Source: Thermococcus gammatolerans EJ3
GTDB taxonomy: Archaea; Methanobacteriota_B; Thermococci; Thermococcales; Thermococcaceae
Assembly (NCBI RefSeq): GCF_000022365.1
Contig: NC_012804.1
Coordinates: 1,240,001-1,304,000 of the forward strand
Reading direction: 5' to 3'
Length of the DNA stretch: 64,000 bases
Shown here one piece after another: positions 1 through 64,000 of the stretch. Each line of letters starts with the position of its first letter. Position 1 is the stretch's first letter. The notes under the pieces are model-generated. The model was not told the origin of the DNA. It made no database searches and was given only the letters and a program-made list of their open reading frames with translations. Both the position numbers and the translations under genes were made by a program.

Positions 1-392
1 TTGAGGCCGAACACCTTCGAGTCCTTGAACAGGAGAACTTCCAGTTTCGTGTCAAATACAATGACCCTCTCTATCGTCGAACCGACCACCACGAGACCCT
101 TGATGGAAGAGCCGTCCACTATGAGGTTCTTGATGTGGGAGTTTCTAAAGACGAGCACCCTCTCGGATGTGAAGTCCTTTATCGTAACGTCGTACAGGTA
201 AACTCCCTCAAAATAGCTCTGACCGGCCTTGAGTCTCTCCGCGAACTTCTCGGCCTTGATCCGCTTTATCTCTTCACCGAGAAGTCGCTCGCCCTCATCG
301 TAGGGAATATGGAGGGGACAGTACTTCGATCCCTCAACCGGCTTTAGCCTGCACTTTTTCCCGTTGCTGTAGACGTACTCACACAGCGCTAC
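1..392 (-). CDS. Cys-rich, beta-helix (pentapeptide-like) protein, 3' end outside window
   Basis: Partial gene running off the left edge. The translation begins with a Cys/His-rich head (Cys at about residues 4, 14 and 25, His at 28, a possible metal knot), then a charged helix, then short beta-strand repeats of the kind ...VLVFRNSHIKNLIVDGSS..., typical of pentapeptide or right-handed beta-helix proteins. It overlaps the stop of the acetyltransferase gene by 4 bases and is probably co-transcribed with it. No in-frame ATG, GTG or TTG exists between the upstream in-frame TGA and the Cys-rich region; the possible starts are GTA (392) or CTG (386), so the start is uncertain. Function unknown. 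Confidence 0.6.
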
Positions 393-922
393 TCCCCCCT
401 GAAGAGTTCATAGATCAGGACGTCCACGAAGCCTTCCCCCGGAACGTACTGGTGTTTTCTCAGCCTGCCAACGAGCCTGAATCCGTTCTTTTCGAGAACA
501 CGGGCAGAGGCTACGTTTGAACTGAAAACACGGGCGTAGAGCTTTCTGAGGTTGAGCCACTCGAAGGCGTATGTGATCGCGAGAGAAACGGCCTCGGTCG
601 CATAACCCTTCCCCCAGTGCTCCGGCCCGAGGAAGTAACCAAGCTCGGCGTTTCCACTGTGGAGATCAACGTTATGGAGGCCGATGAGGCCGAGGAGCGT
701 CTTTTCCTCGTTCTTTATGATGGCAAAGACCTTCTCTCTCGCCTTTTCCCGCCTTATTGCCTCATACCACTCCATCTCGTCCTCGAAGAAAAAGATCTCG
801 TGGGGTTTCGTGAGGTATCTCCTGACGGCCCTGTCGTTGTACCACCTCCACAGCAGGTGAACGTCCTCTCTCATCGGGACGGCGAGGCTGACTTTCCTCC
901 CCTCGAGTATGGTCGGCCTCAT
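389..922 (-). CDS. GNAT-family N-acetyltransferase (RimJ/RimL-like)
   Basis: About 177 residues, the usual size of a RimJ/RimL-type GNAT. Visible features are the N-terminal L-R-P-type strand (RPTILEGRKVSL), the acetyl-CoA loop region GYFLGPEHWGKGYATEAV, and the C-terminal ARVLEKNGFRLVGRLR segment. It transfers an acetyl group to a protein or small-molecule amine; the substrate cannot be told. I chose the ATG at 922 because AGGTG lies just upstream; a GTG at 931 is also possible. It overlaps the downstream beta-helix gene, suggesting a two-gene operon. Confidence 0.85.
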   Translation of the reverse strand: MRPTILEGRKVSLAVPMREDVHLLWRWYNDRAVRRYLTKPHEIFFFEDEMEWYEAIRREKAREKVFAIIKNEEKTLLGLIGLHNVDLHSGNAELGYFLGPEHWGKGYATEAVSLAITYAFEWLNLRKLYARVFSSNVASARVLEKNGFRLVGRLRKHQYVPGEGFVDVLIYELFRGE

Positions 923-968
923 CGCAAGCACCTTAAACTTAAAAGGGTCGTCCCGTATTTAAAACTTG

Positions 969-1922
969 ATGGAGAGGGAGAGACTCATAGACATCGTCGC
1001 GAGGATACTTCGAAGGTCTGGCCTGAAGGTCGCGAGGGTCGAGCTTAGGGGAGGGTGTTTTGACCTCGTTGCGAGCGGACTCTTCACGCTCCTCTTCATA
1101 AAGGTCGTTACCAACATCGACACGGTTACGCCCGAACAGGCGGAGGACCTGAAGAGGCTGGCCAAGCTTTTCAAGGCGACTCCGATGATAGTGGGTGTGC
1201 GAACCAAGAACTCGGAGATAGAGGAGGGAGTCATCTACGAGCGCTTCGGGATATACGCCCTCAATCCAGCGACGCTCTACCGGGTTTTGATAGAGGGCGA
1301 ACTTCCGGCGATATTTGCGGAACGCGGCGGCCTCTACGTTCGGATCAACGGGGAACTGCTGAAGAAGCTTCGTGAGAAGCACGGCTACTCAGTGGGGGAG
1401 CTGGCATCCCTCCTCGGGGTTTCGAGGAAGAGCCTCCTGAACTACGAGCGGAACGAGCAGGCGGTTTCGCTGGAGGTTGCGCTCCGGATGGAGGAGCTCT
1501 TTGACGAGCCCATAGCCGAACCGATCGACGTTCTAAGGGCAAAGGTCGACGTCGAGCTGAAGCCAGCGGAGCCGGAAACGCCCCTTGAGCAGGAGGTCTT
1601 TGAGAAGCTCAAAGAGCTCGGCATGGGAGTGGTCAAGGTGAAGAGGGCCCCCTTCAACGCCCTTTCAAGGGAAGACGAGGTCACGATTCTAACGGGGATA
1701 GACGAGAAGAAGACGCGCTCGACAGTCAGGAGGGCTGAGATGGTCGCTGAGGTCGGGAGAATCATCAACACGGGCGGCCTCTTTGTCCTGGAGAAGTCAA
1801 AGATGGAGGTCGTTTCCGAGGTTCCGCTGATCCCCAAAGAGAGCCTGAAGGAGATAAAGGACGTGGACGAACTCATAGAGCTCATCGAAGGCCTCAAGAG
1901 GGAGATAAGGAAGAGCATTTAG
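969..1922 (+). CDS. HTH-type (XRE/Cro-like) transcriptional regulator, archaeal family
   Basis: 317 residues. An N-terminal domain of about 120 residues precedes a Cro-like helix-turn-helix at roughly residues 122-175 (LREKHGYSVGELASLLGVS followed by RKSLLNYERNE), then a C-terminal domain of unknown fold. This architecture matches the widespread archaeal 'putative HTH-type transcriptional regulatory protein' family (about 318 residues). ATG at 969 is preferred over the TTG just before it. A TATA-like TATTTAAAA at 956-964 sits very close, so the mRNA is probably leaderless or short-leadered. The stop overlaps the convergent HD gene by 4 bases. Target genes unknown. Confidence 0.85.
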   Translation: MERERLIDIVARILRRSGLKVARVELRGGCFDLVASGLFTLLFIKVVTNIDTVTPEQAEDLKRLAKLFKATPMIVGVRTKNSEIEEGVIYERFGIYALNPATLYRVLIEGELPAIFAERGGLYVRINGELLKKLREKHGYSVGELASLLGVSRKSLLNYERNEQAVSLEVALRMEELFDEPIAEPIDVLRAKVDVELKPAEPETPLEQEVFEKLKELGMGVVKVKRAPFNALSREDEVTILTGIDEKKTRSTVRRAEMVAEVGRIINTGGLFVLEKSKMEVVSEVPLIPKESLKEIKDVDELIELIEGLKREIRKSI

Positions 1923-3160
1923 GAAAAGAGAACGTCCCTCCAGACTTTCTGGAGCTTCTCCACGTATTCCTCGGGTGAAGCTATGAGAACGGCCCATCTG
2001 GGGGTCTGCCGCCTCTTGAGTGCGTTGGCAAGGGGCGTTACCTTGGTCAAGGGCTCAAGCTCGCCGTTGTCCATAAGCACGTTTATCTCGGTCGCCTTAA
2101 GCCTCGGCTCGCTGAGCATCAGATCGGCGATGCTGAACTCGAGGATGACCTCTCCCTCCCTTGCCCCGACCTCACTCGCGAGCTTTCTTTCAAGTTCTTG
2201 TCTCTTCTTCACGTTGCGATAAGCTGCCAAAAGCTCCCTCTTCTCCTCCGAGCTGAGCTCCCCTGCCCCAGCCAGAACGGCAGCCTTGTAGAGGTTCCTG
2301 TATTTGACCCTCTTCACGATCTCCGATGGGAAGCCTTCGAGATCCTCCAGCTCAACAAGAACCCGGCAGTCTATCATCTTCCAGAAGTCCCAGAGGTGCC
2401 CCTCCTCAAGGGCGAACTCCAGGGCCCTGGTCAGCATCCCCTCCGCTATCTTGACTGTGTGGTGGAAGTAGACGCGCGAGTACATGAGCGAGCGCGCTAC
2501 CATCATGCCCTCAACCGCCTCAACTCCCTTCTCCTCGACGACGAGCTCACCGTCGTGGATCGTCAGGACCTTCAGCAGTCTCTCCATATCTATTATCCCG
2601 TGAGCAACCCCGGTGTAGTGGGCGTCTCTGATGAGGTAGTCTATCTGATCGACGTCGACATCGCCGTGAAGGGCCTGACCCAGGTACCTCCTCTCATGCT
2701 TTCCAAGGATTAGATCGGCGACGGCCTTCGGATCGATGCCCCACCTCTCCAGTATCTCAGGTATCTCCCCACCACCGTTTCCCTCCGTTATGTCTATCTT
2801 GCCAAGGATTATCCGCTGGCCGAGACGCATGTGGTCGTATTCCTGCGTGTAGTGCTTGTAGATACTCTCAAACGTGTGACTGAAGGGGCCGTGTCCGATG
2901 TCGTGGAGCAGGGCGGCCGTTTCGAGGAGGAGGGCCTCGTCCCGGGGTAAGCCAAGCTCGGCAGAAAGCCTCTTGGCCACGTTCCAGGCCCCGAGGGAGT
3001 GCTCAAAGCGGGAGTGGTTGGCGCCTGGATAGACCAGAAACGCGAGACCGAGCTGCCTGATGTGCCTGAGCCTCTGAAACTCGGGGGTTTTCACAACGTC
3101 GAGGACAACACCGTCTATTTTCATACTTCCATGTATGGCGTCGTGTATGACCTTTGCCAT
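1919..3160 (-). CDS. HD-domain phosphohydrolase (dGTPase/SAMHD1-like)
   Basis: 413 residues. It carries the HD-superfamily metal site: His in NHSRFEHSLGAWNVA, the HD pair in LLHDIGHGPFSHTFE, and the later Asp in DVDQIDYLIRDAHYTG, as in dNTP triphosphohydrolases of the COG1078 type. By family it would hydrolyse dNTPs or a related nucleotide in the cytoplasm; which one is unknown. The ATG at 3160 gives the family start MAKVIHDAIHG; an upstream extension in the same frame has no family resemblance. It is transcribed towards the HTH regulator gene. Confidence 0.87.
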   Translation of the reverse strand: MAKVIHDAIHGSMKIDGVVLDVVKTPEFQRLRHIRQLGLAFLVYPGANHSRFEHSLGAWNVAKRLSAELGLPRDEALLLETAALLHDIGHGPFSHTFESIYKHYTQEYDHMRLGQRIILGKIDITEGNGGGEIPEILERWGIDPKAVADLILGKHERRYLGQALHGDVDVDQIDYLIRDAHYTGVAHGIIDMERLLKVLTIHDGELVVEEKGVEAVEGMMVARSLMYSRVYFHHTVKIAEGMLTRALEFALEEGHLWDFWKMIDCRVLVELEDLEGFPSEIVKRVKYRNLYKAAVLAGAGELSSEEKRELLAAYRNVKKRQELERKLASEVGAREGEVILEFSIADLMLSEPRLKATEINVLMDNGELEPLTKVTPLANALKRRQTPRWAVLIASPEEYVEKLQKVWRDVLFS

Positions 3161-3293
3161 GCACACCACCCGGGAACAGTTGCCAACGGACTTAAAATAG
3201 TTTTCCGCAGAAGGACAAAAGATCAAGGGAAAAATAGGACGAAATTCATCGGTACTCGCGCTCCAGGTGCATCTGTTCCACCTTCCCGATGTT

Positions 3294-3325
3294 TATCACC
3301 CGCAGTGTGCGGAACGTTTTTTAAC
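3294..3325 (+). promoter_or_regulatory. Tgr/TrmBL1-type sugar motif plus TATA box of pgk
   Basis: TATCAC (3294-3299), 5-base spacer, GTG (3305-3307) matches the Thermococcales glycolytic motif TATCAC-N5-GTGATA in its left arm and in the first half of its right arm. A TATA-like GTTTTTTAAC follows at about 3316-3325. The motif lies upstream of the TATA box, the arrangement reported for gluconeogenic genes activated by Tgr/TrmBL1 when sugar is absent. Confidence 0.6.
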
Positions 3326-3359
3326 ACCGGCAGGGCAAGATACGAGCGGGGGAAGAGGA

Positions 3360-4598
3360 ATGGAAGGCATATTCCGGCTCACCGACTTCAACTTTTATAA
3401 CAAAACGGTGTTCCTGCGGGTCGATCTTAACTCACCGCTCAAGGACGGAAGGATAATCAGCGACGCGAGGTTCCGGGCGGTTCTTCCGACCGTGCGGAAG
3501 CTCCTCGAGGACGGGGCCAAGGTCGTCGTCGCCACCCATCAGAGCAAACCGTACAAGAGCGACTACGTGACGACTGAGGAGCACGCTGAAATACTCGGAA
3601 GGCTCCTTGGTACTGGAGTTGAGTACGTTGAGGATATCTTCGGACGGCTCGCGCGCGAGAGGATAAGATCCCTAAAGCCCGGCGAGGTTCTAATGCTCGA
3701 AAACCTCCGCTTCTCCGCTGAGGAGATCTTCTACAAGCCGCTCGAGGAGTGTGAAAAAACCCACCTCGTCAGAAAACTCGCCCCCCTGTTGGACTACGCT
3801 GTGAACGACGCCTTCGCCGCTGCCCACAGGAGTCAGCCTTCCCTGGTGGGCTTCGCCCGGCTCATGCCAACGGTTGCAGGCTTTCTCATGGAGAAGGAAC
3901 TCATGGCCTTAGAAAAGGCCTACGAACACGGTGAGAGGCCTAGGGTTTACGTGCTCGGCGGAGCCAAGGTCGATGACTCTCTGAAGGTTGCGGAGAACGT
4001 TCTGAGGAAGGGAAAGGCCGACCTCATCCTGACCGGGGGTTTGGTGGCTAACGTTTTCACCCTCGCCAAGGGCTTCAACCTCGGCGATGCCAACATCATG
4101 TTCCTCGAAAGAAAGGGCCTCCTCGAGCTTGTGGAGCGGGCCGAGAGAATACTCGACGAGTTCTATCCCTACGTCAGAACACCGGTTGATTTTGCCGTCG
4201 ATGTGAACGGCGAGCGCGTTGAGGTCGATCTCCTAAGCGATGAGAAGGAACTCTTCGACCGCTATCCCATACTCGACATAGGCTCCAGGACGGTTGAGAA
4301 GTACCGCGAGATACTCCTGAAGGCGGGAACAATCGTCGCCAACGGCCCAATGGGAGTTTTTGAGCGTGAGGAGTTCGCCCTCGGAACGGTGGGGGTCTTC
4401 AGGGCGATAGGGGAGAGCAAAGCGTTCAGCGTTGTAGGCGGCGGTCACTCGATAGCGAGCGTCTACCGGTACAACATAACCGGAATAAGCCACGTCTCGA
4501 CTGGAGGGGGAGCGATGCTGAGCTACTTCGCCGGCGAGAGCCTACCTGTCATCGAGGCCCTGAAGGAGAGCTATCGGCTCTTCAAGGCCCGAAATTGA
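3360..4598 (+). CDS. pgk: Phosphoglycerate kinase
   Basis: 412 residues, normal for archaeal PGK. It interconverts 1,3-bisphosphoglycerate plus ADP with 3-phosphoglycerate plus ATP. Visible family signatures are the N-terminal VFLRVDLNSPL, the substrate-site Arg in SDARFRAVLPT, NDAFAAAHRSQPS, the hinge YVLGGAKVDDSLKV, and the nucleotide-site NGPMGVFE and GGGHS. In Thermococcales, glycolytic flux bypasses PGK through GAPOR, so this enzyme is thought to work mainly in gluconeogenesis, which fits the regulatory motif upstream. ATG at 3360 gives the expected FRLTDFNFY amino end after a four-residue lead. Confidence 0.97.
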   Translation: MEGIFRLTDFNFYNKTVFLRVDLNSPLKDGRIISDARFRAVLPTVRKLLEDGAKVVVATHQSKPYKSDYVTTEEHAEILGRLLGTGVEYVEDIFGRLARERIRSLKPGEVLMLENLRFSAEEIFYKPLEECEKTHLVRKLAPLLDYAVNDAFAAAHRSQPSLVGFARLMPTVAGFLMEKELMALEKAYEHGERPRVYVLGGAKVDDSLKVAENVLRKGKADLILTGGLVANVFTLAKGFNLGDANIMFLERKGLLELVERAERILDEFYPYVRTPVDFAVDVNGERVEVDLLSDEKELFDRYPILDIGSRTVEKYREILLKAGTIVANGPMGVFEREEFALGTVGVFRAIGESKAFSVVGGGHSIASVYRYNITGISHVSTGGGAMLSYFAGESLPVIEALKESYRLFKARN

Positions 4599-4652
4599 GA
4601 GATGGCCTTTCCGCCACCCGTTCTGGAAGGTTCAAAAGCGGAGGCCAATCAA

Positions 4653-5441
4653 TCACTTCCGGCGTTGATGGTCGGAGCCCTTGCCACCTAAAAACGCCTC
4701 CACGCCCCGAAGTATTCCCTCCATTCCCTCACCCGCCGGCTTGGGGATGAAAACGTCGGCTATCGGGGTTATCCCGCTCCTCTTCGGGTTTATCTCTATC
4801 ACCCTTCCCCCGTGCTCCTTGACGACGTAGGGGATGTATGCGGCCGGATAAACGACCCCGCTCGTGCCTATGACGAGAACGACATCAGCCTTAGAGGCCA
4901 GCTCAAAGGCCCTCTCGAGTGCATCCTGCGGAAGGGGCTCGCCGAACCACACCACGTCCGGCCTTAGAAGGGATCCACACCGGGGACACCTCGGAAGATC
5001 CTCCGAGGTCAGGAACTCCTCGAGTCTTCCGCTCTCCTTCAGGTTTTCCCTGTAGGCACAGGAGGTACAGCGAACCCGAAAGATGTTGCCGTGAAGCTCT
5101 ATCAGGTTTTCCGTTCCCGCCTCACGGTGGAGGTCATCAACGTTCTGAGTTATTACAGCTTTGATGATCCCCATCTTCTCGAGCCTCGCAAGGGCCAGAT
5201 GGGCCCGGTTCGGTCTGGCCTTCGCTATGAGCCTCATTCTCCATTTGTAGAACTCCCACACCAGCTTGGGGTTTCTCCTGAAAGCTTCGGGAGTTGCCAG
5301 TTCTTCAGGTTTATAGTTCCTCCAGAGCCCGTTGGCGTCCCTGAAAGTGGGAACGCCGCTTTCTGCGCTTATCCCCGCGCCGGTGAAGGCTATGGCGAAC
5401 TTCGCCTTTGCCAAAATCCTTCCGGCTTCCTCGCAGAGCAT
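4653..5441 (-). CDS. cobB: Sir2-family NAD-dependent protein deacylase
   Basis: 262 residues. Rossmann NAD signature [17 protein letters not shown], catalytic His in [20 protein letters not shown], a four-Cys zinc knuckle (RCTSC ... CPRC), and the NAD-site [11 protein letters not shown]. The Tyr-x-x-Arg pair (FYKWRM) is the mark of class III sirtuins with desuccinylase as well as deacetylase activity. In archaea such enzymes deacetylate proteins such as Alba. The gene is divergent from the small membrane gene; an AT-rich stretch at 5461-5475 can serve as TATA for either direction. Confidence 0.93.
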
Positions 5442-5497
5442 GATCCCCTTTGGGAGGCAAAACTTAAATTTTTAACTGACCAATTCTAAACGTTAAG

Positions 5498-5694
5498 ATG
5501 GCATTCGAGTGGGTGTCGCCGATGGCTCCAATGGAAAAGGGGCTATTATCCATATTCTTCTGGGGCTGCACATAACGTCCTTCTACGAGTTCCTGAGGGA
5601 GAACATCATCGCGTACTACGTTCTCTCGGCGATGCTCCTGACGACGATCGGAGCAATCACCATAATGTCCATACGTAAGGAGGAGGTGGGATGA
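5498..5694 (+). pseudogene. Small two-helix membrane protein, split by one missing base
   Basis: From ATG 5498 the frame reads MAFEWVSPMAPMEKGLLSIF then FWGC and meets TAA at 5573. The next frame carries on at the same point with ...GLHITSFYEFLRENIIAYY and a second membrane helix, ending ...SIRKEEVG at 5694. Adding one G to the TGGGGC run at 5561-5566 joins both parts into a plausible 65-residue protein with two hydrophobic segments. It directly precedes and overlaps the lysA-like gene, so it was probably the first gene of that operon. Either a true frameshift, a sequence error in a G-run, or recoding. Function unknown. Confidence 0.65.
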
Positions 5695-6930
5695 ATGTGG
5701 TGGGAAAAACCCGGTCATCTGCGAACTGTTGGTAACAGGCTTTTCATCGGGGAGCACGACGTCGTTGAGCTCGCCGAAAAACACGGAACGCCCGTTTACA
5801 TCTACAACCTGGGCAGAATACGGGACAACTACCTCAGAATGACTGATGCCCTCAAGAAAGCAGGGTTCAGGGAATGGAGGATACACTACGCGATGAAAGC
5901 GAACAACAACAGGGAAGTCCTCGGATTGATCAGGGAGCTCGGCGGTGGAATAGATGCCACCTCGCCGGGTGAGGTTAAGCTCGCAAGGGAGATCGGCTTC
6001 GAGGACGATGACATAATATTCACGGGAACATCCCTCAGCAACGGTGACCTTGAATTCCTCGCCAAAACGAAAGTGCTCATAAACTTCGACTCCATCTCCT
6101 CTCTGAGACGCTTCAACGGCGAGGAAGGGCGAAAGGTCGGCCTCAGGATAAACACCGGCGTCGGGATCGGCAGGGTTGAGAAGACCACAACTGGTGGGCT
6201 AGAGGCAGGGAGCATTCCCGTCAAGTTCGGAATCTCCGGAAAAGCCATTGACCGGGCCTTTGATCTGATAGAGGAGAAGGGCTTCGAGCTTCACTGCCTG
6301 CACCACCACGTTGGCTCGGACTGGGTTGGGGAGAAGATCGGCAGATACTTCCAGGCACTGGACAACCTCCTCAAGGTGGCCGAAAAGGCAGAGGCTCGCT
6401 TCGGCGGATCCGTTGAGGTTATCGACCTCGGAGGGGGTTACGGAGTTCCCCACAGTGCCGAAGAGGAAGAGTTCCCCGTTTACGAGTTCTTTCAGCGGGT
6501 TAAAGAGCACATGGAGGAGTACGGCTTCGGCGACCTCAAAGTCATCGTGGAGCCTGGAACCTACCTTGTGAGTGACGCCGGCATTCTGGTGGCCCAGGTC
6601 AACACAGTGGAGGAGAAGAACGGGAGGATTTTCGTGGGTGTTGACGCTGGTTTAAACGTCTTCAACTCGCCCGCCCTCTACAACTACTATCATGAAATTG
6701 TGGTCTGCAACAGGGTCTCCAGCGAGGAGAAGATGGTCGCCACCGTTGTCGGGAACATCTGCGAGAGCGGAGACATATTTGCGGTAGACAGGGAGCTGCC
6801 TAAGATAGAGGAAGGGGACTACATAGCCATACTGAACGCCGGGGCCTACGGATACGTCATGGCCAACAACTACAACCTCCGCCCCAAGGGAAAAGAAGTC
6901 GTCGTTGGCCGGTCCCGTTCGATTTTCTGA
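5695..6930 (+). CDS. lysA: Diaminopimelate decarboxylase-like PLP enzyme
   Basis: 411 residues, fold-type III PLP decarboxylase. Seen: PLP lysine in HYAMKANNN, HHHVGSD, the glycine-rich phosphate loop GGGYGVP, EPGTYLV, the active-site Cys in CESGD and the terminal AGAYGYVMANNYN. CESGD is the form typical of meso-diaminopimelate decarboxylase rather than ornithine or arginine decarboxylases. Thermococcales are believed to make lysine by the LysW-type aminoadipate route, so the true substrate here is open. GGAGGTG at about 5681 is a good ribosome site. The next gene is an amino-acid permease. Confidence 0.85.
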   Translation: MWWEKPGHLRTVGNRLFIGEHDVVELAEKHGTPVYIYNLGRIRDNYLRMTDALKKAGFREWRIHYAMKANNNREVLGLIRELGGGIDATSPGEVKLAREIGFEDDDIIFTGTSLSNGDLEFLAKTKVLINFDSISSLRRFNGEEGRKVGLRINTGVGIGRVEKTTTGGLEAGSIPVKFGISGKAIDRAFDLIEEKGFELHCLHHHVGSDWVGEKIGRYFQALDNLLKVAEKAEARFGGSVEVIDLGGGYGVPHSAEEEEFPVYEFFQRVKEHMEEYGFGDLKVIVEPGTYLVSDAGILVAQVNTVEEKNGRIFVGVDAGLNVFNSPALYNYYHEIVVCNRVSSEEKMVATVVGNICESGDIFAVDRELPKIEEGDYIAILNAGAYGYVMANNYNLRPKGKEVVVGRSRSIF

Positions 6931-6973
6931 TTAATTCTTCCTATCCTGTTTGGAGACTTCCAGAGTCTTCGAA

Positions 6974-6990
6974 CGTTTTTTGAATTTTCA
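6974..6990 (+). terminator. T-rich terminator after lysA-like gene
   Basis: CGTTTTTTGAATTTTC lies 45-60 bases after the stop codon. Archaeal termination depends on such T-runs without a required hairpin. Confidence 0.4.
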
Positions 6991-7051
6991 TTCAGATTTT
7001 CGTGGGAGGGTTTAAATTGTATTCATTTGGACATTGAACGGGGTGAGAGAG

Positions 7052-8239
7052 ATGCCGGTCTCGGAGGGAGTTGAGAGAAAAAAGGTCACCACGTCACACG
7101 GTCGCTATTACTCCGCAAGAATAGCGGCGCAGAGGCGGAAAAAACTCATAGTGATCCAGAACATCAGACGGAGGAAGGGAATTCGGGGACTGAGGACAAG
7201 CACGATACACGTCGAGAAGAAGCGCATAACCCGGGGGGAGGCTCTGGCAATCCTCGTGGGGACTCAGATAGGTGCGGGAGTACTGGGCCTACCATATGCC
7301 GCCAGCAAGGTCGGTCTCATCCCAGCGCTGGCAGTGCTCATCGGCGTGATGTTCCTCATGCTCTGGACGGGCCTCATCGTCCTCAGGTTCTCGGCAGGAA
7401 TGGGCGGGGCACAGATGAGCACGGTAGCCCAGAGAACCCTCGGAAGGGTCGGTGGCTGGCTGATGTACGTGAGCATCTCCATAATGAGCTTCGGAGCTAT
7501 CTTAGCATACATAGCTGGAATGGGAAGCGTCTTCGCGGGCCTCTTCGGGATAAACGAAACGGTTGGAGCGTTCGTCTTTTGGGTTTTGGCCTCGTTCGTC
7601 GTCTATCACGGCCTCGAAGCCAGCGGAAAGACGGAGCTGGCGATGAGCTACGTCATGCTGGCGCTCTTCATAGCGGTTACCCTCATGCTGATTCCCCACG
7701 CGAAGGTGAGCAACGGCCTCTATGCAGACCTCTCGGGAATCCTGAGCATAACTGGTGTCGCAATCTTCGCACTCGGCTGCCACACGGTAATCCCAGACGT
7801 TTACAAGGGCCTCGGAAGCTACGAGGAGACCAAGAAAGTCCTCGTCTGGGCGTTCATAATACCGACGGCCATCTACGCGGTATTCATGGTCGCCTTCCTC
7901 CTCGCCTTCGGCAGGAACACGCCCCAGATAGCCACGCAGGGCCTTGAGCTCCTTTACGGCCACCTTGGAAGAATCGTCGGCAATCTCATCCCGCTCCTGG
8001 CAATAACCACGAGCTACATCGGAATCGCCTTGGCTCAGCAGAGCAACAACGAGGAGTTCGTGAGGCTCAAGAGGCCGATAGCGTGGGGTCTGACGGTAAT
8101 TCCACCCGCTCTGGTTTACTTCGCCGGCGTCAAGAACTTCGCTGACGTCTTGGCTTTCGCTGGCGATACTGGAGACATGATGGCCTTCATAATCCTACCG
8201 GTACTCATCTGGCTCGTCGACAGGCTGAGGCGTCGGTGA
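7052..8239 (+). CDS. Amino-acid permease (AAAP, tryptophan/tyrosine-permease type)
   Basis: 395 residues with about 11 hydrophobic helices. The first helix carries ILVGTQIGAGVLGLPYAASK, the substrate-site signature of the HAAAP/aromatic amino-acid permease group. It has an unusual basic amino-terminal extension of about 60 residues (RIAAQRRKKLIVIQNIRRRKG) before the first membrane segment, probably cytoplasmic. GGTGAG just before ATG 7052 decides the start. TATA-like GTTTAAAT lies at about 7009-7016. Likely imports an aromatic or other neutral amino acid with H+ or Na+; substrate inferred only from the family. Confidence 0.87.
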   Translation: MPVSEGVERKKVTTSHGRYYSARIAAQRRKKLIVIQNIRRRKGIRGLRTSTIHVEKKRITRGEALAILVGTQIGAGVLGLPYAASKVGLIPALAVLIGVMFLMLWTGLIVLRFSAGMGGAQMSTVAQRTLGRVGGWLMYVSISIMSFGAILAYIAGMGSVFAGLFGINETVGAFVFWVLASFVVYHGLEASGKTELAMSYVMLALFIAVTLMLIPHAKVSNGLYADLSGILSITGVAIFALGCHTVIPDVYKGLGSYEETKKVLVWAFIIPTAIYAVFMVAFLLAFGRNTPQIATQGLELLYGHLGRIVGNLIPLLAITTSYIGIALAQQSNNEEFVRLKRPIAWGLTVIPPALVYFAGVKNFADVLAFAGDTGDMMAFIILPVLIWLVDRLRRR

Positions 8240-8286
8240 GCCATTTATTAATGTACTTTTTTGTGCGTGTGGACAGCTGTGGTAAG

Positions 8287-8295
8287 GTTTATATC
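8287..8295 (+). promoter_or_regulatory. TATA box of glyA
   Basis: GTTTATATC at 8287-8295, about 35 bases before the glyA start codon. Confidence 0.5.
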
Positions 8296-8328
8296 CACGT
8301 CGTTCAAAGCACAATCGAGGTGTTTCCC

Positions 8329-9612
8329 ATGAGCTACCGCGAATACCGCGACAGGGTTCTGAACTTTATTGAGGACCACGAGCACTGGAGGGCCCACACG
8401 ATAAACCTCATAGCGAGCGAGAACGTGACCTCTCCGAGCGTAACAAGAGCGGTGGCGAGCGGTTTCATGCATAAGTACGCCGAGGGCTGGCCGAGGCAGA
8501 GGTATTACCAGGGGTGCAAATACGTTGACGAGGTCGAACTGATTGGAGTGGAGCTCTTCACGAAGCTCTTCGGGAGCGATTTCGCTGACCTGAGACCGAT
8601 TTCCGGAACCAACGCCAATCAGGCGGCTTTCTTTGGCCTCACCCAGCCGGGAGACAAGGCTATAGTTCTCCACACCAGTCATGGTGGACACATAAGCCAC
8701 ATGCCCTTCGGGGCGGCGGGAATGAGGGGGCTAGAAGTCCACACCTGGCCCTTCGACAACGAGGCCTTCAACATCGACGTTGACAAGGCCGAGAAGCTCA
8801 TCCGCGAGCTCGAGCCGAAGATAGTCGTCTTTGGCGGCTCGCTCTTCCCGTTCCCGCACCCGGTCAAAGAGCTCGCACCCGTCGCTAAGGAGGTTGGAGC
8901 CTATGTTATGTACGACGCAGCACACGTCCTCGGCCTCATCGCCGGAAAGCAGTTCCAGGATCCGCTCCGCGAGGGAGCCGACATAATCACCGCTTCGACC
9001 CACAAGACCTTCCCCGGGCCACAGGGCGGTGTAATCCTCTACAAGAAGTTCGGTGAAACGGAGGAGATAGCCAAGCTCCAGTGGGCCATCTTCCCAGGTG
9101 TGCTGAGCAACCACCACCTCCACCACATGGCCGGAAAGGTAATCACCGCCGCAGAGATGCTGGAGTACGGTGAGAAGTACGCGGCCCAGGTCGTCAAGAA
9201 CGCGAAAGCTCTGGCCGAGGCGTTAGCGGAGGAGGGCTTCAAGGTCATCGGCGAGGACAAGGGCTACACCGAGAGCCACCAGGTCATAGTTGACGTTTCA
9301 GACCTCCACCCCGCTGCTGGAGGCTGGGCCGCACCGCTCCTTGAGGAGGCCGGCATAATCCTCAACAAGAACCTCCTGCCCTGGGACCCGCTTGAGAAGG
9401 TCAACGAGCCGAGCGGTCTGCGCATAGGCGTCCAGGAGATGACCCGCGTTGGAATGTTCGAGGACGACATGAAGGAGATTGCTCACTTCATCAGGCGCGT
9501 CCTCATCGACAAGGAGGATCCGAAGAAGGTCAGGCGCGACGTCTACGGCTTCCGCGCCGAGTTCCAGAAGGTATACTACTCCTTCGACCATGGCCTGCCG
9601 CTCAGGGAATGA
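8329..9612 (+). CDS. glyA: Serine hydroxymethyltransferase
   Basis: 427 residues, PLP enzyme converting serine and a pterin C1 carrier to glycine and the methylene form. Seen: NLIASENVTSPSV, AEGWPRQRYYQG, the PLP lysine in TASTHKTFPGPQGG, the Asp in YDAAHVLGLIAG, and C-terminal LRIGVQEMTRVGM. Slightly longer than the archaeal norm only at its carboxyl end. Start ATG 8329 gives the usual YREYRDRVLNFIEDH amino end. It is monocistronic; a pyrimidine-rich tract follows the stop. Confidence 0.97.
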   Translation: MSYREYRDRVLNFIEDHEHWRAHTINLIASENVTSPSVTRAVASGFMHKYAEGWPRQRYYQGCKYVDEVELIGVELFTKLFGSDFADLRPISGTNANQAAFFGLTQPGDKAIVLHTSHGGHISHMPFGAAGMRGLEVHTWPFDNEAFNIDVDKAEKLIRELEPKIVVFGGSLFPFPHPVKELAPVAKEVGAYVMYDAAHVLGLIAGKQFQDPLREGADIITASTHKTFPGPQGGVILYKKFGETEEIAKLQWAIFPGVLSNHHLHHMAGKVITAAEMLEYGEKYAAQVVKNAKALAEALAEEGFKVIGEDKGYTESHQVIVDVSDLHPAAGGWAAPLLEEAGIILNKNLLPWDPLEKVNEPSGLRIGVQEMTRVGMFEDDMKEIAHFIRRVLIDKEDPKKVRRDVYGFRAEFQKVYYSFDHGLPLRE

Positions 9613-9635
9613 TTTCTTTCTCCTTTTCTTCCCCC
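9613..9635 (+). terminator. Pyrimidine-rich terminator of glyA
   Basis: TTTCTTTCTCCTTTTCTTCCC directly after the stop codon, a run of T/C typical for archaeal termination. Confidence 0.45.
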
Positions 9636-9639
9636 GTCG

Positions 9640-9655
9640 GAAAAACGTTATAAGT
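9640..9655 (+). promoter_or_regulatory. BRE/TATA ahead of the candidate small RNA
   Basis: GGAAAAACGTTATAAG combines a purine-rich BRE with a TATA box centred near 9650; transcription would be expected about 25 bases later, which is where the hairpin starts (9678). No reading frame follows on this strand. Confidence 0.5.
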
Positions 9656-9675
9656 TCCCGGAGCGTAGTTTATTC

Positions 9676-9743
9676 TCGTGCGGTGCCCGGCCTTCGTCAG
9701 CCATGCACCCCCTGGTGGTTGAACGGCCGGGTGCCGCACAGCC
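9676..9743 (+). ncRNA. Candidate structured small RNA, H/ACA-like
   Basis: A GC-rich inverted repeat in an otherwise non-coding 132-base gap. 9678-9692 can pair along 15 bases with 9725-9739 (one G-U). It can also be drawn as an H/ACA guide: 9-bp lower stem GCGGTGCCC (9680-9688) with GGGTGCCGC (9729-9737), an open pocket (9689-9696 and 9723-9728), a 6-bp upper stem TCAGCC (9697-9702) with GGTTGA (9717-9722), and ACA at 9738-9740 directly after the lower stem, 15 bases from the upper stem. Against it, no K-turn or K-loop GA motif is visible in the apex, and the pocket strands can pair with each other. Confidence 0.5.
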
Positions 9744-9744
9744 A

Positions 9745-10389
9745 TCAGAACTTTATCTCGGCCCCGTATTCTTCGATGTTCAGTGACTTCAAGACCTCCA
9801 GACAAGGCCTTTTGTCCAATGTCAGAACCCTAGTGCAGTGCTCCCTCAGCTCGTTGAGGGTTTTCCCGGAGATCAGGTCTCTATTCACGAAGTAGACCGT
9901 TACCCGCTCCGGGTTTCCCAGATGAGGGCGAACGAGATATCCGAAGATGCGCTCTTTTTCACGGAGATCGTTCTCATAGCTGGCGAGCACCTTTTCAAAC
10001 CCCACTATGAGCCGAAAGCCTTTCTCCTCTCCGATCCTGGCCAGTATTGCCTCGTAGTGCTTCTTTCTAACAGGGGGCTCCTTGGTCAGATCCACCTTTC
10101 CGACGACAGAGCCAGTTTTGATTATTCCTCCCATCTTCACTACGATAGCGCTGTCGATAAGGCCCGTGTCGAGTCCCATTATCTTGAGGTGTGCCCTAAG
10201 GACGTGGAGCTGGTCGAGCTCGTCGAGGATCATAAAGGGTTTTCCAAGGTTTGCCAAGGCCCTGAGGAACCGGTAGAACAGGATGTGAACGGGGGTCGTC
10301 GATGAGTACTCGACGAGAACATCCTCCCCGGGCTTCAATCTCCCCACAAACTCACCGAGTGATATTTCGAGTTTCGTCAAATACCTCAC
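9745..10389 (-). CDS. DUF257 family protein
   Basis: 214 residues. The sequence fits the Thermococcales DUF257 family, a KaiC/RecA-like fold that seems to lack a proper Walker A motif: the expected loop reads YSSTTPVHILFYRFL and the Walker-B-like strand PFMILDELDQLHVL. Function unknown; the fold suggests a nucleotide- or signal-binding role. Start taken at GTG 10389; a TTG one codon earlier is possible. It stands alone between the candidate small RNA and the Trm-G10 gene. Confidence 0.75.
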   Translation of the reverse strand: MRYLTKLEISLGEFVGRLKPGEDVLVEYSSTTPVHILFYRFLRALANLGKPFMILDELDQLHVLRAHLKIMGLDTGLIDSAIVVKMGGIIKTGSVVGKVDLTKEPPVRKKHYEAILARIGEEKGFRLIVGFEKVLASYENDLREKERIFGYLVRPHLGNPERVTVYFVNRDLISGKTLNELREHCTRVLTLDKRPCLEVLKSLNIEEYGAEIKF

Positions 10390-10424
10390 CAATAGAGACT
10401 ATGATCTTCGGCGTAAAAAGCTTT

Positions 10425-11432
10425 CTAGGTTCGTTTTTCAAACACATAAAAGTACCGCTCGAGGCTCTTGTGCACCCGCTGATAGTACCTTCCCAGGGTA
10501 ATGAAGCCTCTTCTCTCTGCCTCCGCCTTCCCGTCAAAACTCGCTGGAAACGCTATTGCAAGCCTCCCACCCGGCCTTAAAACGCGGTAAACGCTCTCCA
10601 GCACCTTCCGGTAAAGGTCTTCCCTCCTCCTCCCAGCGAGAGTCGCAGCGGTTCCATAGGGCGGGTCGGTGGCGACTGCCTCGAACTCCTTTCCGGGGAA
10701 GACTTCTTCAAGCCTCGTTGCATCGCCGAGCCTGAGTTCGTAATCCTTCACGCCGTAGTGGCGAAGGTTTCTTTCGGCGCCCTCAACCATCTCCGGCCTT
10801 ATGTCCACCCCATAGACCTTGAGCCCAAGGAGACCGGCCTCGATGAGTATCCCTCCCGCTCCCATCATGGGATCGAGGAGCTCTCTCTGAGCTTTTGTCA
10901 GGTTCACCAGCGCACGAGAAACCCTCGGGTGGAGCGAGATCGGCCTGAAGAAGGGCCTGTGATGAGCTTTTCGTCTCTCGAAGTCCTTGGGGTCAAAGAA
11001 GCGTAACCTTATCCCCGCGTAGAGCTTCTCACCACAGTAAACCCTCACGACCGTGTCGGGTCTTGAGAGGTTGACGCGAAAGCCTTGCGAGTGAATCACA
11101 GCCCCGAGCTTCCTCGGAAGGTCGAGAACGTTAAAGCGGCAGTTGGCCATCGTTTCCGTGTCCACCTTGAAGGTTCCCCGGATCGGCCACTCCATCTCCT
11201 TGGCCTTTTGGAGGAGATCATCGACGGAATCTGCCTCCACAAAAAGCTCGCCGTACTCGTGGGCAAGGCCTAAGCGATCCAGAAACGGGAGGGCCCTCTC
11301 GGGGGCACCAACCTTGAGGAAGAGGTAGTCCTGGCCGAGTACCTCTCCTCCCCCGAGTTCAAGCATTGCCTTCACTTCGTCCCTCGCCATCTCCGGTAGG
11401 TTGCCGAGTATCTCAACGTACAGCTTCCTCAC
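10425..11432 (-). CDS. tRNA (guanine-10-N2) methyltransferase, Trm-G10/Trm11 type
   Basis: 335 residues. An amino-terminal THUMP domain (about 1-150) is followed by a Rossmann methyltransferase domain with [17 protein letters not shown] (SAM motif I) and the catalytic DPPYGTAAT (motif IV), typical of exocyclic amino N-methylation. By family it forms m2G/m2,2G at position 10 of tRNA. GTG at 11432 gives the family start [11 protein letters not shown]; longer in-frame readings look unrelated. It ends a run of minus-strand genes after queE. Confidence 0.9.
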
Positions 11433-11463
11433 CGCAGACCCCCCACTTATTCGCGCCTTAACG

Positions 11464-12225
11464 TTACAGGACGTTGAGGTACTTATGCACCTGGAAACTA
11501 AGCCCAACGTTCTTCCTGCCGAGGATCAATGCAGCCTCGCGGTAAAGATCCATGAGCCTTCTCTGGCAGATCTCAATCGGCTCCCTCGGCTGGATTACGA
11601 GCGGAGCGAGGCCCTTCAAAAGCTCCGCGTACCAGCGGACGTTTTCGATCTTCGTTTCCGGGGTGACCACGAGCTTGGCGTAGACCTTCACGCCGGCTTC
11701 CCTCAAAATCCTTATGCTCTCGACCTCGCGGAGAACCAGGGAGCGCCAGTCTTCCGTTGCCCTGGCCGTCTCGTCCTTTATGTCCACGCTCGCATAATCG
11801 GTGAGGGGGGCGACTTCCTCTATGAGCTCCGGCAGGCCACCGTGAGTTTCGAGGAAGTTATCGAAGCCGAGGCTTTTCATGCGTTCCATGAGGGCTTTTA
11901 AAGGCTTCACCTGAAGGGTGGGCTCTCCCCCGGTGTAGCTTATCGAGTGTATATCGCCGGTATCGAGGCGCAGAACTGCATCAACCACATCCTCAAGCTC
12001 CGCCGGATTGGGTTTGTACTCGAACTTCGCGGTGAAGGGCTCCACCTCGTACCTCCAGCGGGAAACGCGGGAAGGGTCGATGTACTCCCTGGAATCACAC
12101 CAGGCACAGTTAAGGTCGCAACCTGCAAAACGGACGAAAATCTGCCTCCTGCCGAATGCAGAGCCCTCAACGCTTCCCCCTTCACCCTGCCAGCTGTTGA
12201 AGACCTCGGCCATTATGAGCTTCAT
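11464..12225 (-). CDS. queE: 7-carboxy-7-deazaguanine synthase (radical SAM)
   Basis: 253 residues. Substrate-site [19 protein letters not shown], the radical-SAM cysteines in [13 protein letters not shown] (C-x3-C-x2-C) and TGGEPTLQ. It makes 7-carboxy-7-deazaguanine from 6-carboxytetrahydropterin, the precursor of archaeosine at tRNA position 15. Other pathway members in the window are the probable RaSEA at 60.9-61.9 kb and possibly the PTPS-family gene at 50.5 kb, none adjacent. A small unknown gene lies directly upstream in the same direction. Confidence 0.92.
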
Positions 12226-12234
12226 AGTTCCACC

Positions 12235-12504
12235 TCACAGGCTCTCAACATCAATACCCCTGACCTTCTCGCTCACGTAACCCTCGAGGATTTCGACTCT
12301 GACTTCCCTCTCCTCGCCGGTGAAATCCGCCATGAGCTGAACAGCCCTCGCGTAGTCCCAGAGGCGCCTTTTCGCCTCGGCCGTAACCGCTTCGGCCATC
12401 ACTATGAGTTCTTTTTCCTCCGGATGGGCGCTCATCCACTCGATCACTTTTCTCGCGTCCTCCTCCGTGAAGGTTCCGCGCTTCTTGAAGAGCACCGCGA
12501 CCAC
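12235..12504 (-). CDS. Small conserved-looking protein of unknown function
   Basis: 89 residues, acidic, mostly helical by composition, no cysteines, no membrane segment (…RKVIEWMSAHPEEKELIV…, …KRRLWDYARAVQLMADFTG…). I do not recognise the family. GTG 12504 is the longest start; GTG 12495 would sit at a better distance from AGGTGG. It ends 10 bases before queE, so it is probably the first gene of a queE operon. An AT-rich region at 12510-12550 can hold its promoter. Confidence 0.6.
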   Translation of the reverse strand: MVAVLFKKRGTFTEEDARKVIEWMSAHPEEKELIVMAEAVTAEAKRRLWDYARAVQLMADFTGEEREVRVEILEGYVSEKVRGIDVESL

Positions 12505-12553
12505 CTCATTATGCGATTACATAATGACCCAATTATTGAATTGTGCTATTATG

Positions 12554-13054
12554 TCAGAGGTACTTGAGGAGCAGGCCAACGGCCTCCTCGAAGATCTCCC
12601 TGTCTTTACCCTCCAAAACACTCTCCAGGTAGTTTAGTGAAACGAGGTTCAGTATGATGTAGGCGGTGTTCCTGTCAAGACCCAAGGAGTAGGCATCGTA
12701 GTAAACCCTCTCCTCGCCGAGGGCCTCATTCATGAGATCGACGTAGTTCGCTATGTCCTCAACGCTCAGTTCGTCCCACTTGGACTCCATCTCGTCGAAA
12801 TACCTCTCAAGGATCCGTATTCTCTCCAGATCGAGCTTGAGCAAACCTTCAACGAAGGGAAACTCACCGACACGAAAAACCTTCATTCCCTCCTCGTCCT
12901 TTATCCCGAGCTGATCCCAGAGGACGACACCCTCGACGGGGTTGTGGCCGTATTTGCTGGCCAGGTATGAGAACGCCTCCAGCGCGAGGTCGAGATCGTT
13001 TATGAATGCTTCTTCGTCCTCGAAGCGGACTATCCTGCTCACGGTACCAACCAT
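12554..13054 (-). CDS. Hypothetical helical protein
   Basis: 166 residues, acidic, all-helical in appearance (EEAFINDLDLALEAFSYLA…, LDLERIRILERYFDEMESK…), soluble. Family not recognised. The ATG at 13054 is chosen because a TATA box (CTTATAA) lies about 35 bases upstream on this strand; readings that start further upstream run through the promoter and through GC-rich hairpins. It ends close to the small gene before queE, but the AT-rich gap between them suggests separate transcription. Confidence 0.6.
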   Translation of the reverse strand: MVGTVSRIVRFEDEEAFINDLDLALEAFSYLASKYGHNPVEGVVLWDQLGIKDEEGMKVFRVGEFPFVEGLLKLDLERIRILERYFDEMESKWDELSVEDIANYVDLMNEALGEERVYYDAYSLGLDRNTAYIILNLVSLNYLESVLEGKDREIFEEAVGLLLKYL

Positions 13055-13102
13055 GTCGCGCACCGGTTCTTGGAGCGGTGAACGGGTTATAAGGGTTTGG
13101 CT

Positions 13103-13117
13103 AGGAAAGACTTTTAT
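13103..13117 (+). promoter_or_regulatory. BRE/TATA ahead of second candidate small RNA
   Basis: AGGAAAGACTTTTAT reads as a purine-rich BRE followed by a TATA box centred near 13114. Initiation would be expected near 13140, the first base of the hairpin region. Confidence 0.4.
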
Positions 13118-13139
13118 CGGGAAACTCATAACGTTCCAG

Positions 13140-13212
13140 TGCCCGACGAGTATTGGGTTGCGATGACGTCGGGATCCCCAGGGGGGCGACAGCCCCAACG
13201 CCCCCCTTCTGA
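13140..13212 (+). ncRNA. Candidate two-hairpin small RNA
   Basis: Non-coding stretch between divergent genes with two GC-rich inverted repeats: CCCGACG (13142-13148) with CGTCGGG (13167-13173), and GGGGGGCG (13181-13188) with CGCCCCCC (13199-13206). A competing hairpin GGGGC/GCCCC lies inside the second. A T7 run follows at 13234-13240. A promoter-like element lies 25 bases upstream. No family recognised. Confidence 0.4.
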
Positions 13213-13244
13213 AAAGTTAAAAAGCTGACACCGTTTTTTTAATT

Positions 13245-13706
13245 ATGCGTGTGCTCTGGGAGAGGGAAATCCCTGCCAAGGACATCGTGGTCTCACCTCG
13301 ACCTGTGTGGAAGTGCAGAGCCTGCCCGATGTACGGCAAAAGGCCGGGCTGTCCTCCCCATGCCCCCGACTGGAGGGAAGCCAGAGATTGGGTCAGGTCA
13401 TTCAGACGCGCCCTACTCGTGAAGTTCGAGATCAACATGGACGACTTCGAGAACGAGAAAAGAAAGGCAATCCTCTGGCTTCTTGACAGGGAGAGGGAGC
13501 TCTTCCGGCAGGGAAAGCTCTACGCAATGGCCCTCTTCCCCGGAAGCTGCAACCTCTGCGACGACTGCCCCTTTGAAAGGGGCGAACCCTGCAGGATGCC
13601 CGAGAAAGTGAGGCCGAGCTTGGACGCCATCGGTGTGGAGCTGAGCTCCCTCGTCGAGATAAAGTTCTCGGAGAGCGTCCTGTACGGCCTGATAATGGTT
13701 GAGTAG
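13245..13706 (+). CDS. DUF2284 predicted metal-binding protein
   Basis: 153 residues with a cysteine layout typical of DUF2284: CRACPMYGKRPGCPPHAP near the amino end and CNLCDDCPFERGEPCRMPE in the second half, altogether eight cysteines that may hold Fe-S clusters or zinc. The family has no firm biochemical role. First gene of a run of three (with the CARF-like and PIN-like genes); 8 bases separate it from the next. TATA-like GTTAAAAAG at 13216-13224 implies a nearly leaderless mRNA. Confidence 0.8.
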   Translation: MRVLWEREIPAKDIVVSPRPVWKCRACPMYGKRPGCPPHAPDWREARDWVRSFRRALLVKFEINMDDFENEKRKAILWLLDRERELFRQGKLYAMALFPGSCNLCDDCPFERGEPCRMPEKVRPSLDAIGVELSSLVEIKFSESVLYGLIMVE

Positions 13707-13714
13707 GTGGTGTT

Positions 13715-14179
13715 ATGACCGTCCATGTAGCCCTGCTCGGAAGGACGCCCTGGGCCCTCGTGAACACTTACTACGCCTCTGTGATGAGGGGATCCCGGCC
13801 GAGGGCCGTTTACGTGGTGACGGAGCGGAGGTACTCCCGATCCCTCCCGAAGATCGTCGAGGCCCTGAGGGAGATCTCAAGGGCTTACGGCTTCGAACCG
13901 GCGATAGAGACGAGGGTCATCGATGACGACGACTTTCAGATGGCGGATAGGGTCTTCCGCGAGCTTTTCTCGGAGATAGATGGCGAAGACGTGATTCTGA
14001 ACATGACTTCCGGAAGGAAGGCCCTCGTGGCGGCCGCGATAGTCCAGAGCAGGAACTGCAACCTGAGGGAGATCCTCTACATGGCACTGCTCGACGTGGC
14101 CTTTCCAAACAGGCCCTACATGATGCTGCCCATCCACATGCAGAGGCTCAAAAACTTCCTCGGTGATGGCAATGATTGA
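13715..14179 (+). CDS. CARF-like nucleotide-sensor protein (stand-alone)
   Basis: 154 residues, a single Rossmann-like domain. The first strand and loop VHVALLGRTPWALVNTYYA, the second strand AVYVVTERR, and late motif DVILNMTSGRKALVAAAI correspond to the conserved parts of CARF domains (strand 1 with G-x-T/S-P; and N-x-T-x-G-x-K near strand 4), which bind cyclic oligoadenylates in type III CRISPR effectors. No effector domain follows in this chain; it overlaps the PIN-like gene by 14 bases, so the two are probably translationally coupled and work together. The CARF call is by motif only; it could be another Rossmann sensor. Confidence 0.6.
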   Translation: MTVHVALLGRTPWALVNTYYASVMRGSRPRAVYVVTERRYSRSLPKIVEALREISRAYGFEPAIETRVIDDDDFQMADRVFRELFSEIDGEDVILNMTSGRKALVAAAIVQSRNCNLREILYMALLDVAFPNRPYMMLPIHMQRLKNFLGDGND

Positions 14180-15146
14180 GGTCGTGATAGAGAAGCCCGA
14201 GCTCCAGATACTGATAAACCTCCTCCAAAGGAGCGGAATCACCGTGAGCTACCCCCTCTATGAGATACCCCTCTTCTCGGCCAGGGAAAGCGAGAGGGGC
14301 TACACCCTCAGCGTTCTCGCGGGGAGGCATGACTTCAAAGGCAGGCACCCCGAACTTCCCTCCTACTCTGACTTCTACGAGACCTTTATCTCGTCCGGCA
14401 TAATAACCTACGACAACATAGACGAGTTCGCCAACATGCTCGAGGTGTACCGGGTTCTGCGGAAGGGCGTCTCCTTCGCCCCCGACACGAACCTCTTCTA
14501 CCACCGCTTTATCTCCTCCTACCGGCCGCTCGACGGTTATCAGATCGTCGTCGCCGAGGACGTTAAGAACGAGATCGAGGCGGCGATGAACTACAAGTAC
14601 AGGCGCCAGCTCCTCGTGGAGATCTCACGTGAGGTGAAGAACGGCCACCTGCTCCATGAGCTCTCCAACAGGAGAACCAAAAAGGCCAGAAAAGCTGCCT
14701 ACATAGCCCTCAAGGAGTTTGAGGCCCTTAGGGACAGGATAATAATAGCCGAAAGGTACGGAAGCGGCCACAACAACGACGAAGTGATAGTGAAAACCCT
14801 CAAGCACTTCGACGAGATGAGTCCTTCTCTGCTCGTTTTCCTGACGGCTGACCTGGCAATAACTGACGTGGCCAGGATGGAGGGCCTCGAGTACTTCCTC
14901 TTCGAGTACCCCACGAAAGAGCTTGGAACACACGAGGTGTCAGCCTACCAGCTGAGAACATTAATCTTTAACCTCGCGGCCGTTTTCGGCGTTATTGATC
15001 TCAACGGGACAATAATCTACGGTGAGTTTGGAGGAAAAAGAAAGCTCAACGAACTTAAGCTCCTGTTCCGGGACGAGGACCTGTTCCAGAAATTCCTGTT
15101 CCACCTGAACCTCTGCAGGCGTCTTGAGACCATAATGAGGGGATAA
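14166..15146 (+). CDS. PIN-domain nuclease-like protein, partner of the CARF-like protein
   Basis: 326 residues. An amino-terminal region of about 100 residues with no recognised fold is followed by a PIN-like core with acidic residues in the right order: Asp107 in FAPDTNLF, Glu136/Glu138 in VKNEIEA, Asp205 in GHNNDEVIVKTL, and Asp229 in FLTADLAITDVA. About 85 residues follow (…VIDLNGTIIYGEFGG…). PIN domains are Mg-dependent ribonucleases. ATG 14166 or 14172 are both possible. The 14-base overlap with the CARF-like gene suggests a sensor/effector pair. A toxin or RNA-processing role without CRISPR is an alternative. Confidence 0.65.
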   Translation: MAMIEVVIEKPELQILINLLQRSGITVSYPLYEIPLFSARESERGYTLSVLAGRHDFKGRHPELPSYSDFYETFISSGIITYDNIDEFANMLEVYRVLRKGVSFAPDTNLFYHRFISSYRPLDGYQIVVAEDVKNEIEAAMNYKYRRQLLVEISREVKNGHLLHELSNRRTKKARKAAYIALKEFEALRDRIIIAERYGSGHNNDEVIVKTLKHFDEMSPSLLVFLTADLAITDVARMEGLEYFLFEYPTKELGTHEVSAYQLRTLIFNLAAVFGVIDLNGTIIYGEFGGKRKLNELKLLFRDEDLFQKFLFHLNLCRRLETIMRG

Positions 15147-15196
15147 CCTTAAGGTACATAAAAGCACTTCGATGTCCATCTTTTCGGTGAGGTAAG

Positions 15197-15204
15197 ATTA
15201 TAAA
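15197..15204 (+). promoter_or_regulatory. TATA box of the aminotransferase gene
   Basis: ATTATAAA at 15197-15204, about 30 bases before the start codon. Confidence 0.5.
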
Positions 15205-15234
15205 CATCGCCGCGAAGGTAGAGCGGTGATGCTC

Positions 15235-16404
15235 ATGGCGCTGAGCGACAGACTCGAGCTCGTCAACCCTTCTGAGATTAGAAAGCTCTTTGACCTGGCC
15301 GCCGGTATGGAGGACGTCATTTCTCTTGGAATTGGCGAACCGGACTTTGACACGCCGGAGCATATAAAAGAGTACGCAAAGGAGGCCCTTGACAGGGGCA
15401 TGACTCACTACGGCCCCAACGCAGGCCTGCCGATGCTCCGCGAGGCGATAGCGAGGAAGCTCAGGAAGCAGAACGGCATCGAGGCCGACCCCAAGAGCGA
15501 GATAATGGTGCTCGTTGGGGCGAACCAGGCCTTCATAATGGGCCTTGCCACGTTTTTAAAGGACGGGGAGGAAGTCCTCATACCCAGTCCGATGTTCGTC
15601 AGCTATGCCCCGGCCGTTATTCTCGCCGGAGGAAAACCGGTTGAGGTCCCGACCTACGAGGAGAACGAGTTCCGTCTTTCCGTTGACGACCTCGAGAAGC
15701 ACGTGAGCGAGAAGACGAGGGCGCTCATCATAAACTCCCCCAACAACCCCACCGGCGCGGTTCTGACCAAGAAGGACCTTGAAGAGATCGCGGACTTCGC
15801 GGTAGAGCACGACCTCATCGTCTTCAGCGATGAAGTTTACGAGCACTTCGTCTACGACGGAGCGAGAAACCACAGCATCGCTTCCCTCGACGGCATGTTC
15901 GAGAGGACGATAACGATAAACGGCTTCTCCAAGACCTTCGCCATGACGGGCTGGCGGCTCGGCTTCGTCGCGGCCCCGGCCTGGATCATCGAGAAGATGA
16001 CACGCTTCCAGATGTACAACGCCACATGTCCCGTTACGTTCGCCCAGTACGCCGCTGCCAAGGCCCTTGAGGATGAACGGAGCTGGAAGGCCGTTGAGGA
16101 GATGCGGAAGGAGTACGACAGGAGGAGAAAGCTCGTTTGGAAGCGTCTTAACGAGATGGGACTCCCAACTGTCAAGCCAAAGGGAGCGTTCTACATATTC
16201 CCGAGGATCAGGGATACCGGTCTGACAGACCACGAGTTCAGCGAGCTCATGCTGAAGGAGGCGAAAGTTGCCGTCGTTCCGGGCTCGGCCTTTGGAAAGG
16301 CCGGTGAGGGCTACATCAGGATAAGCTATGCAACAGCCTACGAGAAGCTTGAGGAAGCGATGGACAGGATGGAAAAGGTCTTGAAGGAGAGGGACCTCGT
16401 TTAA
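15235..16404 (+). CDS. Aromatic-type aminotransferase (class I/II, PLP)
   Basis: 389 residues, the length and sequence style of the Pyrococcus horikoshii aromatic aminotransferase. Seen: GIGEPDFDTPEHI, THYGPNAGLP, NSPNNPTGAVL, the Asp/Tyr pair in VFSDEVYEHF, the PLP lysine in NGFSKTFAMTGWRLG, and the carboxylate-binding Arg in GYIRISYATAYEKL. It exchanges the amino group between aromatic amino acids (or related) and 2-oxoglutarate. ATG 15235 is the family start. The stop overlaps the convergent thioesterase gene by 4 bases. Confidence 0.92.
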   Translation: MALSDRLELVNPSEIRKLFDLAAGMEDVISLGIGEPDFDTPEHIKEYAKEALDRGMTHYGPNAGLPMLREAIARKLRKQNGIEADPKSEIMVLVGANQAFIMGLATFLKDGEEVLIPSPMFVSYAPAVILAGGKPVEVPTYEENEFRLSVDDLEKHVSEKTRALIINSPNNPTGAVLTKKDLEEIADFAVEHDLIVFSDEVYEHFVYDGARNHSIASLDGMFERTITINGFSKTFAMTGWRLGFVAAPAWIIEKMTRFQMYNATCPVTFAQYAAAKALEDERSWKAVEEMRKEYDRRRKLVWKRLNEMGLPTVKPKGAFYIFPRIRDTGLTDHEFSELMLKEAKVAVVPGSAFGKAGEGYIRISYATAYEKLEEAMDRMEKVLKERDLV

Positions 16405-25593: not shown

Positions 25594-27123
25594 TTATGCC
25601 TTTCGCCTCCTCAAGAAAAGCGTGAGGAGGGGCAATGCTATCAAAAGCCCGGGACCGCAGAGCTTCCAGCCCTCATTCTTTGAAGTGGTTGTGGTCGAGG
25701 GGATCGTTGACGTCGTTGTAGTGGCAGTCGTTGTAGTGGTGGCTGTAGTGGTAGCTACGGTGGTCTTTGTTGTGGTTGTTCCGGTTGTGTGGGACGTGGT
25801 TGTCATGGTGCTCGTGGTGTCGGGGTTTTCGAGGGGACAGAGGGCTTTGAGGCCGTTCTTGATGGTTTTGGCCTGGGGGGCGACGTTCCTAACCGAGACG
25901 CTCACCGGGAGGGGATTTCCTCCGGAGCGAACCCACGTTATGGGCGCAACGCTCTCAACTGGAAAGTCGAGCCTCTGAACCGAGACGTGGCAATTTGCAA
26001 AGCTCTCATCCTGTTTGAACACACCGAGGAAAAAGCTTGACTTCCCAAGACTCCCTGTGCCGAGGCTCGATCCGTTCAGCCCACCTGCGAAAACTATTCC
26101 CCCTGAGGGAAGGGATGTGAGTGCCCTTATCCAGTCTATCCCCCTGCTCCCGATTAGGACGGACTCCCCGATAGTCCCATACTCGTCCATGAAGAGAAGC
26201 CACGCCTGCGGAGTTTGGGCGGAATACGTTATGCCCCCGAGGACAAGTTTTCCCCCGGGAAGGAGCGAAACCGCGTTTGCCCAGTCCTCCCTCGGCCCGC
26301 CAACAACCCTCGCCCAGAGGAGCTTTCCATCGAGGTTCGTTCTGACAACTAAAAGGTTGACGTTGGTCTCATTGTTGAAGAGGGTGCTGTACCCAACTAA
26401 GGTCACACCCCTCCCGTCGACCTCCACATCATAGAGTCTATCCATCCCCTCAAAGCCGTAGGTTCTCTCCCATACCAACTCTCCGTTCTCTCCAACCTTC
26501 GCCAGCCAGAAGTCCAGTGAGCCGGTGGCGTTGGACTGGGCGATACCGCCGATGTAAACCCCCTGACCCGGAAGGATCCTCATCGTGACCGGAACAACCC
26601 TGAGGCTGGTGTTAATCACATAGGCGCTTTCAACGAGCCCCTCTGAATCCAGCCTGAGCAGGAGAGGTTTTTCCCCGGCGGATGAGAGCGCGAGGATTCC
26701 GTTTCCGTAGGGAAGAGCAGAGTATATCATCTCGGTGTTGTAGACCCTGCTCCACGCTATCCGGCCATCCTCGCCAACCAGAAAGACCCAGCCCCCGTTG
26801 AAGGACGCACTTCCCCCCGCGACCAGTATCGAACCGTCCGGGAGCACTTTAACACTCGACACAAGATCCCTGCCGGTTCCACCGTATGCCTTCTCCCAGA
26901 GAACCCTTCCATCTTCCTTGAACGCAACGAGCACCACGTCGAAGTCCCCGATGCCTGTTCCGTTGGATATCCCGGCCGCGATGATGGTGTTTCCACTGGC
27001 ATCTATCGCAATAAAAGAGCCGAGTCCGGAGGTAGTTCCCTCCATCATGACTGCCCCTTGGGCGAGGCTGGCAGTTGAGAGCAGAAGGATGAGCACGAGT
27101 AACCTGACCTTCAATTCCTTCAC
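25594..27123 (-). CDS. Secreted protein with CGP-CTERM anchor and Thr-rich stalk
   Basis: 509 residues. Signal peptide VRLLVLILLLSTASLAQG, then about 370 residues of delta-60/beta-propeller-like repeats (DGSILVAGGSASFNGGW, SLLPGGKLVLGGITYSA, SLPSGGIVFAGGLNGSS), a stalk of nearly pure Thr, and a final CGPGLLIALPLL-FLRRRK. That last part is the CGP-CTERM sorting signal confined to Thermococci and close kin: Cys-Gly-Pro, one helix, basic end, believed to be lipid-linked after cleavage. The protein should stand off the cell surface; ligand unknown. GTG 27123 is chosen because it places the signal peptide at the amino end. Confidence 0.85.
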   Translation of the reverse strand: MKELKVRLLVLILLLSTASLAQGAVMMEGTTSGLGSFIAIDASGNTIIAAGISNGTGIGDFDVVLVAFKEDGRVLWEKAYGGTGRDLVSSVKVLPDGSILVAGGSASFNGGWVFLVGEDGRIAWSRVYNTEMIYSALPYGNGILALSSAGEKPLLLRLDSEGLVESAYVINTSLRVVPVTMRILPGQGVYIGGIAQSNATGSLDFWLAKVGENGELVWERTYGFEGMDRLYDVEVDGRGVTLVGYSTLFNNETNVNLLVVRTNLDGKLLWARVVGGPREDWANAVSLLPGGKLVLGGITYSAQTPQAWLLFMDEYGTIGESVLIGSRGIDWIRALTSLPSGGIVFAGGLNGSSLGTGSLGKSSFFLGVFKQDESFANCHVSVQRLDFPVESVAPITWVRSGGNPLPVSVSVRNVAPQAKTIKNGLKALCPLENPDTTSTMTTTSHTTGTTTTKTTVATTTATTTTTATTTTSTIPSTTTTSKNEGWKLCGPGLLIALPLLTLFLRRRKA

Positions 27124-27161
27124 CCGGAGTGGAATCGAGGGGGATAATAAAAAGTTGCCGC

Positions 27162-27548
27162 TCATTCGAACTCGTCCGGAACCTCCAGACCGTCCCCATT
27201 CTCCTCCTCCAGCTCCCTTATTTCAAAAACCTTGAGTGGAACCCTCTTGAGGGCCTTTCCAACCACGGCCTTGGCTATTCTCTCGGCGTGCTCTATACTC
27301 TGGGCGTTGAAGACCTTGAGCGTGAGGTATATCCCAACCAGCCCGACGGAGCCTATCACGAAGGCACTCTCGAAATGGGCGCCGCAGACGGGGCACTGGG
27401 AGTAGCCAATCTCAACCCTCACGAAGTCGAGGTTCTCCTTGTTGAGGGCCTTTGCGACCTTGCTCACCGCGACGTTTATCGCGTCCTCGCTCGTTTCCAC
27501 ATCCTTGACTATTATCGGGGCTTCGAGCACAACGACGTAGTCCCCCAT
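27162..27548 (-). CDS. UPF0212 / DUF555 family protein
   Basis: 128 residues, matching the small archaeal UPF0212 family: GDYVVVLEAPIIVKDVETSED, a CPVCGAHFESAF zinc-like knuckle near residue 52, and LKRVPLKVFEIREL. Function unknown. It follows the DUF357 gene by 9 bases, so the pair forms an operon; the two families are often annotated side by side in Thermococcales. Confidence 0.88.
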   Translation of the reverse strand: MGDYVVVLEAPIIVKDVETSEDAINVAVSKVAKALNKENLDFVRVEIGYSQCPVCGAHFESAFVIGSVGLVGIYLTLKVFNAQSIEHAERIAKAVVGKALKRVPLKVFEIRELEEENGDGLEVPDEFE

Positions 27549-27557
27549 GGTCCCACC

Positions 27558-27845
27558 TCACCCGAAGGCAAAAAGCCTGTCGTCTTCACCCCTAAAGACA
27601 CCGAGCCTTACACCGGCGTCGATAAAGCCGTGGGCGTAATTCAGCGCCGCGAAGGCCGTCACGTAGTCGCCCTTCTCGTAGTAATACCTGGCGTCCTCAA
27701 AATAGCTCCTCGCCATCGTCAAAAAATCCTCAGCAACTTTGTGAAGGAGGCTTTTCTCATGAACTGCAACCTCAAGGGTCTTTAAGGCCTCCTCTGTTAT
27801 TCTAAAATACCTCTCGAGCTTCTCATCGGTGATCTCTCGCCCCAC
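27558..27845 (-). CDS. DUF357 family protein
   Basis: 95 residues, all-helical, with [21 protein letters not shown] and [19 protein letters not shown], which mark archaeal DUF357. The helical repeat resembles HEPN-type or TPR-like bundles but lacks a visible R-x4-6-H site. GTG start. The TATA box GGTTTATAAAACC on this strand (27874-27886) lies about 30 bases upstream. Role unknown. Confidence 0.82.
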
Positions 27846-27941
27846 CGGTCTCGCCTCGCTGAGGGTTGGGCCCCGGTTTTATAAACCTTGCCCACCATCA
27901 CCGTTAAATATCTGAACCCCCTAGGTCAGAGGGGTGAGGCC

Positions 27942-28670
27942 ATGATAAAGGTCGTTTTCTTTGACCTTGACGACACGCTCATCGACACAAGCAAACTCGC
28001 CGAGATCGCAAGGCGAAACGCGATAGAGAATATGATCCGTGCCGGTATGCCCGTCGATTTCGGCATAGCCTACCATGAGCTCCTTGAGCTGATAAACGAG
28101 TACGGGAGCAACTTCAACAGGCACTTCGACTACCTCCTGAGGCGCCTCGATCTCCCTCACAACCCCAGGTGGATAGCGGCGGGAGTAATAGGTTACCACA
28201 ACACTAAGATCTCCCACCTCAAGACCGTACGGGGAGTTAAGAGGACCCTCCTTCGCCTCAAAGAGATGGGTCTTAAACTGGGGATAATCACCGACGGAAA
28301 TCCCGTCAAACAGTGGGAGAAGATTCTTCGAACGGAGATAGAGGATTACTTCGATGAAGTCCTTATATCCGACTTCGTGGGCGTCAAGAAGCCCCACAGA
28401 AAGATCTTCGAGAAGGCCCTCCGGAAGTTTGAAGTCCAGCCCGGGGAAGCCATGATGGTCGGCGACAGGCTGTACTCCGACATATACGGGGCCAAGCAGG
28501 TGGGAATGCACACCGTCTGGTTCAAATACGGAAAGTACGCCAACAAAGAGCTTGACTATCTCGAATACGCCGACTTCGTCATCAGATCACTTGAGGAAGT
28601 TCCGGAGATAGTGAGGGGACTCAACGATGAGGAAGAAGAGCGTTCAGATCCGGAAGTTCATGCTGATTGA
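27942..28670 (+). CDS. HAD-superfamily phosphatase (TIGR02253 type)
   Basis: 242 residues. HAD motif [15 protein letters not shown], motif [11 protein letters not shown], motif III Lys in [11 protein letters not shown], motif [15 protein letters not shown]. Thermococcales members are annotated as glyceraldehyde-3-phosphate phosphatase or general phosphatase. ATG 27942 has GGGGTGAGG ahead. TATA-like GTTAAATA at 27903-27910. It overlaps the ASCH gene by 44 bases, so the two are translated from one mRNA. Confidence 0.88.
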
Positions 28671-29208
28671 CTCCGCCTACAAGTCGAGGATCCTCAGGGG
28701 AGACAAGGTCACGACGATACGCTACGGGAGTTACGAAGCCAAACCCGGGAGCGAGGTCTACCTTGTGATAACGCCGAGCGACACTGCCATAGCGAAGGTT
28801 AGGATCACGAAGGTCGAGCGGAAGAAGGTTAGGGAACTCACCAACGAAGATGCAAGGCTCGATGGCTTCTCGGACGTTAAGGAGCTCCTCCGCGAGCTGA
28901 ACAAAATCTACGGCGAGCTCTACGGGGACGACGAGGTCACGATAATAGGTTTTGAGGTGGTCAAGCGTTTTAAAGATGGAATTCCCCTCAAGTGGCTCAA
29001 GGGGCTCAACTACCGCGAGCCCGAGGAGATAGCGCGCCTCTACCTCGAAAACCAAGATAAGCTCAACTTCAACCGCGAAACGGACTTCATAATGCGCAGG
29101 ATTTACAACGAGGGGCTCGGGAAGGCGGTGAGAACCTTCGGACCGAAGAAAGTCCAGCAGGCACTGTTAAAGGTCTACCACGGCCTCTACAACGAGGGGC
29201 TGATTTAG
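28627..29208 (+). CDS. ASCH-domain protein
   Basis: 193 residues. An ASCH beta-barrel in the first 115 residues ([48 protein letters not shown]) with the G-x-K-x-x-T-I-R-type entry motif, plus a helical tail of about 75 residues (…[14 protein letters not shown]…, …[15 protein letters not shown]…). ASCH domains bind RNA or modified nucleosides. The 44-base overlap with the HAD gene suggests functional coupling. Confidence 0.8.
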
Positions 29209-29245
29209 AAAAGCTTTTTAGGTTCCTCTTTCTCTTCACTCTGCC

Positions 29246-29863
29246 ATGAAGAAGAGCCCCTTCCAACTCCTCTCCCTGGGACTGCTCCTCGCCTTAGCCC
29301 TTCAGCTTGCAGGCGGGTTTAAAGGTATAAACGAGGCCCTTAACTCGGCCCTTCCCCTAATAGACACTCCCTGGATGAACCTGCTAACGGCCCTGGGGGG
29401 AAACGCGTTCTTAGCCCTTTTTGCCATCATTGTAGTTCTCTACGAGATGAAGAAGCTGGGTGGCGTATCTTCAAAGACCCTTGCCTTTCTCATCGCTCTC
29501 TCCCTCGGCCTCGTCGCGGTCGGTGCGCTGAAGGCCCTCCTCGCCGAGCCAAGACCGAGACCGCTCCCGGGGGCCGGTTTTCTGAGCTCGGGGGCGTTCC
29601 CCTCGGGCCACACCTTCAGAGCCTCAATAATAGCGAGCTACGTTTCAGACCGCTGGAAGAAACTTGCTCCGCTCGCGTGGGCCTACGCCATTGGAATAGC
29701 CCTCACGAGGCTCTTCCTCCACTACCACTGGCTTAGCGACGTCCTTTTCAGCCTCCTCTTTGCCCCCTGGCTTTATCTACTGCTCCGCTCCACGGAGAAA
29801 CTCTGGCTTCCCATCATGGGGAGAATACTCAAAAAACTCAACCTGGAGGTCGTTGAGGCATGA
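29246..29863 (+). CDS. PAP2-family membrane phosphatase
   Basis: 205 residues, about six membrane helices. The three PAP2 catalytic motifs are present: KALLAEPRPRPLPG, FPSGHTFRAS, and RLFLHYHWLSDVL. Likely dephosphorylates a lipid (polyprenyl or archaetidyl) phosphate. Overlaps the following gene by 4 bases (ATGA). Confidence 0.88.
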   Translation: MKKSPFQLLSLGLLLALALQLAGGFKGINEALNSALPLIDTPWMNLLTALGGNAFLALFAIIVVLYEMKKLGGVSSKTLAFLIALSLGLVAVGALKALLAEPRPRPLPGAGFLSSGAFPSGHTFRASIIASYVSDRWKKLAPLAWAYAIGIALTRLFLHYHWLSDVLFSLLFAPWLYLLLRSTEKLWLPIMGRILKKLNLEVVEA

Positions 29864-30321
29864 ACGGTTTCATCGAGGTCTTCCTGCTATCCCTCATTCC
29901 AACCTTCGAGGGGCGCTATGCGATAGTCTATGGCATAGGGAGGGGCTATCCTCTCTGGGAGACCCTTCTGAGCGCTTCCCTCGGCGTTCTGCTACTCTCG
30001 CTCCTCCTGCCTTTGGCGCTTCCACTGATAGACCGAATCATGCTCTGGCTCGAAAAAACGCCCCTCCGAAAGGTGGCCCACCTCTACCTCTACTACGTCG
30101 AGCGTGCTCGGAGAAAGGCCCACCCCTACGTGGAAAGGTGGGGCTTCATCGGCCTCACAATCTTCGTTGCCATTCCGTTGCCAGGGACTGGTGTGTGGAC
30201 GGGAGCATTGGCGGCTTACCTCCTCGGAATCGAGAAAAAGCAGACGGTTCCCGCTTTAATCCTCGGCGGGCTTTTGAGCATGGCGATAACGGTTCTGCCC
30301 GCGCTGGGGCTGTTTGGGTGA
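29860..30321 (+). CDS. COG2426 small membrane protein (Sm_multidrug_ex)
   Basis: 153 residues with four to five membrane helices. The start LSLIPTFEGRYAIVYGIGRGYP and the re-entrant-like FVAIPLPGTGVWTGALAAYLLG are the signature of this family, named 'small multidrug export' from homology only; it is distantly DedA-like. Coupled to the PAP2 gene through an ATGA overlap, which hints at a role in lipid-carrier recycling rather than drug export. Confidence 0.8.
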   Translation: MNGFIEVFLLSLIPTFEGRYAIVYGIGRGYPLWETLLSASLGVLLLSLLLPLALPLIDRIMLWLEKTPLRKVAHLYLYYVERARRKAHPYVERWGFIGLTIFVAIPLPGTGVWTGALAAYLLGIEKKQTVPALILGGLLSMAITVLPALGLFG

Positions 30322-30335
30322 TGCTATGGTGGGGC

Positions 30336-31747
30336 TCAATCCATTAAGCGTTGAGATAAGCTCTGGAAATCCCTTAGATCTCCTACAAGCCAGCCCCTTT
30401 CCCTCAGCGCTTCCTTTTCTTCAACGTTCTTCGCAACCAGCCCGTAAGTCCTCCCCCAGTCTTCCAGTCCCACAAGCCCAGCCTTTCTCTCAAGGTCTCT
30501 TAAAATCCCTCTCGCCTCCCTCCCGCTTAACTCCTTCCACTTGACCTCAGCGAAGAGCGCCCGCTTTTCCCGCTCGTTCAGGGCAACCAAATCAATCTCC
30601 TCTCCCTTCCTCCACCAGCGACCGAGCTTCGTGAAGCGGAAGCCCGTCAGCTTGAGAAACACCTCAGGATTCCTCACCAGTCTCTCGAAAACCGAGCCGA
30701 GGTAGAGGTTGAAGTCCTCCCCCGAGCGCTCCCAGACTTCCTCCGCAAGGCCGGCTTCAAGGTAGCTCTTGTTCGGGAGCACGTAGCGGAACCAGAAGGC
30801 GAAGTAGTTGTCGGCTATCGAGTAGAGACCCCTCTTGCTGGCCTTCTTCACTGTTGCCGTCACCGGGACTTCACGCTCAACCACGCCGAGCCTCTGGAGA
30901 ACCGCCAGATACTTGGACACGAGGCTCTTATCGAGGCTGGTGGCGTTCACTATCTCGCCGAACCTGCTCCTTCCGCTCGCTATGGCCTGAAGTATTGCGA
31001 AATAGTTTGCGGGCTCTCGGAGTTCCTCCCGGAGTAAAAACTCCGCCTCTTCGTAGAGGAATGCCCCCTTTGAGAGCACCCTCTCGATTACGTTCTCGTC
31101 AAAGCTTTTCTCTGGACTGAACTGGAGCAGGTAAGCGGGAATTCCATCAGTGATTCCCCAGACCTTCACGAGGTCTTCAACGGTGTAATCGGGCAGGAAC
31201 TCCCGGATGTGGAAGAAGGGAATCTCAGTCAAACGCCACTGGCCCGTTCTCCTCCCGTAGAGTGGGCTTTTGTAGGCCAGAACCTCGTTTTCCATTGCCG
31301 AGACGCTGGAACCGCAGAGGATGAGCATTATTTTCGTTTTTGACAGCTTCAAATCCCACGCCCTCTGGAGGAGCGAGAGGACCGGGCGGTGGTGTTCGAC
31401 GAGAAGGGGGAACTCGTCGATTATCAGGATTACACGCTCCTCGCCAATTCTGTCGGCAAAAGCCATTAAGAGCTCGTCGATTTCTTCAAAGGCAACCCTT
31501 CCAAAGAGCGTATCCCCTAAAAACTCGGCCAGAAGTCTCTGAAGCTCCCTCAAGTTGTCGCGGTAGGGCTTCTCAGTCGCGAGAAAGTAGACGTGAGGCT
31601 TATCCCTCCCGAAGTGAAGGAGCAGTTCTGTCGTGCCGATTCTTCGCCGGCCATAGATTACTTAATGAATTCCGCCCTATTGCTTTTATACTCCTTTTCA
31701 AGGAACTCCAGTTCGCGCCCTCTGTCCACGAACTTTTGTCTACTCAT
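30336..31747 (-). pseudogene. AAA ATPase (ATPase_2/DUF234 type), frameshifted and with mutated Walker A
   Basis: ATG 31747 starts MSRQKFVDRGRELEFLEKEY … RAEFIK then TAA at about 31661. One frame over the text continues IYGRRRIGTTELLLHFGRDK and stays open to 30336, with Walker B VILIIDEFPLLVEH, an HTH region and a nuclease-like tail (EEIDLVALNEREKRALFAEVKW). One G is missing near 31658-31662. In addition the P-loop reads GRRRIGTT where GRRRxGKT is usual, so the ATP-binding Lys is gone. An in-frame Met at 31553 could only give a protein without a P-loop. The gene looks dead. Confidence 0.8.
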
Positions 31748-31856
31748 GAGTATAATACTTGTGCTTCAACTATTTAAGAGTTGCAGAGTCCTCGGAACGT
31801 CTGGTTGTTTTGGACACCTTGTTGTCTTGTTGTTGACTAAAAAAGGGATGAAGGAA

Positions 31857-33179
31857 TCACTTCGTCGCCCTCGTTATTCCCACGTCCTTCACGAGAACGT
31901 AGGGCGTGATGACGGGCCTCGAAACCTCCCACCAGTGTACCTGGAACGGCTCGTTGCTTATAGCAACTACGTTGCTCAAAATCCTCCCGAGGTTGTCGCT
32001 GACGCGGATGTTCCTTATAGGCTTTAGCTCATTGTTCTCAAGCAGGAAGATTCCGTCGCGCGGTATCGTCGAGAAGTCGCCGGTCACGTAGTTCTGGAAG
32101 CGAGTGTACCAGACGTTGGTGATGTAGATGCCCCTCTTAACCTCGCCGAAGAGCTCGGACTTGGAGTAGTCGCCGGGCTCGAGAACGAGGTTCCAGGGCC
32201 TCGGCATTATCAAGCCGGCGTTGGCGGTTGTCTCGGTTCCGTACTTCTTGGCGAGGCTTGTGTTGAGGAGGAACGTCTTGAATGTCCCGTTCTCTATGAC
32301 GGTGGTTTCTCTCGTCGGAACGCCCTCGTCGTCGAACTTCCTGCTTCCATAGCCGTTGGGCAGGTTTCCAACGTCCTTGAGCGTCACCAACTCGCTCGCG
32401 ACCTTCTGGCCTAGCTTTCCAGCCAGGAACGAAAAGCCCGCCTCTGCTGCATAAGCTGAGAGCATGAAGCCCATGTAGCTGAGCAGATTCGCAAACGCTA
32501 AGGGGTCGAAGATGACGTCGAACCTCCCCTCAGGCCCCTGAACAGGATTGCGAGCCATGTGGGCAATCTCTCCAGCTTTCCTTCCGGCCAATTCGGGGTC
32601 GAACTTCTTCAGAACCCTCGCGGAGCAGGTGCCGTGTCCGCTCTCAAGGTCGCCCACGAAGGCCCTGACGCTTATCTCTATCCCCGTTCCCTCGTCGAAG
32701 GCCTCAACCCCGTTGCTCGTGGTCAGGTAAAGCCTGTTGTGGTCGGTGTAGAGAACTCCCGCAACGCGCTTGGCACCTTCGCTCAGGGCGGAGTTTATGG
32801 CAGTCTCCACGTAGTCGTTTGGCTCATCGAGTTCGACGATAGCTTTATCGAAGGTCTCGGGGATGTCTTTGTATTTGAACGGGCCTTGGGCTATTCCGTA
32901 GTAGTCCTCCTTGGGCGAGAGGTTCTCGATGTTCTTCTTGAGGGTCTTCAAAACCCGCTCGACGTTCTCCTCGCTCAGCTCGGTTACCGTTGTGCTCGCT
33001 ATCCTTTTCTCCTTCTCGACGAAGAGTTCCACCTTCCTCTCGTGCCAGTGCTTGGCGACCGTTATCTCGTTGTTGGCGAAGCGGACTTGTCTGCGGTTGG
33101 TTTCATAGCTCAGAACGACGACGTCGCCGAAGCCGAGCTCTTCGGCCTTCTTCAGGATGAATTCGTTAAGCTCGAACAT
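31857..33179 (-). CDS. tldE: TldE/PmbA family protease subunit
   Basis: 440 residues. Family features: FRFANNEIT-like QVRFANNEITVAKHW, ERKVELFVEKEKRIAS, LENNELKPIRNIRVSDNLGRILSN at the end. TldE has no metal site and serves as the non-catalytic half of the TldD/TldE heterodimeric metalloprotease that degrades unfolded peptides. Starts 11 bases after the tldD stop; GAGGTGGCG precedes ATG 33179. Confidence 0.92.
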   Translation of the reverse strand: MFELNEFILKKAEELGFGDVVVLSYETNRRQVRFANNEITVAKHWHERKVELFVEKEKRIASTTVTELSEENVERVLKTLKKNIENLSPKEDYYGIAQGPFKYKDIPETFDKAIVELDEPNDYVETAINSALSEGAKRVAGVLYTDHNRLYLTTSNGVEAFDEGTGIEISVRAFVGDLESGHGTCSARVLKKFDPELAGRKAGEIAHMARNPVQGPEGRFDVIFDPLAFANLLSYMGFMLSAYAAEAGFSFLAGKLGQKVASELVTLKDVGNLPNGYGSRKFDDEGVPTRETTVIENGTFKTFLLNTSLAKKYGTETTANAGLIMPRPWNLVLEPGDYSKSELFGEVKRGIYITNVWYTRFQNYVTGDFSTIPRDGIFLLENNELKPIRNIRVSDNLGRILSNVVAISNEPFQVHWWEVSRPVITPYVLVKDVGITRATK

Positions 33180-33189
33180 CGCCACCACC

Positions 33190-34608
33190 TCACGGCCTCC
33201 TCAGCGGTATGTCCCTCAACCTTGCGTGCGCTCCACCCATCCAGACGGGAACGCCCTGTCCGGGTTCGCCCTTCCCACAGGTTCCTGGGTAGAACTCGAC
33301 GTCCTTGCCAACCGCGTCAACACTGCTCCAGAGGGCTCTGGTGGTTATCTCGAGGATTGGCCTCCTGACTGGGTGCTTTATCTCGCCGTTCTCGATGAGG
33401 TAGGCCTCTCTGCCGATGTACCTCTGCTGGTAGCGCCTGTCGTCTATGTTCCACTCGTTGAAGGACACCATATAGACGCCGAGCTTTATGTCCTCAATCA
33501 GCTCCTCGAAGGAGTAATCGCCTGGCGCGAGGTAGGTGTTGGCCATCCTCACTATCGGCTCGCGGTTGTAGTTTACCGCCCTCGCGGCCGCGTTCGAGCG
33601 CCCCCCGAGCTTTGCCGCGTACTCCCTGTTGGTCAGAAACTCATTTATGATTCCGTTCCTTATGAGGTACCTCGGGCGAGCCTTAACGCCCTCGTCATCG
33701 TAGAGGTAGAAGCCCCAGCTGTTCGGAATCGTCGGGTCATCTATCACCGTAACGACCTCGCTCCCGATTCTCTCGCCGAGCATGTCGGGCTTGACGAAGC
33801 TCTCACCTGCCTGAGCGGCCTCCCTGCCGAAAATCCTGTCGGACTCGTACGGATGTCCAACGCTCTCGTGAACCGCTATGCCAGCGACCTCAGGGCTTAT
33901 GACGAGGTCAACCCTTCCCTCGGGTGGCTTCTTGCCCTCGGTGATGAGCCTCTTTAAGGCTTTAACGTCCTTCACCGCCCAGTTCCAGGGCTCGTCCTTC
34001 TCGATTAGCTCGAAACCGCCCGAGAATGCCCTCTGGACGAAGGGCGCCTGCTCCATCTGACCGTTCTCGAAGACGACGAGGTTGTAGACAACGGAAATGC
34101 GCGGGATTTTGCTCTTTACATAAGCTCCTTCGCTGTTGACGAAGACCTTCTTCCAGAGCTGGTCGGAGTACATTAAATAGCGCATCGGCACGTTTATTCC
34201 AGTTGCCTTGACCTCCTCCTCGATTTTCCTGAGGATTTCGAGCTTCTCTTCAGGGGAAATGTCTCTGAAGTCCTTCTTCATCTTGACCTTGTAGGAAACG
34301 CGATGGAAGTCCTCCTCGCTGAACTCAATCGGCTCGTTTCTAACCTGTGAAGCCGCCTTCGCCAGCTTGACGGCCCTCTTAACGGCCTCGGCAACGCTTT
34401 CCCGAGTTAAAACGTTCGTGCTCGCGAATCCCATTCCGCCGTCGGCGAGAACCCTTATCCCGATTCCCCTGTCGGCCTCGATGTCCATTCCCTCGGGAGA
34501 ACCGTTCTTCATTGCCAAGTGCGTCCCGCTCTTCTCCTCGTAGCGGGCCTCGGCGTAGGAAGCGCCAAGCTCAAGGGCCTTCTCGACGGCGAACTCCAAA
34601 AGCTCCAT
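33190..34608 (-). CDS. tldD: TldD metalloprotease subunit
   Basis: 472 residues. Zinc-site VAGIAVHESVGHPYESDRI (H-E-x-x-x-H), the downstream Cys ligand in GTCGKGEPGQ, and GRSNAAARAVNY. With TldE it forms a heterodimer with a sealed inner chamber cutting flexible peptides. First gene of a two-gene operon; a TATA box (CTTTTATACTCC on this strand) lies near 34650-34661. Confidence 0.94.
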   Translation of the reverse strand: MELLEFAVEKALELGASYAEARYEEKSGTHLAMKNGSPEGMDIEADRGIGIRVLADGGMGFASTNVLTRESVAEAVKRAVKLAKAASQVRNEPIEFSEEDFHRVSYKVKMKKDFRDISPEEKLEILRKIEEEVKATGINVPMRYLMYSDQLWKKVFVNSEGAYVKSKIPRISVVYNLVVFENGQMEQAPFVQRAFSGGFELIEKDEPWNWAVKDVKALKRLITEGKKPPEGRVDLVISPEVAGIAVHESVGHPYESDRIFGREAAQAGESFVKPDMLGERIGSEVVTVIDDPTIPNSWGFYLYDDEGVKARPRYLIRNGIINEFLTNREYAAKLGGRSNAAARAVNYNREPIVRMANTYLAPGDYSFEELIEDIKLGVYMVSFNEWNIDDRRYQQRYIGREAYLIENGEIKHPVRRPILEITTRALWSSVDAVGKDVEFYPGTCGKGEPGQGVPVWMGGAHARLRDIPLRRP

Positions 34609-34734
34609 GCACATCACCTCGGATTACTGCATAGAATAGTTCACGGAGGAGTATAAAAGTCTTTTCGTTCAGATGACGGTCGAAAGAGGAGGAAGGTTTA
34701 AGCACCCATGACGATAGAAACATGGGAGGTGGAG

Positions 34735-34881
34735 ATGAGCAAAGAGGTACATCTGAAAACAAAGAAGCTTGAGGAAGAGGAAGTTGGCGAGGTGGAACTT
34801 AGAGAGCTTGAGAGGCTCTCCAAAGAGACCCTTGAAGACGGGATTTCCTGGGAAGAGGCTAAGAAGGAGCTCGGTCTTTGA
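34735..34881 (+). CDS. Small RelB-like antitoxin
   Basis: 48 residues, highly charged: an amino-terminal KEVHLKTKKLEEEEVGEVEL and a tail LEDGISWEEAKKELGL of the type seen in archaeal RelE antitoxins. GGGAGGTGGAG directly before ATG 34735 decides the start; an in-frame ATG at 34708 would add nine residues. It is followed 10 bases later by the RelE start, with AGGTG at 34881-34885. Confidence 0.72.
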   Translation: MSKEVHLKTKKLEEEEVGEVELRELERLSKETLEDGISWEEAKKELGL

Positions 34882-34891
34882 GGTGCTTTGA

Positions 34892-35157
34892 ATGGTTTAC
34901 AGTGTTCTCCTCCCCCGAAACGCCATAAAAAGACTAAAAACGCTTCCGAACACATAAAACGGAAATTTGAAGAACTCGTTGAGGAACTCAAATATAACCC
35001 CATCCCTTCTGAAAAGTTCGACGTTAAGAAGCTCAAGGGAAGGGAAAACACATTCAGGGTTCGTCTGGGCGAGTACAGGGTAATCTACGAACTTCAGCGG
35101 AAGAAACTGCTTATTCTCGTCATCAAATTTGGGAAGAGGAAGAACGTTTACGAATGA
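34892..35157 (+). pseudogene. RelE-family toxin, frameshifted (second locus)
   Basis: ATG 34892 reads MVYSVLLPRNAIKRLKTLP, a perfect archaeal RelE amino end, and then hits TAA at 34955. The next frame carries on HIKRKFEELVEELKYNPIPS … DVKKLKGRENTFRVRLGEYR … IKFGKRKNVYE to the stop at 35155. Adding one A at 34948-34951 joins both halves into an 88-residue toxin. Antitoxin upstream is intact. Either genuine inactivation or a base missed in sequencing. Confidence 0.78.
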
Positions 35158-35160
35158 AAA

Positions 35161-35454
35161 TCAGAACTTCTCCTCGCATTCGCACGGCTTCTTCCCGCAG
35201 TAGGGGCAGACGCCGGGATATTTTTTCTTCGCGGCCTCCTCCAAATCAACACCGAGAAGGTTTGCCAGGCTTGCGAGCCACGCCAAAACGTCGGCGAACT
35301 CCTCCTCCATAGCCTCGCGGTCGTTCTTCCTTATAGCCTCGCTCAGCTCTCCAACTTCTTCAACGAACCACAAGAAAGTCCTCTCGACGCCTCTCTTAGA
35401 GTCCTTGTGGAAGTAAATCTCACGGATCATCTCCTGGAATTCCCTGAGCTCCAT
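35161..35454 (-). CDS. MazG-like nucleotide pyrophosphohydrolase with zinc tail
   Basis: 97 residues. MazG core with metal motif EEVGELSEAI … EEEFADVLAWL (E-x-x-E then E-x-x-D) and an added carboxyl-terminal CPYCGKKPCECEE knuckle that should bind zinc. It hydrolyses NTPs or dNTPs to monophosphates, a house-cleaning or stress role. Converges with the RelE locus, leaving only 3 bases between. Confidence 0.85.
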   Translation of the reverse strand: MELREFQEMIREIYFHKDSKRGVERTFLWFVEEVGELSEAIRKNDREAMEEEFADVLAWLASLANLLGVDLEEAAKKKYPGVCPYCGKKPCECEEKF

Positions 35455-35493
35455 TTTCTCACCCGGAAAAAGGGAAGGGGAGACCCTTAAAAA

Positions 35494-36174
35494 TCACTCG
35501 CTCGCGACCTCGATGAGCTTGCGCATGTGTATCTCCGCCGTGTCAAAGACTTCGACCGAGACGTCATCGGGCCTTATCGCAAGGGGGAGCTCGGTACAGC
35601 CGAGGATGACCCCCTCTATCCCCCTCTCCTTCCGGTATTTCTCCACGAGGGACAGCAGGTAAGGCTTGTTCTTGAAGTTCTCAAAGGCCAGTTCCTCGAA
35701 TATTATCCTGTTAACTTCCTCTATCTCCTCTCTCCCGGGAACAACGGCCTCAAACCCCGCCCTGTTGAGGGCATCCTTGTAGAAGCCAGCGGTCATCGTC
35801 GTCTTCGTTCCGAGAAGGAGGACTTTCCTAACGCCTCTCCTTTTCATTTCTTCGATAAGGGCATCGATTATACTGACCATCGGGACGCTTACGGCTTTCT
35901 GGACGTCGGGAAATACAATGTGGGGCGTGTTCGCAGTGAGGGCTATGATCTCGGCCCCCGCTCGCTCAAGGGCTTTGGCAGCGTTTATCAGGATCTTTTT
36001 TCTTCCTTCCCAGCCACCAGGAGCGTTGAGGAACTCATTGAAGTTTATCGAGTAGATTATCAGCTCGGGGAAGGTAAAAGAGCCGAACTTTTCCCGACTC
36101 AGGCGAATATAGTTCCGGTAGTAGTAGCACGTTGACTCCGGAGTTGTTCCACCTATAAGCCCGATTTTCTTCAT
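35494..36174 (-). CDS. Asp/Glu racemase family protein with Thr/Cys active site
   Basis: 226 residues. GLIGGTTPESTCYYYRNY substrate loop and the second catalytic Cys in ILGCTELPLAI are present, but the first catalytic position is Thr (ALTANTPHIV) instead of Cys. E. coli YgeA-type amino-acid racemases use a similar Thr/Cys pair. It is thus a different subgroup from the two-Cys racemase at 24.0 kb. ATG 36174 gives the usual MKKIGLIGG start; longer readings enter the promoter region. Confidence 0.85.
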   Translation of the reverse strand: MKKIGLIGGTTPESTCYYYRNYIRLSREKFGSFTFPELIIYSINFNEFLNAPGGWEGRKKILINAAKALERAGAEIIALTANTPHIVFPDVQKAVSVPMVSIIDALIEEMKRRGVRKVLLLGTKTTMTAGFYKDALNRAGFEAVVPGREEIEEVNRIIFEELAFENFKNKPYLLSLVEKYRKERGIEGVILGCTELPLAIRPDDVSVEVFDTAEIHMRKLIEVASE

Positions 36175-36302
36175 GCCAATCACCGAAAGGGATACCCCGG
36201 CTCGGATATGAAGTTTTTGGTCCAAAGCGAAATGTTTTAACCCCGCCGAACCTAAGGATAAGGATTTAACCGGGAGACCCGGAATCCCTTCGAGGTGAGA
36301 AT

Positions 36303-36818
36303 ATGCCCGTAACAACCAAAACAGGCGATAGAGGTTTAACCGGCCTCTTTACTGGCGACCGTGTTGTAAAGTACTCGCCGATAATGGAAGCGAACGGAAC
36401 GATTGACGAGCTCGACAGCTTCCTCGGGGAGGCAAAGCACTACGTGCCAGACGAAATGGTCGGAATTCTTGAGAGGGTTCAAGTCCAGCTCTACGACCTT
36501 ATGGCGGAATTCGCGAGCAAAGGAAAGTACGCCAAGGTGGGCGACGATGAAGTCCGCTGGCTTGAGGCTCTCACTAGGAAGTACGAGGACGAGCTCCAGC
36601 TTAGAGCCTTCGTCCTGCCGGGGTCAACGGTGGCGAGTGCGAAGCTCGACGTGTGCAGGGCGATAGCGCGAAGGGCCGAGCGGAAGGTCGCGAAGCTCTA
36701 TCTTGAGGTCGGCATAGGAGAAAAGGCGCTCGTCTACCTCAACAGGCTCAGCGACCTGCTCTTCGTGATGGCAAGGCTCATAGAAAAGCGCGAGGGGAAG
36801 CTGAAGGAGGTTAAATGA
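36303..36818 (+). CDS. Cob(I)alamin adenosyltransferase, PduO type
   Basis: 171 residues. Amino-terminal ATP site TTKTGDRGLTGLFTGDRVVK, the YSPIMEANGTIDELDSFLG helix, and C-terminal ARRAERKVAKL … YLNRLSDLLFVMARLIE with the Arg and Asn-Arg-Leu-Ser-Asp residues that mark PduO. It transfers adenosyl from ATP to cobalamin. GAGGTGAG precedes the ATG. TATA-like ATGTTTTAACC at 36231-36241. I see no cobalamin-riboswitch conserved box in the 128-base leader. Confidence 0.92.
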   Translation: MPVTTKTGDRGLTGLFTGDRVVKYSPIMEANGTIDELDSFLGEAKHYVPDEMVGILERVQVQLYDLMAEFASKGKYAKVGDDEVRWLEALTRKYEDELQLRAFVLPGSTVASAKLDVCRAIARRAERKVAKLYLEVGIGEKALVYLNRLSDLLFVMARLIEKREGKLKEVK

Positions 36819-36828
36819 GCCTCTCCTT

Positions 36829-38082
36829 TTATTCCTCCAGTTTTTCCTCGGTCTGAACGTCCGTCAGCAGAATTTCACGGTATTTCACCCAGTAGTAGGC
36901 TACCACGACGGCCATTCCAATCCAAAGGCCAAGGGCAACGAGCCACGCGGGATAGAGGTTCAGGAGTGGGCCAACGAGAACGAGACCGAGGGGAGTGGCA
37001 ATCCTCGTGAGGATCCCCAGGGCCGAGAAAACCCTGCCGCGAACCTCGCTCGGAACTGCTCGCTGGAGCTTGGACTGGATGGGGATGTCTATGAACGTTT
37101 CAGTTACTCCCCAAATCACGGCAACTGCACCAAGGAAGAAGAATGCAGCATTTCTGTCGAGGCTCGAAAGGGGTGAGATAACCCATATGAAAGCCACTGT
37201 CATGACTCCATCTAAGACCATCGCCCCGAACAGGAACCTCCCCGCCTTTTTGCCGAACTTAACCGCTATGAGAAGGTTTCCGAGCAGGGCTCCGCCCATG
37301 AAGAAGCTCTCCATTAGGCCGAACTGAACGCTCGTGAACTTCAGAACCTCTCTCATGGCATAGGGGAGCAGAACGGCACCGAAGGGCGCCCCAAAGATTC
37401 CCATGAATATCGCAAAGGTCATCAGCGTCTTCAGGTAGTGGTGTTTAAAGATGAAGCGGACGCCCTCCTTTATGTCACTCAATACCTGGCCGAGCCCCTC
37501 AATCGGTTTTGCCTTCCACTCGTAGCGGATTAGCATCTCAAAGAGACCCGAACCGAAGAAGCTGACCGCGTTTATCAGGATGGCAAGCCTAATCCCGCCG
37601 ATTCCGTAGATTAAACCGCCGAGGGCCGGTCCAGCGAGGCGGGCCAGTATCGTGAAAGAAGACACCGTTGAGTTTGCCTTTTCAAGCTCATCGGGTTCCA
37701 CGAGGTCGGGAAACATCGCCCCCGTTCCAGCAGCAAAGAACGAGCCCAGAACCGCCATAACTACCTGAACTGCCAGAAGCTGGTAGATACCGAGGAAGTT
37801 GAAGGCTATGACGCCGAAGAGGAGAACCCCCCGGATTAGGTCAAATCCAACCATGAGCCACTTTCTGTTATACCTGTCGCCGACGACACCTGCGAATGGC
37901 ATAACGATCAGGGAAGGGATTATCTCCGCCAAGATGAACGCCGTCATCATCGAACCGCTGTGCGTTTTGTCCAGCACGTAGAGCGGTAAAGCTACATCCT
38001 GCACCGCCCAGCCGAGCTGGGAAATGAAGCGGCCGATGGCAAAGAGCCAGAAGTTCCTGTTGAGGCCCTTGGAGCTTTTCAT
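36829..38082 (-). CDS. MFS transporter
   Basis: 417 residues, twelve membrane helices. The MFS loop 2-3 motif reads GVVGDRYNRKWLM, repeated weakly in the second half. Resembles the MFS_3/enterobactin-exporter-like group (amino end FWLFAIGRFISQLGWAVQDVA). Substrate unknown; drug or metabolite export is likely. ATG 38082. TATA-like sequence on this strand in the AT-rich stretch 38100-38150. It converges with the cobalamin gene. Confidence 0.87.
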   Translation of the reverse strand: MKSSKGLNRNFWLFAIGRFISQLGWAVQDVALPLYVLDKTHSGSMMTAFILAEIIPSLIVMPFAGVVGDRYNRKWLMVGFDLIRGVLLFGVIAFNFLGIYQLLAVQVVMAVLGSFFAAGTGAMFPDLVEPDELEKANSTVSSFTILARLAGPALGGLIYGIGGIRLAILINAVSFFGSGLFEMLIRYEWKAKPIEGLGQVLSDIKEGVRFIFKHHYLKTLMTFAIFMGIFGAPFGAVLLPYAMREVLKFTSVQFGLMESFFMGGALLGNLLIAVKFGKKAGRFLFGAMVLDGVMTVAFIWVISPLSSLDRNAAFFFLGAVAVIWGVTETFIDIPIQSKLQRAVPSEVRGRVFSALGILTRIATPLGLVLVGPLLNLYPAWLVALGLWIGMAVVVAYYWVKYREILLTDVQTEEKLEE

Positions 38083-38144
38083 ACCGACCACCGTTTTTGT
38101 TTGGCTCTTTAATTGCTGAATTGTGTAATCAAAGAATTAAAGAA

Positions 38145-38801
38145 TTAAATAATCTCGACCCTCACGTCGCCGTTCACTGTCTTTATCCTGATGGGGAACT
38201 CGCCGGTTCCGATGATTCCGTCGGGAATCCCGATTAGCTCAACGTCGCTGTTGACCTTCTTTGCCTCGATTCTCGCGTCGCAGAACTCGGTGAGGCGAAT
38301 AGTTACGTCCCCGTTGACGCAGTTCACGTTAACGTCTCCTTCAAGTTCCTCGATGGTTACAGTTATGTCCCCGTTCACGGTAGAAACTTCCAAAGGTCCC
38401 GCAACCCGAAGGTGGGCATCTATCTCGCCGTTCACGCTCTTCATAAGCTCGGCCTCGCAGTTCCTCAGCGTTATCTCTCCGTTCACCGTGGTCACTTCCG
38501 TGAATCGAACTCCTTCAGCTATGAGCTCCCCGTTCACGTTTCTTGCATTGACTGGAACTCCCCTCGGAACCTTGAGCTCCATCTCGACCCAGCCCTCCTC
38601 CGCTTTGATTATACCCAAAAAGCGGAACTTTCGCCTTGGCTTTTCATTGATGACGAGCTTTCCGCCCATGTTCTCGACTATCAGGTCAACCTCGCCGTGT
38701 TTTGTGTAGCTCACCTTGACCGCGTCCTCATCCCATGCGGAGACGTTAACCCTCCCGTTGACGAAGTTCAGGTGAACTTCTCTGACGTCCTCAAAGAGCA
38801 T
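38145..38801 (-). CDS. DUF4097-type beta-solenoid protein
   Basis: 218 residues made of regular short beta repeats around V-N-G-D/E-I (NVNGELIAEG, TVNGEITLRN, SVNGEIDAHL, TVNGDITVTI, CVNGDVTIRL, TVNGDVRVEI). This is the DUF4097/adhesin-like solenoid, often placed next to anti-sigma or HTH genes. No signal peptide or membrane helix is seen, so it is cytoplasmic or membrane-associated through the upstream partner. Third gene of an ArsR/membrane/solenoid operon, 4 bases after the second. Confidence 0.82.
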   Translation of the reverse strand: MLFEDVREVHLNFVNGRVNVSAWDEDAVKVSYTKHGEVDLIVENMGGKLVINEKPRRKFRFLGIIKAEEGWVEMELKVPRGVPVNARNVNGELIAEGVRFTEVTTVNGEITLRNCEAELMKSVNGEIDAHLRVAGPLEVSTVNGDITVTIEELEGDVNVNCVNGDVTIRLTEFCDARIEAKKVNSDVELIGIPDGIIGTGEFPIRIKTVNGDVRVEII

Positions 38802-38805
38802 AGGC

Positions 38806-40089
38806 TCACCCCACGTAGTTCATCAGCTCGTCGAGGAGCTCCCTAACGCGCCTGCCAAGCATCGCCCTGTCCACACCGAGGCCCTCTATGAGGCCCGCGC
38901 TCTGCTCGTCCACTATCTCCTTCGCCTTCCGCATTACGAGCCGGTAGGCTTCCTCGTTCTCTATGGTGTGAGTCCTTCCACCGGCCCTTATCCTTACCAC
39001 ACCGTCCTTAGCGGAGATTACAACGTCCTCGATGCGTATCTTCGCCCTTCCCCTGCCGACCGTGACGGATATGTCGCCGGAGCGGAGCGAGACAGCTTCG
39101 CCAAGGCTTAGCGTTTCGTTTCCGCTCCTGTAAACAACCCTGTTCCCGTCGACTTCGATGGAGAACTCATCGGTCTGAACCTTCAGCCTGTCGCCGACCT
39201 TGGTTAGCTGGAAGCCGTTGCGGAGCTCCCTGATGGTGAGCATACCCTCTGGCTTCTTTGGATTGCCCTCGTGAATCCTGAAGGGCCCGATTTTCACTTC
39301 CTCACCGTGCGGCGTCTCTATTACCTCCACGAACGGAACCTTGACGTACTCGAAGTCCTCGCCCTCGTAGACCTTGATTATGCCCAAATCCACTACGCTT
39401 TCGCCCTTTGTCTTTCTGTAGAGCCTCTCAGGGTTTATAAGGCGGTTCGCTTCCTCAACGAAACTATCGTCCGCTTTCGCCTTCTTTCCAACTCTCAGCT
39501 CGCCCCACACTGCCACAGGACTTGAGAGAGTCTTCCTAATCGTCCCTATCGGCGTTTCAGCTTCCACCTCAATCTCGCCGTCTATCACCCAGCCAACACG
39601 CTTTCCGCCAACCTTCACTGGATATGCCTTCCCCTCTCCCCTCAGCCTCACGTCGCCAAAGTCGGCCCCATTGAACTCGTAGGCCTTCTTCTCGACACGC
39701 CAGCTGAAGCTCCTCTTTTCCGACCTGCCAACGAGCAGTCCCGCGATGGTCAGCACGACTGCGTAGGCGAAGGCCCTCCCGGCCAGATCGTGAAGATCCT
39801 TCGGCATGCCGAGCCAGCCACCGAAGTACAGGAAGACGCTCGTCCACAGGAAGCCCTTGGCAAGCGCGAAAATTATCCCGCTTACTGTAACTCCAAGCCA
39901 CCTGCCGACGCTCAACAGCTCGAAGGCAAAGATTAGCGCGATTATCGCGTAAACGAGGTAGCGATTGTATGGTTCGAGGCCGAGGTAGCCTTTGAAGAGC
40001 CAGACTATCAGCAGAACCGCGGTTATCTTCTTAAGGTACTCCGCGATTTTGAAGCGCGGGCTTTCCTCAGTATAAAACGGATAGCTCAT
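38806..40089 (-). CDS. Membrane protein with long beta-rich cytoplasmic or outer domain
   Basis: 427 residues. Four to five hydrophobic helices in the first 125 residues (AVLLIVWLFKGYLG, YLVYAIIALIFAFELL, GVTVSGIIFALAKGFLW, AFAYAVVLTIAGLLVG), then about 250 residues of strand-rich sequence (…KVQTDEFSIEVDGNRVVYRSG…, …KIRIEDVVISAKDGVVRIRAG…), and a helical end. I do not recognise the family. It overlaps the ArsR gene by 4 bases and precedes the solenoid gene; probably a sensor or envelope-monitoring unit together with them. Confidence 0.7.
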   Translation of the reverse strand: MSYPFYTEESPRFKIAEYLKKITAVLLIVWLFKGYLGLEPYNRYLVYAIIALIFAFELLSVGRWLGVTVSGIIFALAKGFLWTSVFLYFGGWLGMPKDLHDLAGRAFAYAVVLTIAGLLVGRSEKRSFSWRVEKKAYEFNGADFGDVRLRGEGKAYPVKVGGKRVGWVIDGEIEVEAETPIGTIRKTLSSPVAVWGELRVGKKAKADDSFVEEANRLINPERLYRKTKGESVVDLGIIKVYEGEDFEYVKVPFVEVIETPHGEEVKIGPFRIHEGNPKKPEGMLTIRELRNGFQLTKVGDRLKVQTDEFSIEVDGNRVVYRSGNETLSLGEAVSLRSGDISVTVGRGRAKIRIEDVVISAKDGVVRIRAGGRTHTIENEEAYRLVMRKAKEIVDEQSAGLIEGLGVDRAMLGRRVRELLDELMNYVG

Positions 40090-40496
40090 TCTTCCACCCC
40101 CTCCAAAGCGGTTATAATCTCAAGCAGGCGCAAAAACAAACGGCCGTCGGGCGAGATTTCGTACTTGTCTCCCTTGCGAACCATCCCGGTTTTGAGGAGG
40201 AGCTTGAGGTGATGCGAAACCGTCGGGCTTTCAACACCGAGGGCTTCCTTAATCTCCTTGAAGCCCATCGGCTTTTTGGACAGCATCTTGAGAATTCTAA
40301 TCCTGTCTGGATTCGCGAGTGCTTTGAGGGTCTTCGCAGCTTTCTCTTCGTCGAGTTCCGGAAGCTGGCCGTCGCTCAGCTTCTTCCTGAGCCTCTCCTT
40401 TATGGAGAGCATGACCTCGTCAACCGGGTCAACGCTCTCCTCAAGCAGGGCCAGCTTCCTCCTCAGTTCCTCAAGCTGGGCCTTCAGCTCGTCCAT
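40086..40496 (-). CDS. ArsR-family winged-helix regulator
   Basis: 136 residues. A coiled-coil head (LKAQLEELRRKLALLEESVD) precedes a winged HTH: LKALANPDRIRILKMLSKKP, GFKEIKEALGVESPTVSHHLKLL, GMVRKGDKYEISPDGR. No metal-binding Cys, so a redox- or metal-sensing ArsR is unlikely. It heads the three-gene operon and very likely binds the dyad at 40508-40538 in its own promoter. Confidence 0.88.
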   Translation of the reverse strand: MDELKAQLEELRRKLALLEESVDPVDEVMLSIKERLRKKLSDGQLPELDEEKAAKTLKALANPDRIRILKMLSKKPMGFKEIKEALGVESPTVSHHLKLLLKTGMVRKGDKYEISPDGRLFLRLLEIITALEGVEE

Positions 40497-40507
40497 GCTA
40501 CCACCAG

Positions 40508-40538
40508 GTACAGACTTTTGTAGTACAATTTTCTGTAC
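40508..40538. promoter_or_regulatory. Dyad operator upstream of the ArsR operon
   Basis: Imperfect palindrome centred on 40523: GTACAGA, 3 bases, TTGTA, one central base, TACAA, 3 bases, TCTGTAC. It lies directly upstream of the ArsR start codon (40496) and where transcription should begin, 25 bases after the minus-strand TATA box. Confidence 0.65.
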
Positions 40539-40555
40539 TTAACTTGCGCAATAGG

Positions 40556-40567
40556 TATATAAAAGTT
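40556..40567 (-). promoter_or_regulatory. TATA box of the ArsR operon
   Basis: ACTTTTATATAC on the minus strand; distance to the operator centre is about 38 bases. Confidence 0.5.
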
Positions 40568-40623
40568 TATCGGTTGTTAATTGTTGCCAAAAATGTTTTA
40601 ACGCTTAAACCTCAGTCTCAACC

Positions 40624-41511
40624 ATGAACATCGCCGAGATGCTCACGCTCATCGCTCTGGGATATGCCCTTAAGCGATTGGTTAAATCGGAGAAGCCCTT
40701 CGATTACCTCCGAATCCTGGTCAACGATATCCTTTTGGCCTTCTTCGTGTTTGGCAACGTCGCGAGCAAGGACCTAAACTACCTCCTTAGCATCAAGACC
40801 GTCTTCATCTACGTCTTTATCATAATAGGAATAAGTCTCTCAACCTCATACATCTACGCGCGCTTCAAGCTCAAAGACGACCCTTGGGCCGGTGCGCTGA
40901 TGGTTCTCTCGGTCTACCCCAACACGGCCGCCCTCGGCTTTCCAATAGCGAGCCTCTTCCTCGACGACATAACGCCGGCGATACTCTACTCCACGACCAA
41001 CTCGATGATAGTCATCCCGATCGTCACCTTCATAGCGGCCCACTACTCCAGCGGCGGCGCGAGCGTCAGGGAGAGCTTTCTAAAAGCTCTGAAGTTCCCG
41101 CCAACGCTGGCAAACCTTCTTGCCCTAACCCTGGTGATGGCGGGGATCAGGCTCCCGGACTGGATTCTAGAACCTATCAAGACTGTCGGCTGGTGGAGCA
41201 TTCCGCTCCTCATAATCTACTTCGGTTCGCGGATAACGCTCAGGGCTTTTGACCTGAAGAAACTCCTCGAGGTCGGAGCCTTCAGGATAGCGATTCCCTT
41301 CGCCTTCGTCTTTCTCACCCTTCGGTGGGAGAGGCCTGAGGTTTTCTACTCGGTTCTCGTAGAGGCTAGTATGCCCCCGGCCATAGCGGCCAATGCGATT
41401 TTAGCCCAATACCATCTCAAGGCAGAAGAAGCCATAAGCGTGACCTTCGTGCTCACTCTGCTCGTCATAGGACTCTTCGTTGCACTCCGGCTTATCCTCG
41501 GACTAAAGTGA
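40624..41511 (+). CDS. AEC-family (auxin-efflux-carrier-like) transporter
   Basis: 295 residues, about ten membrane helices in two halves. The segment SVYPNTAALGFPIASLF and the second-half EASMPPAIAANAILAQYH are the usual AEC kinks. In microbes these move organic anions such as malate or malonate, or amino acids; substrate open. Diverges from the ArsR operon; TATA-like TGTTTTAACGC at 40593-40603. Confidence 0.85.
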   Translation: MNIAEMLTLIALGYALKRLVKSEKPFDYLRILVNDILLAFFVFGNVASKDLNYLLSIKTVFIYVFIIIGISLSTSYIYARFKLKDDPWAGALMVLSVYPNTAALGFPIASLFLDDITPAILYSTTNSMIVIPIVTFIAAHYSSGGASVRESFLKALKFPPTLANLLALTLVMAGIRLPDWILEPIKTVGWWSIPLLIIYFGSRITLRAFDLKKLLEVGAFRIAIPFAFVFLTLRWERPEVFYSVLVEASMPPAIAANAILAQYHLKAEEAISVTFVLTLLVIGLFVALRLILGLK

Positions 41512-41685
41512 AGTTTTTGGAGGATTCTCAGTACTTTTACATTCATCTCGAATTTGTTTCGAAAACTCTTGTGGAGATACCGGTGTTCCCATGAAAACAT
41601 CCACCATTAGGCTTACCTAAAGAAACGATAATAAGGACATATAACGCAACTTCCTCATAATATTCCTGACCCTGGAGGTGGTACG
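41512..41685. other. Intergenic region before surface island
   Basis: 174 AT-rich bases with no credible gene. CATATAAC at 41638-41645 is a fair TATA box for the lipoprotein gene at 41686, and GGAGGTGG at 41673-41680 is its ribosome site. A nine-codon reading MKTSTIRLT (41591-41620) resembles the start of a ribbon-helix-helix antitoxin but stops at once. Confidence 0.4.
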
Positions 41686-44145
41686 TTGAGGAAAATCCTG
41701 CTCGGAGGACTGCTCGTACTTTTGGTTTTTGTCGCAGGCTGCATTAGCGGCCCGTCCTCCGGAACAGAGGAAAAACCATCCCCTGGAGAAACCACGTTTT
41801 CTTCAACGACTACCAAAACCACCCCATCGCCCTCAGAAACAATGTCTCCAACCGAAACGACTCCAAGGCAGACCAAAACCCAAGTGCCCTCCGAGGATTG
41901 GGCGTATCTGGATCTGTCCCTTATCCCCGAAAACGAGCCTAAGTACAGCCTTCATAAGGGCTCCCTTTCCGACAGCAGTGTCAGTGTTGAGGTTCTCCTT
42001 ATAGAGGGCCCCGCAAAGTTCGTGAAGACAAGCGCTAACTGGGAAGCCTCTCCAGGTGAATCAAGCGCCAACAACGTGGTGTTTCAGGTAAATCACGACG
42101 TTTATTACTTTGAGGTTGGCCCCACCGGCGTTTATTATGAGGGAGGCCGGGTTGTGGGAGACCTCTCCGACTTCGTGAGGTTCACGGAGGACAAGTACCT
42201 GGGATGGGAGAATGGGTTCGTTCGCATTTACTCGAGATCCCTTAACAAATACCGCGAGAAAAAGGATGTTATGGCCTACGCGGCCACGCTGATAAACGGA
42301 GAGTTCGCAATCGTTACCTCGGTTGAAGACAACCTCACCGTAACAACCTTCGTGAACGGTGAAGCAAGCAGTGAGGAGTACTCCTTCGATTGCCCGATTC
42401 TTTCAATGCATCCAGCCTTCACTGGAGACACAATCTCGGGATTTTACATGGCCACGACCTGCGGCGTTTACTACGTCAGCCCGAACCTTGAGACCTACGA
42501 CTCAGGCTTAGGGGATTCAGCATGGATAATCATCTCTAATGATCATGATGACTTGGGGACGATCGTTGTTTATTCAAAGGACCTCAACGAAGTCGTCGGC
42601 CTGCACTACAGTGCCGAGCACGATGAAGTTCTCCACAGCAAACCCCTCTCAGTGAGCTACCGCCCGGACGCAGCTTCGGTCAGCGGGCTCTACTTAGCCC
42701 TGGCAAGGGGTACAAAGCTTTACCTCTACGAGCTGGGTGAGGACGGAGCCTACAACAATTTCGGTATCCTGGACTTTCCCTATCCGATAAGGGACGTCAA
42801 GATAAACCAGCTCTCCGGCGACCAGATTGAAGTCGGCGTCGCGTGGAAAGAGGGCTTCGCCCACATAGTTGGAAAACCGGACGATTTCAGGGGTGAACAC
42901 TCCCTCAGCGTTGGGGAGGAAATAAGCACGACCGGAACGCAGACGTCAACGCCGCCGGCTCAGGCCGGACTTGAGGGGATTTTTGACATCTTCACAATCG
43001 AAAAGGTCAGCTTCGGGGAACTGTGGGGAGCAAAAATACACCTCGAAAAGACTCCGGACTACCGCAACGTCCACGACTGGCTCCAGATACGGGTCTACGA
43101 GCCGGCTGGTCTGCCAGAGGCGTACTTCGCCTTTGGCAGGTACATGGTTCACGTGACCGCTTCCTTTAGAAACTTTGTCGAAAGCAAGAGTGACTTCACC
43201 AAGTACGATGTCACGGAGGTTTATGAGCTGCCATCAACGCCGAAGGACTTCACCTTTGGCATCTACGACACAAACGACATCTTTATGGCTGGCCAAGACG
43301 GAAAGCTGTACCTGATATACGGGGGCGAGTGGAAGGAAGAGCCTGTTGGAAACGAAAAAGTAAGATGCTGGAAGTCGAAGACATACGTTACATGGGACAT
43401 TGATGCAGATGGTGTTAACGTAATGTCACGTGGGGGCAACAACTACTTCGTGGGCTGGAAGGACGATAAAATATACGTAATCACTTACACGAACGAACAG
43501 TTCTACAACGCGGAGGAGGAGGGACTGCCAAAGGTGCAGCCCAAAGAGGTTCAGTTGCCCGAAAATATCGTGGCCGTTTACCCCCTTGACTACGGCCGGG
43601 GCTTCCTCATAAGAACCGAAACTGGGCTGTATCTCTACGACGTGATGGGTTACTTCGACTATGGGCCTGATAAACTTTACACCCTCCTGACGGACGCTCC
43701 AGGGATGACGGCTGTCCAGATATACACTGACGACGCCTACATCTACAGAGACGGAACCTTCACAGTGGTGTATGTGACCTCTAAATACGACGCGAACGAC
43801 AAGGAGGTTCCGACGGTAAACGTCGTGAGCTCCAAGATAGCAATACCCGGCGTGAGGACCTTTGCCCCAATGTTCAACACATACAACACCCAGCTCGCCG
43901 TTGGGTTCGACGGAAAGATTGCCCTCTACAATGTCACGACCAGCTATTACTACGACGAGAACAACAACGAGGTCTATTTCCTCAACCTGACCCTCGATCA
44001 GTCCTTCAGCGTTCCATTCACCCCCGACTACGTTTACGGGGAAGACGAGTGCTACTGCCACGTCCATAAGCACGACAACTACTTCTACGCATGGGCCGGT
44101 AACGACTACTATGTCCTCTTCGGCCCGAAGAACAGGAGGTGGTAG
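41686..44145 (+). CDS. Large lipoprotein, first gene of surface island
   Basis: 819 residues, TTG start behind GGAGGTGG. Signal peptide and lipobox LLVLLVFVAGC (Cys19), then a Ser/Thr/Pro-rich stalk to about residue 68 and a long beta-rich, aromatic-rich body (many Y, W, D: HDVYYFEVGPTGVYYEGG, DYGRGFLIRTETGLYLYDV), with a second Thr/Pro linker near residue 415 dividing it into two similar-sized halves. It looks like one or two beta-propellers, exposed outside the cell. No family recognised. Confidence 0.75.
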   Translation: MRKILLGGLLVLLVFVAGCISGPSSGTEEKPSPGETTFSSTTTKTTPSPSETMSPTETTPRQTKTQVPSEDWAYLDLSLIPENEPKYSLHKGSLSDSSVSVEVLLIEGPAKFVKTSANWEASPGESSANNVVFQVNHDVYYFEVGPTGVYYEGGRVVGDLSDFVRFTEDKYLGWENGFVRIYSRSLNKYREKKDVMAYAATLINGEFAIVTSVEDNLTVTTFVNGEASSEEYSFDCPILSMHPAFTGDTISGFYMATTCGVYYVSPNLETYDSGLGDSAWIIISNDHDDLGTIVVYSKDLNEVVGLHYSAEHDEVLHSKPLSVSYRPDAASVSGLYLALARGTKLYLYELGEDGAYNNFGILDFPYPIRDVKINQLSGDQIEVGVAWKEGFAHIVGKPDDFRGEHSLSVGEEISTTGTQTSTPPAQAGLEGIFDIFTIEKVSFGELWGAKIHLEKTPDYRNVHDWLQIRVYEPAGLPEAYFAFGRYMVHVTASFRNFVESKSDFTKYDVTEVYELPSTPKDFTFGIYDTNDIFMAGQDGKLYLIYGGEWKEEPVGNEKVRCWKSKTYVTWDIDADGVNVMSRGGNNYFVGWKDDKIYVITYTNEQFYNAEEEGLPKVQPKEVQLPENIVAVYPLDYGRGFLIRTETGLYLYDVMGYFDYGPDKLYTLLTDAPGMTAVQIYTDDAYIYRDGTFTVVYVTSKYDANDKEVPTVNVVSSKIAIPGVRTFAPMFNTYNTQLAVGFDGKIALYNVTTSYYYDENNNEVYFLNLTLDQSFSVPFTPDYVYGEDECYCHVHKHDNYFYAWAGNDYYVLFGPKNRRW

Positions 44146-44185
44146 TCTTTCTTTTTCCAACTTCAAGCTCGGGGTGGTGAACGAA

Positions 44186-44641
44186 ATGGGGTTTATGGAC
44201 TCTCTAAAGAGTGCCGCTTCCAGCTTTGTTAAATCCGTACGCCACAAGACCTTCAAGATACCGGCCGAGGAACTGGCCGAAAAGTGGGAGAAGCTCAGGC
44301 CTTACGGAGTTGAGATAGAGGCGGACACAAAATACGGAGGAAAGTACAGCACCTCAGCCTGGTTCACCATAGAGGACGTCACCGTCAAAGAGGTTGAGGT
44401 CGGGATCTTCCGGAAATCACGGAAAAAGAAGATCATTGTGAAGTGCTACCGCGAAATAGAGCCCTACGATGAGTATGACGAGGAAGAAGAGGAAAAGATA
44501 GACTGGTTCGATTTCTCAAAGGAGGAAGAAACGATAGAAAGAAAAGAGGTGACGTTCTGGGAGGGAGACAAGGTCAAGATACGCATGACTGAGGCGGACT
44601 ACGAGAAGATGCTTGAACGGGAAGGGGATGTTCTGAGGTGA
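44186..44641 (+). CDS. Small cytoplasmic protein in surface island
   Basis: 151 residues, no signal peptide. An amphipathic basic head (FMDSLKSAASSFVKSVRHKT), a strand-rich core (KYSTSAWFTIEDVTVKEVEVG) and a strongly acidic loop (DEYDEEEEEKIDWFDF). The only member of the island that appears to stay inside the cell. GGTG ahead of ATG 44186; its stop overlaps the next gene start by 4 bases. Unknown function. Confidence 0.65.
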   Translation: MGFMDSLKSAASSFVKSVRHKTFKIPAEELAEKWEKLRPYGVEIEADTKYGGKYSTSAWFTIEDVTVKEVEVGIFRKSRKKKIIVKCYREIEPYDEYDEEEEEKIDWFDFSKEEETIERKEVTFWEGDKVKIRMTEADYEKMLEREGDVLR

Positions 44642-45249
44642 AGAGGGTAAAGGTTCTTCTCGTGCTCCTCCTCGCGGGAGTTCTGCTCGTGAGTGGCTGC
44701 CTCAATACAGGATCCAAAACAGAAACTTCCAGCAAGGTGGAGGACACGGCTGAAAGTCACTCCTCAAGCGTCCCTTCGGTTTCCACGAGCACAAGCGAAC
44801 AAACCCATACAGAGGAAACAACGTCACCGAGAAAAGAACGGCCCAAGGGTATCTTAACGACAAAGATCTTCAACAAAACCTTCGCGGTGAACGCCTCCCT
44901 CGTCCCGGATTCCACCTTTGACTGCCTGTCAAAAAGTCCCGATGTTATAAAGGCCTACTACTCCGCGGTCAAGAGCGAAAAGAACGTCAGCGATTTCTTC
45001 GACCTGAGCGTTGTGGAAGAGAGCTCCCTCCTCGAGCTACACAAGGCCCTCTACCGGGCCGTTGACTTCAAGGAGCTCCAAATAAGCGAGCCCAACTGCT
45101 CGGTCATCAGCACGAACCTCGTGGCCTGCTCATACCACTACCATGCTGTTCTCATCAAAGAAGGCCAGGAGAAGACCGTTGAGAAGGACTACGTGACTTT
45201 CCTCTCGGGAGACGTTTGCAAAATCGTCTGGACGGAGGCGGAATCATGA
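44638..45249 (+). CDS. Lipoprotein with Ser/Thr stalk
   Basis: 203 residues, GTG start. Signal peptide and lipobox LLLAGVLLVSGC (Cys21), a Ser/Thr/Glu stalk to residue 65, then a compact domain of about 135 residues with four or five Cys (FDCLSKS, PNCSVIS, VACSYHYHA, DVCKIVW), possibly disulfide-bonded. Its stop codon overlaps the next ATG (ATGA). Family not recognised. Confidence 0.72.
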   Translation: MKRVKVLLVLLLAGVLLVSGCLNTGSKTETSSKVEDTAESHSSSVPSVSTSTSEQTHTEETTSPRKERPKGILTTKIFNKTFAVNASLVPDSTFDCLSKSPDVIKAYYSAVKSEKNVSDFFDLSVVEESSLLELHKALYRAVDFKELQISEPNCSVISTNLVACSYHYHAVLIKEGQEKTVEKDYVTFLSGDVCKIVWTEAES

Positions 45250-47939
45250 AAAAGATAGTTCTCCTGCTGATCCTCGTTCTGCTGACCGCACCGTTAAAGT
45301 TCTCAGTTATGGGGCATGAACAAGGCCAGAGCACTTTCGTGGATACGGACGGCGATGGCTTAAGCGATGCTTTCGAGATGGCCTACAACGAAACGTACTT
45401 CGGAATAGTATACCGTCTCAGCCCTACCAATCCCGACACCGATGGGGACGGGCTGAAGGACGGGGACGAATTCTTGGTTGGGACAAGCCCGCTACTCAAA
45501 GATACGGATGCCGACGGCCTGTGGGACGGTGAGGAATTCTGGATGGGAACCAGCCCCCTGCTGGAGGACACGGACGGAGACGGTCTCACGGACTACACAG
45601 AGGTCGTCTACATCCCCAAAAAATACAACATTGCACCACCAAACCCCCTCGACCCCGATACCGACGACGATGGGATGAACGATGGGGCGGAGTGGAGCAG
45701 GGCGCACAGCGTGGACAAATTCTTCGACGGCTACCTGAACCCTGACAAGGACGGGGACGGGATAAGAGATGGTGCCGAGGTGTATACTTTCGTATGGAAC
45801 GGGGAGCTTTACACGAAATACTGTGACCTAACACTTGACTGCGATGGAGACATGCTTTCCGACGCGGAGGAACTGGAACTCGGAACAACACCGTACAACC
45901 CGGACACGGACGGTGATGGACTGCTCGACGTCCTTGAGCTGAGGTTCGGCTCCAGCCCCTTCAAAACCGACACCGACGGTGACGGGATTGGGGACTTCGA
46001 GGAGGTATTCCCCCTGCTGGCGTACGAGTACAAGCTCACGGAGGATATACGCTCCATCATAGGCGGAGAACCCCCGGAGTGGTGGGACGAATCATGGGCA
46101 TGGCTCTTTATATCCCCACTTAACACCACCGACATCTGCGTTCCCACGATGGAAGAGCTTGAGTCCGCCATTGAGCTGAATCAATATCCGATGGACGTTG
46201 TTAAAAAGTACATCCGCACCGGCCTGCACAGCTATCTAAGCAACGTCTACACCCTCGACTATCCGGAACGCTACGAGAGGGGGGACATATACAGCGACAA
46301 CGCCGTTTGCTACCTCGGTATTCCCACAGACCCAACAAAATACGACACGGACGGAGATGGTCTGAGCGACTATGAGGAGCTGAATTATCAGCCGGCATGT
46401 CCTACTCCAGGGTGCTCCTTAGCTGTCTACTGGCTAATGCTCGACCCGAACGACTCGGACTCCGACGGGGATGGAGTAATAGACTCAGAAGACATAGTGC
46501 CGGTAAACTACGACCTCGACGGGGACAAGCTCATCGAGCAGGACGTATGCGCCTACTATACCGACTGCGACGGGGATAGGCTGAGTGATTACTATGAGCA
46601 ATTTTTTGGAACGGATCCCAAAAACCCGGACACAGACGGTGACGGTTTAACCGACGGCGAAGAAAGCGGGGGCGACCTAAACGTTGCAAGCAGGATAGCA
46701 AGCAACGAAACCCCTTACTGGCACAACAGCGACCCCACCAAAACAGACACCGACGGCGATGGCTTCACGGACTTCGAGGAATACAAAAGCTGTCTCTCCT
46801 CGTGGAGATGTGTGGTGGACCCCAACCTGCACCCGGAGACAGCTCCCAACGTCCAGAAGCCAGAATACAACAAAACGAAAGAGATTGAATTTGTCCCCCG
46901 AATAGAGAGAAGCTACAACGTCACGGTCACCATAAACGGCAAAAAACTTGACTCCTCGACCGTTCTCCTCGAGACGGACAGCTTTTCCGTTGAGGTGGAA
47001 GCATCACCTCTCAGGGTCACCACTGGAAACGAAACCACCGAAAAGCCCCCTCAGAGAATATTCCTCTACACATCCAAATACGGGAACTTTGAGTTCCAAG
47101 GCAGTAGTCTCTCAAAGACATTCACCCTTGAGAACTTCACAAGGATTGGGGTTGAGTTCTTGGATCTTTTCATCAGAGTTGACTACGGGAGTTTCTTTGT
47201 GGATCTCGGGTACGATTTGACCTTCAAATACAAGACCGCTCCGGAAGTCGAGCTTGAGGAATCAAGCTGGGACAACAACCTCGACGTTGGAAAGCTCGTC
47301 TTCAAGTGCCGCTTCTGCAAGAACGCGACGATAATAGTCCCTGGCGCCCTCGTGAACGGAAGGGAAAAGAAAGTCATCGAACTGGGAAGGACGATGCCCC
47401 TTAAGTACCTCTACGCCAGAATAATCCCGCACCGATACACGGTAGCCAGTGAGGCCGACGTCGGAACTATCTACACGAAGTATGAGGACAGCGTCGAAGT
47501 CCTGAAGACCGGCAAGGACATAGGTCTCCTGACGGCCAAGATGGTAGAGGCGAGAAGTTTGAGGTCGAAGATAATATACGGCATGGTGGCGACTGCCAAG
47601 GGGATAAAGACTATCGTCGGCGGTGTTGAGGCGTTCATTCCGGAGGACGAGAGCACGGAGGTTGAGGAGGTTCAGAAGCCCAAAGGAGTCGAAACTCCAA
47701 CATCGACGAGGTTCGACAAAGAGGCGTTCAAGAAAGGCCTGCTCGACTGGGTCAAGGAGAAGCTCGTTGATGCAACCTTCGACTACGTCACCGAAAAGGC
47801 CGTCAAGTACGCAGACGCCAAGGAGCTGGAGGCAAGGAGACACGAAACGACCTACCACGTGACGGTTAAAGCGTGCAACGACTTCGGTTGCAAGGTTTAC
47901 AGCTTCTCCGTCAGGGGGTATGCATATGAGACCGATTGA
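45246..47939 (+). CDS. Secreted protein with about 15 thrombospondin-type-3-like calcium repeats
   Basis: 897 residues. Signal peptide KKIVLLLILVLLTAPLKFSV, then about residues 30-530 with some fifteen D-x-D-x-D-G repeats (DTDGDGLSD, DTDGDGLKD, DTDADGLWD, DCDGDMLSD and so on) often followed by E-x-x-x-G-T-x-P spacers, as in TSP3/archaeal surface proteins; these should bind many Ca2+ and form a rigid rod. A beta-sandwich region (540-690) and a helical end follow. Four Cys pairs occur in C-D-x-D contexts. No carboxyl anchor is seen; it may bind the neighbouring lipoproteins. Confidence 0.85.
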   Translation: MKKIVLLLILVLLTAPLKFSVMGHEQGQSTFVDTDGDGLSDAFEMAYNETYFGIVYRLSPTNPDTDGDGLKDGDEFLVGTSPLLKDTDADGLWDGEEFWMGTSPLLEDTDGDGLTDYTEVVYIPKKYNIAPPNPLDPDTDDDGMNDGAEWSRAHSVDKFFDGYLNPDKDGDGIRDGAEVYTFVWNGELYTKYCDLTLDCDGDMLSDAEELELGTTPYNPDTDGDGLLDVLELRFGSSPFKTDTDGDGIGDFEEVFPLLAYEYKLTEDIRSIIGGEPPEWWDESWAWLFISPLNTTDICVPTMEELESAIELNQYPMDVVKKYIRTGLHSYLSNVYTLDYPERYERGDIYSDNAVCYLGIPTDPTKYDTDGDGLSDYEELNYQPACPTPGCSLAVYWLMLDPNDSDSDGDGVIDSEDIVPVNYDLDGDKLIEQDVCAYYTDCDGDRLSDYYEQFFGTDPKNPDTDGDGLTDGEESGGDLNVASRIASNETPYWHNSDPTKTDTDGDGFTDFEEYKSCLSSWRCVVDPNLHPETAPNVQKPEYNKTKEIEFVPRIERSYNVTVTINGKKLDSSTVLLETDSFSVEVEASPLRVTTGNETTEKPPQRIFLYTSKYGNFEFQGSSLSKTFTLENFTRIGVEFLDLFIRVDYGSFFVDLGYDLTFKYKTAPEVELEESSWDNNLDVGKLVFKCRFCKNATIIVPGALVNGREKKVIELGRTMPLKYLYARIIPHRYTVASEADVGTIYTKYEDSVEVLKTGKDIGLLTAKMVEARSLRSKIIYGMVATAKGIKTIVGGVEAFIPEDESTEVEEVQKPKGVETPTSTRFDKEAFKKGLLDWVKEKLVDATFDYVTEKAVKYADAKELEARRHETTYHVTVKACNDFGCKVYSFSVRGYAYETD

Positions 47940-47979
47940 GCTTTCTTTTCTTTACTCTCAATGAGTGGAGGTGGTGATA

Positions 47980-49425
47980 TTGAAGAAAGCCCTGCTGGTT
48001 TTTGGAGTGATACTGCTCCTCTTGGCGGCGGGTTACTTCACAGGGTTCATAGACAAGTCCACCGTTGATGATCTACTCAAGAACCTTCAGAAGGGCTCGA
48101 ATACGGGCACGACGGGGGAGAAAGAAGATAGCCATAAATCGGAAACTCCTTCGATGACGGAAACCTTTTCAGAAACCTCGACGGCTCCGGGAGAAAGTTT
48201 CAGCGAAACAACCAGTACGGAATGGGATCAAACCGAGACCCCAAGCCCCGGACAGGGAACAACGCCAACAGAGAGTGAACTCAAGAACTTTTTCGACCAC
48301 TCCTACTCCCTGGGGACGCTGAGCTTTACCGAGGGGGACTACGATTACAAGGGGCTGAAGATCACCCCGGAGAAGGGAAGGCTCTACTACTTCCCATACA
48401 CCTCAAGTCTCGTCTATCTCGTGTCTGGCAGGATAATACTCGCAGTTTCCCCCTGGGACGATGACTTCCTCCTGGGCTCAAAGGCAACCCCCGAGATAGA
48501 CCAGTCGTTCAAGTTCCTGATCGTGCTTCCTGTTGAGCCCAAGAAGCTCTCCATTCTCACAGGGGAAGGTAGGATCCCGAGCATCATAGCGACGGACGGA
48601 GAGGGCAGGCTCCATATCTTCATAGACCCCCAGCAAGTTGAGGGGGACGAGATAAACTGGTACATCCCTGCTGGGCACGTAGTCTACAACTTCGACGCGA
48701 CCGGAGTTGGCATTGGGGAGTATGGCACGTACCAAGAGGACTACAACATCTACCTAGCATGGAAAGGAAGGGAGCTGAGGGTGTACACGTACTCCCACAG
48801 AACCCTTGAGGACATCGAGGAAGGCAAGAACATAACCGTTGAGCCCGCAGTATACACCCTCCCGGAAGATATCCTGGATGCGAACGTAATGCTCTACGAT
48901 GACTTCATCCTTGTCCTCACAGAGGGAGGAACGTATTTAGTGCCGAGCCCCTACGGCCGCTACGCCAACGACACTAACATCTACAGAATCGACGATCGGG
49001 TGGATATGATAACTGGCTGTGGAACTTGGGGCGATGCCTCCCCCGATCCAACCAACATGAGCTTTACAGTGTATTCCTCCGGCAGACTCTACGTTCTCAG
49101 AGTCCTCTACGCGGAGGAAGAGCGGAAGATCACAGTAACGAAAGAGGCATCCTTAGACGCCCCAAACGTAGTTGGCATATTCAGTCCTATGACAATAGAC
49201 GGCTCACAGATTGTTGCAGTCTCAGAGTCGAGTGGAGTGCTCAAGGTGTATCACATCAACTGGAGCAAAGAAACCGGCAGAAAAGAATTCAACCTCCTCC
49301 AGCAGTTCAAACCGGGCGTTCCCCTCGTGAATTTCCAGTTCGGGAACTTCCTCGGGGCGATAGCGAGCGGGGTCGGAAGGGACGGTGCGTTCTACATAAT
49401 AGTAATGCGGCAGAGCAACACCTGA
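47980..49425 (+). CDS. Membrane-anchored surface protein, beta-propeller-like
   Basis: 481 residues, TTG start chosen because GGAGGTGGTG ends 4 bases before. One uncleaved-looking amino-terminal helix (ALLVFGVILLLLAAGYFTG), a Ser/Thr stalk (to about residue 100) and a beta-rich body with style like the first lipoprotein of the island (…RLYYFPYTSSLVYLVSG…, …DDFILVLTEGGTYLV…). Likely a distant paralog of it. Last gene of the island; T-rich terminator TTTCTTTTTAACC follows at 49435-49447. Confidence 0.7.
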   Translation: MKKALLVFGVILLLLAAGYFTGFIDKSTVDDLLKNLQKGSNTGTTGEKEDSHKSETPSMTETFSETSTAPGESFSETTSTEWDQTETPSPGQGTTPTESELKNFFDHSYSLGTLSFTEGDYDYKGLKITPEKGRLYYFPYTSSLVYLVSGRIILAVSPWDDDFLLGSKATPEIDQSFKFLIVLPVEPKKLSILTGEGRIPSIIATDGEGRLHIFIDPQQVEGDEINWYIPAGHVVYNFDATGVGIGEYGTYQEDYNIYLAWKGRELRVYTYSHRTLEDIEEGKNITVEPAVYTLPEDILDANVMLYDDFILVLTEGGTYLVPSPYGRYANDTNIYRIDDRVDMITGCGTWGDASPDPTNMSFTVYSSGRLYVLRVLYAEEERKITVTKEASLDAPNVVGIFSPMTIDGSQIVAVSESSGVLKVYHINWSKETGRKEFNLLQQFKPGVPLVNFQFGNFLGAIASGVGRDGAFYIIVMRQSNT

Positions 49426-49476
49426 CTCTGCGATTTCTTTTTAACCCCTTCGATTTTTCTTTTAACGGTGATTTCA

Positions 49477-50493
49477 ATGGAGCGCGTCGTTGAGATTCTG
49501 AGAGAAATCCTTGAAATTCCGTCACCAACCGGCTACACTAAGGAAGTTCTCGCACACATCGAGAAGAAACTGAACGGGGCAGGGATAAAGACCCGCTACA
49601 CCAACAAGGGAGCCCTTTTGGCCTACAACCACCCGGAGCCGGAGCTCGTCATAGCGGGCCATGTTGACACGCTCGGCGCGATGGTTAAGGGAATCCTCCC
49701 CGACGGGCACCTCAGCTTCACGAAAATCGGCGGGCTCCTCCTCCCGACGTTTGAAGGTGAATACTGCACGATAATAACCCGCTCAGGGAAGAGGTTTAGG
49801 GGAACGCTCCTCCTCAAGAACCCCAGCGTTCACGTCAACAAAGACGCAGGAAAAAAGGAGCGCAAGGAGGAAAACATGTACATCCGCCTCGACGAGCTCG
49901 TCGAGAAGAAGGAAGATACTGAGAAGCTTGGCATAAGGCCCGGCGACTTCATAGCCTTCGATCCGAAGTTCGAGTACGTGAACGGCTTCGTCAAGGCACA
50001 CTTTTTAGATGACAAGGCGAGCGTCGCAGTGATGATTGACCTGCTCCTTGAGCTAGCGGACGAGCTTGAAAAGCTCCCGGTGGCGTTCTTCTTCTCGCCC
50101 TACGAGGAAGTTGGACACGGCGGTTCGGCAGGCTATCCGCCGACGACTAAAGAGCTCCTCGTCGTTGACATGGGCGTCGTTGGAGAGGGCGTCGCGGGAA
50201 AGGAAACCGCCGTGTCGATAGCGGCCAAGGATTCAAGCGGGCCGTATGACTATGAGATGACGACCAAGCTCATCGAGCTGGCGGAGAAGAACGACATACC
50301 GCACGTCGTTGACGTCTTCCCCTACTACGGCTCCGACGGTTCAGCGGCCCTAAGAGCTGGCTGGGACTTCCGCGTTGCCCTCATTGGGCCCGGGGTTCAC
50401 GCCAGTCACGGGATGGAAAGGACTCACGTTAAAGGCCTGCTCGCGACGAAGGAGCTGATAAGGATTTACATAGAGGAGCGATTTCATCGGTGA
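49477..50493 (+). CDS. M42-family glutamyl/endo-aminopeptidase
   Basis: 338 residues. Metal ligands in AGHVDTLGAMV, LDDKASVAVM, SPYEEVGHGG with the catalytic Glu pair, VVDMGVVGEG and PGVHASHGMERTH, the order expected for tetrahedral M42 (TET) aminopeptidases. They form dodecameric tetrahedra that finish peptide breakdown after the proteasome. ATG 49477 has GGTGAT ahead. The stop overlaps the next gene. Confidence 0.92.
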   Translation: MERVVEILREILEIPSPTGYTKEVLAHIEKKLNGAGIKTRYTNKGALLAYNHPEPELVIAGHVDTLGAMVKGILPDGHLSFTKIGGLLLPTFEGEYCTIITRSGKRFRGTLLLKNPSVHVNKDAGKKERKEENMYIRLDELVEKKEDTEKLGIRPGDFIAFDPKFEYVNGFVKAHFLDDKASVAVMIDLLLELADELEKLPVAFFFSPYEEVGHGGSAGYPPTTKELLVVDMGVVGEGVAGKETAVSIAAKDSSGPYDYEMTTKLIELAEKNDIPHVVDVFPYYGSDGSAALRAGWDFRVALIGPGVHASHGMERTHVKGLLATKELIRIYIEERFHR

Positions 50494-50498
50494 CGGTT

Positions 50499-50846
50499 AT
50501 GAGGGCCCGAATCATTGAGCGCTTCAAGTTCGAGGCGGCCCATTCGGTGGTCGTTGAAGGCAGGCCCGAGGAGATCCACGGCCACACGTTCCGGCTGGAG
50601 GTGGTAGTTGAGGGACCTCTGAAAAACGGCTACGTTATGGACTTCATTCAGCTTAGAAAGATCGTCGGCGGGATTATAGGAAAGCTAGATCACAGAAACC
50701 TAAACCACATCTTTGAGAACCCCACCACGGAGAACCTCGCGCTCTGGATTGCCAAAGAGACCTCCCGGAACCTTCCTGAGGGAGTTCGGCTCAAGCGGCT
50801 GACCCTCTGGGAAGGGGATGATAACGGTGTCGAGCTTGAGTTCTAG
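50499..50846 (+). CDS. 6-pyruvoyltetrahydropterin synthase family protein (E-x-x-HGH type)
   Basis: 115 residues. Zinc histidines in FKFEAAHSV and IHGHTFRL, plus DFIQLRKIV, LDHRNLNHIF and PTTENLALWI. The catalytic Cys that QueD enzymes carry ahead of the HGH motif is absent; the site reads EEIHGH, matching the E-x-x-HGH form of PTPS-III-like enzymes, which make a 6-hydroxymethyl pterin. It may thus act in pterin/folate supply rather than in archaeosine synthesis. ATG 50499 preferred. Confidence 0.8.
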   Translation: MRARIIERFKFEAAHSVVVEGRPEEIHGHTFRLEVVVEGPLKNGYVMDFIQLRKIVGGIIGKLDHRNLNHIFENPTTENLALWIAKETSRNLPEGVRLKRLTLWEGDDNGVELEF

Positions 50847-51451
50847 TCGATCCTTTTCAATTTACCCCCCTCAAGGAGATACACCGCGTCGCATTTTGGC
50901 TTCAGAAGCTCGATGAAATGGGTAACGCTCACGACGGTCTTTCCTTTCTCCCTGAAGAGATCGTACACCGACAGCATAGCTTCTCTCGACTCGACATCGA
51001 GGGAAACCAGCGGCTCGTCAAGGAGAACGAGTTCCGGGTTTCCAACGAGGGCACATACCAGGTCAAGCTTTTTCACTGTACCGTGGGAAAGCTTCTCAAC
51101 GGGGACGTTCATAAACTCCTCAAGGCCGAGCAGAGCGACGAGTTCATTGATCCACCTCCGATCGGCGTTCTTAGAAAGCCCCGAGAAAAGCTCGATGTTG
51201 TCCCTGACCGTCAGCCGGGAGTAGAGGGCCGGCTGCTGTGCCACGAAGCCGATCTCCGAGACGTTTAGCTCGGCCGTTCCTTCGAAGTCCGTCAGGCCCG
51301 CTATGATTCTCAAAAGTGTGCTCTTTCCGCTTCCATTTCTCCCGATTATGCACACGGAACATCCCTTCTCGATCTCGAGATCAACCCCATTTAGCACCAG
51401 ATTTTCCCCGTAGCGTTTTCTGACGTTTCTAAGGATCACTGCACGCTCCAT
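50843..51451 (-). CDS. ABC transporter ATP-binding protein
   Basis: 202 residues. Walker A IGRNGSGKSTLLRI, Q-loop FVAQQPALYSR, signature LSHGTVKKLDLVCAL, Walker B LVLLDEPLVSLD and switch His in VTHFIE. It overlaps the permease gene by 16 bases. Signature and size fit exporters of the ABC-2 class. Confidence 0.93.
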   Translation of the reverse strand: MERAVILRNVRKRYGENLVLNGVDLEIEKGCSVCIIGRNGSGKSTLLRIIAGLTDFEGTAELNVSEIGFVAQQPALYSRLTVRDNIELFSGLSKNADRRWINELVALLGLEEFMNVPVEKLSHGTVKKLDLVCALVGNPELVLLDEPLVSLDVESREAMLSVYDLFREKGKTVVSVTHFIELLKPKCDAVYLLEGGKLKRID

Positions 51452-52482
51452 TTCAAAGCCCTCCCGTGAACGATCAAGACGACGATCGAGAGGAGAACGA
51501 CCGAGATAACATTGATCGCGATGTAGTCGAAGTACAGGGAGACACCCCCCGGACGGAACATGAAGGCTCTCATGAGAACGGCGGAGTAGTACGTTGGCGT
51601 TAGCCTCGCGATCCTCTGGAGAACCTCTGGAAAGAAGCCTACGGGATAAAAGAGCCCGGAGATGAATATTATAAACCCCATCAGCACGTGGAGGAACGTT
51701 TTTGCGTGTGGCTCAAACCTCAGGAGCATTGTGACGAGAAGGCCTAGGAGAGAAAACAGGAGTGTGTTCAGGACGAGAATTGTAACAACACCTATGTCTA
51801 TTGAAACCTTAACATTCATTAAGTGGTATATAATAAGAACGAGAAGAGTCTGGACTAGAACCAGGAGAGGCATAATAATGACTCTAACTACAAAGTTTTC
51901 GGTAAACACTCCAGCAAGTCTAAGACGAGGAAAAACGTTCTTTTCGGATATAGTGTTGTCAGCAACCAGTTCAAAACCCACCATCATGGAGATGAAAAGG
52001 AGGATCCCCGGAAGAAAGAACATCGGGAGGGACACCTTATCGTTAATACCAGCAGATTCTATTCTGGCACCTTTCAGTTCAATCCTTAGGAGTCTGATGA
52101 GGTTCTCCGATATCGAGGCAACAGGATTCATTGTTCTGTCATAATACACAACATATTCGCCAGCTTCAAGACCTCCAAACTTTCGAACTTCTATTACGAC
52201 ATAGTATTCTTCTCTCTGGAGCCCATTGAGGGCAACGGTAAGGTTTGGAACAAGATGGGGGTTAGAGAACGTCCTCGCCAGTGTCATTATGGCCCAAACA
52301 TCATCCTGACTCACGTTCTCCGCCAGAACAATGGCGACTGGAGTGTCTCCTGGAACAGCGCTCTTATAACTGCTTGAAATAGCCCCAAAGAACAGAGGGA
52401 TAAAGATAAGGAAAAAAAGGATAGATTTCCTTCGAGCTATCAGTTTAACTTCCTTCACAAAAAGATCGAAAATGGGGGGCAT
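51436..52482 (-). CDS. ABC-2 type permease
   Basis: 348 residues. First helix SILFFLIFIPLFFGAISS, a long outside loop (residues 40-165), then five helices (LPGILLFISMMVGFELV, VIIMPLLVLVQTLLVLI, ILVLNTLLFSLLGLLV, FLHVLMGFIIFISGLF, and the last at VISVVLLSIVVLIV), as usual for ABC-2 permeases. With the preceding lipoprotein and following ATPase it forms an export system of unknown cargo. The coding sequence is richer in A+T than the surroundings. Confidence 0.88.
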   Translation of the reverse strand: MPPIFDLFVKEVKLIARRKSILFFLIFIPLFFGAISSSYKSAVPGDTPVAIVLAENVSQDDVWAIMTLARTFSNPHLVPNLTVALNGLQREEYYVVIEVRKFGGLEAGEYVVYYDRTMNPVASISENLIRLLRIELKGARIESAGINDKVSLPMFFLPGILLFISMMVGFELVADNTISEKNVFPRLRLAGVFTENFVVRVIIMPLLVLVQTLLVLIIYHLMNVKVSIDIGVVTILVLNTLLFSLLGLLVTMLLRFEPHAKTFLHVLMGFIIFISGLFYPVGFFPEVLQRIARLTPTYYSAVLMRAFMFRPGGVSLYFDYIAINVISVVLLSIVVLIVHGRALKWSVQ

Positions 52483-52493
52483 TTAGGCCACCA

Positions 52494-53522
52494 TCACCAG
52501 CTCTCGTACTTACTCTCATAACTCTTGAGTTCAGTAACTATCTCCGATATCTGATCGACGCTGACTTCTATCGTAACTATTACCTTGGTACCCTCCTGTT
52601 GGACTTTGATGTTATCCCTTACCAGTTTCTTGAGCTTTTCGTTTTCTTTGAACATGGGCATCGTGGAGAGCATTGCCAAGCTTCCCTCAAATGACTTGAC
52701 TAGTGTGTCTGCCGATTCCTCACTGTCCAACTCAGTCACTTCCTTGATCGTCAGAACGTTACCCACAGGCCTGTAAACAAATGCCTCGTATTTTATTTCT
52801 GAGAGCAGGCTAACAAAGGGTATCGTTGGAACTTCCTCAGAAATTTTTTCAAATTCTTCTCTGAGTCCGGAGGGAAGGTTCTTGTAGTTACTAACGGCCA
52901 CAATGTACCCATCCCCAATTTCGTCTGCTATGTTACTCATTTCCTCATCGTACTTCCCCTTCCCCTTCTTCAAGTCAATTATCTTCTCGACTACATCGAG
53001 TGTTCCGATAAGAACGTAATCGCTCTCAATAACCGCTCCATAATACGTTCCATCGTAGTCCTTCCACTTATAGAGGGTGACATCCCTGTATTCAAGCTCT
53101 CTGATACCCTCTGTGCTGTTCTTTAGTCGTTTAACTAGATCCTTAGTGTTGAATTTTCCTTTGATGTAAACTGCAAAATCAATAGCCTCTACGTCTCCCT
53201 CCTCATTGAGGCTAAGGTCGTAAAGGACGAAAAGTCCCCACTCCACATCAGAGGGACTTACGTTGGTGGAATCCTCAATTTCATTAAGAGCCTTTTTATA
53301 GTCATGGTAAACATCCAGCGCCCTCATCAAAGATTCGGTACTTTCATCAGAGAGTATTTTGGCGTCAACGTAAAACGCGGCAAACGAGCCCTTGGGAACT
53401 AGCTTCACCCATTCCTTGCTGTCATTGCTCCCCCCAATGCATCCACTTGAGAGTGTGGCCATTGAGAGAACAAAAACCAATGTAAGGAACAACGCCAAAA
53501 TGCTCCTTGTGTTGCCTCTCAT
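52494..53522 (-). CDS. Lipoprotein linked to ABC-2 exporter
   Basis: 342 residues. Signal peptide and lipobox LSMATLSSGC (Cys28), a soluble outside domain with repeated strand/helix pattern resembling DUF3352-like proteins (WVKLVPKGSFAAFYVDAKIL near the start; YVLIGTLDVVEKIIDLKKG). Family call is tentative. It precedes the permease gene by 11 bases in the same direction. More A+T-rich than its neighbours, which may hint at later acquisition. Confidence 0.72.
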   Translation of the reverse strand: MRGNTRSILALFLTLVFVLSMATLSSGCIGGSNDSKEWVKLVPKGSFAAFYVDAKILSDESTESLMRALDVYHDYKKALNEIEDSTNVSPSDVEWGLFVLYDLSLNEEGDVEAIDFAVYIKGKFNTKDLVKRLKNSTEGIRELEYRDVTLYKWKDYDGTYYGAVIESDYVLIGTLDVVEKIIDLKKGKGKYDEEMSNIADEIGDGYIVAVSNYKNLPSGLREEFEKISEEVPTIPFVSLLSEIKYEAFVYRPVGNVLTIKEVTELDSEESADTLVKSFEGSLAMLSTMPMFKENEKLKKLVRDNIKVQQEGTKVIVTIEVSVDQISEIVTELKSYESKYESW

Positions 53523-53595
53523 GACAGATCACCCACTAAGAGCTCAACTTACTAATTAAAAATATTACGGAAATTGTTATGAAACAGGACCCTCC

Positions 53596-54057
53596 CTAGG
53601 GTAGTTCAATAATGTCCTTACTAAAAACTACTGTATTCCGTTCATTTTCAAACGAAATTTTCCCCGGAAAAGAGACCTTAACTGGCACGGATTTTTCTTT
53701 TTTCTCTGTAACATCCCAGCTTATCAGATCGCCCTCCTCAACATCAAGGGTTCTGATGAGCCCCACTGGTCCCTCGATGACGTACCTGGCTGACTCCTTC
53801 GGAGTGTAAATCCTCCACCTCCGGGCAGTCTTGAAATCCACAACTCGTCTCATTGAGTCGAGCCAGATTACGTCGATGTCGCTCAGCATGAAGAACATGT
53901 GAATCGAAGCGTTGAGCCTGTTCTCAATGGGTAGGACAAAGATGAGGGCGTGGTTTACGTTGCTTACAAGCATTAGACCCCTAAAGCGCTTGATGAAAGT
54001 ATCGGCGAGCTCAACGTGCCCGTGCCAGACCCTGCCCTTCGTCTCGTTGATTATCAT
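53596..54057 (-). CDS. DUF192 family protein (UPF0127)
   Basis: 153 residues. Typical DUF192 line-up: [30 protein letters not shown], and the [12 protein letters not shown] end, with a carboxyl-terminal extension of about 35 residues. Function unknown in archaea; the fold is a small beta-barrel. No operon partner. Confidence 0.85.
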
Positions 54058-54100
54058 GGTTTAAGCTTGACCCCGCCCCTTAATAAGCCTTGTGAGGCGA

Positions 54101-54115
54101 AAAACTTTTAAATAC
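54101..54115 (+). promoter_or_regulatory. TATA box of prefoldin operon
   Basis: AAAACTTTTAAATAC. Transcription should begin near 54134, beyond the ATG at 54132, which favours the downstream ATG 54165 as the prefoldin start. Confidence 0.55.
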
Positions 54116-54164
54116 AAAAGGTAACTAAAATATGGGAGCGAAAAAAGGAACGGAGGTGGTGGAA

Positions 54165-54593
54165 ATGGCCGAGGAGAAGAAGGTTAGGACCCTTGAGCAG
54201 ATTCAGGACGAGATAAGGAGCTACCTCGGCGAAATCGAGTACCTCAGGAGCCAGATTGGAGTGATAGACGCCACCATCGCCGACCTCAGGACTGTCGATG
54301 CAACCCTCGCTTACCTCAAGGACAAGGGTAAGGGCAAGCCAATTTACATCCCGCTCGGGAGCGGCATAGCGATAAAGGGCAAGATTGAGAACCCTGACGA
54401 CGTCATCATGGACGTTGGAGCTGGAATCCTCGTCGGGGCAACGGTTGACGAGGCCAGGGAGAACATCGAGAAGAGAATTAACGCCCTCATGAACCTCCGC
54501 CTGGCCCTGCTGAGGAAGATTGAGGAGGACACGAGGAAGGTCAACGAGCTCCTCAAGGAGCTCCAGGAGATGCAGCCTGAGAAGAAGGAGTGA
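54165..54593 (+). CDS. pfdA: Prefoldin alpha subunit
   Basis: 142 residues, two long coiled-coil helices around a beta-hairpin core (PIYIPLGSGIAIKGKIENPDD … MDVGAGILVGATVDEA), the archaeal prefoldin alpha form. Two copies with four beta subunits make a jellyfish-shaped ATP-free chaperone that hands proteins to the thermosome. GGAGGTGG before ATG 54165. Confidence 0.93.
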   Translation: MAEEKKVRTLEQIQDEIRSYLGEIEYLRSQIGVIDATIADLRTVDATLAYLKDKGKGKPIYIPLGSGIAIKGKIENPDDVIMDVGAGILVGATVDEARENIEKRINALMNLRLALLRKIEEDTRKVNELLKELQEMQPEKKE

Positions 54594-54631
54594 CTTCTCC
54601 TCGGCCATTCTTTTTTATTGGGGGTGAGAGC

Positions 54632-54922
54632 GTGGAGGCGGTGAAGGCTTACGAGCTCGAACTTGAGCTCAGGCAGATAAGGGAGCTCAGGAAGGCGATA
54701 GAGCTCAAGATGAAGGAACTCGAGTACGCAGAGGGAATCATAACGGCCACCAAGGCCGAGAGGAAGCTCTACAGGGCCTTCGCAGACCTGCTCGTTGAGG
54801 TAACGAAGGACGAGGCAATCGAGCACATCGAGAGAATGCGCCTGGCTTACAAGAGGGAAATCGAAAGGCTCAGGGAGAAAGAGAAGGAGATAATGGAGAA
54901 GCTCTCAAGGCTCAGCTCCTGA
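54632..54922 (+). CDS. Coiled-coil protein next to prefoldin alpha
   Basis: 96 residues, almost entirely one or two charged helices (ELELELRQIRELRKAIELKM, HIERMRLAYKREIERLREKE) with a short middle turn. GTG start behind GGGGGTGAG. The position 38 bases after pfdA and the hairpin-of-helices look suggest a prefoldin-like partner lacking the beta core, but this is inference. Its end overlaps the korC gene by 11 bases (convergent). Confidence 0.7.
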   Translation: MEAVKAYELELELRQIRELRKAIELKMKELEYAEGIITATKAERKLYRAFADLLVEVTKDEAIEHIERMRLAYKREIERLREKEKEIMEKLSRLSS

Positions 54923-55463
54923 GCTCCTCCGCTATCTCAAAGCCCTTCTTGAGGGCTTTAACATTTATCTCCTCCGTTCCTTTGGGAACCGCATCGCGGA
55001 CGGCCTTCTCTATTGCTTCCCTGCCCACTATCCCTGTCACGCCGACGAGTATGCCGAGGGTTAGAATGTTCATCGTCAGGCTTAGCCCGGTGGTTTCTTC
55101 CGCTATCTCGGTCAGAGGCAAAGCGATGACGTTGAGCTTCTTCTCGAACTCCAGGTCCCTGTGGGGGACGAGGTCCTTCTCGACTATTACAGTGGTGCCT
55201 TCCTTTACCGTGTGGAGGTACTTGCTGTAGGCCTCCTGCGAGAAGAAGACTGCATAGTCAGGATGAAGTGTCTTGGGGTAGTCAATCGGCTCGTCGCTTA
55301 TAACCACTTCTGCCCTGCTCGCACCTCCCCTCGATTCCGGCCCGTAGCTCTGGGTCTGGACCGCGTAGAGGTTCTCATAGACAGCAGCCGCTCTTCCGAG
55401 GATGACGCTCGCGAGTATGACACCCTGACCGCCGAACCCGCTGAAGAGAACTTCCTTCCTCAT
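54912..55463 (-). CDS. 2-oxoacid:ferredoxin oxidoreductase gamma subunit (set 2)
   Basis: 183 residues. FSGFGGQGVILASVILGRAA and QTQSYGPESRGGASRAEVVIS, with PKGTEEINVKALKKGFE at the end, identify the gamma (KorC/PorC) domain that holds CoA-contacting parts of the enzyme. It starts in overlap with the beta gene upstream (GAGCAATG region). Last gene of the seven-subunit cluster. Confidence 0.92.
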   Translation of the reverse strand: MRKEVLFSGFGGQGVILASVILGRAAAVYENLYAVQTQSYGPESRGGASRAEVVISDEPIDYPKTLHPDYAVFFSQEAYSKYLHTVKEGTTVIVEKDLVPHRDLEFEKKLNVIALPLTEIAEETTGLSLTMNILTLGILVGVTGIVGREAIEKAVRDAVPKGTEEINVKALKKGFEIAEELRS

Positions 55464-56308
55464 TGCTCCCACCCCATCATCTTCTTGGCCCTCTTTATGT
55501 ACTCCTGATACTCCCTCACGAGACCTGGCCTGTCCCTGTCAACGAACTCGCCGATTACTATTTTGCCCTCAAGCTCCTCTGGCTTCATCTTCTTGGCCTT
55601 CGCGAGCGGGACGGTTATCTTCTGGTACCAGCGGATTAGCTCTGGGGCAGTCTTCATCCTGTTCCTTCTTCCGAAGCTTATCGGACAGGGGCTTAGGAAC
55701 TCAACGAGCGTGAACCCCTCTTTCTGGAGAGCCTTCTTTATGCTGTTGATCCCCTGAAGGTAGTTGAAAACCGTCCAGCGAGCGACATAGTTCGCCCCAG
55801 CTGAGACCGCCAGCTGAGCGATGTCGAAGGGGTTCTCGAACTGGCCGTATGGAGCGGTAGTCCCGCGCAGGCCCTTCAGAGCGGTCGGAGCGACCTGTCC
55901 GCCGGTCATTCCGTAGGTGAAGTTGTTGATGAGGATTACCGTCACGTCGAGGTTCCTCCTGATGGCGTGGATGAGGTGGTTCCCGCCTATCGCGGCCGCG
56001 TCGCCGTCGCCCATGAAGGCGATTATCTTGAGGTTCGGATTGGCGAGCTTGATTCCCGTGGCGAAAGCAAGGGCCCTTCCGTGGGTCGTGTGAAGGCCGT
56101 CAAAGTTGACGAAGCCTGGAACGCGGGAGGAACAGCCTATTCCGCTCACCCAGACTATCTCGTCCTGGTTCAGCTTTAAGTCGTCTATCGCGCGGAGGGT
56201 GAACTGGAGGACGCTACCGATTCCACAGCCCGGGCAGAATATCGTGGGCAACATGTCCTTCCTCAGGTACTTGTCGCGAATCTCGTAAGCGGACTTCAGG
56301 TACATCAT
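55460..56308 (-). CDS. 2-oxoacid:ferredoxin oxidoreductase beta subunit (set 2)
   Basis: 282 residues. Cluster and TPP features: FCPGCGIGSVLQ, SGIGCSSRVPGFV, TPP motif GDGDAAAIGGNH … NNFTYGMTGGQ. It binds thiamine diphosphate and an Fe-S cluster and makes the acyl-TPP intermediate. Overlaps both neighbours by 4 bases. Confidence 0.93.
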   Translation of the reverse strand: MMYLKSAYEIRDKYLRKDMLPTIFCPGCGIGSVLQFTLRAIDDLKLNQDEIVWVSGIGCSSRVPGFVNFDGLHTTHGRALAFATGIKLANPNLKIIAFMGDGDAAAIGGNHLIHAIRRNLDVTVILINNFTYGMTGGQVAPTALKGLRGTTAPYGQFENPFDIAQLAVSAGANYVARWTVFNYLQGINSIKKALQKEGFTLVEFLSPCPISFGRRNRMKTAPELIRWYQKITVPLAKAKKMKPEELEGKIVIGEFVDRDRPGLVREYQEYIKRAKKMMGWEQ

Positions 56309-57453
56309 CCCACCACCCTCTCGGCTATCTCCATCGGCGTGTGCACCTCGCCGCCTATCTTGGCTATGAGCTCGACCTCCGCCTTTCCGTTGGCGCCTTC
56401 CCTGACGAGGTGGTAGAGCTGTCCGAGGTTCATCTCGGGCACGTATATCTTATCCACGCGCTCCGCGAGCTCCTCGATGTAGTCGAAGTCGAAAGGCCAC
56501 ACCGTGTTGAGCTTCAGCAGGCCCGCCTCAACCCCCTTCTCGCGGAGTATCTTAACGGCCCTTATGGCGGAGCGGGAGACTATTCCGGTCGTGACTATCG
56601 CCACCTCCGCGTCTTCGAGCATGAACTCCTCCCTGCTAATTATCTCGTCCTTGTGGTCGAGTATCTTGCGGTAAATCCTCCTGATGAGCCTTTCATGAAC
56701 CTCGGGCTCAACGGTTCTCGGGTGGCCATACTCGTCGTGTGTCAAACCCGTCACGTAGGTGCGGTAGCCCTTCCCGAATATCGGCATTGGTGGAACGCCG
56801 TCTCCGTGCGGGTCGCCGAAGGGAAGCTTAGCCTCCTCCTCGCTGGCTGGAAGCTTTCTCTCGACTACCTCAATCTCCTCAGGCTCAGGAATGTAAACGC
56901 GCTCGCGCATGTGGGCGAGCTCGGCGTCTCCAAGGATTACGACGGGAGTCCTGTACTTCTCGGCCAGGTTGAAGGCCCTAATAGTGAAGTCAAAGGCTTC
57001 CTGAACGGTTGAGGGACTTAAAACGATGAGCATGTGATCGCCGTGAGTGCCCCAGATGGCCTGCATTATGTCTCCCTGGGCCGGGAACGTTGGCTGGCCC
57101 GTTGATGGACCACCGCGCATCATGTTGACGACGACTATCGGCGTCTCGGTCATTACAGCATAGCCGAGGTTCTCCTGCATCAGCGAGAAGCCAGGCCCGC
57201 TCGTTGCGGTCATCGCCTTCGCCCCAGCCCAGGAGGCGCCTATTATCGCCGCTATGCTCGCTATCTCGTCCTCCATCTGTATGCTCACACCGTCAACGAG
57301 GGGCATGTAGAGGGCCATCGCCTCGAATATCTCGCTGGCGGGCGTTATTGGGTAGCCCGCGTAGAACCTGCAACCAGCTAAGATAGCCGCCCTCGCTATG
57401 GCCTCATCACCTTGAATGAAGTCGGACTTGCCGACCGGAAACGGGTACCTCAT
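56305..57453 (-). CDS. 2-oxoacid:ferredoxin oxidoreductase alpha subunit (set 2)
   Basis: 382 residues. GYPITPASEIFEAMA, QMEDEIASIAAIIGASWAGAKAMTATS with GPGFSLMQENLGYAV, and RGGPSTGQPTFPAQGDI are the alpha-subunit signatures. Compared with set 1 the amino end is shorter. With beta and gamma it oxidises a 2-oxoacid to acyl-CoA, reducing ferredoxin. The substrate of this second set (called XOR in Pyrococcus) is not settled. Confidence 0.93.
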   Translation of the reverse strand: MRYPFPVGKSDFIQGDEAIARAAILAGCRFYAGYPITPASEIFEAMALYMPLVDGVSIQMEDEIASIAAIIGASWAGAKAMTATSGPGFSLMQENLGYAVMTETPIVVVNMMRGGPSTGQPTFPAQGDIMQAIWGTHGDHMLIVLSPSTVQEAFDFTIRAFNLAEKYRTPVVILGDAELAHMRERVYIPEPEEIEVVERKLPASEEEAKLPFGDPHGDGVPPMPIFGKGYRTYVTGLTHDEYGHPRTVEPEVHERLIRRIYRKILDHKDEIISREEFMLEDAEVAIVTTGIVSRSAIRAVKILREKGVEAGLLKLNTVWPFDFDYIEELAERVDKIYVPEMNLGQLYHLVREGANGKAEVELIAKIGGEVHTPMEIAERVVG

Positions 57454-57656
57454 GCTACCACCCCACTCGGAATCCTGAGGACAAGCTCCCTGAAGTCAAC
57501 GGACTTGGACGCATCGAGGATTTCAATCTCAACGACTTCTCCTTTCTCGTTCAGGTGCGCGATGACACCTTCACCGAGGTCAACTGAATCAACAACTTCG
57601 TCATCTCTAAGGCGGATAATCAAGACGTCAGCATCTTGCGAGTACTCTATCTTCAT
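57450..57656 (-). CDS. DUF2283 protein
   Basis: 68 residues with the typical DUF2283 text: KIEYSQDADVLIIRLRDDEV and EKGEVVEIEILDASKSV. DUF2283 genes often sit beside DUF4258 genes, a toxin/antitoxin-like pairing. It overlaps the DUF4258 gene upstream by 29 bases and the alpha-subunit start by 4 bases. Confidence 0.85.
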   Translation of the reverse strand: MKIEYSQDADVLIIRLRDDEVVDSVDLGEGVIAHLNEKGEVVEIEILDASKSVDFRELVLRIPSGVVA

Positions 57657-57972
57657 AAACACCACCACCTATGAAATAACGCTCTTTACGCGGTCTATAC
57701 ACCGTCACAACCACGGGAACGCCATTCTCATACTCGTAGATAACCCTGATAATATGGCTATTCTCTGCTTTATGTGCTATAAACCTGTCGTGGTGCCCCA
57801 TTAGGACCTCTTCAGGATACAGTATCGCTTCCACGAGCTTTTCAAGCGAGAGTTTCCAGCGCCTTGCACGGGAAAGTGCGTGATGTGTTATCAGGATTTG
57901 GCACTCTTTTTCGTCTGTTTGAATTACTATGATTCTGCCTTTGGGGTGGTTCCTCTCCTCAACAACCTTCAC
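57628..57972 (-). CDS. DUF4258 protein, toxin-like partner of DUF2283
   Basis: 114 residues, GTG start in overlap with the gamma-1 stop. Core features ITHHALSRARRWKLSLEKLV, LMGHHDRFIAHKAENSHIIRVIYEYENGVPVVVTVYRPRK fit the DUF4258/RelE-like fold (conserved His/Arg face). Together with DUF2283 it looks like a toxin-antitoxin-like cassette that entered between the two oxidoreductase sets without breaking the read-through. Confidence 0.75.
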   Translation of the reverse strand: MKVVEERNHPKGRIIVIQTDEKECQILITHHALSRARRWKLSLEKLVEAILYPEEVLMGHHDRFIAHKAENSHIIRVIYEYENGVPVVVTVYRPRKERYFIGGGVYEDRVLARC

Positions 57973-58481
57973 TTCAGCCCCTCCTCATAACCGGCCCTGA
58001 AGGCCTTGATGTTTATCTCCTCAGTCCCCTTCGGGACGCGCCTCCTAATCGCTTCCTCAACGCTCTCCTTCTTCACAACATTGGTTTTCGCAACAAGGTA
58101 GCCGAGAGTGACCATGTTTACTGTTAGGGCGAGCCCAGTGGTCTCCTCGGCGATTCTGGTGAAGGGCGCGCCGACGTAGTCCCTATCTGGCTTGACCAAA
58201 TCGGTCTCAATTATCAGAAGCCCGTCCTCTTTCAGCGAGTCCTTGACGGTGTCGTAGCCGAGCTGGTGAAGAGCGACGAGGACGTCTGCTTTGGTAACCA
58301 TTACGTCGTAAATCGGCTCCTTCGAGATTATGACGTCCGCTATGGAGTGGCCTCCCCTGCTCGCGGAGCTGTAGTCCTGGGTCTGAAGAACGTTCAAACC
58401 CTCAATCGCGGCGGCCTCGCCGAGTATTACCCCCGCGAGCACAACGCCCTGACCGCCGATTCCGGCGAGCCTAATCTGCAT
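57969..58481 (-). CDS. korC: 2-oxoglutarate-type ferredoxin oxidoreductase gamma subunit (set 1)
   Basis: 170 residues. AGIGGQGVVLAGVILGEAAA, QTQDYSSASRGGHSIADVIIS, and PKGTEEINIKAFRAGYEEGL. Partner of the beta and alpha genes just upstream, 3 bases after beta. Known cluster order in Pyrococcus is delta-alpha-beta-gamma followed by a second alpha-beta-gamma, as here. Confidence 0.92.
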   Translation of the reverse strand: MQIRLAGIGGQGVVLAGVILGEAAAIEGLNVLQTQDYSSASRGGHSIADVIISKEPIYDVMVTKADVLVALHQLGYDTVKDSLKEDGLLIIETDLVKPDRDYVGAPFTRIAEETTGLALTVNMVTLGYLVAKTNVVKKESVEEAIRRRVPKGTEEINIKAFRAGYEEGLK

Positions 58482-58484
58482 CCT

Positions 58485-59336
58485 TCACACCTCCTTGAGT
58501 CCGAACTGCTCCTGGACCTCGTTAATCAGCTTGTTGAGCTCCTCGATGAACTCGGGCCTCTGCCTGTTGACGAACTCGCCGATGACGAACTTGCCCTCGA
58601 GCTCTTCAGGCTTCATCTTCCTAGCCTTTGCAAGCGGAACGCTGTTCTTCAGGAACCAGCGGAGCATCTCTGCTGGCTCTTTCATCCTGTTCCTCCTTCC
58701 GAACTGGACGGGACACTGCGAAATGACCTCGACGAGGGAGAAGCCCTTAACGGTTAGAGCCTTCTTGATGCTCTCGATGAGCTGGTAAACGTGGGCTGTG
58801 GTCCATCTCGCCACGTAGCTCGCTCCGGCCGCCGCGATGGTTTCAGAAATCTGGAACGGGTGCTCGATGTTCCTGTAGGGGGTTGTCGTCGTTTTGGCCC
58901 CGAAGGGCGTCGTCGGAGCGACCTGTCCGCCCGTCATTCCGTAGATGAAGTTGTTGACGAGAATAACCGTTATGTCGATGTTCCTCCTCGCGGCGTGAAG
59001 AAGGTGGTTTCCGCCGATGCTCGCCAAATCGCCGTCACCGCTTATCACGACGACCTTCTTGTCCGGCAGACCGACCTTCACGCCGGTAGCGAAGACTATC
59101 GCCCTTCCGTGCGTCGTGTGGAGGGTATCCGCCAGGAAGTAGGGCGAGGCTATCCAAGCGGAACAGCCTATTCCGCTCACGACCACCAAATCCCTCGGGT
59201 CGAGCTTGAGCTGGTCAACGGCGTTGGCAAAAGCGTTCAGCACGGTTCCACCGCCACAGCCGGGACAGAGTGCCGTCGGAAGGGCCTCCTTGCGGAGGTA
59301 CTTAACCATCGGGTACTTGGAATAAATCTCGGGCAT
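58485..59336 (-). CDS. korB: 2-oxoglutarate-type ferredoxin oxidoreductase beta subunit (set 1)
   Basis: 283 residues. LCPGCGGGTVLNAFA, VSGIGCSAWIASPYF, TPP motif GDGDLASIGGNH … NNFIYGMTGGQ, and QCPVQFGRRNRMKEP. Catalytic TPP/Fe-S half of the enzyme. Its start overlaps the alpha stop by one base. Confidence 0.93.
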   Translation of the reverse strand: MPEIYSKYPMVKYLRKEALPTALCPGCGGGTVLNAFANAVDQLKLDPRDLVVVSGIGCSAWIASPYFLADTLHTTHGRAIVFATGVKVGLPDKKVVVISGDGDLASIGGNHLLHAARRNIDITVILVNNFIYGMTGGQVAPTTPFGAKTTTTPYRNIEHPFQISETIAAAGASYVARWTTAHVYQLIESIKKALTVKGFSLVEVISQCPVQFGRRNRMKEPAEMLRWFLKNSVPLAKARKMKPEELEGKFVIGEFVNRQRPEFIEELNKLINEVQEQFGLKEV

Positions 59337-60526
59337 CAGGCAACACCCCTTATCTCGCGCAGGATTTCCTCAACGGTTAAGGGAACGCCACCAATCTTGT
59401 TGACTCCCTTGAGCAGAACGTCGTCGTTGACGTAGCGCTGGACTTCAAGAATCATCTGGCCAAGGTTCATCTCGGGAACGAGTATGGCCCTAACGCGCTT
59501 TCCGAGCTCCCTCATCCTCTCCCCAGGGAACGGGTGAACCGTTTTCGGCACGAAGAGGCCGGCCTTTATTCCCGCCTCCCTCGCCTTCAGAACGGCTCCG
59601 AGGGCGGGCCTTGCCGTTACCCCCCAGCTGACGACGAGTATCTCTGCATCGTCTGTGAAGTGCTCTTCGTACTTCTCGTAAACTTCGCGGTTCTTCTCTA
59701 TCTTCCTGTGGATTCTCCTCACGAGCCTGTCGTGAACCTCTGGCGTGTACACATCTCTCAAACCGTTCTCCTTGTGGGTCGAGCCCGTCACGTGGGTGAA
59801 GTAACCGTGTCCGAAGAGGGGCATCGGTGGAACGCCGTCTCCGTGCGGGTCGCCGAAGGGGAGCTTCGCTTCCTCCTCGTTCTGGGGGAGCTTGCGGTAG
59901 GTTATCTCCACCTCATCAACGTCGGGAATCTTAATGAGCTCCCTCGTGTGTGCCAAAACGCCGTCGAAGAGGAACACCACCGGCGTTCTAAGCCTCTCGG
60001 CGATGTTGAAGGCCCTGATGATTTCCCAGAAAGCATCCTGCCCGCTCGTCGGCGAAACCGCCACAATCGGGTGGTCGCCGTGCGTTCCCCACCTCGCCTG
60101 GAAGAAGTCGCCCTGGGCACCTTTCGTGGCCTGGCCCGTTGAAGGCCCGCTCCTCTGGACGTCAACCAGAACGAGCGGGGTCTCGGTCATCACGGCGTAG
60201 CCAAGGTTCTCTTGCATAAGCGAGAAGCCCGGGCCAGCCGTTGCAGTCATGACCTTGAATCCCGTCCAAGATGCTCCAATCATGGCCGCTATGCTCCCAA
60301 TCTCGTCCTCCATCTGGAGGTAGTAGCCGCCGAGCTTCGGCAGTTCGCGCGCCATCGTCTCCGCTATCTCGCTCGACGGGGTTATTGGATAACCTGCGTA
60401 GAAGCGGCAGCCTGCAAACAGCGCACCGTAGGCAACTGCCTCGTTGCCCTGCATGAAGTAGTTGCCGGGCTTGTAGAGCTTCCTGAGGAGCCTAATCTGC
60501 TCCGGCTCGTCACCGCGGATTATCAT
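59336..60526 (-). CDS. korA: 2-oxoglutarate-type ferredoxin oxidoreductase alpha subunit (set 1)
   Basis: 396 residues. GNYFMQGNEAVAYGALFAGCR, GYPITPSSEIAETMA, QMEDEIGSIAAMIGASWTG, SGPSTGQATKGAQGDFF. ATG 60526 gives the start MIIRGDEPEQI. Converts 2-oxoglutarate (or similar) with CoA to the acyl-CoA, CO2 and reduced ferredoxin, feeding biosynthesis or amino-acid catabolism. Confidence 0.93.
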   Translation of the reverse strand: MIIRGDEPEQIRLLRKLYKPGNYFMQGNEAVAYGALFAGCRFYAGYPITPSSEIAETMARELPKLGGYYLQMEDEIGSIAAMIGASWTGFKVMTATAGPGFSLMQENLGYAVMTETPLVLVDVQRSGPSTGQATKGAQGDFFQARWGTHGDHPIVAVSPTSGQDAFWEIIRAFNIAERLRTPVVFLFDGVLAHTRELIKIPDVDEVEITYRKLPQNEEEAKLPFGDPHGDGVPPMPLFGHGYFTHVTGSTHKENGLRDVYTPEVHDRLVRRIHRKIEKNREVYEKYEEHFTDDAEILVVSWGVTARPALGAVLKAREAGIKAGLFVPKTVHPFPGERMRELGKRVRAILVPEMNLGQMILEVQRYVNDDVLLKGVNKIGGVPLTVEEILREIRGVA

Positions 60527-60528
60527 GC

Positions 60529-60798
60529 TCACCACCTTACCGCGATGGCGAAGTCCGGGCAGAGGAGCTCACAGAGCTTGCACTTGACACATTTCTCCGC
60601 GTGAACAGGGACTGGATAGTGCACACCCTTCTCGCTGAGCTCCTTGCTCCACTCGAAGACCTTCCTCGGGCACATCTCGACACAAATTCCACAGCCCTTG
60701 CAGAGAAATGTATCAACGTCAATCTCAACGATTCCTTCCGCCTTTCCGACGACAAGATAGCCGTTTTTTTCAACAATGGTGTTCGCGTTTTCGGCCAT
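60529..60798 (-). CDS. korD: Ferredoxin-type delta subunit, 2x[4Fe-4S]
   Basis: 89 residues. Two cluster motifs: CKGCGICVEMCPRKVF and CVKCKLCELLCPDFAI. First gene of the seven-gene cluster; ends 2 bases before korA. It passes electrons from the catalytic subunits to free ferredoxin and may serve both sets, since set 2 has no delta gene of its own. Confidence 0.94.
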   Translation of the reverse strand: MAENANTIVEKNGYLVVGKAEGIVEIDVDTFLCKGCGICVEMCPRKVFEWSKELSEKGVHYPVPVHAEKCVKCKLCELLCPDFAIAVRW

Positions 60799-60942
60799 CT
60801 GAATCACCTCTCGACGTGGCCTTTTACGTTTGTCAACATTTAAAGGTTTCGCGGGGGGACATTGATGTCCAGAAAAGGTTCATTCGGGAGCAAAAGTGCA
60901 TTGATGTAAAAGTTTTGGAGAAGCCTGAACCCCTCCGAAGAA

Positions 60943-61917
60943 TCACCAAGTGGTAAGTTGCCAGTCGAGGAGGCCGTTTTCGACAATATAGCTCCACCTG
61001 TCCCTGCACTCGGGCTTGAGCCTCTCAAGGTGGCTTAAATCCTGCGTCGCCGAGAACTTCTTAATGGCCCTGCCGATAACGCGGTCGTAGTCGGTCAGGC
61101 AGTTGTGGGGCCCGCGCTTTGAGCCAGCACCGACCGGATCGCTCAGAATTCTCTTGTTCGGGAACTTTTTCTTCGCCCAGATTAGGACTTCTACCGCACT
61201 CCAGAGCCAGGGAGGTCTGTATTCGCCTTTCTCCCAGAGCCTCTCGTAGAGCGTCCCCTTCTGGATGTCCGTGATGTTTATCGAGAAGGTGTCCGTGTAG
61301 GGCTCGGCTTTGATTATGCTCTCCTTGACGTCCTCGATTGCCGTTCTTTCGCCCAGGAATATCGGCTTCAGCAGTAGGTAGGTCTTGACATTCGCCCCAG
61401 CCTTTCTCGTTATCTCGGAGGCCCTCACAAAGTCCTCGAAGGTGTTCCCCTTGTTTATCGAGACGTCGGCGATGTCATCGTTGGCAGTTTCCAGCCCTAT
61501 GGCAACCTCGAAGTGCTTATCCGGAACTATCTCGGCCAGCTCTTTAACCGCGTCGTAGCGAACCAGCTCGCTCCTGCTCTCGATGACGATTTCCTCAACG
61601 TTGTCCATCTCAGCTAAAAGCTCGAAGATTTTCCTCCTCGTCTCGGGCTTCAGCTCACCGTTGTCAAGGAAAGAACCTGATGTGAACATTCTCACCGCGA
61701 AAGGGCCCTTCTCGCCTTTTATTTTCTCCAGCGCTTCCCTCACGTAGTCAATTATCGCTTCCTGGCTCCACTTCACCTTCGGTGCGGCAGTTGGATAGGC
61801 GCACATGTAGCAGGCCTTCCCTATTCTGAAGCGATAGCAACCTATCGTGGGCAGGATTATGAAGAGCGCCGTTCCCGGCTTTCCGGCGACGTTGTCCTCG
61901 CTCGTCCAGTAGGTCAT
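60943..61917 (-). CDS. Radical SAM archaeosine-synthase partner (RaSEA / TIGR01210 type)
   Basis: 324 residues. Radical-SAM site LPTIGCYRFRIGKACYMCAYPT with a long gap between the first and second Cys, RMFTSGSFLDNGEL, ESRSELV, and GLETANDDIADVSINKG match the TIGR01210/COG1244 family to which RaSEA belongs. In Thermococcus, RaSEA works with ArcS to turn the lysine adduct on preQ0-tRNA into archaeosine. The gene for ArcS is not in the window. Starts opposite no partner; the upstream ATPase is separate. Confidence 0.8.
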   Translation of the reverse strand: MTYWTSEDNVAGKPGTALFIILPTIGCYRFRIGKACYMCAYPTAAPKVKWSQEAIIDYVREALEKIKGEKGPFAVRMFTSGSFLDNGELKPETRRKIFELLAEMDNVEEIVIESRSELVRYDAVKELAEIVPDKHFEVAIGLETANDDIADVSINKGNTFEDFVRASEITRKAGANVKTYLLLKPIFLGERTAIEDVKESIIKAEPYTDTFSINITDIQKGTLYERLWEKGEYRPPWLWSAVEVLIWAKKKFPNKRILSDPVGAGSKRGPHNCLTDYDRVIGRAIKKFSATQDLSHLERLKPECRDRWSYIVENGLLDWQLTTW

Positions 61918-61950
61918 GCTCTCACCGGAGGGGCGTTGGGACAGGGGTTT

Positions 61951-63225
61951 TTAAAGGTGCTCCATATTCAACGTTTTCTTGAGGCTTTCCTTCGCGATTT
62001 CCAGCAGGTCTCTGGGCGTCAGAACCTCTATTCCTTCGGGTTCGCGCTCGAGAACGTCTTCGCTTGGGACAATGAGCACTCTGCGGCAGTCGAAGCGCGA
62101 TAACTTCTCCTCAATCTTCCTCACTTCCTCCCTCTTTACCCTATCCTTCCACTTGACCTCTCCGACGAGTTCGAGCCTTTTGAACCCCTGTAAAGCTATG
62201 TCAAGCTCAAGCTGGGGAAGCTCGACACTCACCCTTCTCAAACCATAGGCCTTGGCGAGTAAATCAGCGATGAAGTCCTCAACATGCCTCGGAAGCTTGT
62301 AATCGACGGCCCTTCTTATGAACTCCACGGACGTTTCAAGCTCTGTGTAGGCGTACTTGGCCTCAAGATAGAAGTGTAGGTCGAGGAGGGGCGAGGCGTG
62401 CCGGTAAACGAACTTTTTGCGCCTCTTGCCCTGAACCAGGAACTTGCGCAGGATTCCCATCTTCGTGAGGATCGTGAGGTACTTCTGGAGCGTCCCGGGG
62501 TTGTCCTTCTTCAGCAGGCCGCGGGAGAAGAGTGCAGAGGAAAGTTCGGTGCTCGTCCCCTTTCCGTTGGCGACTTCCATCATTATCCCGAGGTAAACCC
62601 TCGTCAGTTCGTGACCCTCTTCGCTGAAGGTCTCGCCAACGAGCTCGCTCACGAATGAACCCGAGGACGAAAAGAAGCCGGTTAAAAAGTCCCTCAGCGG
62701 GGGTTTGTAAGCCGGCACGAGCATGGGCTCCCTCAGGTAGGTTGAGGCCTCTATCAGCTCCTTCCTCTTCACTTCCTTTGACAGCTCCACCAGAATTTCG
62801 CGCTCGTCTATGAGTCCGATTTTCACGAGGAAAGCTATCCCAAGGAGCGGGCTTTCCCTCATCGAGAGAAGCCTTTGAGCGAGCCACATGGTTGAGGTTA
62901 CGAGTATCACCTGGCTGTCCTGTTCAGTTGAGTATGTGTGCAGGAGGTCGAGGAAGCCCTCGGGAAGGCGGTGGAACTCGTCGATGACGATTCGTCTCTT
63001 CTCCTTAACCAGCCTTGGAAAGAGCCTCATGAACTCTTGGTAGGTCATTTTATCGTTGCTCAGCCTGTCGTGGACTGTGCTGTCTTTGTTCACGAAGAAG
63101 AACTCGTCGTAGTCGAGGAAGTGCTCGACGAGGAAGGTCTTGCCCGTCTTTCTCCTTCCGTAGAGCATCTTCCAGTCGGGGTATTTCAGGAAGGCACGTT
63201 CAATTTTTCGGGGAATTATTCTCAT
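61951..63225 (-). CDS. AAA ATPase, archaeal ATPase_2/DUF234-like, intact
   Basis: 424 residues. Walker A LYGRRKTGKTFLVEHF, Walker B RRIVIDEFHRLPEG, sensor-1 QVILVTSTMWL, a winged-helix part (STELSSALFSRGLLKKDNPGTLQKYL split over two segments) and a restriction-endonuclease-like end (LELDIALQGFKRLELVGEVKWKD). Function unknown; the class is abundant in Thermococcales and often linked to mobile or selfish DNA. The mRNA is probably leaderless: TATA CTTTTATAATT (63248-63258) lies 25 bases ahead of ATG 63225, which is at the centre of a perfect palindrome. Confidence 0.9.
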   Translation of the reverse strand: MRIIPRKIERAFLKYPDWKMLYGRRKTGKTFLVEHFLDYDEFFFVNKDSTVHDRLSNDKMTYQEFMRLFPRLVKEKRRIVIDEFHRLPEGFLDLLHTYSTEQDSQVILVTSTMWLAQRLLSMRESPLLGIAFLVKIGLIDEREILVELSKEVKRKELIEASTYLREPMLVPAYKPPLRDFLTGFFSSSGSFVSELVGETFSEEGHELTRVYLGIMMEVANGKGTSTELSSALFSRGLLKKDNPGTLQKYLTILTKMGILRKFLVQGKRRKKFVYRHASPLLDLHFYLEAKYAYTELETSVEFIRRAVDYKLPRHVEDFIADLLAKAYGLRRVSVELPQLELDIALQGFKRLELVGEVKWKDRVKREEVRKIEEKLSRFDCRRVLIVPSEDVLEREPEGIEVLTPRDLLEIAKESLKKTLNMEHL

Positions 63226-63238
63226 GAGAATAATTCCC
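63211..63238. promoter_or_regulatory. Perfect 28-bp palindrome over the ATPase start codon
   Basis: Half-site GGGAATTATTCTCA mirrored exactly, centred between 63224 and 63225, covering the presumed transcription and translation start. The inner GAATAATT (63228-63235) occurs again at 63243-63250, 15 bases further on and next to the TATA box, giving three half-sites. Confidence 0.75.
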
Positions 63239-63309
63239 GCTGGAATAATTATAAAAGTTTCGGGGTTCTCTCATACCTCTTATGTGCTCATTTTCCTGAT
63301 GTCCCACCT

Positions 63310-63529
63310 TTGGAAGCCATAGACAGACACTCGGACAGGATAACCCAGCTGGCCGACGAACTCGCGGAACTCGGGAGGAAGAGAGGCCACGGAAGAGGCA
63401 ATAAAAAGCGGGAAAGTCTACGATGATATATTTGCCCGCCTCGACAGACTGGAGGAGAAAGTCGACGAGCTCACGAGGAAGGTGGACGAGCTGGTGGAGC
63501 TCCTCAGGCTCCTCTCAAAGGAGAGGTAA
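63310..63529 (+). pseudogene. Coiled-coil protein gene, frameshifted
   Basis: From TTG 63310 one frame reads EAIDRHSDRITQLADELAELG and then turns into a basic low-quality tail ending at 63426. The next frame, which has no start codon of its own ahead, reads REATEEAIKSGKVYDDIFARL then DRLEEKVDELTRKVDELVEL to TAA 63527. Dropping one base near 63374-63384 joins them into one acidic, coiled-coil protein of about 72 residues. The TTG start is a guess. Family unknown. Confidence 0.5.
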
Positions 63530-63603
63530 GCCACTCTCTTCAAATTTAAGCCATTGCCAGAAACTATTCACCCCCGCAGAGCTATCAACGGAGGGATGGA
63601 TGT

Positions 63604-63813
63604 GTGAAAGTCATCATTGGAAAGTTCGACGTCCAGGGGCGGCTTCTCCTGCCGAACGAGCTGAGGGATAAGCTCGGCGATGAGGTGATAATAGTCGACC
63701 TCGAGGACAGGGTTGAGCTCCTTCCAAGGAAAAGGGTGAACCTGAAGAGGTTCTTCGACACCGTTGAGATTGAGGAACTGAAGGTGTGGGGAGAGCTCAA
63801 AAAGGAGCTATGA
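63604..63813 (+). CDS. SpoVT/AbrB-like small DNA-binding protein
   Basis: 69 residues, GTG start behind GGAGGGATGG. The first 45 residues (KFDVQGRLLLPNELRDKLGD then EVIIVDLEDRVELLPRK) form a swapped-hairpin AbrB unit, and a helical tail follows (VNLKRFFDTVEIEEL). Such proteins are antitoxins or small regulators. The following gene is not a clear toxin in the part seen. Confidence 0.75.
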   Translation: MKVIIGKFDVQGRLLLPNELRDKLGDEVIIVDLEDRVELLPRKRVNLKRFFDTVEIEELKVWGELKKEL

Positions 63814-63863
63814 CTCGGGTGAAGGTTTAAATTCCCTTGCGTCGAGAACTTGTTGGTGGGAAA

Positions 63864-64000
63864 ATGGAGGAAGTTGATAAGGTGATATCCCGTCACAAAA
63901 ATGAAGACCCCCTGTGGCTTGAGATTCAGCTGGCCATTATGCTCGGAAAGATTGACCCAAAAGAGGCTCTGAGAAGAGCCAAGGGTGCCATGAAGACCTC
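63864..64000 (+). CDS. Hypothetical protein, 3' end outside window
   Basis: 45 residues seen from ATG 63864 (MEEVDKVISRHKNEDPLWLE, QLAIMLGKIDPKEALRRAKG). Charged, helical, no motif recognised. TATA-like GTTTAAATT at 63825-63833 indicates its own promoter with a leader of about 8 bases. Confidence 0.6.
   Translation, partial: MEEVDKVISRHKNEDPLWLEIQLAIMLGKIDPKEALRRAKGAMKT

Follow-up and report, generated by a model that had tools for sequence, protein, structure and literature searches.

What switches on a CARF (CRISPR-associated Rossmann fold) sensor in a genome in which no Cas10 can be detected? The best-known role of CARF domains is to receive the cyclic oligoadenylates made by Cas10, and CRISPR immunity employs pairings of such a sensor with an RNA-cutting partner as a kind of emergency brake. 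The window analyzed here, a stretch of 64,000 nucleotides from Thermococcus gammatolerans EJ3 (whose genome is a single contig of 2,045,438 bases), carries a CARF gene (gene A) that overlaps the gene of a predicted PIN-domain nuclease (gene B). We propose, with a probability of about 0.7, that the pair acts as a two-subunit, ligand-gated RNase in defense or stress, with a trigger other than Cas10. The locus is organized as follows:

13245 to 13706, + strand: gene of a DUF2284 predicted metal-binding protein of 153 residues (PF10050, E = 2e-32), directly upstream of the CARF gene
13715 to 14179, + strand: gene A, CARF sensor protein of 154 residues, assigned by PADLOC profile and predicted fold
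14172 to 14179, + strand: overlap of genes A and B, 8 bases (14 bases with a gene B start at ATG 14166, 17 with GTG 14163)
14172 to 15146, + strand: gene B, predicted PIN-domain nuclease of 324 residues, assigned by profiles and predicted fold

Genes A and B are two overlapping open reading frames in different frames and hence not one chain. The overlap of 14 bases reported in the initial annotation holds if gene B begins at ATG 14166; we prefer ATG 14172, since the family alignment begins there and GGTGAT precedes it, and this start reduces the overlap to 8 bases. The stop of the DUF2284 gene lies 8 bases ahead of the CARF start, so the three genes may share a transcript. Conserved motifs of the two proteins are listed below, with counts from 72 two-gene rows (88 loci minus 16 that did not have both genes or were duplicate or fragmentary):

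13736 to 13756, + strand: CARF motif 1, L8-G-R-T-P-W-A14 (LGR[ST]xWA in close relatives, VGTSPEA in the CRISPR-linked fusion)
14006 to 14020, + strand: CARF motif T98-S-G-R-K102 (G100, R101 and K102 in 72/72 rows, T98 in 71/72)
14484 to 14492, + strand: PIN motif D105-T-N107 (72/72 rows)
14571 to 14579, + strand: PIN motif E134-I-E136 (E134 in 72/72 rows, E136 in 71/72)
14775 to 14780, + strand: PIN motif N202-D203 (D203 in 72/72 rows, N202 in 71/72)
14841 to 14867, + strand: PIN motif L224-T-A-D227 with D232 (D227 in 72/72 rows, D232 in 71/72)

Judged by profile match and predicted fold, gene A encodes a CARF protein, as the initial annotation had read from two hallmark motifs; these are indeed present, as L-G-R-T-P after strand 1 and as N-M-T-S-G-R-K at residues 96-102. 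The PADLOC model CARF_m1--CARF PDLC01971 matches residues 1-153 of 154 with an E value of 3.4e-73; Pfam and NCBIfam CARF models match weakly, below their cut-offs. The AlphaFold2 model, built on the 14-row alignment A2 (L006 was omitted, its CARF gene being cut by a contig end), is only moderately confident (mean pLDDT 73.8, with residues 125-154 below 50) and shows five strands alternating with helices. When it was compared with solved structures by VIA, the first 34 rows were CARF proteins by title, including Card1, Can1, Can2, Csm6, Csa3, ring nucleases and SiRe_0806. The best match was Card1 (6xl1; Z 13.3, 122 aligned residues, rmsd 2.7), and the first unrelated row had a Z of 8.9, tied with row 34. 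Foldseek gave a weaker result with the same model, its single match at E ≤ 0.001 being Csm6. A PDB sequence search with gene A placed the ring nuclease SSO2081 first; solved ring nucleases top that list, and the remainder are mostly chance matches.

Gene B is, on profiles and predicted structure, a PIN nuclease with a familiar head. Its predicted layout comprises a head (residues ~1-95), the PIN domain (~97-250) and a tail (~253-323). The match to Pfam PIN_4 (E = 0.0017) falls just under the curated cut-off, whereas the PADLOC CARF_PIN model PDLC01973 covers residues 65-292 with an E value of 1.1e-16. The predicted model has a mean pLDDT of 90.3, and its VIA matches after SiRe_0806 are mostly PIN-domain proteins, aligned to model residues ~91-253 with Z up to 12.4, which bears out the PIN fold expected for the second protein. 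The acidic residues previously noted in PIN order as D107, E136, D205 and D229 become D105, E134, D203 and D227 when counted from ATG 14172. These residues, at the PIN active-site positions, are invariant in the 72 rows and are also kept in four haloarchaeal homologues. Purifying selection is apparent on both genes (pairwise dN/dS of 0.04-0.39 in six comparisons, in several of which dS exceeds 1 and is therefore near saturation).

The closest structural parallel to the pair is a single protein, SiRe_0806 of Sulfolobus islandicus (PDB 9jxw, apo; 9jxx, with cA4), the best fold match of gene B in Foldseek (1.5e-7). Its CARF front half resembles gene A (Z 10.7), and residues 152-418 of the 9jxx chain resemble gene B including the head, the alignment spanning gene B model residues 1-321 (VIA Z 16.2, 241 residues aligned). 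The head, PIN domain and tail of gene B together are therefore the counterpart of the rear half of a one-chain CARF-PIN protein, and the earlier supposition that the head is of an unknown kind is not supported. SiRe_0806 differs from the pair in being one chain with a solved cA4 complex (according to the entry titles), and identity is 16-19% over the aligned residues. The link is weak at the sequence level: the gene A profile reaches E = 0.17 against 9jxw, the gene B profile gives no match, and PDB sequence searches with gene B or its alignment returned nothing useful, SiRe_0806 being found by fold comparison only. A literature search for a paper on SiRe_0806 found none.

The profile collections tell a similar story. 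The fused PADLOC model PDLC01973 ("CARF_PIN") matches both genes of the window, gene A at profile positions 1-146 and gene B at 226-443, and the fact that the same two families also occur naturally fused in one chain counts in favor of the two-subunit reading. PADLOC names the other CARF_m1 models, PDLC01971 and PDLC01972, "CARF" alone, whereas a PIN gene adjoins every A gene that we scanned (the window's, one from Archaeoglobi and four haloarchaeal). What is catalogued as a stand-alone CARF is therefore, in these cases, one member of a two-gene unit. The earlier view of a CARF and a PIN protein in two chains is supported by profiles, predicted folds and co-occurrence.

Among the 115 genomes of the class, CARF matches occur in 86 and PIN matches in 81, fused proteins included. 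Once the fused proteins are separated, the pair is held by 79 of the 94 Thermococcaceae genomes, and the co-occurrence that the initial annotation had anticipated is strict, the two genes being adjacent in 79/79 genomes that hold both; one genome has only the CARF gene and one only the PIN gene, in both cases a fragment at the end of a contig. Outside genus g3, which we infer to be Pyrococcus-like, 66 genomes are of better quality (completeness of 90% or more, contamination of 5% or less), and 65 of these have the pair; it is absent from all nine g3 genomes and from genome G055. Disruption is rare: the PIN gene of G097 is interrupted by an insertion whose reading frames look transposase-like by eye, and five other matches with apparent internal stops, among the two-gene loci read, all end at natural stops. 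As for a mobile or viral origin, a search of viral contigs found no relative.

The upstream neighbor is nearly constant. Of 80 genomes with a CARF gene, 77 carry a DUF2284 gene on the same strand no more than 1.5 kb ahead of it; the three exceptions have DUF2284 on a separate contig or gave no match. All nine g3 genomes also have the DUF2284 gene but not the CARF-PIN genes, and because it is kept in their absence, we treat it as a lead only to a functional partner. Searches for remnants of the pair at five DUF2284 loci that do not have it (four in g3 and the one in G055) gave nothing better than E = 0.13. A gap gene of ~470 bases sits between DUF2284 and CARF in 23 of the 77 genomes; judging by the gap reading frames of eight loci, it encodes a hydrophobic protein of ~150 residues, and one example had no Pfam match. 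Being absent from the window, the gap gene was rejected as part of the CARF-PIN unit. No defense gene was seen among the close neighbors of the pair in the window.

Near-universal presence in Thermococcaceae in a single setting, behind DUF2284, counts against our reading and would also fit a housekeeping role, in which RNA maturation or decay, in normal growth or under stress, falls to the PIN protein, while the CARF protein responds to RNA ends or a metabolite and not to infection. The RNA-processing PIN proteins Nmd4, Rrp44, Utp24 and SMG6 are among the structural matches of gene B, and there is a precedent for RNA-end sensing: the CARF domain of RtcR, used outside CRISPR, binds tRNA halves with 2′,3′-cyclic phosphate ends (PMC7790460). 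RtcR differs from our pair in being a transcription activator with AAA+ and HTH domains, and the accessible part of that source names no nuclease domain in it (PMC7790460). Against housekeeping stands the absence of the pair from all of g3 and from G055, so that it is not essential in Thermococcaceae, as well as its patchiness and surroundings elsewhere.

Gene B is matched in 18 of 59 genomes of the class Archaeoglobi, 11 times in full length and seven times partially or weakly. The CARF gene lies upstream of the PIN gene in all 11 full-length loci, touching it in eight and within ~0.7 kb overall; in three loci (L109, L110 and L111) a couple of small genes intervene, which on visual inspection resemble an AbrB-type antitoxin and a VapC-type toxin. 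McrC is the next upstream gene in 6 of the 11 loci, touching in four and 0.3 and 1.0 kb away in two (PF10117, E values of 1.6e-74 to 2.4e-62), with McrB-like AAA genes before it, and a HAD-type hydrolase follows within ~0.7 kb downstream in 10 of the 11. McrC also occurs in 37 of the 94 Thermococcaceae genomes; in T. gammatolerans the only match is ~808 kb from the pair, which is hence not mcrBC-linked here. A comparable association is known from the CoCoNuT McrBC systems, in which CARF genes are tied to McrBC-type loci and sensing of cyclic-ended RNA has been proposed (PMC11090510). The CoCoNuT CARFs differ in being RtcR-like or Can-like, and the terms "PIN domain," "Archaeoglob" and "Thermococc" are absent from the main text of that article, as far as it was accessible (PMC11090510).

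More distant relatives reside on haloarchaeal plasmids. Searching 72,556 plasmid records with a haloarchaeal gene B yielded 12 with a match, and its CARF partner matched exactly these 12, in each of which the CARF gene is immediately upstream of the PIN match. Four haloarchaeal CARF proteins match the PADLOC model CARF_m1--CARF PDLC01972 (5.6e-55 to 4e-66), and hhalign relates the haloarchaeal to the Thermococcus families with a probability of 97.7 for gene B and 98.3 for gene A. In the surroundings of all 12 copies (5 or 7 kb per side, less at record ends), BREX, DISARM, UvrD or PD-(D/E)XK annotations lie near nine, with UvrD-type helicase and/or PD-(D/E)XK nuclease genes near six. VWA plus HEAT genes were counted near four copies, ADP-ribosylglycohydrolase near four, a BREX annotation near two, DrmE near one and Csa3 near one. 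The gene table of these 12 stretches, which is incomplete, holds no Cas10, Csm or Cmr annotation. Two further observations concern single records: Csa3, annotated beside one copy, is a CRISPR-associated protein and counts against our reading, and the Haladaptatus gene B looks broken.

The two-gene arrangement, previously supposed to be uncommon, is thus found across most Thermococcaceae (79/94 genomes), in 11 of 59 Archaeoglobi genomes and in 12 plasmid records. Its patchy distribution in Archaeoglobi, and the restriction or defense genes near many of the Archaeoglobi and haloarchaeal plasmid copies, argue against a purely domestic function, and we consider the housekeeping explanation unlikely.

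Small genes that overlap or touch and are always adjacent could also belong to a toxin-antitoxin-like unit, with the CARF protein restraining a PIN toxin by binding and without a small ligand, and VapBC-type PIN toxins do match gene B structurally. We hold this to be improbable: the CARF motifs are conserved, profile searches found no DNA-binding domain in the CARF protein, the solved homologue SiRe_0806 binds cA4 according to the title of 9jxx, and the stable family-wide presence of the pair is unlike the turnover typical of toxin-antitoxin genes.

A gated RNase could also be an ordinary accessory of type III CRISPR, awaiting a cyclic oligoadenylate made by Cas10. The pair does belong to the same family as CRISPR-linked CARF-PIN fusions, and a Cas10 palm match (PF22335) is found in 28 of its 79 carriers, a number that may be slightly too high, since two of these matches (G045 and G083) lie in short reading frames of 137 and 147 residues. 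Against this, 51 of the 79 carriers have no match (p = 0.25), so that the comparison with type III CRISPR suggested by the initial annotation revealed no link; with two further Cas10 models, no additional carrier rose above cut-off. In Archaeoglobi, 6 of the 11 carriers likewise have no Cas10 match, in genomes whose completeness is not given. In the host genome, no Cas10 match exceeds any cut-off, and none to Cas1 or Csx1-HEPN was found. Matches to TIGR02578 (Csm1) of 18-26 bits, seen in most genomes including the host's, are far below the 170-bit cut-off and were rejected as Cas10; they fall at model positions ~4-77 of a reading frame of ~200 residues, which we take to be a separate HD-like protein.

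The natural one-chain fusion of Thermococcaceae type III systems provides a control. It has its domains and PIN motif order in common with the two-gene form but is found in 18 genomes, all 18 of which have Cas10 (Fisher p = 1e-9). On 17 of 17 usable contigs, it lies at most 16 kb from a Cas10 gene or fragment (16 recognized by PF22335; in G028 by TIGR02578, a csm1 fragment 9.9 kb off). One fused copy, in G052, has lost most of its PIN domain through an in-frame gap. A 20-mer scan of loci differing in length (~4 to 20 kb) found CRISPR-like arrays in 14 of 18 fused loci and in 3 of 20 Thermococcaceae 20-kb two-gene loci (2.4 to ~10 kb away), and in none of 14 shorter two-gene loci (L001-L014), 11 Archaeoglobi two-gene loci or 12 plasmid loci. 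The same scan found none in the window, in keeping with the earlier observation that it holds no CRISPR locus. One two-gene pair (G057) lies 15 kb from Cas10, which counts against our reading, as do the three arrays near two-gene loci. A further case, L117, is a two-gene member of the CRISPR-linked clade that has Cas10 on the same contig and adjoins genes read by eye as cas4-cas2-cas1 and csm3; "two genes" alone, therefore, does not imply CRISPR-free. With the fusion as control, the pair is independent of Cas10.

The two forms also differ in sequence. A tree of 89 rows, from which the haloarchaeal rows and G052 were omitted, requires by a quick method the fewest possible changes for three groups, namely Thermococcaceae two-gene (60 rows), Archaeoglobi two-gene (11) and CRISPR-linked (18, including L117, a long branch). 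Each group occupies one side of a branch, with SH-aLRT values of 87, 90 and 100, respectively, and the fusions thus form a clade separate from the two-gene form. The fusions have a VGTS-like motif 1, with G9 and T10 invariant in 10/10 rows, versus LGR[ST]xW in the 14 rows of A2 and in 8 of 10 Archaeoglobi CARF starts; R10 is conserved in fewer than 97% of the 72 two-gene rows, and the motif is different again in the four haloarchaeal proteins. The GRK motif, in contrast, is kept across all these alignments, with the exception of one GRR in the fusion of G109. The difference in motif 1 would fit a changed ligand. Twelve genomes contain the fused form alongside the two-gene form, distinguished by this motif, which argues further against the accessory explanation, and we find the latter very improbable.

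We give next to no credence to the idea that gene A acts on its own as a ring nuclease degrading a signal, with gene B a mere neighbor. "CRISPR-associated ring nuclease" is indeed the annotation of three of the 12 haloarchaeal homologues, and SSO2081 tops the PDB sequence matches, but the strict pairing, the natural fusions and the structural match to a one-chain protein speak otherwise, and one CARF can act as sensor and ring nuclease together.

We therefore favor the ligand-gated, two-subunit RNase, which would be a two-chain counterpart, independent of CRISPR, of one-chain CARF-PIN effectors such as SiRe_0806. Solved CARF proteins dimerize, and the gene A product, as a putative dimer, would bind a nucleotide-type signal. 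In complex with gene B, the ligand-bound CARF protein would act through the gene B head, freeing metal-dependent RNA cutting by the PIN domain, and cleavage of cellular and invader RNA may then lead to slower growth or dormancy. The initial annotation had implied a cyclic-oligoadenylate trigger. Since the host genome has no detectable Cas10 to supply one, the trigger should have another source, possibly RNA ends arising from damage or infection, or another nucleotide cyclase. In this genome, a signal other than CRISPR's probably switches the pair on. A bolder version, to which we give slightly less than even odds, is that the pair represents a CRISPR-independent nucleotide alarm of archaea, in which a two-gene CARF-PIN RNase, near-core in Thermococcaceae and encoded next to McrBC or amid further defense genes in other groups, would answer a Cas10-free signal with a CARF pocket retuned at motif 1 for that ligand. 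That this signal would come from another cyclase, or directly from broken RNA ends, is a similarly tentative suggestion. The known parallels are SiRe_0806 for the architecture, RtcR for a Cas10-free ligand and CoCoNuT for a cyclic-ended RNA signal.

CARF-PIN fusions and CARF-nuclease proteins outside CRISPR have been in print since 2013-2014 (PMC3710099, PMC4012209), and PIN is listed among cyclic-oligoadenylate effectors (PMC12669027), as far as the accessible parts of these sources go. Our literature search on the two-gene pair, its core status and its McrBC link, which did not cover Makarova 2020 (CARF classification), found no report. The component parts, CARF and PIN, are of known kinds, and the finding is broader than the initial annotation assumed. 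As far as these searches reach, what is new is that the two-chain form constitutes a near-core unit independent of Cas10, with relatives that are linked to McrBC or carried on plasmids.

For the biology of these archaea, the pair suggests that proteins listed simply as CARF form one half of a two-gene enzyme, and it links CARF-PIN effectors to McrBC and other non-CRISPR defenses. A near-universal CARF-linked predicted RNase, most of whose carriers have no Cas10 match, raises the question of which other signal archaeal CARFs read.

Just downstream of the PIN gene, L105 to L114, which are 10 of the 11 full-length two-gene loci of Archaeoglobi, carry a gene for a HAD-type hydrolase, contiguous in nine, which may be an operon member with the CARF-PIN pair there. 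AbrB-like and VapC-like genes, as read by eye, separate the CARF gene from the PIN gene in three Archaeoglobi loci (coordinates are within each locus).

L105 10944-11651: HAD-type hydrolase, example just 3' of PIN
L109 2972-3634: AbrB-like and VapC-like pair between CARF and PIN (by eye)
L110 10406-11067: the same (by eye)
L111 8759-9449: the same (by eye)

In part of Thermococcus, a gene for a hydrophobic protein of about 150 residues lies between the DUF2284 and CARF genes (read in eight loci), and a DUF2284-CARF gap of fitting size, 467 to 479 bases, is present in 23 of the 77 Thermococcaceae genomes with DUF2284 at most 1.5 kb upstream of CARF. A Pfam scan of one example of this protein gave no match.

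L018 1031-1495: gene for the hydrophobic protein

Within the CRISPR-linked clade, one CARF-PIN fusion (genome G052) has lost most of its PIN domain in frame, retaining CARF, head and tail. Another member, L117, encodes CARF and PIN as two genes, adjoined by cas4-cas2-cas1 and csm3 (by-eye reading); therefore, splitting or fusion also occurred within that clade.

L059 9645-10571 (G052): fusion lacking most of PIN
L117 8544-10062 (G153): two-gene CARF and PIN

The T. gammatolerans EJ3 genome contains a single McrC match, distant from the window's CARF-PIN pair.

G000:C1:444444-445373: McrC match

In the haloarchaeal plasmid loci L122, L123 and L126, the region upstream of the CARF-PIN pair repeatedly holds VWA, HEAT-repeat and ADP-ribosylglycohydrolase genes in the same orientation as the pair, and in L126 further genes intervene; the VWA and HEAT-repeat genes are also present in L118. 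This arrangement may constitute an undescribed defence cluster.
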